From positions 1-43,298 of the forward strand of contig CAMCZF010000002.1 in assembly GCA_945885775.1 (NCBI GenBank): DNA of 43,298 nucleotides, in the 5' to 3' direction. Below, one piece after another: positions 1 through 43,298 of the stretch. The DNA comes from Rhodoferax sp. OV413 (lineage in GTDB: Bacteria; Pseudomonadota; Gammaproteobacteria; Burkholderiales; Burkholderiaceae_C). Position numbers and translations under genes: made by a program. The first letter of the stretch is position 1; every line of letters starts with the position of its first letter. The notes under the pieces are model-generated. The model saw only the letters and a program-made list of their open reading frames with translations, was not told the DNA's origin and searched no databases.

Positions 1-299
1 AAGCTGGAGTGTCGATGGGCCTGACTGGTCCGCAGATTTTCCGCCACGTTGTGCTGATGCCCGCGCTAAAGAATGTCTACCCATCGCTGTCGAGTCAATT
101 TGTACTCATGATGCTGGCCACCAGTGTGGTGTCGCAGATCTCGGCGGCAGACCTGTTTCACGCCGGCTCCATCATCCAGTCCAGGACCTTTCGCGACTTC
201 GAGGTCTACACCGTCATCTCACTGCTGTACCTGTGCCTGACGCTGCTGATGCGCAGCGGATTTAGCCTGTGCTTCCACCTGATCTTTCGCAGACGATGA
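1..299 (+). CDS. Polar amino-acid ABC transporter permease, C-terminal part (truncated by left window edge)
   Basis: Frame is open from the window start (AGVSMGLTGPQIFRHVVLMPAL, EAA-loop-like), followed by TM segments; adjacent to a second permease, ATPase and SBP genes. Confidence 0.8.
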   Translation, partial: AGVSMGLTGPQIFRHVVLMPALKNVYPSLSSQFVLMMLATSVVSQISAADLFHAGSIIQSRTFRDFEVYTVISLLYLCLTLLMRSGFSLCFHLIFRRR

Positions 300-946
300 T
301 TCGCGAACTCGCCCTGCTGGATGTCTACTACCTGGTCCTGGCGATCCGCTGGACCATCGGGTTGACCGTATTGGCCCTGCTTGGCGGCGGCACCATTGGA
401 TTGATTATTGCGGCCTTGGGCGCGTCCAGGTTCAAGGTGCTGCGCGGCCTGGCTCTGGGCTATGTGGGCACTGTGCAGGGGATTCCGCTGTTGGGTTGGC
501 TGTTCATTTTCTATTTCGGCCTCTCCATCGTGGGCTATAACCTGCCGCCATTGGCCGCAGCGACCATTGGCTTCTCCATTTATGCCGGGGCCTTCCTCGG
601 GGAGATCTGGCGTGGCGCACTCATCGCCATTCCCAAAACACAGTGGGAAGCCGGCGTTTCGATCGGGCTGACCTACCTGGAGCAATTGCGCCACGTGATC
701 ATTCCCCAGGCGGTTCGGATCGCCATCCCGCCCACAGTGGGCTTCATTGTTCAGCTGATTAAAAACACGTCTTTAGGCGCGGTCATCGGCTTCGTTGAGT
801 TGACGCGCGAAGGCCAGCTGACCACCGCGTCCACCTTCCAGCCCTTCTCGGTCTACCTGCTGGTCGCCCTGATGTATTTCAGCCTGTGCTACCCCCTCAC
901 TCGGTACAGCCGAATACTGGAAAGGAAACGACGTGCCCTTCGTTGA
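296..946 (+). CDS. Polar amino-acid ABC transporter permease
   Basis: ORF 269..946; likely start MIRELALL at 296. EAA-type motif EAGVSIGLTYLEQLRHVIIPQAVR; overlaps the previous gene. Confidence 0.88.
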   Translation: MIRELALLDVYYLVLAIRWTIGLTVLALLGGGTIGLIIAALGASRFKVLRGLALGYVGTVQGIPLLGWLFIFYFGLSIVGYNLPPLAAATIGFSIYAGAFLGEIWRGALIAIPKTQWEAGVSIGLTYLEQLRHVIIPQAVRIAIPPTVGFIVQLIKNTSLGAVIGFVELTREGQLTTASTFQPFSVYLLVALMYFSLCYPLTRYSRILERKRRALR

Positions 947-1664
947 ATTGAAATCGGTGGTCAAACGTTATGGCAACAACACCGTCTTGCAAGATGTTGA
1001 CCTGAGCATCGAAAAAGGCGAAATCATTGCGGTCATCGGCCGCTCTGGCTCCGGCAAGAGCACCATGCTGCGTTGCATCAACGGCCTCGAGCCCGTGCAG
1101 GCTGGCGAAGTCTGGGTCGATGGCGTCGCCGTGCATCATGCCGCCGCCAATTTGCGCGAGCTGCGCGCACGTGTCGGCATCGTGTTTCAGAGCTTCAACC
1201 TGTTCCCGCACCTCACAGTAGAACGCAACATCACCCTGGGCCCCATGATCGTCAAGGGCGTGCCTGCCGCGGAGGCGGCCGCCTTGGCACGCGCCGCGCT
1301 GCGCAAGGTCGGCCTCGAGGAGAAGATCGGCGCTTACGCTGACGAACTGTCCGGAGGACAGCAACAGCGAGTGGCCATTGCACGCTCCTTGGCCATGGCA
1401 CCGAGCTTGATGCTGTTTGATGAAATCACCTCCGCGCTTGACCCGGAACTGGTCGGCGAGGTGTTGCTGGTGCTCGAAGAAATGGCCCGCGAAGGCATGA
1501 CCATGCTGCTGGTCACCCATGAAATGAGCTTCGCTCGCCGAGTGGCGCACCGGGTGGTCTTTATGCACCAGGGCAAGGTCTGGGAACAGGCACCGGCCAA
1601 AGAATTTTTTACCGACCCGAAGACCCCTGAGTTAAAGAGCTTTCTCAGCGCAGTGCTGCACTGA
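933..1664 (+). CDS. Amino-acid ABC transporter ATP-binding protein (GlnQ/HisP family)
   Basis: Walker A GRSGSGKST, signature LSGGQQQR, Walker B LMLFDEITSALD. Confidence 0.95.
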   Translation: MPFVELKSVVKRYGNNTVLQDVDLSIEKGEIIAVIGRSGSGKSTMLRCINGLEPVQAGEVWVDGVAVHHAAANLRELRARVGIVFQSFNLFPHLTVERNITLGPMIVKGVPAAEAAALARAALRKVGLEEKIGAYADELSGGQQQRVAIARSLAMAPSLMLFDEITSALDPELVGEVLLVLEEMAREGMTMLLVTHEMSFARRVAHRVVFMHQGKVWEQAPAKEFFTDPKTPELKSFLSAVLH

Positions 1665-1766
1665 AGAATGACCGTAGATTTGCCGTTACTTCCCGGCAAA
1701 GCCGTCATGCCCACGTGGCGGGACGGACAAGCAGGAAGGCCTTTTAGTTTTTTATAGGAGCTAGTC

Positions 1767-2552
1767 ATGTTGAAAAAATGGATCCGAAATCTGGCCGCCG
1801 CCCTGCTCTCGCTGGGCCTTGTTAACACTGCCATGGCTGATCGCCTGCAGGACATCTTGACCGCGGGCGTCATACGCATTGGCGTGCCGCTGGATGTACC
1901 ACCCTTTGGCTCACAGAACGCGAACCGTGAAGCGGAGGGCTTTGACGTTGACATGGCCAATATGGTGGCCAAAGCCATGGGCGTGAAGCTTGAACTGACC
2001 CAGATCACCGGCGCCAACCGCCTGCCCTTCCTCCTGACCGACAAGGTCGACGTGGTGATCTCGGTCATGGGTCTGACGCCGGAGCGTGCCAAGCAAATCA
2101 TGTTCAGCGCGCCCTATGCCAACACCTCGCTGGCCGTCTACGGGCCCAAAAATATCGTGGTCAAGTCGGCGATGGACCTGGGTAAATTCAAGGTGGCCGC
2201 AGCCAAAGGCACCACCCAGGAAATGGCGCTGTCAGCCGCCAACCCCAAAGCCAACATCATGCGCACAGAAGATGACGCCACTGCCGCCTCTGCCTACTTG
2301 TCCGGCCAGGCTCAATTGTTTTCGACCAACAGCATCGTCGCCATTGATCTGGCCAAGAAGAACCCTAAAAAGGAATTCGATCTGAAGTTCAACATCCGCA
2401 ACAGCCCGGCCCACATGGGCGTCAAAATGGGTGAGCACAACCTGGTGCGCTGGCTCGACTCCTTTGTGTTCTTCAACACCCAGAACACTGAGCTCGACAA
2501 GCTGCACCAGAAATGGCTGAACCGCAAGATGGACGCGATGCCGGCCCTGTGA
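1767..2552 (+). CDS. Periplasmic amino-acid substrate-binding protein (SBP_bac_3)
   Basis: Signal peptide then GVIRIGVPLDVPPFG...GFDVDMANMVAKAMGVKLELTQI, typical of family 3 SBPs. Confidence 0.93.
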   Translation: MLKKWIRNLAAALLSLGLVNTAMADRLQDILTAGVIRIGVPLDVPPFGSQNANREAEGFDVDMANMVAKAMGVKLELTQITGANRLPFLLTDKVDVVISVMGLTPERAKQIMFSAPYANTSLAVYGPKNIVVKSAMDLGKFKVAAAKGTTQEMALSAANPKANIMRTEDDATAASAYLSGQAQLFSTNSIVAIDLAKKNPKKEFDLKFNIRNSPAHMGVKMGEHNLVRWLDSFVFFNTQNTELDKLHQKWLNRKMDAMPAL

Positions 2553-3340
2553 TGAAAACGCTAGCGACAACAGAGGTACGTTGGGACCGGATGACGGCCC
2601 CGGATCTGGCGCGTGCTGCGCGCAAGAAAACGGTGGTCATCATCCCGTTGGGGGCCACCGAGCAACACGGGCCCCATCTCCCGACCCAGGTCGACTGGCG
2701 ACTCGCGTACGAGGTCTCGCTGCGTGCGGCGAGCCAAATGCATAAGCCGTTCAGCGCCCTGGTCACGCCGGCGATTCCCTTCGGTATGTCTGAGCACCAT
2801 ATGTCGCTGGGCGGCACGCTGACCCTCAACTATGCCGCCATGGCGGCGGTGGTCGGCTGCATTGTGAAGTCAGTGGCCCGGCATGGCTTCCGGCGTATTT
2901 TCGTGATGAACGGGCACGGCGGCAACATCGCGGCGCTGGAAACCATCATCACCGAGCTGACGGTGGAGCTGAAACTGCCCCTGGCGGCCGGCACCTACTG
3001 GCACATTGCCGAAGCGTCCATCGCCAGCATCCTGACGCAGCAGGACCGGGTGCTGCACGCCTGCGAGGCCGAAACCTCCATGCTGCAGGCCCTCTCGCCC
3101 GAGACAGTCAAGCCGCTCAAAAAGTCATTCCGCACACCGCTGATCCCGGGTTTGTCGGCCATCGCCGGTGTCAACCCGGGCATCTACCGTTGGCAGCAAC
3201 TGGGTACGCGTTCACCCCTGGGGCTGATCGGCGAAGCCTGGGCCGCCAGCCCTGAAAAAGGGCAGCAACTGCTGAAAGCCATCGCCAGTGACGTGGCAAA
3301 GGCCCTGTCAGAGCCGGCGCTGTGGGATGCCCCTATTTAG
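2552..3340 (+). CDS. Creatininase-family amidohydrolase
   Basis: VVIIPLGATEQHGPHLP and NGHGGN metal-binding motifs; start ATG at 2552 overlaps the SBP stop (TGATG). Confidence 0.88.
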   Translation: MKTLATTEVRWDRMTAPDLARAARKKTVVIIPLGATEQHGPHLPTQVDWRLAYEVSLRAASQMHKPFSALVTPAIPFGMSEHHMSLGGTLTLNYAAMAAVVGCIVKSVARHGFRRIFVMNGHGGNIAALETIITELTVELKLPLAAGTYWHIAEASIASILTQQDRVLHACEAETSMLQALSPETVKPLKKSFRTPLIPGLSAIAGVNPGIYRWQQLGTRSPLGLIGEAWAASPEKGQQLLKAIASDVAKALSEPALWDAPI

Positions 3341-3357
3341 ACCATGAAGTAATACCA

Positions 3358-4368
3358 ATGAGCACAACCGTATTCAGCGACATCGACTGGGACAACGACG
3401 GCAAACAGGTCGGCACGCTGCACCTGCCCCACTCGCCCGATGACGACGCTTGGGGCGTAATCCCCTTCCCCGCCGCCTCCATCAAAAACGGCCAGGGGCC
3501 GGTGGTGGTGGTCTCGGGCGCCGTTCACGGCGATGAGTACGAGGGGCCCGTCGTCATCGCCGAGTTGATGCGGCAGATCCAGGCAAGCGACGTGGTTGGG
3601 CAATTGATTTTGCTGCCCAGCTTCAACGCCCCGGCCCTGAAGGTGGGCCGCCGCACCTCGCCGATCGACCACCTGAACCTTAACCGCGTCTTTCCCGGCG
3701 ATGACCACGGTTTGCCAACACAGCAAATCGCCAGGTATGTCACTGACCACATCCTGAGCCGGGCCAATGTCTATCTGGATCTGCATGCCGGTGGACGCAC
3801 GCTGTTCATCCAGCCCAGCGCCCACGTGGTGATGGCCGACGGCATGGCGCCTGATCTGATCAAGGCTAACGCTAAACTGGCCGAGGTCTTTGGCGTCGGC
3901 ATCACGGTGCAGACCAGCAATATGGGCGACTACCGTACCTCGGCTGGCTACGCCACGCTGAAGGGCATCCCCACGCTGGCCGCTGAAATGGGCATGGGCG
4001 GCTGGGTCACCGGCGACTCGGTGCGTGCCACGCGTGAAGCCACACATCGGGTGCTCAAGCACACCGGCGTGCTGCCACACATCGCCACCGTGCCCGGCGA
4101 AAAAACCCGTTGGACCCGCATCAACGGTGGCAAGGCCTATGTCTTTGCCCCAATGGATGGTTATTTTGAGCGCCGCTTTGCACTGGGCGAACGCATCGAG
4201 GCGGGTCAACTGGCCGGCCTGATGCACGCCCTGAACCGCCCCAATCTAGAGCCTGAGCCGGTGTACTTCCAGTCTGGCGGCACGCTGTACGCCCACGGTC
4301 TTATTGGCCATGTGCGGGCCGGACAAAACCTCGCGGTATTGGTTGAAGATGTGGCCGCACCGCTTTAG
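3358..4368 (+). CDS. Succinylglutamate desuccinylase/aspartoacylase (M14-like, DoeB/EutE-like) family deacylase
   Basis: SGAVHGDEYEGP, LNLNRVFPGD and DLHAGG motifs; ORF 3322..4368, likely start MSTTVF. Confidence 0.85.
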   Translation: MSTTVFSDIDWDNDGKQVGTLHLPHSPDDDAWGVIPFPAASIKNGQGPVVVVSGAVHGDEYEGPVVIAELMRQIQASDVVGQLILLPSFNAPALKVGRRTSPIDHLNLNRVFPGDDHGLPTQQIARYVTDHILSRANVYLDLHAGGRTLFIQPSAHVVMADGMAPDLIKANAKLAEVFGVGITVQTSNMGDYRTSAGYATLKGIPTLAAEMGMGGWVTGDSVRATREATHRVLKHTGVLPHIATVPGEKTRWTRINGGKAYVFAPMDGYFERRFALGERIEAGQLAGLMHALNRPNLEPEPVYFQSGGTLYAHGLIGHVRAGQNLAVLVEDVAAPL

Positions 4369-4371
4369 ACC

Positions 4372-5505
4372 ATGCTAACCGCTGAATCGCGCGCGCGCGA
4401 CTTCCCCAGCCTGGCTGGGATGCACTACCTCAACAGCGCGGCGGAGAGTATTCCGCCACTGTGCGTGCAGGACGCGCTGCAGGCCTACTGGCGTGACAAG
4501 CAGCAGGGCATGCGCGGACGAGATGGTCACTACGCAGCCATGGCTCAGTGCCGCGAGATCAGCGCGCACTGGGTGGGGCTCACGCCTGACGAGGTGTCTT
4601 TCTGCTCTTGCAGCGCCGAAGCCTACAACCTGCTGGCCAGCGCCCTGAATCTGCAACACGCGGACGAGGTGGTCGTCAGCGATCTTGACTTTCCGTCTGG
4701 CGCAACGCCCTGGCTGGCGGCGCCCACACGACCAGCGGTCAAGGTATGGCGATCGCGCTCAGGCGGTTTGGACGCCGCCGACCTGTTGCCGCTGCTCAAT
4801 GCCAAGACGCGCCTGGTGCAGGTCTCGCTGATCAGTTTTTACAACGGCTTCCGGCTGGACTGGCAGCCCTTTCACGACGCGGTGCGGCAGTTGGCGCCCC
4901 ATGCCCTGATTTCGGTCGACGTGACCCAGGCGCTGGGGCGGGTTGCGCTGGATTGCCTGGGTGCAGACTGCATCATTTCCAGCACCCACAAGTGGGTACT
5001 CGGCCTGCACGGCGGGTGCATCGTCGGAATTCCGGAGGCCCGTGCCGCCCAACTGACAACCCGGGCGGGCGGCTGGTTTCAGCTCAACAATGCCTTCGAC
5101 GCCGACCGTTTCGAGCGGCTCGGCACCAAGCCCGGCGCTGCCAGCTGGTCGGTCGGCATGCCCAACTTTGCGGCCATCTACGCATTGAATGCAGGCCTGC
5201 GCTACCTCGGGGCCATTGGCCTGGAGGCGGTGACGCGGTTGGCCGACCCGCTGACCGAGGCGCTGCACGCGGGCCTGCTGGCCCAAGGCATCACACCTAT
5301 GGCACCACGACGGCATGCCACCGATTCCGGCATTGTGGCCTTTCAGCATACGCGCAGCGACGCGATCCACGCCGCCCTGCAAGCCGAGAACATCCATGTG
5401 ATGCACCAAGCCGGCCGCCTGCGTGTGGCGGTGCACGCTTACAACACCGAGGCCAATATCACCCAATTCCTGAGCACACTGGACCGCGCCCTGCAGGGGC
5501 CATGA
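4372..5505 (+). CDS. Class V aminotransferase / cysteine-desulfurase-fold PLP enzyme
   Basis: HYLNSAA N-terminus; SSTHKWVLGLHGG PLP-lysine motif. Confidence 0.85.
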   Translation: MLTAESRARDFPSLAGMHYLNSAAESIPPLCVQDALQAYWRDKQQGMRGRDGHYAAMAQCREISAHWVGLTPDEVSFCSCSAEAYNLLASALNLQHADEVVVSDLDFPSGATPWLAAPTRPAVKVWRSRSGGLDAADLLPLLNAKTRLVQVSLISFYNGFRLDWQPFHDAVRQLAPHALISVDVTQALGRVALDCLGADCIISSTHKWVLGLHGGCIVGIPEARAAQLTTRAGGWFQLNNAFDADRFERLGTKPGAASWSVGMPNFAAIYALNAGLRYLGAIGLEAVTRLADPLTEALHAGLLAQGITPMAPRRHATDSGIVAFQHTRSDAIHAALQAENIHVMHQAGRLRVAVHAYNTEANITQFLSTLDRALQGP

Positions 5506-6275
5506 GGAGAAGCATCTTGACCGCGACGACCACTGACTTTCTGCCCGGCGGCTACCGCTACATACCCGGTGTGTTTCAGTATGCCGGCGGCGTGGCTGCC
5601 CTGCCGGGCTGGCGCATTGAGCGCGCCCGCTTCATGACGCCGGTACCGCTGGCGGAGGGTTTTGAGCGAATTGCCAGCGTGCTGCAACAGGCCGGACGGC
5701 CCTTGACTGCTTTTTGCGCCTGCGAGTTGCAGTCGCCCGCGCCCTTTACCGAAGATGGCTTCAAAGCGTTTAACGAGGTCTATGTCGGCACACTGGCGCG
5801 CTGGGGCATTTACCAGCAGGGCGTCAACCCGGTAGCCCGCGCCAACACCTGCCCAGCCGTAGCGCCACCGGACGGGCCCGCATTTCATGCCTTTTGCTAC
5901 ACCGTGCCAGCCACTGACGCAGCGCCCAGTTTTGTGGTGGCGGGCAGCGGCGAAGCGCCGGAGGGTATGGGCAACTACCGTGACCATATCATTGCACTGG
6001 GCGACACCAGCCCCGATGGACTGCGCCGCAAGGCGGTGTGGGTGCTGGGCGAAATGGAACGCCGAATGGCCGCGCTGGGCGGCAGTTGGCAGAGCACCAC
6101 AGCGGTTCAGGCCTACACCGTGCATGACCTTTACCCCTTTCTGGCCGACGAGATCGGGCGGCGTGGCGCCCTGCGCCAAGGCCTGACCTGGCACCTCAAC
6201 CGCCCGCCTGTTCAGGGCATTGACTTCGAGATGGACTGCAGGGCTATCGCGGTGGAGCACATGCTCGCGGCCTGA
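5502..6275 (+). CDS. Uncharacterised protein, possibly Rid (YjgF/YER057c)-like
   Basis: In-frame part of ORF 4746..6275; start MRRSILTATTTDFLPGG overlaps the aminotransferase stop (ATGA). GDTSPDGLRRKAVWVLGEMERRMAALGGSW...AVQAYTVHDL resembles the Rid pattern. Confidence 0.6.
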   Translation: MRRSILTATTTDFLPGGYRYIPGVFQYAGGVAALPGWRIERARFMTPVPLAEGFERIASVLQQAGRPLTAFCACELQSPAPFTEDGFKAFNEVYVGTLARWGIYQQGVNPVARANTCPAVAPPDGPAFHAFCYTVPATDAAPSFVVAGSGEAPEGMGNYRDHIIALGDTSPDGLRRKAVWVLGEMERRMAALGGSWQSTTAVQAYTVHDLYPFLADEIGRRGALRQGLTWHLNRPPVQGIDFEMDCRAIAVEHMLAA

Positions 6276-6309
6276 CACCTTGGTGTGGGGTGGGTCCTAA
6301 AATCGAGCC

Positions 6310-7290
6310 ATGCCTGCCTACCTGACTGCCGCCTTCTACAAATTTGTCAACCTGCCAGATGCTGAGCAGCTCAAGCCGCAGTTGCTGGCTTGTTGTGAAC
6401 AGCACGCCGTCAAGGGGCTGATCCTGCTGGCGACTGAGGGCATCAACAGCACCATTGCCGGCCCGGCCGAAGGCGTGCGGGCCGTTTTGGCCTATTTGCG
6501 GCAAGACTCCCGCCTGGCAGACCTGCGGCACAAGGAGGCATGGTCCCATCGCGCGCCTTTCTACCGCATGAAGGTCAGAATCAAAAAGGAAATCGTCACG
6601 CTAGGGGTACCAGGCGTGAGCCCGACCCACATGGCGGGTACCTATGTCAAGCCGCAAGACTGGAACGCCCTGATCAGCGACCCGAAAGTGGTGCTGGTGG
6701 ACACGCGCAACGACTACGAAGTCGGCCTGGGCACGTTTGTCGGTGCGCTGGACCCGCATATCACCCGCTTTGCCGACTTGCCCCAGTGGGTGGCGGAGTC
6801 AGCCGCATTGAACCCAGCCGGAAAAAAGCCCAAAGTGGCGATGTTCTGTACCGGCGGCATCCGCTGCGAAAAATCGACCGCGTTGCTACGCGCCCAGGGC
6901 TATGAGGAGGTCTACCACCTCGAAGGCGGCATCCTCAAATACCTGGAAACCATGCCACCCGCGGACAGCCTGTGGCAAGGCGAGTGTTTTGTATTTGACG
7001 AGCGGGTCTCGGTGGGGCATGGCCTGCAGACCGGACCGCACGGCCTGTGTCGGGCCTGCCGACAACCGCTCACGGCAACGGATCAGGCCTCGACGCAGTT
7101 CGAAGCCGGCGTGAGTTGCCCCAAATGCGCCGATCACACCAGCGAGGCGCAAAAAAATAGCGCGCGTGAGCGGCAACGGCAGTGGGAACTGGCCAAATCA
7201 CGCGGCCAGGTCCACATTGGGGTGCCCTTAGCCCCCCGTCATCCTCGCGAAAGCGGGGATCCAAGCCAATTTACGCCCAACGCAGCTTGA
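6310..7290 (+). CDS. trhO: tRNA uridine(34) hydroxylase / rhodanese-domain protein (YceA/TrhO)
   Basis: MFCTGGIRCEKSTALLRAQGYEEVYHLEGGILKYLE; YceA-type N-terminus and C-terminal Cys pairs. Confidence 0.9.
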   Translation: MPAYLTAAFYKFVNLPDAEQLKPQLLACCEQHAVKGLILLATEGINSTIAGPAEGVRAVLAYLRQDSRLADLRHKEAWSHRAPFYRMKVRIKKEIVTLGVPGVSPTHMAGTYVKPQDWNALISDPKVVLVDTRNDYEVGLGTFVGALDPHITRFADLPQWVAESAALNPAGKKPKVAMFCTGGIRCEKSTALLRAQGYEEVYHLEGGILKYLETMPPADSLWQGECFVFDERVSVGHGLQTGPHGLCRACRQPLTATDQASTQFEAGVSCPKCADHTSEAQKNSARERQRQWELAKSRGQVHIGVPLAPRHPRESGDPSQFTPNAA

Positions 7291-7326
7291 AGCCGCAGTT
7301 GCCGGACCGGCCTAGGCGGGAATGAC
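7238..7326. repeat. Dispersed palindromic repeat (GTCATYCYCGC...GCGGGAATGAC type)
   Basis: Left end GTCATCCTCGCGAAAGCGGGGATCC (6-bp stem with GAAA loop, one G-T pair); right end GGCGGGAATGAC is inverted relative to the left end. Confidence 0.65.
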
Positions 7327-8271
7327 CAGGCGCGCGCGCGCCGCCGCGTACTCCCGCTTGAGTTGAGCCACGTAATCGGCCGTGCTCTGGATTTTGGTGA
7401 TGGCGCCAATGCCCTGGCCGCAGCCCCAAATGTCTTTCCAGGCCTTGGACTTGTCACCCCCAAAGTCCATCTTGCTCGGGTCGCTCACCGGCAGGTGGTC
7501 GGGGTCCATGCCGGCATTGCGGATGCTGGGGGCCAGGTAGTTGCCATGCACGCCGGTAAACAGGTTGCTGTAGACGATGTCGTCCGAATTGCTGTCCACG
7601 ATGGATTGCTTGTAGGCTTCTGCGGCGCGCGCCTCTTGCGTGGCAATAAAGGCTGAGCCAATGTAGGCAAAGTCAGCGCCCATGGCCTGGGCGGCCAGCA
7701 CCGCGTCACCGGTCGAGATCGAGCCGCTGAGCGCCACCGGGCCATCAAACCATTGTCTGATTTCCTGAATCAACGCAAACGGGCTCTTCACGCCCGCGTG
7801 GCCGCCTGCACCGGCAGCCACGGCGATCAGGCCGTCAGCACCTTTTTCAATGGCCTTGTGCGCGTGCTTGTTGTTGATGATGTCGTGCAGAACCACACCA
7901 CCGTAGGAGTGGGCGGCAGCATTGATGTCTTCGCGCGCGCCGAGCGAGGTGATGATGATGGGCACCTTGTATTTGACGCACATCGCCATGTCATGCTCGA
8001 GCCGGTCGTTGCTCTTGTGCACGATCTGGTTGATGGCATAGGGAGCGGCCGGTTGCTCCGGGTGGGCGAGGTTGTGAGCGGCCAGCGCCTCGGTGATCTC
8101 GATCAGCCACTCTTCCAGTTGCTCGGCCGGGCGGGCGTTGAGCGCCGGCATGGAGCCGACCACGCCGGCAATGCATTGGGCGATGACCAGCTTGGGGTTG
8201 CTGATGATGAACAGCGGCGAACCGATCACCGGGAAAGGCAGCTGGCTCAGGGCTGCAGGAAGCTTGGACAT
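7312..8271 (-). CDS. Nitronate monooxygenase / 2-nitropropane dioxygenase family
   Basis: PVIGSPLFIISNPKLVIAQCIAGVVGSMPALNAR, GAGGHAG and ADFAYIGSAFIAT motifs. Confidence 0.92.
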   Translation of the reverse strand: MSKLPAALSQLPFPVIGSPLFIISNPKLVIAQCIAGVVGSMPALNARPAEQLEEWLIEITEALAAHNLAHPEQPAAPYAINQIVHKSNDRLEHDMAMCVKYKVPIIITSLGAREDINAAAHSYGGVVLHDIINNKHAHKAIEKGADGLIAVAAGAGGHAGVKSPFALIQEIRQWFDGPVALSGSISTGDAVLAAQAMGADFAYIGSAFIATQEARAAEAYKQSIVDSNSDDIVYSNLFTGVHGNYLAPSIRNAGMDPDHLPVSDPSKMDFGGDKSKAWKDIWGCGQGIGAITKIQSTADYVAQLKREYAAARARLVIPA

Positions 8272-8300
8272 ACCGTCTCCAGAGAAATTTATGTATAAAA

Positions 8301-8353
8301 GTGGCCCTAGCCCGTGTCGCAGCTAGGTTTACAGCTATTAAATTAATAGCAAT
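8301..8353 (-). repeat. Dispersed repeat copy A (Comamonadaceae-type TATAGC element); contains perfect inverted repeat GCTATTAA-A-TTAATAGC at 8334-8350
   Basis: Reverse complement aligns gap-free over 53 nt with 18401-18453 (about 36/53 identical by hand count). Confidence 0.55.
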
Positions 8354-10144
8354 TCAGAAAGATTCCAACGCCAGGCCAGTGACCGAGTCGGCGCCGTCCA
8401 GGATGGCGTCGCGCAGACCGGGGGCCCGGGTCAACAGGTGGTCGGCATAAAAGCGCGCAGTGACAAGCTTGGCCCGCATGAAGGCCTCGTCCACCCCCTG
8501 CGCCAATTGCTCTTGCGCCACCACCCAGGCACGCGCCAATTGCCAGCCAGCCATCAGGTTACCGGCCAGCATCAGGTAGGGCACGCTGCCGGCAAACACT
8601 GCATTCGGGCTGGCGCGGGTCTGGTCGGCCACAAAGGCCACCACCTCGAGAAAGGCCAGGCGCGCCGCCTGCAGTCGCCGGGCCACGGCCAAGGCATCGG
8701 CACTGCCATTGGCGTTCAGGGCTGCTTCGGTGTCCTCAATCTGGGCTGCGATAGCGCGGGCTGTCTGGCCGCCGTCGCGCGACGTCTTGCGCCCGACCAG
8801 GTCATTGGCCTGGATGGCCGTGGTGCCTTCGTAAATGGTCAGTATCTTGGCGTCGCGGTAGTACTGGGCCACGCCGGTTTCTTCGATGAAGCCCATGCCG
8901 CCATGCACCTGCACCGCGGCCGAGGTGACCTCCAGGCTCATCTCGGTGCTGTAGCCCTTGACCAGCGGCACCATGAACTCATAAAAGGCTTGGTTCTGTC
9001 GCCGCACCTCGGCATCCGGGTGGTGGTGGCCAGCGTCAAAGGCGGCCGCCGCCACTGTGGCCATGGCACGGCAACCCTCGGTCAGGGCCCGCATGGTCAT
9101 CAGCATGCGCCGCACGTCGGGGTGGTGAATGATGGGCGCCGCCTTGGGCAGCGAGCCATCCACGGGACGGCTCTGCACGCGTTCGCGGGCAAAGCTCACG
9201 GCCTTCTGGTAGGCGCGCTCGGCAATCGCAATGCCCTGCACACCCACGCCAAAGCGGGCAGCGTTCATCATGATGAACATGTACTCCAGGCCGCGGTTTT
9301 CCTGACCGACCAGGTATCCCACGCCACCGCCGTGGTCGCCGTATTGCAGCACCGCGGTCGGGCTGGCTTTGATCCCCAGCTTGTGTTCGATGCTGACGCA
9401 GTGCACGTCGTTGCGTTCGCCCAGAGAACCATCGGCGTTGACCAGAAACTTGGGCACAACAAACAGACTGATGCCCTTGACGCCTTCGGGCGCGCCAGTC
9501 ACGCGTGCCAGCACCAGATGGACGATGTTCTCGGCCATGTCGTGCTCACCCCAGGTGATGTAGATCTTGGTGCCAAACCCCTTGTAGCTGCCGTCCGGTT
9601 GCGGCTCGGCCCGAGTTCGCACCGCCGCCAGGTCTGAGCCGGCCTGCGGCTCGGTCAGGTTCATGGTGCCGGTCCACTGGCCGCTGACCAGTTTTTCCAG
9701 GTAAACGGCTTTGAGATCGTCCGAGCCGGCAGTCAGCAAGGCCTCAATGGCGCCGTCAGTCAGCAGCGGGCAAAGGGCAAAACTCATGTTGGCCGAGTTT
9801 TGCATTTCACCGCAGGAGGCCCCAATGGTCTTGGGCAGACCCTGCCCGCCAAAGGCCACCGGGTGCTGCAAACCCTGCCAGCCGGCCTCGGCAAACTGAG
9901 CAAAGGCCTGCTTGAAGCCCGGCGTCGCGGTGACCACGCCCTGATGCCAGCTCGACGGGTTGCGATCGCCGTCCCAGTTCAGGGGCGACAGAACGCCCTC
10001 ATTGAACTTTGCGGCCTCTTCAAGCACCGCCTGCGCGGTGTCAAAGCCGGCATCTTCAAAGCCAGGAATGGCCGCGATCTGTTCAATATTGGCGAGATGC
10101 CGGATGTTGAACAGCATGTCCTGCAAAGGGGCCCGATAACTCAT
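8354..10144 (-). CDS. Acyl-CoA dehydrogenase (FadE/AcdA-type with C-terminal extension)
   Basis: MNLTEPQAGSDLAAVRTRAE, QVHGGMGFIEETGVAQYYRDAKILTIYEGTTAIQANDLVGRK. Confidence 0.93.
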   Translation of the reverse strand: MSYRAPLQDMLFNIRHLANIEQIAAIPGFEDAGFDTAQAVLEEAAKFNEGVLSPLNWDGDRNPSSWHQGVVTATPGFKQAFAQFAEAGWQGLQHPVAFGGQGLPKTIGASCGEMQNSANMSFALCPLLTDGAIEALLTAGSDDLKAVYLEKLVSGQWTGTMNLTEPQAGSDLAAVRTRAEPQPDGSYKGFGTKIYITWGEHDMAENIVHLVLARVTGAPEGVKGISLFVVPKFLVNADGSLGERNDVHCVSIEHKLGIKASPTAVLQYGDHGGGVGYLVGQENRGLEYMFIMMNAARFGVGVQGIAIAERAYQKAVSFARERVQSRPVDGSLPKAAPIIHHPDVRRMLMTMRALTEGCRAMATVAAAAFDAGHHHPDAEVRRQNQAFYEFMVPLVKGYSTEMSLEVTSAAVQVHGGMGFIEETGVAQYYRDAKILTIYEGTTAIQANDLVGRKTSRDGGQTARAIAAQIEDTEAALNANGSADALAVARRLQAARLAFLEVVAFVADQTRASPNAVFAGSVPYLMLAGNLMAGWQLARAWVVAQEQLAQGVDEAFMRAKLVTARFYADHLLTRAPGLRDAILDGADSVTGLALESF

Positions 10145-10187
10145 GTGCAATGCTCCAGTGGGTGCAGCCCCGCGGTTTGGGGAACGG

Positions 10188-11120
10188 TCAAAGTGCGGCA
10201 GTGAGAGCCGGCACCGCGTCAAACAGATCAGCTTCCAGGCCGTAATCAGCGACCGAGAAGATCGGTGCCTCGGCGTCTTTGTTGATGGCCACGATGACTT
10301 TGGAGTCTTTCATGCCAGCCAAGTGCTGGATCGCGCCACTGATGCCACAGGCCACGTACAGCTGGGGCGCCACAATCTTCCCGGTCTGCCCAACCTGCCA
10401 GTCATTCGGGGCGTAGCCGGCATCCACCGCTGCGCGCGAAGCACCCATGGCAGCGCCGAGCTTGTCGGCCAATGGCGTCATGACCTCCATGAACTTCTCG
10501 TTCGAGCCCAGCGCCCGGCCGCCCGAGACGATGATCTTGGCTGAGGTCAGCTCCGGACGGTCGTTCTTGGCAATTTCAGACCGCAAAAAGTTGACCTTGT
10601 CGCTGGCCGAAACCGCGCTGAGCACTTCGATGGCAGCGCTGCCGCCCGAGGCAGCCGCCGGGTCAAAGCCAGTGGTGCGCACCGTGATGACCTTGGTGGC
10701 GTCCAGACTTTGCACCGTGGCAATGGCATTGCCAGCGTAGATCGGGCGCTCAAAAGTGTCGGCCGATTCGACCCGCGTCACGTCGGAGACCTGTCCAACG
10801 TCAAGCCGAGCAGCCACTCGGGGCGCAATGTTTTTACCAAAGGCGGTAGCGGCAAACAGGATGTGGCTGTAATTGCCCGCCAGCGCCAGCACCTGTGCGG
10901 CGACGTTTTCGGCCAAACCGTGGGCAAAACCCTCGCCTTCGGCATGCAGCACCTTGGCCACGCCAGCCACCTGGGCGGCGGCGGCAGCAGCGGCACCGGC
11001 ATTCAGGCCGGCCACCAGCACATGAACCTCACCGCCGCATTGAACTGCTGCGGTAATGGCGTTGAGGGTCGCCGCGCGCAGCGAGGCGTTGTCGTGTTCA
11101 GCAATGACGAGTGATGTCAT
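10188..11120 (-). CDS. etfA: Electron transfer flavoprotein alpha subunit
   Basis: C-terminal FAD domain [11 protein letters not shown]...[41 protein letters not shown]. Confidence 0.96.
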
Positions 11121-11140
11121 ATCAGTCTTTCGTTAGGTAG

Positions 11141-11899
11141 TCAGATGACTTTGGCTTCGTTCTTGAGTTTGTCCACCAGCGCGGCGACATCGGTCACCTT
11201 GATGCCAGCGCTACGCTTGGGCGGTTCCACCACTTTGAGCGTCTTGATGCGGGGCGACACATCCACGCCCAGATCTTCGGGTTTGAAGATGTCCATCTGC
11301 TTTTTCTTGGCCTTCATGATGTTGGGCAGCGTGACATAACGCGGCTCATTCAGGCGCAGGTCGGTGGTGATGATGGCCGGCAGGCTGAGCGCCAGCACTT
11401 CGAGGCCGCCGTCCACTTCACGGGTGACCGAAGCCTTGCCGTCGACCACTTCGACTTTGCTGGCGAAGGTGGCTTGCGGCAGGCCGGCCAATGCGGCCAG
11501 CATCTGACCGGTCTGGTTGCAGTCGTCGTCAATCGCCTGCTTGCCCAGGATCACCAAGCCTGGCTGCTCTTTGTCCATCAGGGCCTTGAGCAGCTTGGCC
11601 ACCGCCAGCGGCTGCAGTTCGGCCGTGGTTTCGACCAAAATTGCGCGGTCAGCCCCAATGGCCATGGCGGTGCGCAGGGTTTCCTGGCACTGAGTCACGC
11701 CGCAGGACACTGCGATCACCTCGGTGGCGACGCCTTTTTCTTTCAGGCGCACCGCCTCTTCAATGGCGATTTCGTCAAACGGGTTCATGCTCATTTTGAC
11801 GTTGGCGATGTCCACACCCGTGTTGTCCGACTTGACCCGAACCTTCACGTTGTAGTCCACCACCCGCTTGACTGCGACCAGGACTTTCATTGTTGTCAC
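11141..11899 (-). CDS. etfB: Electron transfer flavoprotein beta subunit
   Basis: [64 protein letters not shown]. Confidence 0.96.
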
Positions 11900-11931
11900 T
11901 CCAGAGGGTTGTAAATGCTGTGTTGTCGATT

Positions 11932-11947
11932 TGACGTTAACGTCAAT
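11932..11947. promoter_or_regulatory. Perfect 16-bp palindrome TTGACGTTAACGTCAA upstream of etfBA; candidate LiuR-like operator
   Basis: Palindrome read directly; about 30-60 bp upstream of the etfB start codon. Confidence 0.6.
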
Positions 11948-12052
11948 CCTGAGATTCTATGTCGACCACTCCAGCAGACCTTCTTTGCCGGGCTATTGCG
12001 GCAACTCAGCCAGAAATAGCACGACCGTGCTTTTAATTATACGCAGGTGGGA

Positions 12053-12082
12053 AGTGACGCTGAAACCAGTGACGCTGAAACC
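12053..12082. repeat. Perfect tandem duplication of AGTGACGCTGAAACC (15 bp x2)
   Basis: Read directly, in the mscS/etfB intergenic region. Confidence 0.9.
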
Positions 12083-12119
12083 GGGCCATCGGCACCCACC
12101 TGAAGCGCAACGCGCCGAT

Positions 12120-13385
12120 TCACATGGCCCTGGCGTGAACCACCCGTTGCGGAAAGGGGATCTCGATGCGGTGCTCGCGCAGTAAACGCAAGATATCCAG
12201 GTTGACCAGGGAGCGCAGGTTGAGCGTGCCATTTTCCGGGTCGGCAATCCAGTAACCCACGGTAAATTCAAGGCCATCGGTGCCAAAGGCCGACAAGGCC
12301 ACCGCAGGCGCAGGTTCACGCAGCACGCGTTGCTGGTTCAAAGCCGCCTGTTCAAGCAAGCGAATGACCAGGGTCACATCGCTGTCATAGGCCACCGAGA
12401 CCACGGTGGATTGCCATACCAGCGCATCAGCCAGAGACAGGTTCTCAACCCGACTGGTGATCAGCAGCTCATTGGGCACGATGGATTCACGGCCTGTGAG
12501 CGAGCGGATCACGGCATAGCGGGCATTGATCTGGGTGATGCGCCCTTCAAAATTGTCCACCCGCACGTTGTCACCAATTCGCATGCTGCGCTCGGCCAAA
12601 ATAACAAAGCCGCTGATGTAGTTGGCGGCCAGCTTTTGCAGGCCAAAGCCCAGACCGACCCCGATCGCGCCGCCCAAAACCGACAAGGCCGTGAGGTCAA
12701 TGCCAACCGACGCCAGCGCGATCAACAGCCCGACAAACAACAACAGGGCCCGGGTGGCATTGCTGACCGCCATGCGCAGCGACAGTTCACCGCCGGTGGC
12801 CGAACGCAACAGCCGCGTCTCGATCGCCGAGGCAATCCACAGGGCGACGATCAGCACCAGGCCGGCGGTCAGGCTGCCCTCGATCAGGGTGCGCACCGAC
12901 AGGCGCGAGCCACCCATCATCCAGGTGATCTGGTCCAACTCTTCCAAAACCAGCGGCAACAGCCCACTGACCCACAGCACCATGACGATCCAGGCGACCC
13001 AGGAAATACTGCGTTCAAGGGCTCGCACCAGCGGTGTCTCTGTCAAGGTGGCCTGCAGCAATTTGACCCCCAGCCGAATCACCAGCAGAGACAACAGCAC
13101 AGGGATGGCGATCTTGAAGACGGTCAGCGGCACCCAGTGCGCGACGATGGCGCGCGCCGCCAGGCTAAGGCACAGCAGCAGCATGGGGAAAAGCACCCCG
13201 TCAATGATGCGCTCGCCGAACAGGATCGACCGGCGCTCCACCTGAATTGTTCCCCGACCCAGGAGCCAGGCCAACAGCCCCGCCAGCACCGCGCTGGCGG
13301 CCAAAGCGCCCAGCTCAGTCACTGCGGCTGGTTGCGCCAGGGCCTGCAACCAGCTTTCGATGTCGGTAATGGGAGTCTCAGACAT
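12120..13385 (-). CDS. MscS-family mechanosensitive ion channel
   Basis: LGGAIGVGLGFGLQKLAANYISGFVILAERSMRIGD; start MSETPITD at 13385. Confidence 0.93.
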   Translation of the reverse strand: MSETPITDIESWLQALAQPAAVTELGALAASAVLAGLLAWLLGRGTIQVERRSILFGERIIDGVLFPMLLLCLSLAARAIVAHWVPLTVFKIAIPVLLSLLVIRLGVKLLQATLTETPLVRALERSISWVAWIVMVLWVSGLLPLVLEELDQITWMMGGSRLSVRTLIEGSLTAGLVLIVALWIASAIETRLLRSATGGELSLRMAVSNATRALLLFVGLLIALASVGIDLTALSVLGGAIGVGLGFGLQKLAANYISGFVILAERSMRIGDNVRVDNFEGRITQINARYAVIRSLTGRESIVPNELLITSRVENLSLADALVWQSTVVSVAYDSDVTLVIRLLEQAALNQQRVLREPAPAVALSAFGTDGLEFTVGYWIADPENGTLNLRSLVNLDILRLLREHRIEIPFPQRVVHARAM

Positions 13386-14325
13386 CCGCCAGCACCCGGA
13401 TGTGGGCCTCGACACTTCGACCCAGGGCACTGAGGTTGTAGCCCCCCTCCAGGCAAGACACGATTCGGCCCTTGGCATGGCGCCGGGCAACGTCTTTGAT
13501 GCGTTGCGTGATCCAGGCGTAATCCTGCTCCACCAGGCCGAGTTGGCCGAGGTCGTCGTCACGGTGGGCGTCAAAACCAGCACTGATGAAAATCATCTCG
13601 GGGGCAAACGCCTCAAGGCGAGGGACCCAGGCCTGTTCAATCAGTTCGCGCACCTGCGGGCCCCGGGTGTAGGCCGGCACGGGCAGATTGACCAGGTTAC
13701 TGGCAGTGGACCGGCTGCCGCCCTCTGGGTAGAACGGGTGCTGAAAGAAGCTGACCATCAGGATGCGCTCGTCACCCGCCACGATGTCCTCGGTGCCATT
13801 GCCGTGGTGCACGTCAAAGTCGACAATCGCCACCCGTTGCAGCCCGTGCCGCTCTAGCGCGTACTTGGCAGCCACCGCCACATTATTGAAAAAGCAAAAG
13901 CCCATGGCGTGGTCCCGGCAGGCATGGTGCCCGGGCGGTCGCACGGCGCAAAAAGCGTTTTCCAGTTCTCCGGCCATCACCGCGTCGGTGGCCGCCAGCG
14001 CGGCGCCAGCGGCGCGCAGGGCGGCGTCCCAGGTGTGGACATTCAGCGAGGTATCGGGGTCAACCTGCGCGTGGGTCGGACCACCCGCGGCAACCTCGTC
14101 GCGCAAACCGTCACTCAGGCCGCGCAGCGCCGCCACATGCAAACGGTCGTGAGCGAGCTCAATATCAGCCAAAGGCGCCGGGGGCGGCTCACGCCGCGCC
14201 AGCACTTGGTTCAGACCTGACATGAGCAGGCGGTCCTCAATGGCGTCGAGCCGTTGCGGGCATTCAGGGTGCCCGCGCCCCATGTCATGCTTCCAGCAGT
14301 CGCGGTGGGTAAAGTAGCCGGTCAT
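13378..14325 (-). CDS. Histone deacetylase-family (AcuC/HDAC-like amidohydrolase) protein
   Basis: RPPGHHACRDHAMGFCFFNNVAVAAKYAL, IVDFDVHHGNGT, ISAGFDAH; overlaps mscS by 8 bp. Confidence 0.93.
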   Translation of the reverse strand: MTGYFTHRDCWKHDMGRGHPECPQRLDAIEDRLLMSGLNQVLARREPPPAPLADIELAHDRLHVAALRGLSDGLRDEVAAGGPTHAQVDPDTSLNVHTWDAALRAAGAALAATDAVMAGELENAFCAVRPPGHHACRDHAMGFCFFNNVAVAAKYALERHGLQRVAIVDFDVHHGNGTEDIVAGDERILMVSFFQHPFYPEGGSRSTASNLVNLPVPAYTRGPQVRELIEQAWVPRLEAFAPEMIFISAGFDAHRDDDLGQLGLVEQDYAWITQRIKDVARRHAKGRIVSCLEGGYNLSALGRSVEAHIRVLADV

Positions 14326-14372
14326 TGTCACGGTGTTCGCCTGCGTCCTGATTTTTTTGTTAAGGTCGCGCC

Positions 14373-15314
14373 ATGGATGCAACACAAGTCAAATCATTGG
14401 TTGATCGAACGCTGAAATCACTGGTCGACCAGCTTAACACGGTCATCGTTGGCAAAGCGGCCCAAACCCAAGACTGCGTGGTCTGCCTGCTCGCTGGTGG
14501 GCACCTGCTGATTGAAGACGTACCGGGTGTCGGTAAGACCACCCTCGCGCATGCGCTGGCACGCACTTTTGGGCTACAGTTTTCGCGCGTGCAATTCACG
14601 GCTGACCTGATGCCGAGCGACTTGTCAGGGGTGTCGGTTTACGAGCGAGCCAAGGAATCGTTCGTGTTCCACCCCGGCCCGATCTTTGCCCAGGTACTGC
14701 TGGCCGACGAGATCAACCGCGCCAGCCCCAAGACGCAGAGCGCACTGCTGGAGGCGATGGAAGAAAAACAGGTCACGATCGAAGGCCAGACCCGACCGCT
14801 GCCGCAGCCCTTTTTCGTGCTTGCCACGCAGAACCCGTTGGACCAAATCGGCACCTATGCCCTGCCAGAGTCGCAGCTGGACCGCTTTTTGATGCGCATC
14901 TCGCTGGGCTACCCGGACCGTGAGGCCGAACGCGAGTTGTTGACCGGACACGACCGACGTGGTCTGTTGGACGCCTTGCCCAGCCTGTTGAGCAGCGCCG
15001 AACTACAAGCCTTGCAGCAGCGCGTGCTGGCGGTGCACGTGTCGGCGCCGCTGCTTGACTATGTTCAGGACCTGATCGCCGCCACCCGCAACGGCCAGTG
15101 GTTTGTGCAGGGGCTCAGCCCGCGTGCCGGCATAGCTGTACTGCGCTCGGCGCGCGCGCAAGCCATGCTGAGCGGGCGCGACTACGTCGCCCCTGATGAC
15201 GTGCAAGCCATCCTGCCGCAAACCGTGGCCCACCGGCTGGTGCCACTCAGCCAGTCCGGGCGCGGCGCATTGGAACAAGTGAGTGCCATGCTCGCGGCCA
15301 CCCCGCTGCGCTAG
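14373..15314 (+). CDS. MoxR-family AAA ATPase
   Basis: EDVPGVGKTTLAHALA, LLADEINRASPKTQSALLEAMEEKQVTIEG. Confidence 0.94.
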   Translation: MDATQVKSLVDRTLKSLVDQLNTVIVGKAAQTQDCVVCLLAGGHLLIEDVPGVGKTTLAHALARTFGLQFSRVQFTADLMPSDLSGVSVYERAKESFVFHPGPIFAQVLLADEINRASPKTQSALLEAMEEKQVTIEGQTRPLPQPFFVLATQNPLDQIGTYALPESQLDRFLMRISLGYPDREAERELLTGHDRRGLLDALPSLLSSAELQALQQRVLAVHVSAPLLDYVQDLIAATRNGQWFVQGLSPRAGIAVLRSARAQAMLSGRDYVAPDDVQAILPQTVAHRLVPLSQSGRGALEQVSAMLAATPLR

Positions 15315-15326
15315 TCGCCCCAGCGC

Positions 15327-16325
15327 ATGCCCTTTCGCGCCATGATGCCGTCTGCCCTGCCCACCTTCTGGCGGCAGCCGGGTAACCACCTGCGGGCCCG
15401 ATGGCAACACTGGTGGTTGTTGCGGCTGGCCCCCACCGACAGCACAGTATTGACGCAACGCCTGGTCTATGTCCTGCCCAGCCGGCCCGGCCTGATGCTG
15501 GCGGCCACGCTGCTGGTACTGTTGGCGACCGCCATCAACTACCAGCTCAACCTGGGTTACCTGCTGACATTTCTTCTGGCTGGCTGTGCCGCGGCCAGCC
15601 TGCATCTGTGTCACGGCACTTTGCGCGGCTTGCAACTGAACCTGCTGCCACCGGCGCCCCAGTTCGCAGGCAGCGCCGCTCGCCTGCAGATTCACTTGCA
15701 CAACCCACGGCACAGTGGGCGCTACGGCATCGGCCTATCGGTCTGGGGTGAAAACCAGTGGGTCTGGACCAACGTGCCCGCGCAAGGCAGCGCCAACGTT
15801 CAGCTGGCCTTTGCCCCGGCGCGACGTGGCCTGCACCCCCTGCCCTTGCTGACGGCTGAAACCCGATTCCCAATGGGCATCTTTCGGGTCTGGAGCCTTT
15901 GGCGGCCGGCGGCAGAGCTGCTGGTCTATCCAGCGCCGGAAATAGCGGCGCCACCCCTGCCAGCCGGCGAGCCACGCGATGGGGCGGCCACTCAATCGCC
16001 ACGCCAACAGGGCGACCAGCATGACGGCCTGCGGGGCTACCGCCGTGGTGACCCCTTGAAACGGGTGGTCTGGAAAAAAATGGCTAAGACCGGCGAACTG
16101 ATCAGCCGCGACGAGGCCCGCGCGCAAGCGATGGTGCTGTGGCTTGACATGCGCCTGACTGCCCTGGCCGATCCGGAGCAGCAGTTGTCACGGCTGTGCG
16201 CCTGGGTGCTGCAGGCCGAGCGCCTTGGCCTCGACTACGGCCTACGACTGGGTGCTGTCTCCCTGGGCCCAGACCAGGGGGAAGTGCACAAGCGACGTTG
16301 CCTGGAAGCCCTGGCCCGTTACTGA
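15327..16325 (+). CDS. DUF58-domain protein
   Basis: Two N-terminal TMs, GLRGYRRGDPLKRVVWKKMAKTGELISRD motif; sits between MoxR and TgpA. Confidence 0.85.
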   Translation: MPFRAMMPSALPTFWRQPGNHLRARWQHWWLLRLAPTDSTVLTQRLVYVLPSRPGLMLAATLLVLLATAINYQLNLGYLLTFLLAGCAAASLHLCHGTLRGLQLNLLPPAPQFAGSAARLQIHLHNPRHSGRYGIGLSVWGENQWVWTNVPAQGSANVQLAFAPARRGLHPLPLLTAETRFPMGIFRVWSLWRPAAELLVYPAPEIAAPPLPAGEPRDGAATQSPRQQGDQHDGLRGYRRGDPLKRVVWKKMAKTGELISRDEARAQAMVLWLDMRLTALADPEQQLSRLCAWVLQAERLGLDYGLRLGAVSLGPDQGEVHKRRCLEALARY

Positions 16326-16337
16326 GACCGCATACCC

Positions 16338-18383
16338 ATGGCCAGCTACGCGCCCCCAACCCGTCTGCAAGGCCTGCTGCAAGTCATGCAGCAGTGGCCG
16401 CGAGAGACCCGCGACACGCTGTTCATGCTGACCGTTATTGCCTGCGTGCTGCTGCCGCAAGTCAGCCACTTGCCGCTGTGGTGCAGCCTGACCGCCGCCG
16501 CCGTGCTGCTCTGGCGTGCTGCCCTGACGCTGACCGGCCGTCCGCTCCCGCGACGTTGGTGGTTGTTGCTGGTGCTTGGTCTGGCGTTGGCGGCGACCCT
16601 GTTCACCTACCGCACAGTGCTGGGGCGCGACGCCGGGGTCACCCTGACGGTGGTCTTGCTGGCCCTCAAGACCCTGGAGTTGCGGGCGCGCAGGGATGCC
16701 TTTGTCGTCTTCTTTCTTGGCTTCTTCTCACTGCTAACCACCTTTTTTTACTCCCAATCGCTGCTCACCGCCGTTGCCATATTGCTGGCACTGCTGGGTC
16801 TGCTGACCGCCCTGGTCAATGCCCACCTGCCCGTTGGCAAGCCGCCGTTGCTCCAATCAGCCCGCATCGCCGGCGGCATGGCCCTGCTGGGCGCACCGAT
16901 CATGGCTGTGTTGTTCATGCTGTTTCCACGCATCGGGCCGCTGTGGGGCCTGCCGGCCGACGCCATGAGCGGGCGCAGCGGGCTGTCGGCCACCATGGAG
17001 GTCGGCAATGTGGCACAGCTCGCGCTCGACAGCAGCATTGCCATGCGGGTCCGCTTCGAGGGGACAGCCCCGCCTGCATCAAGCATGTATTTCCGAGGGC
17101 CCGTGCTGTCGACCTTTGACGGGCGGGCCTGGCGCGCCTTGCGCAGCGACTTCCCGCCGGGCATGCAACTGGGTGCCGACTTGCAGGTGCGGGGCGCCCC
17201 GGTGCCCTACGAGGTCACTCTTGAGCCCAACCACCGGCCCTGGCTGCTGCTGCTCGACGCCAGCCCCGAGGCCCCCGTTTTGAAAGGGCTGAGGGCCGGC
17301 ATGACGCCTGAGCTGCAATGGCTGACGGATCGGCCGGTGACAGACCTGCTGCGTTACCGCGCCGAGGCCTACACCGACTTCCGCCATGGCCCCATGAGGC
17401 TGCTGGCCGGCTTGCAGGACTACCTGGCCTTGCCGCCTGGCTTCAATCCACGGACGCTGGCTTTGGCTGCAGAAATGCTGCGCCAACCCGAGCTGCGCCA
17501 AGGCGACGGGGCTAGCCTGGTGGCAGCCGTGCTGCAACGCCTGCGCAGTGGTGGCTACACCTATACCCTGAGTCCGGGTTTAAGTGGCCAGCACAGCGCC
17601 GACGAATTCTGGTTTGACAGCAGAAAAGGCTTTTGTGAGCACATCGCCTCCAGCTTTGTGGTTCTCATGCGGGCCATGGACGTGCCGGCGCGGGTGGTCA
17701 CCGGCTACCAGGGCGGCGAGCGTAACGATGTTGATGGTTTCTGGGTGGTGCGCCAGCGCGATGCCCACGCCTGGGCCGAGGTCTGGCTGGCTGGGCGCGG
17801 GTGGGTAAGGGTCGACCCGACGGCGGCCGTGGCGCCTGGGCGCATCGGCACGTTGGAACGGCTGGAAGCGCCAGAGAACGCCATCGCCACGGCCCTGACA
17901 GCGGTCAACCCGCGGCTGCGCATGACGCTGCGCGCGCTGTGGGACGCCACCAACAACCGCTGGAACCAATGGGTGCTGAACTACGGCCAGGACCGGCAGC
18001 TTAATTTGATGCGCAACCTTGGTTTCGAGACGCCCAGTTGGGAGACCGCCAGCTACCTGCTGATTGCCATCGTGGTGTTGACCAGCCTGCTCGGCGCGGC
18101 CTGGACCCTGTGGGACGGGCGCCGGCAGGACCCCTGGCTGCGCCTGCTGGCGCGCGCTGCAGCACGGCTGGCCAAGCGCGGTGTGCAGCTGCCGCCGCAG
18201 TGCACGCCTCGGGAAATGGCGCGCCTCACGCTGGCGCAATTCGGCGACAAAAACGCCTTTGCACTGGCTATGTGTGATTGGCTGCTGCGCCTGGAGGCAC
18301 AGCGCTATGCCCCACCCCAAGGCGCGCGCGAGCGGCTCGTTACACTGAGCCGAGACCTGCAACGTATTCCCCAGCCCACGTGA
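16338..18383 (+). CDS. TgpA-type membrane transglutaminase-like protein (DUF3488 + transglutaminase domain)
   Basis: Multiple TMs, then KGFCEHIASSFVVLMRAMDVPARVVTGYQGGERN...DAHAWAEVWLAGRGWVRVDPTAAVAP (Cys-His-Asp). Confidence 0.93.
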   Translation: MASYAPPTRLQGLLQVMQQWPRETRDTLFMLTVIACVLLPQVSHLPLWCSLTAAAVLLWRAALTLTGRPLPRRWWLLLVLGLALAATLFTYRTVLGRDAGVTLTVVLLALKTLELRARRDAFVVFFLGFFSLLTTFFYSQSLLTAVAILLALLGLLTALVNAHLPVGKPPLLQSARIAGGMALLGAPIMAVLFMLFPRIGPLWGLPADAMSGRSGLSATMEVGNVAQLALDSSIAMRVRFEGTAPPASSMYFRGPVLSTFDGRAWRALRSDFPPGMQLGADLQVRGAPVPYEVTLEPNHRPWLLLLDASPEAPVLKGLRAGMTPELQWLTDRPVTDLLRYRAEAYTDFRHGPMRLLAGLQDYLALPPGFNPRTLALAAEMLRQPELRQGDGASLVAAVLQRLRSGGYTYTLSPGLSGQHSADEFWFDSRKGFCEHIASSFVVLMRAMDVPARVVTGYQGGERNDVDGFWVVRQRDAHAWAEVWLAGRGWVRVDPTAAVAPGRIGTLERLEAPENAIATALTAVNPRLRMTLRALWDATNNRWNQWVLNYGQDRQLNLMRNLGFETPSWETASYLLIAIVVLTSLLGAAWTLWDGRRQDPWLRLLARAAARLAKRGVQLPPQCTPREMARLTLAQFGDKNAFALAMCDWLLRLEAQRYAPPQGARERLVTLSRDLQRIPQPT

Positions 18384-19483
18384 GCTCACAACGCCTTTTC
18401 ATTGCTACTGTATTTATAGCTATAACCCTAATATCCACGGGGGCTAGCGCCCTAAAACACCCTAAAAAAAAGGTGCCGGCAGCCGCCAAAGCGCTGGCAT
18501 TGCCAGCCGCAGCCACCGGCCCTGCCTATGCCGGCCGGGACGATGTCATGCAGGCGGCTGACGAGATCGCCACCCGGCGAGCGCTGGACCCGGCCTGGGT
18601 ACGCCGCACCATTGGCCAGGCCCACTACAGCGCCCAAGCCGCCCAATTCGTTCTGCCGCCGGCCGTGGGTACGGCCAAAAACTGGGCCGCCTACCGCAGC
18701 CGTTTTGTGGAGCCGGTTCGCATCGGGGCAGGCGTCAAATTCTGGCGCACCCACCGCAAGCATCTGTTGCGAGCGGAGCAAGAGACGGGGGTACCGGCCA
18801 GCCTGATTGTGAGCGTGATCGGGGTTGAAACGTTGTACGGGCAACACGTTGGCAACTTCCGTGTGCTGGACGCACTGACCACACTGGCTTTTGATTTTCC
18901 GGTCGCGCACCCACGTGCGGCGGAGCGCAGCGCCTTTTTCAAGGCAGAGCTGGAGCAACTGCTGATCTTGAGCCAGCGCAGCCAGATCAACCCCTTAGGC
19001 TGGCGCGGCAGCTACGCCGGCGCCATGGGCCTGCCGCAGTTCATGCCCTCGAGCTGGGCCCGCTACGCGGTTGATTTTGATGGCGACGGCCGCATCGACC
19101 TGTTTGCCAGCCCGGCCGACGCCATCGGCTCAGTGGCCAACTATTTCAAAGCCTTCAACTGGCAGCCCGGCCTGCCTACCCACTACCCCGTGCGCTTTGA
19201 CACGGAGCGGCTGGACCTGGACGCTCTGCTGGTGCCAGACATCCTGCCCACCTTCAGTGTGACCAGTTTCCAGGCCAAAGGCGCCATTCTGGAGGGTGCT
19301 GCCCTGGCCCACAGCGGCCCGTTGGCGCTGGTGGAGCTGCAAAACGGCAGCGAGCCACCCAGCTATGTGGCAGGAACCGACAACTTTTATGCCATCACAC
19401 GCTACAACTGGAGCAGCTACTACGCCATGGCGGTGATTGATCTGGCCGAGGCGGTGGCGCGTGAGATCAAAAGCAAGCCTTGA
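18380..19483 (+). CDS. mltB: Lytic murein transglycosylase B (MltB family)
   Basis: GTG start overlapping tgpA stop; GVETLYGQHVGNFRVLDALTTLAFD, WRGSYAGAMGLPQFMPSSW. Confidence 0.9.
   Translation: MSSQRLFIATVFIAITLISTGASALKHPKKKVPAAAKALALPAAATGPAYAGRDDVMQAADEIATRRALDPAWVRRTIGQAHYSAQAAQFVLPPAVGTAKNWAAYRSRFVEPVRIGAGVKFWRTHRKHLLRAEQETGVPASLIVSVIGVETLYGQHVGNFRVLDALTTLAFDFPVAHPRAAERSAFFKAELEQLLILSQRSQINPLGWRGSYAGAMGLPQFMPSSWARYAVDFDGDGRIDLFASPADAIGSVANYFKAFNWQPGLPTHYPVRFDTERLDLDALLVPDILPTFSVTSFQAKGAILEGAALAHSGPLALVELQNGSEPPSYVAGTDNFYAITRYNWSSYYAMAVIDLAEAVAREIKSKP
18401..18453 (+). repeat. Dispersed repeat copy B inside the mltB signal-peptide coding sequence
   Basis: Gap-free 53-nt alignment with the reverse complement of 8301-8353; conserved ATTGCTA, ATAGCT and GGGCTAG blocks. 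Confidence 0.5.
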
Positions 19484-19564
19484 CCTGAGGCTGCTCAACC
19501 CAGAAACACCGTATTGTTGAACGCTTTGATGCTTCCTTACCACGCACCGCTTTCGCTGGCCGAC

Positions 19565-20401
19565 TTAGCTTGGCACCGTCACCTTTGCTTGCCAGGCAGC
19601 CAACCATAAATTGTCAATATGGCTCAGTTTGGTTTTGTCAAAGCCACTCGCCATTTCCCAATACCGACCAGAAGGCACGCTGTAAGCCAATTCGGCCTCG
19701 GCCAACAAGGCTTCATCAGCCGCTGATTGATCCAACTCAAAGCCACCGCTCACACCAGTGCCGACATCTATGCCCATGACCTTTAACTTTTGCCAACTGA
19801 CCCTGGGGAATAGCAACCTGGAACTGACCTGATCTGACAAATTCACGACCGAACACCCTTGGCGCTGGGCCAAGGCCCACAACCGAGCCGATTTGGCCTC
19901 CAGACTCTGCAAGGTCACGTCCGGCCGTAAAGGATCGGCCCTGCCCTGACCATAAAAGTGAGTGGTCTGCCCCGCGCTCGAGTCGTAAATCATGTCGCAA
20001 CCCACATAAGCAATGACATCTGGCTTGAGCGCGCCCAATGCCCAGTAACCCGCGGTGAACGCCATGGTCCCGCCCGCGTAGACGACACCACCAAAATGGT
20101 TTTGAGCGGGCACAAATTCATTGGCATCGATCATCTGTCTACCCAGGGTTTGGTCCAAGGGCGGGTGGCGATCCTGCGGAAAGTCTTCGGGGTAGATCAA
20201 GCAGTCCCAGGTGTCACAAACTTGCCAAGCATTGTTGATGACGACACGATGCGCAAAAATCGACGTATCCCAATCCGAGACTCGCAAGGCATCTGGCGCG
20301 CTGCCCACAATAAGAACTATTTTCGGGTTGGATTTCACAGTAACTTTCAAAAAAGCAGGCGCTATCATCCAACAAATTGATGACAGCCCAATGATGGTCA
20401 A
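19565..20401 (-). CDS. Uncharacterised protein, possibly related to GT29/DUF115-like enzymes
   Basis: IVLIVGSAPDAL, VVINNAW, AYVGCDMIYD, THFYGQGRADPLR; function not established; start codon uncertain. Confidence 0.5.
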   Translation of the reverse strand: MTIIGLSSICWMIAPAFLKVTVKSNPKIVLIVGSAPDALRVSDWDTSIFAHRVVINNAWQVCDTWDCLIYPEDFPQDRHPPLDQTLGRQMIDANEFVPAQNHFGGVVYAGGTMAFTAGYWALGALKPDVIAYVGCDMIYDSSAGQTTHFYGQGRADPLRPDVTLQSLEAKSARLWALAQRQGCSVVNLSDQVSSRLLFPRVSWQKLKVMGIDVGTGVSGGFELDQSAADEALLAEAELAYSVPSGRYWEMASGFDKTKLSHIDNLWLAAWQAKVTVPS

Positions 20402-20559
20402 TGTCTAAGCCCTGAGCTTGGTCCTGTTACCGTTTTCGATGAGGGTTGGTCGCTGATGTTAGCGGCTAGGGAATTTCGACGTGAAAACGCTGTGCGGCAA
20501 CGCTCCCCAAGCGAGTGTCGGTATCTATCCAGTGAGCAGCTGCACTGGCAATGGCATAG

Positions 20560-21560
20560 ATGCCGTGGCTTAACGCCAACGCCCAAACCCAGCCGCGCAG
20601 CCCCTTGAAAAATATTTTCCGCCACACCCACATGTCGGGGCTGGTTTACGGCACGGCAATCGTGGTGCTGATCCACTTGGTTGGCACGGTTGGCTATTGG
20701 TAGTTGGGTCGTCCCAACGCCACCTGGATAGCTTGTTCACGGTGTTCATCGCCGTCCTTGGCATTGGGACCATGACTTACCTGTTTTCAACCTTTGTCGC
20801 ACTGCTGCTGGAATCCGGCCTGAACACCGCCCTGAGGAAAAAACGCATAGAAAAAGAAATTAGCAGACTCGCTGGCCACTACATCGTGTGCGGCATCGGC
20901 CGGGTTGGCAACAACGTGGCCCATGAATTACTCAAAACCAAGCGCACCATGGTCGTGATCGAAACCGAGCGCACGATCCTGGACCCTTGGCTGGAAGAGC
21001 ACCACGACGTGCTGCACCTCCATGCGGATGCGACCGATGACGATGCCCTGCGCAAAGCCGGGGTCCTGACCGCTGCCGGCGTGTTTGCGGTGACCGGCGA
21101 CGACAGCCACAACCTGATGATCGCCCTCTCGGTCAAGCTGCTCAACCCAAAGGTCAGGGTCGTGGTGCGGCTGCATGACATCCGCAACACCAACAAAGCC
21201 CGCAAGGCCGGTGCCGATGAAATCGTGTCGCCCGACTTCACCGGCGGCCTGCGCATCGCCTCGGCCATGCTTCGGCCCCATGCCGTGAACCTGATGGACC
21301 GCATGCTGCACAGCGACGGCGCCTTACGGGTCGAGGAGGTGGTGGCACCGAAGAACTTTGTCACGGCAAGCGTAGGCGCCACCGTGCCAAAGTCACGTGA
21401 CTACGTGCTCATGGCAGCGCACCACCATGGCGAGTGGGTCTTCAACCCGCCCGACGAACACCTGCTCCATGCCGGCACCGCTTTGGTGTTGATGACCAGC
21501 CCGGATGGTCGCATACGGCTTGAGCAGGCTCTGGCGCGCGAATTCAAAAAAACACCTTGA
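20560..21560 (+). pseudogene. Disrupted Kch-type K+ channel: TM1 ORF 20560-20703 (ends TAG), out-of-frame TM2 plus TrkA-N/RCK ORF 20697-21560; pore helix and selectivity filter missing
   Basis: MPWLNANAQ...HMSGLVYGTAIVVLIHLVGTVGYW*; then SLFTVFIAVLGIGTMTYLFSTFVALLLES...HYIVCGIGRVGNNVAHELL; no TxGYG/TxGFG in any frame between. Confidence 0.75.
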
Positions 21561-21640
21561 AAAAGCCTTCAAAAACACCTTGATTGCTAAAAGATAAATT
21601 CCTTACTAAAATTAATTTCGCAAGGAAAAAGGAGGCAGCT

Positions 21641-21859
21641 ATGTCCAGTGAATCAACCCTCACTAGCAAGGGTCAAACCACCATCCCAAAGGAGATTCGA
21701 GACCGTCTTGCCATGAAGGCTGGCGACCGCATGACCTTTACCCTTATGCCCAACGCCACGGTGGTGATGCGCTTAAAGTCCAAGAGCATCACCGAGCTCG
21801 AGGGCGCTCTGTACAAGAAGTCAAGAAAGCCCTTAAGCACCGAACAGTTGTCACGGTGA
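21641..21859 (+). CDS. AbrB/MazE-type (SpoVT-fold) antitoxin
   Basis: STLTSKGQTTIPKEIRDRLAMKAGDRMTFTLMPNATVVM; RBS AAGGAGG upstream; overlaps the PIN toxin. Confidence 0.88.
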   Translation: MSSESTLTSKGQTTIPKEIRDRLAMKAGDRMTFTLMPNATVVMRLKSKSITELEGALYKKSRKPLSTEQLSR

Positions 21860-22254
21860 TGCTGGGTATAGACACCAATGTCCTGGTGCGATTTTTGGTT
21901 CGCGACGACCTGGCACAGTTTGAAAAAGCGCGCCAGTTGATCGAGCAGGAAGTGTCTGCTGGAAACCAGGTCGTCATCAACCAATTGGTTTTGCTGGAGA
22001 CCGAATGGGTGCTGCGAAGCCGATACAGCTTAACGAAACAGCAGATGATGGAAACCATTTCCGCCCTGCTGGATGCGCGCGATGTGCATTTTGAGGATGA
22101 GCCTGCGGTGGAGGAAGCGCTTTTCGTCTGGCGTGACGCCCATGCAGATTTTGCAGACTGCCTGATTGGCGCCAGAAACCGTCGGCTCGGCTGTCGTGCC
22201 ACCGCAAGCTTTGATGTCAAGGCGGCCAAGTTACCTGCGTTTGTCGGCATTTGA
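21856..22254 (+). CDS. PIN-domain (VapC-type) toxin
   Basis: MLGIDTNVLVRFLVRDD, LLETEWVLRSRY, ADFADCLIGARNRRLGC, ASFD acidic residues present. Confidence 0.9.
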   Translation: MMLGIDTNVLVRFLVRDDLAQFEKARQLIEQEVSAGNQVVINQLVLLETEWVLRSRYSLTKQQMMETISALLDARDVHFEDEPAVEEALFVWRDAHADFADCLIGARNRRLGCRATASFDVKAAKLPAFVGI

Positions 22255-22358
22255 CCTGACTTGGCCCTATGACGGCTGTATCGGCCTTGTGCGACACCTG
22301 ATTGAATCCGCCGATAAACAACGCTTGCACTGTACGGTGGACGCTACCGGGCCGCCCC

Positions 22359-23321
22359 TCAAGCCCCCGACGGCACCAAAAACTCACGGCTGATGTGAGA
22401 GCCCAAGTCATTCACCCGGTCCAGAAACTGCGTCAGGTAGGCGTGCAGGCCGGTGGCCAAAATTTCATCAATGCGGCCGTATTTGAGCTCTGCCTGCAGC
22501 TTGCCGGCGCGACGGTGGGTTTCGCCGGTCTGGTCGTTGCTGACCAGGCCCAGGTTGCTGACCACTTCGTTCAGGCTGGCGTGCAGCGAGCGCGGCATGT
22601 CGGGGCGCAGGATCAGCAGCTCGGCCACCCGCTCGGGCTTGATCACGTCGCGGTAGACCTTGCGGTAGACCTCAAAGCCCGAGACGCTGCGCAGAATGGC
22701 GCTCCAGTGGTAGAAGTCGTACTCTTGGTCTTTCTCGCTGGCGGCGCCAAAAAAGTCGCTTTGCACCGCGTGGAACTTGACGTCCACCAGCCGCGCCGTG
22801 TTGTCGGCGCGCTCCAGAAATGTGCCCAGGCGCATAAAGTACAGTGCCTCGTCCATCAGCATGGTGCCCACCGTGACGCCGCGTGACAGGTGCGAGCGAA
22901 ACTTGACCCACTCAAAAAACTGGCCCGGGTCGCGCTCGAAATCGCCGTTGTTGACCATGCGCCGCACCTCCAGCCAAGTCTGGTTGTGGGTTTCCCAGAC
23001 CTCGGTGGTCAAGGTGCCGCGCACGGCGCGGGCGTTCTCGCGGGCAGCGCTCAGGCAGGACATGATGGACGAGGGGTTGCTCTCGTCTTTCACCATGAAA
23101 TCCATGACCTTCTGCACGCTCACCTCGCCATGCAGGCTCTGGTAGGTGGGCAAGAGCTCGCTGATGCTCAGCAGCCCCTGCCAGCCCACCAGCGCCACGG
23201 CGTCGGATTGCGGCAAAAGGGACGTTTGGTAGTTGACGTCGAGCATGCGCGCGGTGTTTTCGGCCCGCTCGGTGTAGCGGGACATCCAGAACAGGTGGTC
23301 GGCAGTACGAGACAACATCAA
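22359..23321 (-). CDS. Alpha-E domain protein (DUF403/COG2307)
   Basis: MLSRTADHLFWMSRYTERAENTARMLDV; MRLGTFLERADNTARLVDVKFH. Confidence 0.93.
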   Translation of the reverse strand: MMLSRTADHLFWMSRYTERAENTARMLDVNYQTSLLPQSDAVALVGWQGLLSISELLPTYQSLHGEVSVQKVMDFMVKDESNPSSIMSCLSAARENARAVRGTLTTEVWETHNQTWLEVRRMVNNGDFERDPGQFFEWVKFRSHLSRGVTVGTMLMDEALYFMRLGTFLERADNTARLVDVKFHAVQSDFFGAASEKDQEYDFYHWSAILRSVSGFEVYRKVYRDVIKPERVAELLILRPDMPRSLHASLNEVVSNLGLVSNDQTGETHRRAGKLQAELKYGRIDEILATGLHAYLTQFLDRVNDLGSHISREFLVPSGA

Positions 23322-23327
23322 CTTCCC

Positions 23328-23435
23328 CTAATCAGTTGAGGACAGAGCTGGCGCTGCGCGCTGCGGTCTGTCCCGCAAAAATCTCTAACCAGTTGAGGAC
23401 AGAGCTGGCGCTGCGCGCTGCGGTCTGTCCCGCAA
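23328..23435. repeat. Two tandem copies (57-bp period) of a 46-bp identical unit containing GGACAGA...TCTGTCC inverted repeats
   Basis: Identical 46-bp cores at 23333-23378 and 23390-23435. Confidence 0.95.
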
Positions 23436-23439
23436 GTTT

Positions 23440-24897
23440 TCATATTTCCAAAATCCAGGTGTCTTTGGTGCCGCCGCCCTGCGAGGAGTTGACCACCAGC
23501 GAGCCGTCTTTGAGGGCGACGCGGGTCAGGCCGCCGGGCACCATCTGCACGGTTTTGCCTGACAGCACATAGGGGCGCAGGTCGATGTGGCGCGGCGCGA
23601 TGCCGCTTTCTACAAAGGTGGGGCAGCTCGACAGGCTCAGCGTGGGCTGCGCGATGTAGCCCTCCGGGTTGGCCAGCACGGCCTGCCGAAAATCTTTAAT
23701 TTCGGCCTTGGTCGCTGCCGGGCCGACCAGCATGCCGTAGCCGCCGGCGCCATGCACCTCTTTAACCACCAAGTCTTTGAGGTTGGCCAGGGTGTAGGCC
23801 AGGTCGTCCTTGTTGCGGCACATGTAGGTGGGCACGTTGCTCAGGATGGGTTTTTCGCCCAGGTAAAACTCGATCATCTTGGGCACGTAGGGGTAGATCG
23901 ACTTGTCATCAGCCACGCCGGTGCCCACAGCATTGCAAATCGTCACGTGGCCAGCTCGGTAGGCGTCAAGCAGACCGGCGCAACCCAGCGTACTGCTGGG
24001 GCGGAACACCTTGGGGTCCAAAAAATCGTCGTCCACGCGACGGTAAATCACGTCCACCCGCTTCGGGCCGCGGGTGGTGCGCATGTAGACAAAGTTGTCT
24101 TTGACAAACAGGTCCTGCCCCTCCACCAGTTCAACCCCCATCTGCTGCGCCAGAAAGGCGTGCTCAAAGTAGGCGCTGTTGTACATACCGGGGGTCAGAA
24201 CTACCACGGTCGGCTCGGCAGTGGTGGCCGGGCTGCTGGCGCGAAGGGTCTCCAACAGCAGGTCGGGGTAATGGGCCACCGGCGCCACCCGGTGCGCATT
24301 GAACAGCTCAGGAAACAGCCGCATCATCATCTTGCGGTCCTCGAGCATGTAGCTCACGCCGCTGGGCACACGCAAATTGTCTTCCAGTACATAGTATTCA
24401 CCTTCACCCGCCGCGTTGGGCGCGCGCACGATGTCGATGCCAGAGATGTGCGAGTAGATCTGGTGCGGCACATCCACGCCCACCATCTCAGGCCGAAACT
24501 GGGCATTGCGCTCAACCTGCTCACGCGGCACCACGCCGGCACGCAAAATATCTTGGCCGTGGTAGACGTCGTGAATGAAACGGTTCAGGGCGGTTACCCG
24601 CTGCACCAGGCCGCGCTCCATGGTGGCCCACTCATGAGCCGGGATGATGCGGGGGATCAGGTCGAAGGGAATCAGTCGCTCGGTCCCGGCGCCCTCCTCG
24701 TCCTTTTCGCCGTAAACCGCAAAGGTGATGCCCACCCGACGGAAGATCATTTCCGCTTCTTCGCGTCGCTTGGCCATCATGTCGCCCGGTTGCCGCGCGA
24801 GCCACTCGTCGTAAATTTTGTAATGGTCTCGGATCTGCGCCCCGTGGGTAAAAAACTCGTAGGGCAGACGCGTGTACATCTCATCAAATTTCTGCAT
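23440..24897 (-). CDS. Circularly permuted type 2 ATP-grasp protein (COG2308)
   Basis: MQKFDEMYTRLPYEFFTHGAQIRDHYKIYDEWL; VLEDNLRVPSGVSYMLEDRKMMMRLFPELF; VVKEVHGAGGYGMLVGPAAT. Confidence 0.94.
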   Translation of the reverse strand: MQKFDEMYTRLPYEFFTHGAQIRDHYKIYDEWLARQPGDMMAKRREEAEMIFRRVGITFAVYGEKDEEGAGTERLIPFDLIPRIIPAHEWATMERGLVQRVTALNRFIHDVYHGQDILRAGVVPREQVERNAQFRPEMVGVDVPHQIYSHISGIDIVRAPNAAGEGEYYVLEDNLRVPSGVSYMLEDRKMMMRLFPELFNAHRVAPVAHYPDLLLETLRASSPATTAEPTVVVLTPGMYNSAYFEHAFLAQQMGVELVEGQDLFVKDNFVYMRTTRGPKRVDVIYRRVDDDFLDPKVFRPSSTLGCAGLLDAYRAGHVTICNAVGTGVADDKSIYPYVPKMIEFYLGEKPILSNVPTYMCRNKDDLAYTLANLKDLVVKEVHGAGGYGMLVGPAATKAEIKDFRQAVLANPEGYIAQPTLSLSSCPTFVESGIAPRHIDLRPYVLSGKTVQMVPGGLTRVALKDGSLVVNSSQGGGTKDTWILEI

Positions 24898-24959
24898 AGG
24901 CACCTTTTCCACTGCCCCAAGCTTAGCAAGCTTTGCGCCAATTGGTATCAGTGCGTGCC

Positions 24960-27425
24960 TTAGGGCATGCGGTGATGCCAGTAACGCAATGCCTCGCGAC
25001 GGTGACACTGCACCGCCTTCGGCTGGCTGGACACCCAAGTCGCTGCACCACAATGCGGCGAGTCGAACAGTTCGATCTGCCGCTCTGCATAGCGCGCCAG
25101 AACGGGGCCAGCCGGGTGGCCGAAGCGGTTGCGGTAGCCGGCCTGCACCAAGGCCAGCCGCGGGCGCACCGCATCCAGAAACGCCGCGCTGCTGGAGGTT
25201 TTGCTGCCGTGGTGTGGCACCAGCAGCAATGTTGCGTCCAGCTTGACCCCGCTGGCTACCAGGCGGGCCTCCTGCGGCTGCTCGATGTCGCCCGCCAACA
25301 AGGCAGCCCGAATATCAGACCCAGACCCAGACCCAGAGCCGGTGCTGATCCGCAGGGTGCAACTGAGGGCGTTGGGTTTTGGCGCCGCCGTGTAGTCCTC
25401 GGCCTGCGGGTGCAGCACGACAAAATCGACGCCGTCCCACTGCCAGTGCTGTCCGGCCTGACAGCGCTCGCCCGGTCGCTGGGCCTGCAACTCATGCTGC
25501 GGCTCCAGCGAACTGAGCAAACCAGCCTGACCCTGCATGGCCAGCACGGCAGCCGCCCCGCCAACGTGGTCGCTGTCCCGGTGGCTCAGCACCAGTTTGT
25601 CGACCCGGGTGCCCAGAGCGCGCAAGAGCGGCACCAGCACCCTGTGCCCGGCATCACTCTCGCTGCTGAAGCGAGGGCCGGCGTCGTAGACCAGCGCATG
25701 GTTGCGGGTACGCACCAGCACAGCGTTGCCCTGACCGATATCCGCAGCCAGCACCGAGAATTCGCCATGAGGCAACTGTGGCGGCTGCCACAGCAGCACG
25801 GGCAGCAGCAGTGGCAAGCCCAGCGCACGCAATGACGCAGGCCAGGGAGCCACCAGCAGCACGCCGCCCAGCAAGCCAACCGCGCCCGCCCAAAGCGGCG
25901 CCTGCGGTAGCGACAACACCGCAAAAGGCAAATCGGCCAGCCACTGCAGCACCTGACTCAGCAGCGCCACCGCACCGGCGGCAATGGACCACAGCGGCCC
26001 GACCACCACCCCGAGCATGGCCAGTGGCGTGATCACGAGGGTGACCCAGGGAATCGCCAGTGCATTGGCCAGCAGGCCCACCAAGGACACCTGGCCAAAC
26101 AGCAACAAGGTCAGCGGCGTGAGCGCCAAGGTGATGACCCACTGCTCACGGAGCATGGCCCCCACGCTTGCCACTGCGTGTGCTGCGCTGCCCCCCAAGG
26201 GGGCTGATGGCTCGGCCCGGCTGTCACCTGATGCGAACAGCACGCCAACGGCGACAAAGCTGAGCCAAAAACCGGCTTGCAGCAGGGCCCAGGGGTCGGC
26301 AGCCACCACCACGGCACAGGCCAGGGCCCAGACCACGGGCCATGGCCAACGCTTGCCCGTTAGCCGCAACCCGCCCACTGTGGCCAGCATCAGGACAGTG
26401 CGCTGCGCCGGCACGCCCCAGCCGCTGAACAGGGCGTAGCCCGCCGCCAGCAGCACGCCGCCCAGCAGGGCCGCTTGGGGCGCCGGCAGCCACAGGCACA
26501 AGCGGCTGGAGCGCCGCCACAACCAGCCCACCGCCAGCGCGGCCGCCCAGGCGAACATCGTAATATGCAGACCTGAAATCGACATCAGATGGGCCACGCC
26601 GGTAGCGCGAAACACATCCCAGTTGGCCCGCTCGATGGCGCGTTGGTCGCCCACCACCAGCGCCGCCAGCAGGCCCGCTTGCGACCGATCCGGTACCGCG
26701 GCAAAGATCTGCTCACGCACCTGCTGGCGTAGCCGCTCCACCGGGTGTCCGCCGGTCTGGCCAAGCAGGCGGGGCTCCGGGTCATTGCGACCCGCACGCA
26801 CATAACCGGTCGCCTGCACGCCCTGCTCCCAAAGCCAAAGCTCGTAGTCAAAGCCATGCGGGTTGCTGCCGCCATGCGGCGCCTTGAGCCGCACGGTCAT
26901 CTGCCAGCGCTCACCGGCCTGCATGGGCTGCGGCTGGCGCTGCAACTCGGCCACGCCTTGCGTCCCCGCAAAGACCCCGCTGTACCAGCTCAAATAAAGC
27001 TGCGACGGCAGGCGCACGGCCGCACCCTGCCAACTCGCCGAGGTCACCGCCAGACGAAACCGCAGACCGGATTCATGCGCTTGGGGCATGGCGGCCACGA
27101 CGCCGGTCACCACGAGATCGCGCCCCTCCAGTTCCGGCGCCAAGGCGCCCTCCATGAAGAGGCCGGCGCGCAGACCCGTCAGGCCAAAGCCCAGCAACGC
27201 CAGCGCCAGCAACAGCGCGGTCAGCCAGCGCCAATTTGCTATTGAATCAGGAGCGAGAGAGATAAGCCCCACAAGGGCCGGGAGCATGCAGAGCACATAA
27301 ACCCAGCAAGGGTCCAGCGCCGCCTGTTGCAGCTGAAGCGCCGTGCCGGCCACAAATACCAACAGGCCGGGCAGCAACAGCCCGGCCCAGCCCCGGCGTT
27401 GCGCTGGCTCTGTGTCCATGCGCAC
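24960..27425 (-). CDS. comEC: ComEC/Rec2-family DNA uptake channel
   Basis: HLMSISGLHITMFAWAAAL competence domain; C-terminal metallo-beta-lactamase domain LSHRDSDHVGGAAAVL, LLVPHHGSKTSSSAAFLDAVRPRLALVQAGYRNRFGHP. Confidence 0.95.
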   Translation of the reverse strand: MRMDTEPAQRRGWAGLLLPGLLVFVAGTALQLQQAALDPCWVYVLCMLPALVGLISLAPDSIANWRWLTALLLALALLGFGLTGLRAGLFMEGALAPELEGRDLVVTGVVAAMPQAHESGLRFRLAVTSASWQGAAVRLPSQLYLSWYSGVFAGTQGVAELQRQPQPMQAGERWQMTVRLKAPHGGSNPHGFDYELWLWEQGVQATGYVRAGRNDPEPRLLGQTGGHPVERLRQQVREQIFAAVPDRSQAGLLAALVVGDQRAIERANWDVFRATGVAHLMSISGLHITMFAWAAALAVGWLWRRSSRLCLWLPAPQAALLGGVLLAAGYALFSGWGVPAQRTVLMLATVGGLRLTGKRWPWPVVWALACAVVVAADPWALLQAGFWLSFVAVGVLFASGDSRAEPSAPLGGSAAHAVASVGAMLREQWVITLALTPLTLLLFGQVSLVGLLANALAIPWVTLVITPLAMLGVVVGPLWSIAAGAVALLSQVLQWLADLPFAVLSLPQAPLWAGAVGLLGGVLLVAPWPASLRALGLPLLLPVLLWQPPQLPHGEFSVLAADIGQGNAVLVRTRNHALVYDAGPRFSSESDAGHRVLVPLLRALGTRVDKLVLSHRDSDHVGGAAAVLAMQGQAGLLSSLEPQHELQAQRPGERCQAGQHWQWDGVDFVVLHPQAEDYTAAPKPNALSCTLRISTGSGSGSGSDIRAALLAGDIEQPQEARLVASGVKLDATLLLVPHHGSKTSSSAAFLDAVRPRLALVQAGYRNRFGHPAGPVLARYAERQIELFDSPHCGAATWVSSQPKAVQCHRREALRYWHHRMP

Positions 27426-27495
27426 ATGCTAACCTGGTACGACAAGTGTCAGAGGTTACGCCACCCAACCGGCTGCGAGGAAATGGCTGCGGTTC

Positions 27496-28020
27496 TCAGT
27501 GAAAGGGGGCCTTGACGTATTTGGCACAAACACCTTTGATGATGTGCCTTCGGCCTCCGTCGCGGAAAGTGAGGGTTTGAACGAACGCACCGTCGCTCAA
27601 ATCCAGCGTGAACTCCTCTTGGGTGATCATCTGGCCAAAACGCTCAAACATGGCCGGTCTGCTCACAATCGCCTTGTTTCCATCCATGCGCAGCGCGCCC
27701 TTTCGCGACTCGGAAATTGAAAATTCGCCTTGGTACCAACCTGATTTACCCTGCTGGTCTAGTCCTGCCACCAAAAAATCCGTGTAAACCTTGGGCTCAG
27801 AGGTCAGGTTCCTTTGGGGCATGGAGACCGTAACCTCGCAAATAAAATTTCCATTTTTTTTGCTGTGCGTTTTGCTGTCTACCGCCAGCGGATCCGGCGC
27901 TGCCGAGGTCGGATCAGGGTTAAAGTTGAGCCAACCCAACTCAACCGTCAGCCAGAGTACCCCCAACGCTAAGACCACGGTAACCACAGCGGTGGAGAAA
28001 ATGACTTTCAAGTGGTTCAT
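27496..28020 (-). CDS. Uncharacterised single-TM/secreted protein
   Basis: N-terminal hydrophobic segment VIFSTAVVTVVLALGVLWLTV followed by a soluble region; start taken as MNHLKV. Confidence 0.6.
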   Translation of the reverse strand: MNHLKVIFSTAVVTVVLALGVLWLTVELGWLNFNPDPTSAAPDPLAVDSKTHSKKNGNFICEVTVSMPQRNLTSEPKVYTDFLVAGLDQQGKSGWYQGEFSISESRKGALRMDGNKAIVSRPAMFERFGQMITQEEFTLDLSDGAFVQTLTFRDGGRRHIIKGVCAKYVKAPFH

Positions 28021-28066
28021 TGGGTTGTCCAATCAGGAGCAAGAAATGAATTGGCGCGCCAACTGC

Positions 28067-29383
28067 CTAGTTCGTGATGATCTCGCGACCGTTGCGAGAC
28101 TGCACTGGCCGGGCGTTGGCATCAAACGGGAACTCAGCCACTTGCGCTGCAGAAACGTTTACCGTACTTTTCAAAATGAAGAAACGGACGCCTTCAGTAC
28201 AGGGCGGCGTTGTTAGCGATCCCTCGTAGCTAAAGAAATCAAATTCGCGGGGCAGCAGGCTGCCGGGATTGAACTTCACGCCCTCGGGCATGACCTCCGG
28301 GCCCTCTTTACGCGGCATGTTGGCCCATAGCGCTTTGATTCCCGGATTTTCATTGCCTTCTTTCAGGAAGACGCCCAGTACCACCAACTTGCCGTCACTT
28401 CCTTTATGCACAAAGTGCACCACCATCGACATGGGTTTGCCTTCAACTCTCTCCTCACTGGGTTTATGAAAATGAAATTGAAGCAGCTCATATGGCTTGG
28501 CGTCGATGCGCAGCTTACTGCCCGGCGGCACATTGACTTGAATGGTGTGCCCGTTGTTCACGATCTTTAACGGCCCCTCTTTGTAGTCAGCACTGACGCT
28601 GGTGCGAGCTTTCACAAAGGGTCCGACGATATCGAGCGGGGATTGTGATTTACCCTTGGCACAGGTCGGAAACTCCTTACCCCATCGGTCTGGCCCCATC
28701 TCGCCAGCATAGCCCCAGTGCGGAGCAGCATGGACTGCGGCATCTTTGGCTTTAACTGTCGAATCGCTGCCGTGGGCAGGCGCCTGACCCTGCGTGTCAG
28801 ATTTTGCAGGGGTATCTGCTCCGCCATGGGCTCCCTCGGGCTGGCACTCTGACATGACAGCCACTTTGTCGCCTGCCGCAGCCAAGGCGATTTGAGCGGC
28901 GCACATGGTGTTTTTCCGATTACCAAGATCGGTCAACTTGAGCGCAGTCCGAAACGCCTCCAGTGCAGCAGGGTCATCGCCCCCCTTGGTCAGCATGCGC
29001 AAAGCGCCCAGACCCACCTGACGCTCTGCCGACAGACTTTTTTGCGACTTGTATGCAGCCTCAAGGTCGGCCAATGTCGTACCGCTGGCCATGGCGGCCT
29101 TGATGGCCTCCAACTGATTGACCTTGGCCTGAAGTGGCGCCAATTGCGCCTTCAGGGCTGCTGACTGCTGTTCAGCTGCTGCAATGGCGCCTTGCGATGT
29201 AGCTGCCAGTTTGGCCGCCTCTTCAGAGGCGGCTTTTAGCTCGACCGCCTGGCTTTTGACCGTTTGAACTTGTTTCCAGTTCATCCAACCAAAAACACCT
29301 GCGCCAATCAGTCCGAGTGCCAACAAGACTTCAACAATGGTTCTTTTCACAAACGTCACCCACAGTAAAAACAACAAATACAC
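28067..29383 (-). CDS. Membrane-anchored coiled-coil protein with C-terminal alpha-class carbonic anhydrase domain
   Basis: N-terminal TM plus Ala/Gln-rich coiled coil; HWGYAGEMGPDRWG, KSQSPLDI, LLQFHFHKPSEE, MVVHFVHKGSDG, YEGSLTTPPCTEGVRFFIL. Confidence 0.9.
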   Translation of the reverse strand: MYLLFLLWVTFVKRTIVEVLLALGLIGAGVFGWMNWKQVQTVKSQAVELKAASEEAAKLAATSQGAIAAAEQQSAALKAQLAPLQAKVNQLEAIKAAMASGTTLADLEAAYKSQKSLSAERQVGLGALRMLTKGGDDPAALEAFRTALKLTDLGNRKNTMCAAQIALAAAGDKVAVMSECQPEGAHGGADTPAKSDTQGQAPAHGSDSTVKAKDAAVHAAPHWGYAGEMGPDRWGKEFPTCAKGKSQSPLDIVGPFVKARTSVSADYKEGPLKIVNNGHTIQVNVPPGSKLRIDAKPYELLQFHFHKPSEERVEGKPMSMVVHFVHKGSDGKLVVLGVFLKEGNENPGIKALWANMPRKEGPEVMPEGVKFNPGSLLPREFDFFSYEGSLTTPPCTEGVRFFILKSTVNVSAAQVAEFPFDANARPVQSRNGREIITN

Positions 29384-29554
29384 CCGAAGACCGACGCCCT
29401 AACGGGCGCTCCTGGGCGGCAACAGCCTAGGATCTACACCAAAGCATCGGTACCAGGCGCGAAAACATGAGGAGTCAGTATTCAGACTTCGGCATAGCCT
29501 CGGTGAGAACGGCCTGGCTACCGCGTTATGCCACACACATGCACTGGTTACACC

Positions 29555-30424
29555 TTATTGATCCCCAGCAAAAGAGAACCCGCTTCCAGTGCCATCAACC
29601 AGCATAAGCATCAAACGCCTCGTCTTTCCTTCAAACAAAGACGGAAGGACGAAGGCAACGCCATTCAGAGAAGCAGCGTCTGTTCCTGGAGTACGCGGGC
29701 ACCCGGTTTGCGAAGGAATATCGGCGGACACAGAAAAATAGGGGCTATTGGCGGCGACAGCCCTGACAAGCCTTAGATGACGGACACAGCCACCAAATGT
29801 GACGGTCGCTGCGAGCCCCTGGTCAAACTGTAGAACTGCGGGCTTGTTGACGGAAGCATTGAGGTTGTCCGTCCAAACGCCATCCCATCGGCCACTGGCG
29901 TCTGCCAAGGTGGCCGATGCTGAGCTTGACAACTCAATCGGTCGATTATTTGGCGCATTGACGCCGGAAATGATGACACGATAGGTCCCCAGCGAGGTCT
30001 CAGACCAACTGCCACTGGCCGGTCGACTGATTGCAGCCGCTCCAAATTCGCGGATCAGGCCAGCGCTTGAGGTGCCGCTTGGCGCAAGGTTTACAGAGCC
30101 TGAGTAAAGGATCGGAATGATGTCCTCAGAGCTGGTGCTGAAGAAGTACATGGCATACCAATTGATGTCAGGTGCCAAGTCTGCCGTCATAAAAGTCACA
30201 AAATTCTTCTGATACAGCGTTCCCGAAGCTGCCCCGGCCAGCACGGCAGCCGCCGGTGGCGGGACCAGCGGCTGACCAACTGGCGCAGGGGTGACCGGAC
30301 TGTCTGACGTAATGCCACCACAGGCACATAGGCTAGCGACTAAGATCAGTGCCAGAGACCGAGGCACGACGCCGGTCACCAGACGATGTACAAGCCATGA
30401 AGTCAATTGAGACATCAGTTTCAT
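29555..30424 (-). CDS. Putative lipoprotein, uncharacterised
   Basis: Signal with candidate lipobox LVASLCACGG; start ATG overlaps the upstream gene stop (ATGA at 30421-30424). Confidence 0.6.
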   Translation of the reverse strand: MKLMSQLTSWLVHRLVTGVVPRSLALILVASLCACGGITSDSPVTPAPVGQPLVPPPAAAVLAGAASGTLYQKNFVTFMTADLAPDINWYAMYFFSTSSEDIIPILYSGSVNLAPSGTSSAGLIREFGAAAISRPASGSWSETSLGTYRVIISGVNAPNNRPIELSSSASATLADASGRWDGVWTDNLNASVNKPAVLQFDQGLAATVTFGGCVRHLRLVRAVAANSPYFSVSADIPSQTGCPRTPGTDAASLNGVAFVLPSLFEGKTRRLMLMLVDGTGSGFSFAGDQ

Positions 30425-31185
30425 TGTCGACCAGCCCTTGATTTGGATTTGACCCATCCGGCCTGCAGCCAATGACAATAGTGGCGGCTGTAGTGCCAAG
30501 CGATATGGTGTACCGTGGTCCCGGCAGGGAAAACCTCGGACGTCAGATGATCAAGCCATTCGCCCTCGGCCTCCAGTTGGCTCGCAAAAGGGGCCAACCC
30601 AGGGTCGATGGGCACACCAGCATCGCCAGAGACCATCTGGACCGCCCCGTCCTGCTTCAAGCTTTGAAAGGTCACCACTCTCTCGAGTACCCGCCCGGTA
30701 TGGCGGACCGCGCCAGAATAGGCGTCGTGCAGGCTGCCCCATTCCCGCCCCACCAGGTGCCGTTTGATCATGTCGAGGCAAGACGCAGTTTGATCCAAAG
30801 AGACGTGCATGAATCGCAACTGCCCCAACACATTGTCAAACAATACCGCCGCGTCCGCATGTGCAGCCAAAAGCGCTTGAAGTTCAGCAAGAGCATCCAC
30901 TGTGCCACAGTGCAGTTGTGTACCAGACCTCTTCAAGGCAGGTCCATGACGCCAGCGAAACAGCGGAGCAGCCCAGCGGTCTATGTCAAAGGTCGTGACT
31001 TTGTCAAACCTTTGCAACCAAGGACTCGGCATCATCCAACCGGCGCTGGCGCCGATGATGACCAGCTGACGGCTAGTCGGTTGTATTTGCTCGAGCCACT
31101 GCCTGATATGGTTGCAGGTACCCCCCCAGGCGCCTTGGCGGCGCCAGGCCCTGGCATGCCAAAGCGGGCCACCGGAGTGATTCAT
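30421..31185 (-). CDS. Uncharacterised class I SAM-dependent methyltransferase-like protein
   Basis: Motif I-like QLVIIGASAGW, acidic loop TTFDIDRWA, motif IV-like AAVLFDNVLGQLRF; ATGA overlap with fliJ at 31182-31185. Confidence 0.6.
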   Translation of the reverse strand: MNHSGGPLWHARAWRRQGAWGGTCNHIRQWLEQIQPTSRQLVIIGASAGWMMPSPWLQRFDKVTTFDIDRWAAPLFRWRHGPALKRSGTQLHCGTVDALAELQALLAAHADAAVLFDNVLGQLRFMHVSLDQTASCLDMIKRHLVGREWGSLHDAYSGAVRHTGRVLERVVTFQSLKQDGAVQMVSGDAGVPIDPGLAPFASQLEAEGEWLDHLTSEVFPAGTTVHHIAWHYSRHYCHWLQAGWVKSKSRAGRQ

Positions 31186-31625
31186 GCGGCCCTCGCCCGG
31201 TTGAACTGGATCATGCCCATTTCGTCCATACCGCGTTGTTCTCGGCGATTTTCGAAATTCCTGACGGCGAGCCGGTCGAGGTCTAACAATGACTGCATCT
31301 TCAAGCGCTGCGCCTCAGCCAACTGCGTGCGCTGCTCCAACACCTGCAAATACTGCCTTGTCTTGCCTATGTCGTTATCTACTCGAGTCTGTAGTGACTG
31401 CAGTTGAACCATGAACTGCCGATGATTTTGCACGGCCGACATGCCTGTGGCCGTGGTTAACTTTACAGCCTTGCAGCGGTATTCCTCGTACATCTGCGCA
31501 ATCCGTCCCTGGCTTGCTGACAAGGACTCAAGCAGTTGAAGGGTTTGACGGGTCTCGGCCCGGAGTTGCTTTACCGACAGTTCGGCTTTTATCTCCAATG
31601 CTGACCAGCAGGCACGTACTTTCAT
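31182..31625 (-). CDS. fliJ: Flagellar export protein FliJ
   Basis: Short coiled-coil protein immediately downstream of fliI; EYRCKAVKLTTATG...NRREQRGMDE. Confidence 0.85.
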   Translation of the reverse strand: MKVRACWSALEIKAELSVKQLRAETRQTLQLLESLSASQGRIAQMYEEYRCKAVKLTTATGMSAVQNHRQFMVQLQSLQTRVDNDIGKTRQYLQVLEQRTQLAEAQRLKMQSLLDLDRLAVRNFENRREQRGMDEMGMIQFNRARAA

Positions 31626-31637
31626 AGGGTCGTTCCT

Positions 31638-32963
31638 TTAGAGCTCCATCAACACACGAAGATCAACACGTGCTCGGTCTTCTCCCACGCCCGAATACAT
31701 GTCCTGCCGTAAAAAAGTTTCCATCGCTTCACGCATGGCAATCGCTTGGTCAATCTCGGGATTTGTGCCGGCCTGATAGGCGCCAACCTGAATCAAGTCA
31801 ACGTTTTGTTGGTAGAGGGACCACAGACGCCGGAATCGATTGGCCATTTTCAAATCTGCCGGCGAAAGCAGGTTCTGCATGACTCGCGAGATGGATCCAG
31901 TGAGCTCAATGGCCGGGTAATGAGCCGCGTCAGCGAGTTTCCTTGACAACATCACTTGGCCATCCAAAGAGGCACGAGCGATGTCAACAATGGGGTCGTT
32001 GCCGTCATCACCTTCTGCCAAAACCGTATAAATTGCTGTAATCGAGCCGTGGCCATGGCGGCCGACGCCAGCGCGCTCGATCAGGTTAGGCAACAAGGCG
32101 AACACGGAGGGGGGATAGCCCTTGGACGTCGGCGGCTCGCCAATCGCCAGCCCAATTTCTCGCTGCGCATGAGCAACTCGGGTCAAGCTGTCCACCAACA
32201 TCAGAACGTCTCGGCCCTGGTCCCGGAAATATTCGGCGACCACGTGCGACAAGTGTGCCGCCTTTAGTCGAAGCACGGGAGAAACATTAGCAGGCGCCGC
32301 AATCACAATGGATTTAGCGAGCCCCTCAGGACCCAAGGTCTCACTGATAAACGCCTGTACCTCTCGTCCACGCTCGCCAATCAGACCAATAACCACAATG
32401 TCAGCTTTGGTAAACCGGGTCAGCATACCCAGCAGAACGCTTTTGCCAACACCGGAGCCGGCGATAAGGCCGACCCTCTGCCCTCGCCCTAGCGTCAACA
32501 GGCCATTGATGGCTTTGACTCCGACATCCAGCACCCGGTCGATCGGCCCGCGCTCCATGGGATTCAGTGGCAGGCCTAAAAGCCCTAGCGTATCTGTACA
32601 AGCCGGCTGCGGCTTTCCGTCAAGCGGTTGCCCTCGCGCGTCAATTACCCGACCGAGCAGTTCTTCACCCACCAACACGTGGTCGGTGTCACTCAACACC
32701 CGCACCTTGTCGCCAGGGCCAATCCCTACCGGCTCTGTAAATGGCATCAAATAAATGGTGCTTTCAGCGAAGCCCACCACTTCCGCCTCAATCCGTTTGC
32801 CGCTCTGGCCAATCACCTCACAGCAGGCACCGACTGGTGCCATGATCCCGCGCGCCTCAAGCCTAAGACCCACCAAGCGAACCAGCGTGCCACTGCGCAC
32901 CGGTCGTTGGGTGTGTATTTTTGCAACGGCTTGATCGACCTCTGCGTCAAAATCAAACATCAT
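31638..32963 (-). CDS. fliI: Flagellum-specific ATP synthase FliI
   Basis: GLIAGSGVGKSVLLGML, VVIGLIGERGREVQAFI, DSLTRVAHAQREIGLAIGEPPTSKGYPPSVFALLPNLIERAG. Confidence 0.97.
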   Translation of the reverse strand: MMFDFDAEVDQAVAKIHTQRPVRSGTLVRLVGLRLEARGIMAPVGACCEVIGQSGKRIEAEVVGFAESTIYLMPFTEPVGIGPGDKVRVLSDTDHVLVGEELLGRVIDARGQPLDGKPQPACTDTLGLLGLPLNPMERGPIDRVLDVGVKAINGLLTLGRGQRVGLIAGSGVGKSVLLGMLTRFTKADIVVIGLIGERGREVQAFISETLGPEGLAKSIVIAAPANVSPVLRLKAAHLSHVVAEYFRDQGRDVLMLVDSLTRVAHAQREIGLAIGEPPTSKGYPPSVFALLPNLIERAGVGRHGHGSITAIYTVLAEGDDGNDPIVDIARASLDGQVMLSRKLADAAHYPAIELTGSISRVMQNLLSPADLKMANRFRRLWSLYQQNVDLIQVGAYQAGTNPEIDQAIAMREAMETFLRQDMYSGVGEDRARVDLRVLMEL

Positions 32964-33921
32964 CTTCTGCGCCTGAAACCAGGATACTTTGGGCTTCAAC
33001 AATGTCCGAGCCAGCGACCTGTGATCGAGCTCCTTGCGACGCTAATGGCTCGCCAAACAAGGCACGGTCACCCACCAAGGCGCTGCGGGTACGCCAACGC
33101 GGCTCATCAATCTGGAGACCTTGCGCCAGCGCACTGAGTCGCTCACCAATCAAGTCATCGACCAGAGCATCATTTGCACTGGCCCGTACGCTGCCGGGCT
33201 GCAGCGTCGCATTCGCCCGAACATTGGCGTCACTACTACCGCTCAAGCCACTACGTTCCTTCAATGTCCGCCATGCCTGCAGGTCGCTGGGATGCAACTC
33301 CACGCGGACCATCGACGCATCGTTCAGTGACAGTTCGTCTACACAGCGCTGCACGAGCCGGTCGATGGCAGATCCATCCAGCGCCAGTTCTGCCAAAACC
33401 AATTGCTCAGCCAAATGAAGAGATAGGCGTTTGATAGGCTCAAAAAAGACGGTCGGTCTTTGATGCAGAGCTTCCAGAGCCGTCTCGACGGCCTTGATCA
33501 GCGCGTGGTCCATAGCCAGTTGTCGGGCCAACTCACGACCCATCTCGTCCTGCAAAGCGGCGCGGGTATCCTGTGCCCCTTGCGCGTAGCCTTCGCCTCG
33601 AGCCTGCGCTAAGGCCGCTTCCGAAGCAACTGGCGTCTGCAATGACATAACGTCCGCTGCAGGCGCCTCTGGGACATCGGTAATCACTGCGCTGGCACCC
33701 TCAATGCCAGGTAAGGGCGGGGGGGGCAATAAGCGCAATGTCTGCAGGTCAAAGTCAACCAGATCAAACTGAGGCGCAACTTCCGTTTGCCACTTGGAAG
33801 GCATAAACCCGCCCGGCGGCGCCACCGGATGCAGTAAATCTACCGCCTGCCAAACACGAGCCGGCCGCACCACCAATTGGCGTGGGTTATTCGCTACAGA
33901 CACCGTCAGATGGTTAGACAT
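32953..33921 (-). CDS. fliH: Flagellar assembly protein FliH
   Basis: ARGEGYAQGAQDTRAALQDEMGRELARQL and FliH C-terminal region; position between fliG and fliI; start MSNHLTV at 33921. Confidence 0.88.
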   Translation of the reverse strand: MSNHLTVSVANNPRQLVVRPARVWQAVDLLHPVAPPGGFMPSKWQTEVAPQFDLVDFDLQTLRLLPPPPLPGIEGASAVITDVPEAPAADVMSLQTPVASEAALAQARGEGYAQGAQDTRAALQDEMGRELARQLAMDHALIKAVETALEALHQRPTVFFEPIKRLSLHLAEQLVLAELALDGSAIDRLVQRCVDELSLNDASMVRVELHPSDLQAWRTLKERSGLSGSSDANVRANATLQPGSVRASANDALVDDLIGERLSALAQGLQIDEPRWRTRSALVGDRALFGEPLASQGARSQVAGSDIVEAQSILVSGAEDDV

Positions 33922-34981
33922 AGTCGGCGCCGCCACCCAGTACCAAATCGCCTGCATCTGCCAGTTTGCGCGCCGTGCGCATGATGGTTTTTTGGGCAAG
34001 CTCAACGTCAGACAGGCGCATCGGGCCCTTAGCCTCCATGTCGTCCTTGAACATGCCGCGGGCACGTTCGGACATATTGCTGAAAAACTTGTCCTTAACC
34101 GGATCGCTAGCACCTTTGAGCGCAATCATCATCTGGTCTGGATCAACATTGCGCATAATGACCTGGATCCCTTTGTTGTCAACGCTGACCAAATTTTCAA
34201 AGGTGAACATGTTGTCCTGAATTTTTTGCATCAAGTCTGCATCCAGGGACCGCAGCCCGCCCATCACCGATGCCTCCAACGCAGATTTGGTGAGGTTCAA
34301 GATATTGGCGGCCGCTTTGATGCCGCCAAAACTTGAGGACTTGGCCGAGGAGTTATTGGAGAACTGCTTTTTCATGATGGCCTCAAGCTCTTCCATGGCA
34401 GAAGGCTGCACCGTCTCCAGCTTGGCCACGCGCTGTATCACTTCAGCGCGAGAATCTGGCGGTAAAAAATTCAGGACATCGGCTGCGACGACATTCTCCA
34501 ACACAGACAAGATAATGGCCACCACCTGAGGATGCTCCCCCTGAATCATGTCCGCAATAGATCTGGCATCCATCCAAGCCAATATGTCCAGCCCCTTGCT
34601 GCTATGTCCGGGGTTGATACGACCCAAAACAGAAGCAGCCTTGTCATTGCCCAATGCTCGCTTGAAGACTTTCTCCACATAATCGGCCGTGCCTAAACCC
34701 AAACTAGTTTGGCGCTTTATGGTGGCGACAAATTCATCGAGCACGGCGTTGACAGCCTCCTGAGAAAGTTCAGCGACCTGAACCATGGCCATGCCAAGCG
34801 CCTGGACCTCTTTTGGATTGAGGTAACGGATGATGTCGGCTGCCTGCTCTTCACCCAAAAGCAGCATCAATACCGCGGCACGTTGGGTGCTGGTAATACT
34901 TTGAAGCTCTCGTTGGAGCGCCTCATTGTTGACGCCTAATGGAGCGCCAAGTGTGCCAGCAATATTCGCTTCATCAGCCAT
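33914..34981 (-). CDS. fliG: Flagellar motor switch protein FliG
   Basis: STQRAAVLMLLLGEEQAADIIRYLNPKEVQALG; EHPQVVAIILSVLE; MFTFENLVSVDNKGIQVIMRNVD. Confidence 0.97.
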   Translation of the reverse strand: MADEANIAGTLGAPLGVNNEALQRELQSITSTQRAAVLMLLLGEEQAADIIRYLNPKEVQALGMAMVQVAELSQEAVNAVLDEFVATIKRQTSLGLGTADYVEKVFKRALGNDKAASVLGRINPGHSSKGLDILAWMDARSIADMIQGEHPQVVAIILSVLENVVAADVLNFLPPDSRAEVIQRVAKLETVQPSAMEELEAIMKKQFSNNSSAKSSSFGGIKAAANILNLTKSALEASVMGGLRSLDADLMQKIQDNMFTFENLVSVDNKGIQVIMRNVDPDQMMIALKGASDPVKDKFFSNMSERARGMFKDDMEAKGPMRLSDVELAQKTIMRTARKLADAGDLVLGGGADYV

Positions 34982-35003
34982 TGTTTTTACTCCAGGAGTA
35001 CGG

Positions 35004-36911
35004 TCACCCCGGTTTGATCATGCCTTTGAATACGCTCGCTACACGCGCCGAATCGTCAGAAACGATCATGCGGATCAACGCAACTTTATCGTCGTAGGTA
35101 TTTGCTGTATCCAGCATTTCAGCGGAGATATTTGATTTCTTGGACTTCATTTTTGCTTTCATTTCCTCAAGCGTCTCCGAAGCTGATAGCTCCTTTTCAC
35201 CTACATCCTCTGCGGCCTGTGACTGGGCCTCCAGCGCCAATGCTTCGTTCTGTGCCAACTGCAGGTTGGTTGCCGCATTTTCTGCAGCCTCTTTGTCACG
35301 GTTAAGCAGGTGCATCACCACGGGACGAATCACCAGTAAGGAGAACAGGACAAACACCAAGCCAAGGAAAGCCGACTTGATGTTGGTGAGCACTGAGTCG
35401 TCTTTGTGCCAGGGCACTGTCAGATCAAGTGGCGCTTCTATTTCGAACTTTGCCTGGACAACGTTGACGACATCTTTGCGCGCTTCATCGAAGCCAACCA
35501 CGCCCTGCACCAGCTGTTGCATGCGCTCCACCTCCTCCTCCGTGTAGGGATTCGGCTTGGCAGGTTGCTCTTCACCCTTCTCATTCTTGGGCTGAGCGAC
35601 CGGCGGTCTTTCGTTGATCACAACGGCGACGCTCAGGCGCTGAACTGTCCCACTGGCGCTTTTAATGTGACGCACCGAGCGATCGATCTCATAATTACGG
35701 GTAGTTCGTGCTGCTACAGTTGTTCGCTCGTCGGCCGTTGCAGCCTGGGGCGCTGTTGCAGCGGTGTTGAGCGATGTTGTCGGTGCCGCTGGAGCAGTAT
35801 TTGACAAAGTTCCGGGGACGCCACTGGCCTCTTTAGCGCTGTTTCGGTCTTCGCTAGTCACCTCAGAGCGGGTCTTAGGGCCTTTCCCTTGAGTGTCAAA
35901 GTCTTCCAATGTGGTTTCGGTTTGACTGAAATCCAGCGTCAAATTAACCTGGGAACGGACATTGGCTTCACCCACAATTGGAGACAAGATCTGCATCACG
36001 CGCTGCCGGTAGAGTTCCTCCATAGCCTGCTTGTGCTTGGTCTGTCCAGCATTCATGCCCATTGAAGCGTCCGAATCTGCGTCAGTCATCAGCTTGCCAA
36101 CATTGTCAACCACCGTCACATTCTGAGGAGTAAGCAAGGGTACGCTGGAAGACACCAAATGAACAATCGCCTGTACCTGCGTCGGACTGACGCTGCGGCC
36201 ATTTTGCGGCGTCAAAACGACCGAGGCCTTGGGCGGCACACGGTCGCGCACAAAGACCGACGGCTTGCTGGTCGCCAGGTGAACTCGTGCAGACTGAATC
36301 GAATCAATCTGCTGGATACTGCGAGCCAACTCCTGTTCGACAGCAGAGGTGTAACGCACCTGCTCCATGAACTGGCTGGTCGTCATGGCGGACTGATCTT
36401 TCAGGCTATCCAATCCTGTCGCTGCTGTTTTTGGAAGACCCTTAGACGCAAGGAAGATCCGAGCCTCGTGGTAACGACTCACCGGTACAGTGATCTGACC
36501 CGTGCTGGAATCAATCACCGGCTTGAACTCTCCAGTTCGCAGTGCTTCAAAGACAGCCTGCTGATCCCCCTCGGTCGCACCCATGACAACCGGTCTGTAT
36601 TTAGGCGCATTCACCATGGTGTATGCCACCGCAAACAGTAACAACATCAGCGCAATCACGATCAAGGGCAGCGACTTCTTGACGGCTGGCTGACTCAAAA
36701 CCCCTTTAATCGGTCCAAACAGGCCTGCGCTATCGGTCAAGGCCACACCGCCACCAAGGTAATTGGTGCTCAGGCCAGTAGAGGCACCCCCCTGCCCTTC
36801 TGGATTTGTCCGGCGATCACGCCCGGACCTTGTGGTCAGTGCACGGACCTCTTCAGAACCCGGCATCAACGTGCCGTCTGGTGCAGTTGCGGTTGCGGTT
36901 GCAGTCGCCAT
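35004..36911 (-). CDS. fliF: Flagellar MS-ring protein FliF
   Basis: KSLPLIVIALMLLLFAVAYTMVNAPKYRPV; YHEARIFLASKGLPK; ELARSIQQIDSIQSARVHLATSKPSVFVRD. Confidence 0.97.
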   Translation of the reverse strand: MATATATATAPDGTLMPGSEEVRALTTRSGRDRRTNPEGQGGASTGLSTNYLGGGVALTDSAGLFGPIKGVLSQPAVKKSLPLIVIALMLLLFAVAYTMVNAPKYRPVVMGATEGDQQAVFEALRTGEFKPVIDSSTGQITVPVSRYHEARIFLASKGLPKTAATGLDSLKDQSAMTTSQFMEQVRYTSAVEQELARSIQQIDSIQSARVHLATSKPSVFVRDRVPPKASVVLTPQNGRSVSPTQVQAIVHLVSSSVPLLTPQNVTVVDNVGKLMTDADSDASMGMNAGQTKHKQAMEELYRQRVMQILSPIVGEANVRSQVNLTLDFSQTETTLEDFDTQGKGPKTRSEVTSEDRNSAKEASGVPGTLSNTAPAAPTTSLNTAATAPQAATADERTTVAARTTRNYEIDRSVRHIKSASGTVQRLSVAVVINERPPVAQPKNEKGEEQPAKPNPYTEEEVERMQQLVQGVVGFDEARKDVVNVVQAKFEIEAPLDLTVPWHKDDSVLTNIKSAFLGLVFVLFSLLVIRPVVMHLLNRDKEAAENAATNLQLAQNEALALEAQSQAAEDVGEKELSASETLEEMKAKMKSKKSNISAEMLDTANTYDDKVALIRMIVSDDSARVASVFKGMIKPG

Positions 36912-36956
36912 AGTTGAGTCTTTCAGCGCAGAATATTAATTAGATTTAAGCTAGGT

Positions 36957-37295
36957 TCAAACCGGCATGTTCATTACTTCTTCATAAGCCTTGAGGACCT
37001 TATTTCGAACTTGCAGCGTCGTCTCAAATGCCAGCGATGCCTTTTGCATCTTTAGCACTAGATCTGTCAACGGTACGGCTTCACCGCGCTCAAAAGCCTG
37101 GGCCGCCTGACTGGATTCGACTTGCATGTCATTGGTTTGCCCAACTACGCTTCGCACCATTTGGGAGAAATCGCTTTTGGGCGCAGCGATACCAGCAACG
37201 GCCTGCTCATCAAGCCCACCCGCCTGTGCGGCGTGGACTTGCATGGTCTTGAGCATTGAAGCAATATTTGCGGCAGAGGTAGCGCGTTCAATCAT
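36957..37295 (-). CDS. fliE: Flagellar hook-basal body protein FliE
   Basis: DFSQMVRSVVGQTNDMQVESSQAAQAFERG...LVLKMQKASLAFETTLQVRNKVLKAYEEVMNMPV. Confidence 0.95.
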   Translation of the reverse strand: MIERATSAANIASMLKTMQVHAAQAGGLDEQAVAGIAAPKSDFSQMVRSVVGQTNDMQVESSQAAQAFERGEAVPLTDLVLKMQKASLAFETTLQVRNKVLKAYEEVMNMPV

Positions 37296-37330
37296 GATGA
37301 TTCCTTAATGAAATAGACTGCTTCGGACAT

Positions 37331-38830
37331 TCAGGCACTGGCCATCTGGCCAAGGCCATGGTCCCGAAGCTGCGCCAACTTGTAACGTAAAGTCCTAGGA
37401 CTGATCCCTAGTTTTTGGGCCGCTTCAACTCTGTTTCTCGAGGTCTCAAGCGCCGATCTAATGACGTGGTTTTCGCTTTGCTTCACCACTGCTTGCAACT
37501 TACTGCGACCGACCTGCTCCATGTCATCGCAGGCCAATGAGCCAGTCGGCTCCGAAGTCAATGGGTCCACTGGACATGGCAACTCAGTCGAGTCATGCAA
37601 CGCGGTGAGCAAGCCAACAGGATCTGGGGCGTCATCAAACAACAGATGGTGCTCGTCAATGTGATGGTCTGGGCATAGCACCATAGCCCGCTGCACCACG
37701 TTTTCTATCTCTCGGACGTTTCCTGGCCAGCCATATGACAGCAGACATGCTTGGGCAGCGGGGCTCACTGTCCAGGATTTATCGCCACGTTGGTGGCGCG
37801 ACAGGACCCGCGCAACGAGAGGCAAAACATCGCCGCGTCGCTCCGCGATCGACGGCACACGCAACTTGAATGTGCTCAACCGAAAATACAGATCCTCTCG
37901 GAATTCGCGACGCTCGATGGCCAAACGCAGATTTTTGTTGGTCGCAGCAATCACCCGAACATCTAAGGCGACAGAACGTTCACTGCCTAGTTTGACGAGG
38001 CTTCGCTCCTGCAAAACCCGCAATAGTTTGGCTTGAAGCGCAATAGGCAGGTCACCCACCTCATCCAGGAAAATTGTGCCGCCTTGCGCTTGTTCAAACA
38101 TGCCGCGATGGTCCTTGACCGCGCCAGTGAAAGCTCCTTTTTCATGGCCAAACAGCATGTCCTCAATCATGTGCTCAGGCAAAGCTGCACAATTCAAACC
38201 AATAAACGGACCGCTCTGTGACGGCGAGGATTCATGCAGTACACGCGCCAAAACTTCTTTACCAGAACCAGTAGGCCCTTCAAGCAGCACCGACACCTGC
38301 GCCTGAGCTACCCGTTGTGCCAAAGCGAGTAGCTTGATGCTGACCGGATCTACGAAAACCACACTTCGCACCGCATGCCTTGGCCTTGCTGCGTTATTCG
38401 AGGACTTTGATTGAACGGTGCTCACCAAGGGAGTGCGCCCAGCGATTGCGGCATCATCGGACCGGCCGTTCATGCAAAGTAGCGCATCTCGCCAAGCGTC
38501 GGCAGACCAGTCATCGGCAGCCAGAACATGACAAGCACCGTGGCGCATGGCAGCTACCGCCAGTTCGAGGTGCTTCCGCTCGACTCGGCAGATCACCACC
38601 AATTTTTCATGGGTGCGCCCGAACATTTCCCATGTTTCCTTCAACAACTCAATGTCAGAGCCCAAGCCCAAAATCAAAAGGGCAGGCTCATCGTCAAACC
38701 GTTTCAACGAGCTTGCCAAATCATCAAATGTGCGGACCAGGGAGATCGATACGCCTGCCTGATCCAACAGCGCTTGCTCGGTCGGCTTGAGCGAACGAAA
38801 GGGATCTAGCCAGAGGGCTGTGGAAGGCAT
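37331..38830 (-). CDS. Sigma-54-dependent flagellar transcriptional activator (FleQ/FlrC-like) with degenerate N-terminal receiver-like domain
   Basis: GPTGSGKEVLARVLHESS, GHEKGAFTGAVKDHRGMFEQA, WPGNVREIENVVQRA, C-terminal Fis-type HTH. Confidence 0.92.
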   Translation of the reverse strand: MPSTALWLDPFRSLKPTEQALLDQAGVSISLVRTFDDLASSLKRFDDEPALLILGLGSDIELLKETWEMFGRTHEKLVVICRVERKHLELAVAAMRHGACHVLAADDWSADAWRDALLCMNGRSDDAAIAGRTPLVSTVQSKSSNNAARPRHAVRSVVFVDPVSIKLLALAQRVAQAQVSVLLEGPTGSGKEVLARVLHESSPSQSGPFIGLNCAALPEHMIEDMLFGHEKGAFTGAVKDHRGMFEQAQGGTIFLDEVGDLPIALQAKLLRVLQERSLVKLGSERSVALDVRVIAATNKNLRLAIERREFREDLYFRLSTFKLRVPSIAERRGDVLPLVARVLSRHQRGDKSWTVSPAAQACLLSYGWPGNVREIENVVQRAMVLCPDHHIDEHHLLFDDAPDPVGLLTALHDSTELPCPVDPLTSEPTGSLACDDMEQVGRSKLQAVVKQSENHVIRSALETSRNRVEAAQKLGISPRTLRYKLAQLRDHGLGQMASA

Positions 38831-38988
38831 TATGTTGTCGCAATCTTGGAACGGTGTTAGTCGGATGCACGTCAATAACCGCCTCCTCTTCGCAAGACAT
38901 GTGCCAAGCTGTCTGTCGGCTTCCCGACAGTCTGAAATGCTGCTGGCAGGAGCCTGTTTGAATCTACCGAACTGGGATGAGTTTGGCG

Positions 38989-39018
38989 CTAATCAAGCGC
39001 CAGCTAATCAAGCGCCAG
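38989..39018. repeat. Perfect 15-bp tandem duplication GCTAATCAAGCGCCA x2; first copy part of hairpin TGGCGCT-AATCA-AGCGCCA
   Basis: Read directly in the fleQ-like / sel1 divergent intergenic region. Confidence 0.9.
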
Positions 39019-39077
39019 TTGAAGCCATCGCGCCGACGTACGACAATGTCTTCAACCAACAATAATCTGAAACTAGC

Positions 39078-39596
39078 ATGTCTAACACCGCCTCTGCACT
39101 TCTTTCTGTCCTGTTCCTCATCACCAACCCCGTCAATGTTTTCGCGGGTCCTTGGGAGGAAGGCTACGCAGCCTACCAGCGCAAGGACTACGCCGCCGCG
39201 GTGCAGAAGTGGCAACTGGTCGCACAAACCGGTAAAGCAGAGGCGCAGTCCCTGGTGGGTCAAATGTATTTTTTTGGTCAAGGCGTTAAGCAGGACTATC
39301 CTCAGGCTATTGCTTGGATGAGTTTGGCAGCGGCTCAGGGAGAGGCCAAAGCCCAGTTCAAATTGGGCGCCATGCATGAAAATGGACAAGGATTTACCCG
39401 AGACCACGTCAAAGCGGCCATCTGGTACACGATGGCTGCCACTCAAGGCCACGCGACAGCCGGTGACGCATTGAAGCTGGTATCTGCAGGCTTGTCGACA
39501 AAAGAACTTGCTCTTGCCAGCCGTTTGGCTCAGACATGCACCAAGCGCGCCTTCAAGGACTGTGAATCAGTGTTTAGTCTCGGAACTTCACAGTAA
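39078..39596 (+). CDS. Sel1-like repeat protein with signal peptide
   Basis: Two Sel1-type repeats: AEAQSLVGQMYFFGQGVKQDYPQAIAWMSLAAAQG and AKAQFKLGAMHENGQGFTRDHVKAAIWYTMAATQG. Confidence 0.88.
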   Translation: MSNTASALLSVLFLITNPVNVFAGPWEEGYAAYQRKDYAAAVQKWQLVAQTGKAEAQSLVGQMYFFGQGVKQDYPQAIAWMSLAAAQGEAKAQFKLGAMHENGQGFTRDHVKAAIWYTMAATQGHATAGDALKLVSAGLSTKELALASRLAQTCTKRAFKDCESVFSLGTSQ

Positions 39597-40593
39597 TGCT
39601 GATCCGGCGATTGCGAGGGTCCTTGGGGTCGTTTGGGTTGTATGGCGCGGTATCGGAAACTCCCTCAATTTGAGTGAACCGGTCCGCCTTGATGCCGCTT
39701 TTCTCAAGCATTGCACGGGTAGATTCAGCCCGCTCAGCGGACAAAGACCAGTTATTGCGGCCATCTTTACTTGCAAATGCCAGGCTGTCAGTATGGCCGC
39801 GCACACTCAGCTTATTGTCGGTAGACGCCAACGAGCGGGCGATTTCAGTCATCAGCGCCTGTGCCTTGGGCTGCAGTTTGGTGCTGCCCAGCGGGAACAT
39901 GGCGAAGTCCGCTTTATCGATGACTTCGATTCGAAGTCCCTCTTTCTCACGGACAAACTGCACCTGCGTCTGAAGCTGCTCCAGGTTCGGATTTGCCGCA
40001 AGCTGCTCTTTCACTTCTTGCTCCATTTTGTCGAAGTTGGCCTTGTCGGCAGCTTCCGCAGCCTGCTTACCCTCCGCTTTTGTCTGCGCATCGTTGTCGC
40101 GCGCATTCTCGCTGTTAGGAGATGGCTCATTTTCAGTTGGCCCCCCCTCAGAGCGTGGTACCACCATCTGCATCATGGCAGTCTGTTTAGCCGTGTAGGG
40201 GAATCCATCTGGATCAATGATCGACCTGCCACCCAGAAGTCCGTTCGAGCCGGCCGTAGCACCCATTTGTACCTGCGCCGTCGAACTTGATGGATTGAAG
40301 TAATCGGCCACACTTTTTCTTTGTGTCTCCTGGCTTGCGCCCAAAATCCACATCAACAGGAAAAAGGCCATCATGGCTGTCATCATGTCAGCCAGCGCAA
40401 TCTTCCAGGCACCGCCATGCGCGCCACCGTGGCCCGGCATGATCTTCTTGATAACGATGATCGGCGCTAGTGCGGCAGTCCCCTCGGCGCTGGACGCCTC
40501 TGGCACAGCGGTTGGAACCAACGCCAGAGCCGGGGCTGGTGTTTCAGCCTCAGTCTCTAATGGAGCCTGTGCGACGGCGGCCTGAGTTGCCAT
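39574..40593 (-). CDS. motB: Flagellar motor protein MotB
   Basis: GAWKIALADMMTAMMAFFLLMWILG plug/TM; OmpA-like LSVRGHTDSLAFASKDGRNNWSLSAERAESTR. Confidence 0.95.
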   Translation of the reverse strand: MATQAAVAQAPLETEAETPAPALALVPTAVPEASSAEGTAALAPIIVIKKIMPGHGGAHGGAWKIALADMMTAMMAFFLLMWILGASQETQRKSVADYFNPSSSTAQVQMGATAGSNGLLGGRSIIDPDGFPYTAKQTAMMQMVVPRSEGGPTENEPSPNSENARDNDAQTKAEGKQAAEAADKANFDKMEQEVKEQLAANPNLEQLQTQVQFVREKEGLRIEVIDKADFAMFPLGSTKLQPKAQALMTEIARSLASTDNKLSVRGHTDSLAFASKDGRNNWSLSAERAESTRAMLEKSGIKADRFTQIEGVSDTAPYNPNDPKDPRNRRISITVKFRD

Positions 40594-40595
40594 GC

Positions 40596-41459
40596 TTACT
40601 TGCCACGCAATCCGTCGAATACGTCGGCGAAGCTAGGCTGATTGTTGTGGCTGATGGCCACCCGTGCTGCCTCGAGAATCAAGGGCATCGGGTGCCCGTG
40701 CATGGTGCCAATGATGATTTGCTTGACCACGTGGTACATGCAGGACTCATCTTCTATGATTTGCGCCAGGCGTTTAGCCCAGGGCTCAAAGAAACCATAG
40801 GCCAGAAACACCCCGATGAAGGTACCCACCAAGGCTGCACCGACCAAACCTCCCAAAATGGCAGGTGGTTGGTCGATGTTGTCCATGGTCTTCACCACGC
40901 CCATCACACAAGACACAATACCCAACGCCGGCAAGGCGCCCGCCAAGGTCCCAATGGCATCTGAAGCCTTCAGTTCATCGTGGTGATGCGTCTTTATTGC
41001 CGCATCCATCACCTCTTCCACAGCCAGTGGGCTAAGCGTTCCCTGAGACACCACCATCAACCTCACAGTGTCTGTAATGAGATGCAGCAAGGCGTGGTCT
41101 TTGAGAATATTGGGGTATTCGCTGAAAATTGTGCTTGACTCCGGTGTCTCAATGTGGGCCTCCAGCGCCACACCACCCTCGCTCTTGAGGGTTTTCATCA
41201 CTTTCGAGACACAAAATATGGTGTTAAGGTAATCCTGCTTCTTATATTTCGAGCCTTTGAAGGTTCGCCCGATACCGGCAAAAACCGCCTTGACCACGTC
41301 AGGACTATTCCCGATGATCATGCCGCCAATCGCCGACCCCAAAATACACCAGCCCTCGATAGGCGCTGCATGAATAAAAGTCCCCAGCGTTCCTCCACCG
41401 ACGATGTAGCTGCCGAACACGCAAACAATTACGAAAATGATCCCGACAATACCGCCCAT
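40596..41459 (-). CDS. motA: Flagellar motor stator protein MotA
   Basis: VGIIFVIVCVFGSYIVGGG; LPALGIVSCVMGVVKTM; YGFFEPWAKRLAQIIEDE. Confidence 0.96.
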   Translation of the reverse strand: MGGIVGIIFVIVCVFGSYIVGGGTLGTFIHAAPIEGWCILGSAIGGMIIGNSPDVVKAVFAGIGRTFKGSKYKKQDYLNTIFCVSKVMKTLKSEGGVALEAHIETPESSTIFSEYPNILKDHALLHLITDTVRLMVVSQGTLSPLAVEEVMDAAIKTHHHDELKASDAIGTLAGALPALGIVSCVMGVVKTMDNIDQPPAILGGLVGAALVGTFIGVFLAYGFFEPWAKRLAQIIEDESCMYHVVKQIIIGTMHGHPMPLILEAARVAISHNNQPSFADVFDGLRGK

Positions 41460-41580
41460 GGTAGATTCCTAAAAGAATGAGTGATTACTCAATAAAATCG
41501 GTACCTAGCCCGCCGGCAAGGGTCCGCCGAAAACTAAAACCTAAACGTCACACTCACCCCAAAGAAACCTCCTTACCAAC

Positions 41581-41997
41581 TCACTGCAGTCGCGCGCTGG
41601 CATGACGTTGTAATTGCACCGGCACTTCCAGCCAAGCAGCCCTTATTTCAGATGTCAGCCCCAAGACTTCGTTCAGCGCATCAATATCACTCCGCGCGTT
41701 GGCATAAATTAGCCGCCGAGTGAAATAGTTATAAAGGTCGTTCAGGTTGAGCGCCAATTCACCGCCTTTTTGAAAATCAAGAACCCCCTGCAAACCCAGC
41801 ACGATCCGACATGCCCGGGTAATACTCTTCCCTTTTTCTAAAATGGCTCCGTGTTCAATGTGACCACGTGCCTCAGCTATGCTGTTCACAAGCCCGTCAA
41901 ACAGCATCTGAATCAACTCCGCACCGTCTGCAACCGAAGCCTGAGACATCAAATTGTCAGCCCCGTAGGACTCCATGGCTTTGAAGTTGATCCGCAT
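41581..41997 (-). CDS. fliS: Flagellar chaperone FliS
   Basis: ELIQMLFDGLVNSIAEARGHIEHG...LQGVLDFQKGGELALNLNDLYNYFTRRL. Confidence 0.93.
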   Translation of the reverse strand: MRINFKAMESYGADNLMSQASVADGAELIQMLFDGLVNSIAEARGHIEHGAILEKGKSITRACRIVLGLQGVLDFQKGGELALNLNDLYNYFTRRLIYANARSDIDALNEVLGLTSEIRAAWLEVPVQLQRHASARLQ

Positions 41998-42072
41998 TTT
42001 CTAATCTCCTGATAAGTTGGCTTACCCTTCAGAAGTCGACAGAAGCAAGAAAAACTTGAGCACCAACAAGCA

Positions 42073-42816
42073 TCAAACCGCAGCGGCCCTTTTAACCAAC
42101 GGCTTGGGGGCCACCTCAATCTTCAGACTGATCCGCAATTTTTTAACAATCCCACTTAAGAGCTGGCTAGCGCGTGACTCCGTTACCCCTAGCGTCGCCC
42201 CAATTTCTTTCAAGTTGAGCTCTTCCACATAGTAGAGGGACATGAGCAACTGATCACTTTGCTGAAGTTCCGCAATCGCATCCCCAACAGCCCGCATGAA
42301 ATCCCGATGTTCTGCGATCGCATCCGGCTGGCGCGACCGGTCATCAGCGATTCCCATGACCTCATCTGTGATCAGTTCCATAGATTGGGTCTCAAAGCGC
42401 TTGGCATTCCCCCGCTTTTTTTGGAAGACATCCAGGTCTTCACCCATGTGCTCCGCCAATTCTGCTTGTGTAGGTGCTCGGCCCAGTTCAGTAAAGAGTG
42501 CCGTTTTGGCCTTGTTTTCAGAGCTGTTAAACGCAACGGCAGACCTGGGCAGATAAGACAATTGGCGCACTTCATCAAGCATCGCGCCACGCACTCGACT
42601 AAGAGCAAAGCTCTCAAAGTCAATACCTTTGGCCGGAACAAATGCACGCGCGGCCTCCAGCAAGCCAATCATTCCGACCTGAATCAACTCATCCAGTTCC
42701 ATGAAGGGCGGCACCCTGACCTTCAGATGCAATGCCACGCGTTTGACCATTCCCAAATGCGCCAGCACCAAGGTTTCGCTGCTACTCTGCACTTCCTCGT
42801 ACATTCTGGTCGTCAT
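42073..42816 (-). CDS. fliA: RNA polymerase sigma factor for flagellar operon FliA (sigma-28)
   Basis: MVKRVALHLKVRVPPFMELDELIQVGMIGLLEAARAF; LSLYYVEELNLKEIGATLGVTESRASQLLS. Confidence 0.95.
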   Translation of the reverse strand: MTTRMYEEVQSSSETLVLAHLGMVKRVALHLKVRVPPFMELDELIQVGMIGLLEAARAFVPAKGIDFESFALSRVRGAMLDEVRQLSYLPRSAVAFNSSENKAKTALFTELGRAPTQAELAEHMGEDLDVFQKKRGNAKRFETQSMELITDEVMGIADDRSRQPDAIAEHRDFMRAVGDAIAELQQSDQLLMSLYYVEELNLKEIGATLGVTESRASQLLSGIVKKLRISLKIEVAPKPLVKRAAAV

Positions 42817-42829
42817 CAGGGCCAACTCC

Positions 42830-43298
42830 TTAGGCTTGGTAGCGCACGAGGCGCTCGACAAAAAACTGCATCCCGCCAGCGAAGTCGCCTGCACGAGGCA
42901 ACTGCGCGACTGTTTTTGCCAAACGCTTGAAATCTCGAGACCCGGCTGATTCAGGCGCAAATTCAATGACGGGTTGAAATTTTCTATGACTAGCCAAGAT
43001 CTGGTCGTCGTTTTCAATCGAACCCAAATACTTCGTGGTGTAGTTCAAGAACTGCGCGCAAACCTGATTGATTCGTCGAAACAGGTTTTGTCCACCCGCC
43101 TGATTTTTGACCGCGTTGGGAATGATATATATTTCATTAAGATTCTGTTCCTGAATCAGCACTTTGATCATGCCGTACGCATCCGCAATCGACGATGGAT
43201 CATCGCGAACCACAATAAAGCGCCGCTGACAGGCACCCATAAAGGCTAGCACCGACGGCGATATACCGGCCGCCATATCAACCACCAAGTAATCGATG
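42830..43298 (-). CDS. flhG: MinD-like ATPase FlhG/FleN, C-terminal part (truncated by right window edge)
   Basis: Frame open to window end (IDYLVVDMAAGISPSVLAFMGACQRRFIVVRDDPSSIADAYGMIKVL); adjacent to fliA. Confidence 0.85.
   Translation of the reverse strand, partial: IDYLVVDMAAGISPSVLAFMGACQRRFIVVRDDPSSIADAYGMIKVLIQEQNLNEIYIIPNAVKNQAGGQNLFRRINQVCAQFLNYTTKYLGSIENDDQILASHRKFQPVIEFAPESAGSRDFKRLAKTVAQLPRAGDFAGGMQFFVERLVRYQA

Follow-up and report, generated by a model that had tools for sequence, protein, structure and literature searches.

What does the gene that overlaps the end of fliJ in this flagellar operon encode, and which process in the cell does it serve? The window analyzed here (the whole stretch of 43,298 nucleotides, from Rhodoferax sp. 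OV413) carries a flagellar cluster in which fliJ, a gene for a 254-aa protein (here termed MT), and a lipoprotein gene (here termed LIP) come after fliF, fliG, fliH, and fliI, with a sigma-54 activator, motB, motA, fliS, and fliA upstream (Table 1). As an earlier sequence-only reading had described, the three genes are chained by two ATGA overlaps: the TGA of fliJ lies inside the ATGA that opens MT, and the start codon of LIP is the ATG at 30424. Neither the fliJ/MT nor the MT/LIP junction contains a consensus terminator.

Table 1. Features of the MT locus and its flagellar surroundings (positions in the window).
Feature	Position	Strand	Remarks
178-aa protein, function unassigned	27496..28032	-	frequent next gene after the carbonic anhydrase
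alpha-carbonic anhydrase, membrane-anchored	28067..29383	-	PF00194, E=1e-37; conserved downstream member of the cluster
LIP, lipoprotein, 289 aa	29555..30424	-	lipobox cysteine is residue 35; predicted all-beta; cysteine pair C213/C242
ATGA overlap, MT/LIP	30421..30424	-	read from the sequence
MT, 254 aa	30421..31185	-	predicted class I SAM-methyltransferase fold; outside described families
ATGA overlap, fliJ/MT	31182..31185	-	read from the sequence
fliJ, 147 aa	31182..31625	-	flagellar export chaperone; PF02050, 28.6 bits, barely over the cut-off
fliI, export ATPase	31638..33002	-	PF00006, E=3e-78; T3SS_ATPase_C
fliH	32953..34125	-	gene order; conserved in tblastn; true start probably within the ORF
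fliG	33914..34981	-	FliG_N/M/C
fliF	35004..36911	-	YscJ_FliF
sigma-54 activator of the flagellar cluster	37331..38875	-	PF00158, E=2e-64
motB, motA, fliS, fliA, same flagellar cluster	39574..43017	-	annotation

Conservation of the fliJ-MT junction and its neighbors

Relatives of MT were sought in a GTDB-based collection, where 109 were found and 80 loci were retained. MT lies immediately 3' of fliJ on the same strand in 65 of the 80, which agrees with the expectation that it would be conserved beside fliJ in relatives, and the overlap is exactly four bases (-4) in 54 of these 65; position and overlap both hold across Comamonadaceae. Since operon genes commonly overlap by ATGA, a single instance carries little weight; the fliJ/MT overlap is meaningful through its conservation. 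The -4 junction between MT and LIP also recurs in several relatives (e.g., L023 and L038). Elsewhere, the contig starts at MT (2/80 loci), MT is convergent with the adjoining fliJ (2/80), or MT stands amid unrelated genes (11/80, all in one Limnohabitans-type group). All counts in this study come from related genomes, many of them MAGs, and are not independent events, so kinship inflates them; within an operon, moreover, co-occurrence is partly linkage by construction.

The sequence-only reading had drawn attention to fliK not following fliJ, and this is true of the layout. As a sign of anything further it fails, because in the same genome a FliK-domain protein heads the fliKLMNOPR-flhB operon beside flhA on another contig (C32, locus L120), and this operon belongs to the same flagellar type. 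The absence of fliK behind fliJ is therefore a matter of operon layout only, and the idea that fliK is missing was rejected.

The same reading treated MT and LIP as one system and guessed that they might act on flagellin or the envelope; the carbonic anhydrase gene downstream was absent from it. This pairing is not sustained by the relatives. A LIP homolog is detectable in only ∼40 of 67 operon-type loci, whereas the carbonic anhydrase gene, the more constant neighbor, is present in 61 of the 67, the other six contigs ending within ∼1 kb of MT. The conserved unit takes in the downstream carbonic anhydrase gene as well. LIP evolves rapidly, and over a third of the loci that keep MT have either no LIP or none that can be recognized. 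The dN/dS ratios (MT ∼0.13–0.15, LIP 0.22–0.27, FliJ 0.07–0.14, carbonic anhydrase 0.06–0.07, FliI ∼0.04) point to purifying selection on both MT and LIP, less strong on the latter.

LIP, encoded in the fliJ-MT operon, is probably a lipoprotein of the envelope. It has an N-terminal lipoprotein signal, its lipobox cysteine is invariant in an alignment of 36 homologs, and its second cysteine pair is conserved in the same alignment. The AF2 model is all-beta (pLDDT 78), and a fold search returned weak matches to small beta-barrel or lipocalin-like proteins (best E 2e-3, TM 0.2–0.3), none of them significant; there was no family match in Pfam or NCBIfam. The carbonic anhydrase is built of an N-terminal hydrophobic segment, a spacer, and the carbonic anhydrase (CA) domain. 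Its HxHxPSE zinc-site motif is intact in all 35 of the carbonic anhydrase ORFs checked in relatives. The 178-aa protein encoded behind it has no family match and is conserved in that position in many relatives.

Predicted fold and SAM site of MT

MT has no match in Pfam, NCBIfam, PADLOC, or PHROGs, and a profile search of solved structures gave matches at chance level (best E 0.27; a stretch of motif I in the methyltransferase CalS10 reached E 0.97). An origin as a mobile or defense gene was rejected on the lack of any PADLOC, PHROGs, or plasmid match. The AlphaFold2 model, computed from an alignment of 62 sequences, has a pLDDT of 90 and a pTM of 0.89, and its Rossmann-like alpha/beta arrangement, with the strand order and the C-terminal antiparallel hairpin, follows the pattern of class I methyltransferases. 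When this model was searched with Foldseek, the top 50 PDB matches, with E between 1e-5 and 3e-4 and modest TM-scores of 0.3–0.5, were all SAM methyltransferases or other SAM-binding enzymes. These matches include the solved structures of CyaF, NNMT, GNMT, and KsgA, which resemble MT in overall fold and in the placement of the SAM-site motifs but share only ∼9–16% identity with it, and which differ from it in its GxSxG motif I without the beta1 acid and in its own invariant tryptophan and histidine residues.

The alignment further supports, on computational grounds, the earlier suggestion of a methyltransferase-like protein with a SAM pocket. A glycine-rich loop, G45-x-S47-x-G49, follows beta1 in 62/62 rows; after beta2, position 67 is acidic (58 D, 4 E) and D69 is invariant (62/62); D97 follows beta3 in 53/62; and N118-[VL]-L-G-Q follows beta4 in 62/62. 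In motif I, the acid with which beta1 usually ends is missing, and all 62 rows have L, I, or V at position 43. Such an acid is common in class I SAM methyltransferases, and not universal. Its loss would suit a catalytically dead methyltransferase fold with an adaptor or regulatory role in export or flagellar number, as would the location of MT among export genes and the existence of some genomes that have the same flagellar system (system B, below) and lack MT. A dead pocket, however, would need none of GxSxG, the acid after beta2, D97, or N-x-L-G-Q, and these are kept (D97 in most) in very divergent members, so we regard such a loss of activity as quite improbable. MT looks, from its modeled fold and these motifs, like an active methyltransferase. 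Further invariants specific to the family (H10, W20, W149, H153, S157, H213, W230, and H238) are likely to give the substrate site its shape.

Two known methyltransferases linked to motility were compared with MT. CheR is a SAM methyltransferase linked to motility; MT sits beside export genes rather than chemotaxis genes, and identity with CheR was rejected, as none of the 62 members has a CheR Pfam domain match. FliB, the flagellin lysine methyltransferase of Salmonella, has an N-terminal CX4CX3CC motif holding a [4Fe-4S] cluster and no recognized Rossmann domain (PMC8598068). MT is likewise flagellum-associated and, by prediction, SAM-using and cytosolic, and may be a functional parallel; unlike FliB it has a predicted class I Rossmann fold, and it has no counterpart of CX4CX3CC and no invariant cysteine in the 62 rows, which excludes it from the FliB family.

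Association of MT with one flagellar lineage

We use system B as a label for the flagellar lineage whose FlhA falls in one clade of the FlhA tree. The trees were quick ones with SH-aLRT support only, and two rows on very long branches (L155 and L157) were kept out of all conclusions. One clade, with 21 rows and 99% support, holds one FlhA copy from each included Comamonadaceae-type MT genome and also takes in genomes whose MT has left the operon; second FlhA copies, where present, group elsewhere, mostly with the FlhA of genomes without MT. FlhA was found in 38/38 MT genomes tested, compared with 279/399 genomes of the order sample and 119/151 of the family sample. Among 61 sampled genomes of the window's genus, the ten with MT are exactly the ten with a system-B flhA, and seven of these ten also hold another full flhA type; FlhA proteins of the genomes without MT, where checked and including partial ones, are at most 53% identical to that of system B. 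System-B FlhA occurs in six of the 151 genomes of the family sample (at least 72% identity, the next full-length match being 52%), and MT is present in three of these six versus none of the other 145 (Fisher p = 4e-5, uncorrected for kinship). One genome (G020) has MT and the system-B flhA on a single contig, ∼14 kb apart. On this distribution, MT marks one flagellar lineage, system B, of freshwater Comamonadaceae, a tighter link to one flagellar type than the sequence-only reading could have drawn.

MT is lacking, and something else stands behind fliJ, in three system-B genomes that are close to complete (G955, G294, and G876); MT is therefore not essential for the system-B flagellum. In relatives that have no MT behind fliJ (L208:4572-5561, L213:6332-7288, and L215:5983-7008), a different secreted protein, with the motif WPTxPFxRGxDLCQYQDxY and no Pfam match, is encoded there instead. 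The window's own genome (G000) has two distinct flagellar flhA genes, ∼48% identical, on contigs C32 and C28 (L120 and L121), and one type only goes with the window's operon. Three Limnohabitans-type genomes (G472, G474, and G473; loci L057, L066, and L067) likewise carry two flhA copies each; both copies pass the FlhA cut-off in G472 and G473, and their second copy groups with family f18 in a divergent clade.

MT is also found away from fliJ. In the MT tree, the relocated Limnohabitans group (100%) is nested in a 99% clade of otherwise fliJ-operon members, which means that MT moved out of the operon and was retained. Genome G459 of this group still has the carbonic anhydrase gene behind fliJ in its fliJ operon, without MT there. 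In family f18, MT lies just upstream of flhA, and one genome has a flagellin gene a few kb upstream of MT. The gene at L118:793-3312, which precedes MT and flhA by a few kb, encodes an 839-aa flagellin whose N- and C-terminal flagellin domains are separated by an inserted C-type lectin domain. The farthest homologs (family f44, G775) are found next to dnaJ or in other non-flagellar loci, in genomes that are flagellated, and in one of these motAB lies ∼4 kb from the MT homolog. In the window's genome, the system-B fliK-flhB region ends with genes for a Sel1-repeat and a DnaJ-domain protein (L120:15727-18392); distant MT homologs elsewhere adjoin a Sel1-type gene or dnaJ, a likeness that is possibly due to chance.

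These displaced copies bear on whether MT serves the cell more generally, for instance in RNA or translation, and rides as a passenger in the flagellar operon. The dnaJ neighbors, the unrelated surroundings of MT in the Limnohabitans group, and the rRNA methyltransferase KsgA among the fold matches are in keeping with such a role. A general function fits poorly, though, with the lack of MT in most flagellated and all sampled unflagellated relatives, with its tracking of one flagellar lineage, and with its occurrence in three separate flagellar positions; we give it a low probability.

Candidate substrates and significance

Tentatively, and with somewhat less than even confidence, we favor MT as a cytosolic class I SAM methyltransferase dedicated to the system-B flagellum of freshwater Burkholderiales, where it would methylate a flagellar protein. 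MT would be made jointly with FliH, FliI, and FliJ via translational coupling, and would move a methyl group from SAM to a system-B flagellar protein, either an exported subunit such as flagellin or a component of the export apparatus, before or during export. The substrate is the least certain part of this proposal; a flagellar protein is favored on two grounds, the coupling of MT to the export proteins and the lack of any recognized glycan-synthesis gene nearby.

In Enterobacterales, the variable regions of flag-2 loci hold methyltransferases of several families beside glycosylation genes, namely FkbM or Pfam Methyltransf_11/12/23/24/25 (PMC6993521). As with MT, these are methyltransferase genes in a secondary flagellar locus, and by analogy with the role proposed for them MT could methylate a small molecule or sugar, such as a nucleotide sugar for glycosylation of the system-B flagellin; many of its best fold matches (NNMT, GNMT, and CyaF) are indeed small-molecule methyltransferases. 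MT, however, matches none of the flag-2 families, and its gene is coupled with fliJ. In the annotated flagellar stretches neither a glycosyltransferase nor a sugar-synthesis gene was recognized, and the conserved partners of MT are fliHIJ, LIP, and the carbonic anhydrase gene. A substrate of this kind is, in our view, unlikely.

The preferred reading, methylation of a flagellar protein, can be extended to a doubtful but more specific proposal: that MT represents a new family of flagellum-dedicated protein methyltransferases, unrelated to FliB, which would modify a subunit or export component of one flagellar lineage and work with a periplasm-facing module of the same operon, consisting of LIP and the anchored carbonic anhydrase. 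A carbonic anhydrase gene inside a flagellar operon is unexpected in itself. Our literature search on methyltransferases linked to fliJ, carbonic anhydrases of flagella, and second flagellar systems in these genera turned up nothing relevant.

To our knowledge, few flagellum-dedicated methyltransferases have been described, and the chemistry of FliB differs from that predicted for MT. MT and its relatives constitute an undescribed, conserved enzyme family encoded in flagellar operons of bacteria that abound in fresh water (Limnohabitans, Rhodoferax, Polaromonas, and Curvibacter relatives). System B often stands beside another flagellar system in one cell, and MT thus offers a handle on why these cells have two flagella and how the two differ. 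The bacteria that carry MT probably methylate something while building or tuning the system-B flagellum.
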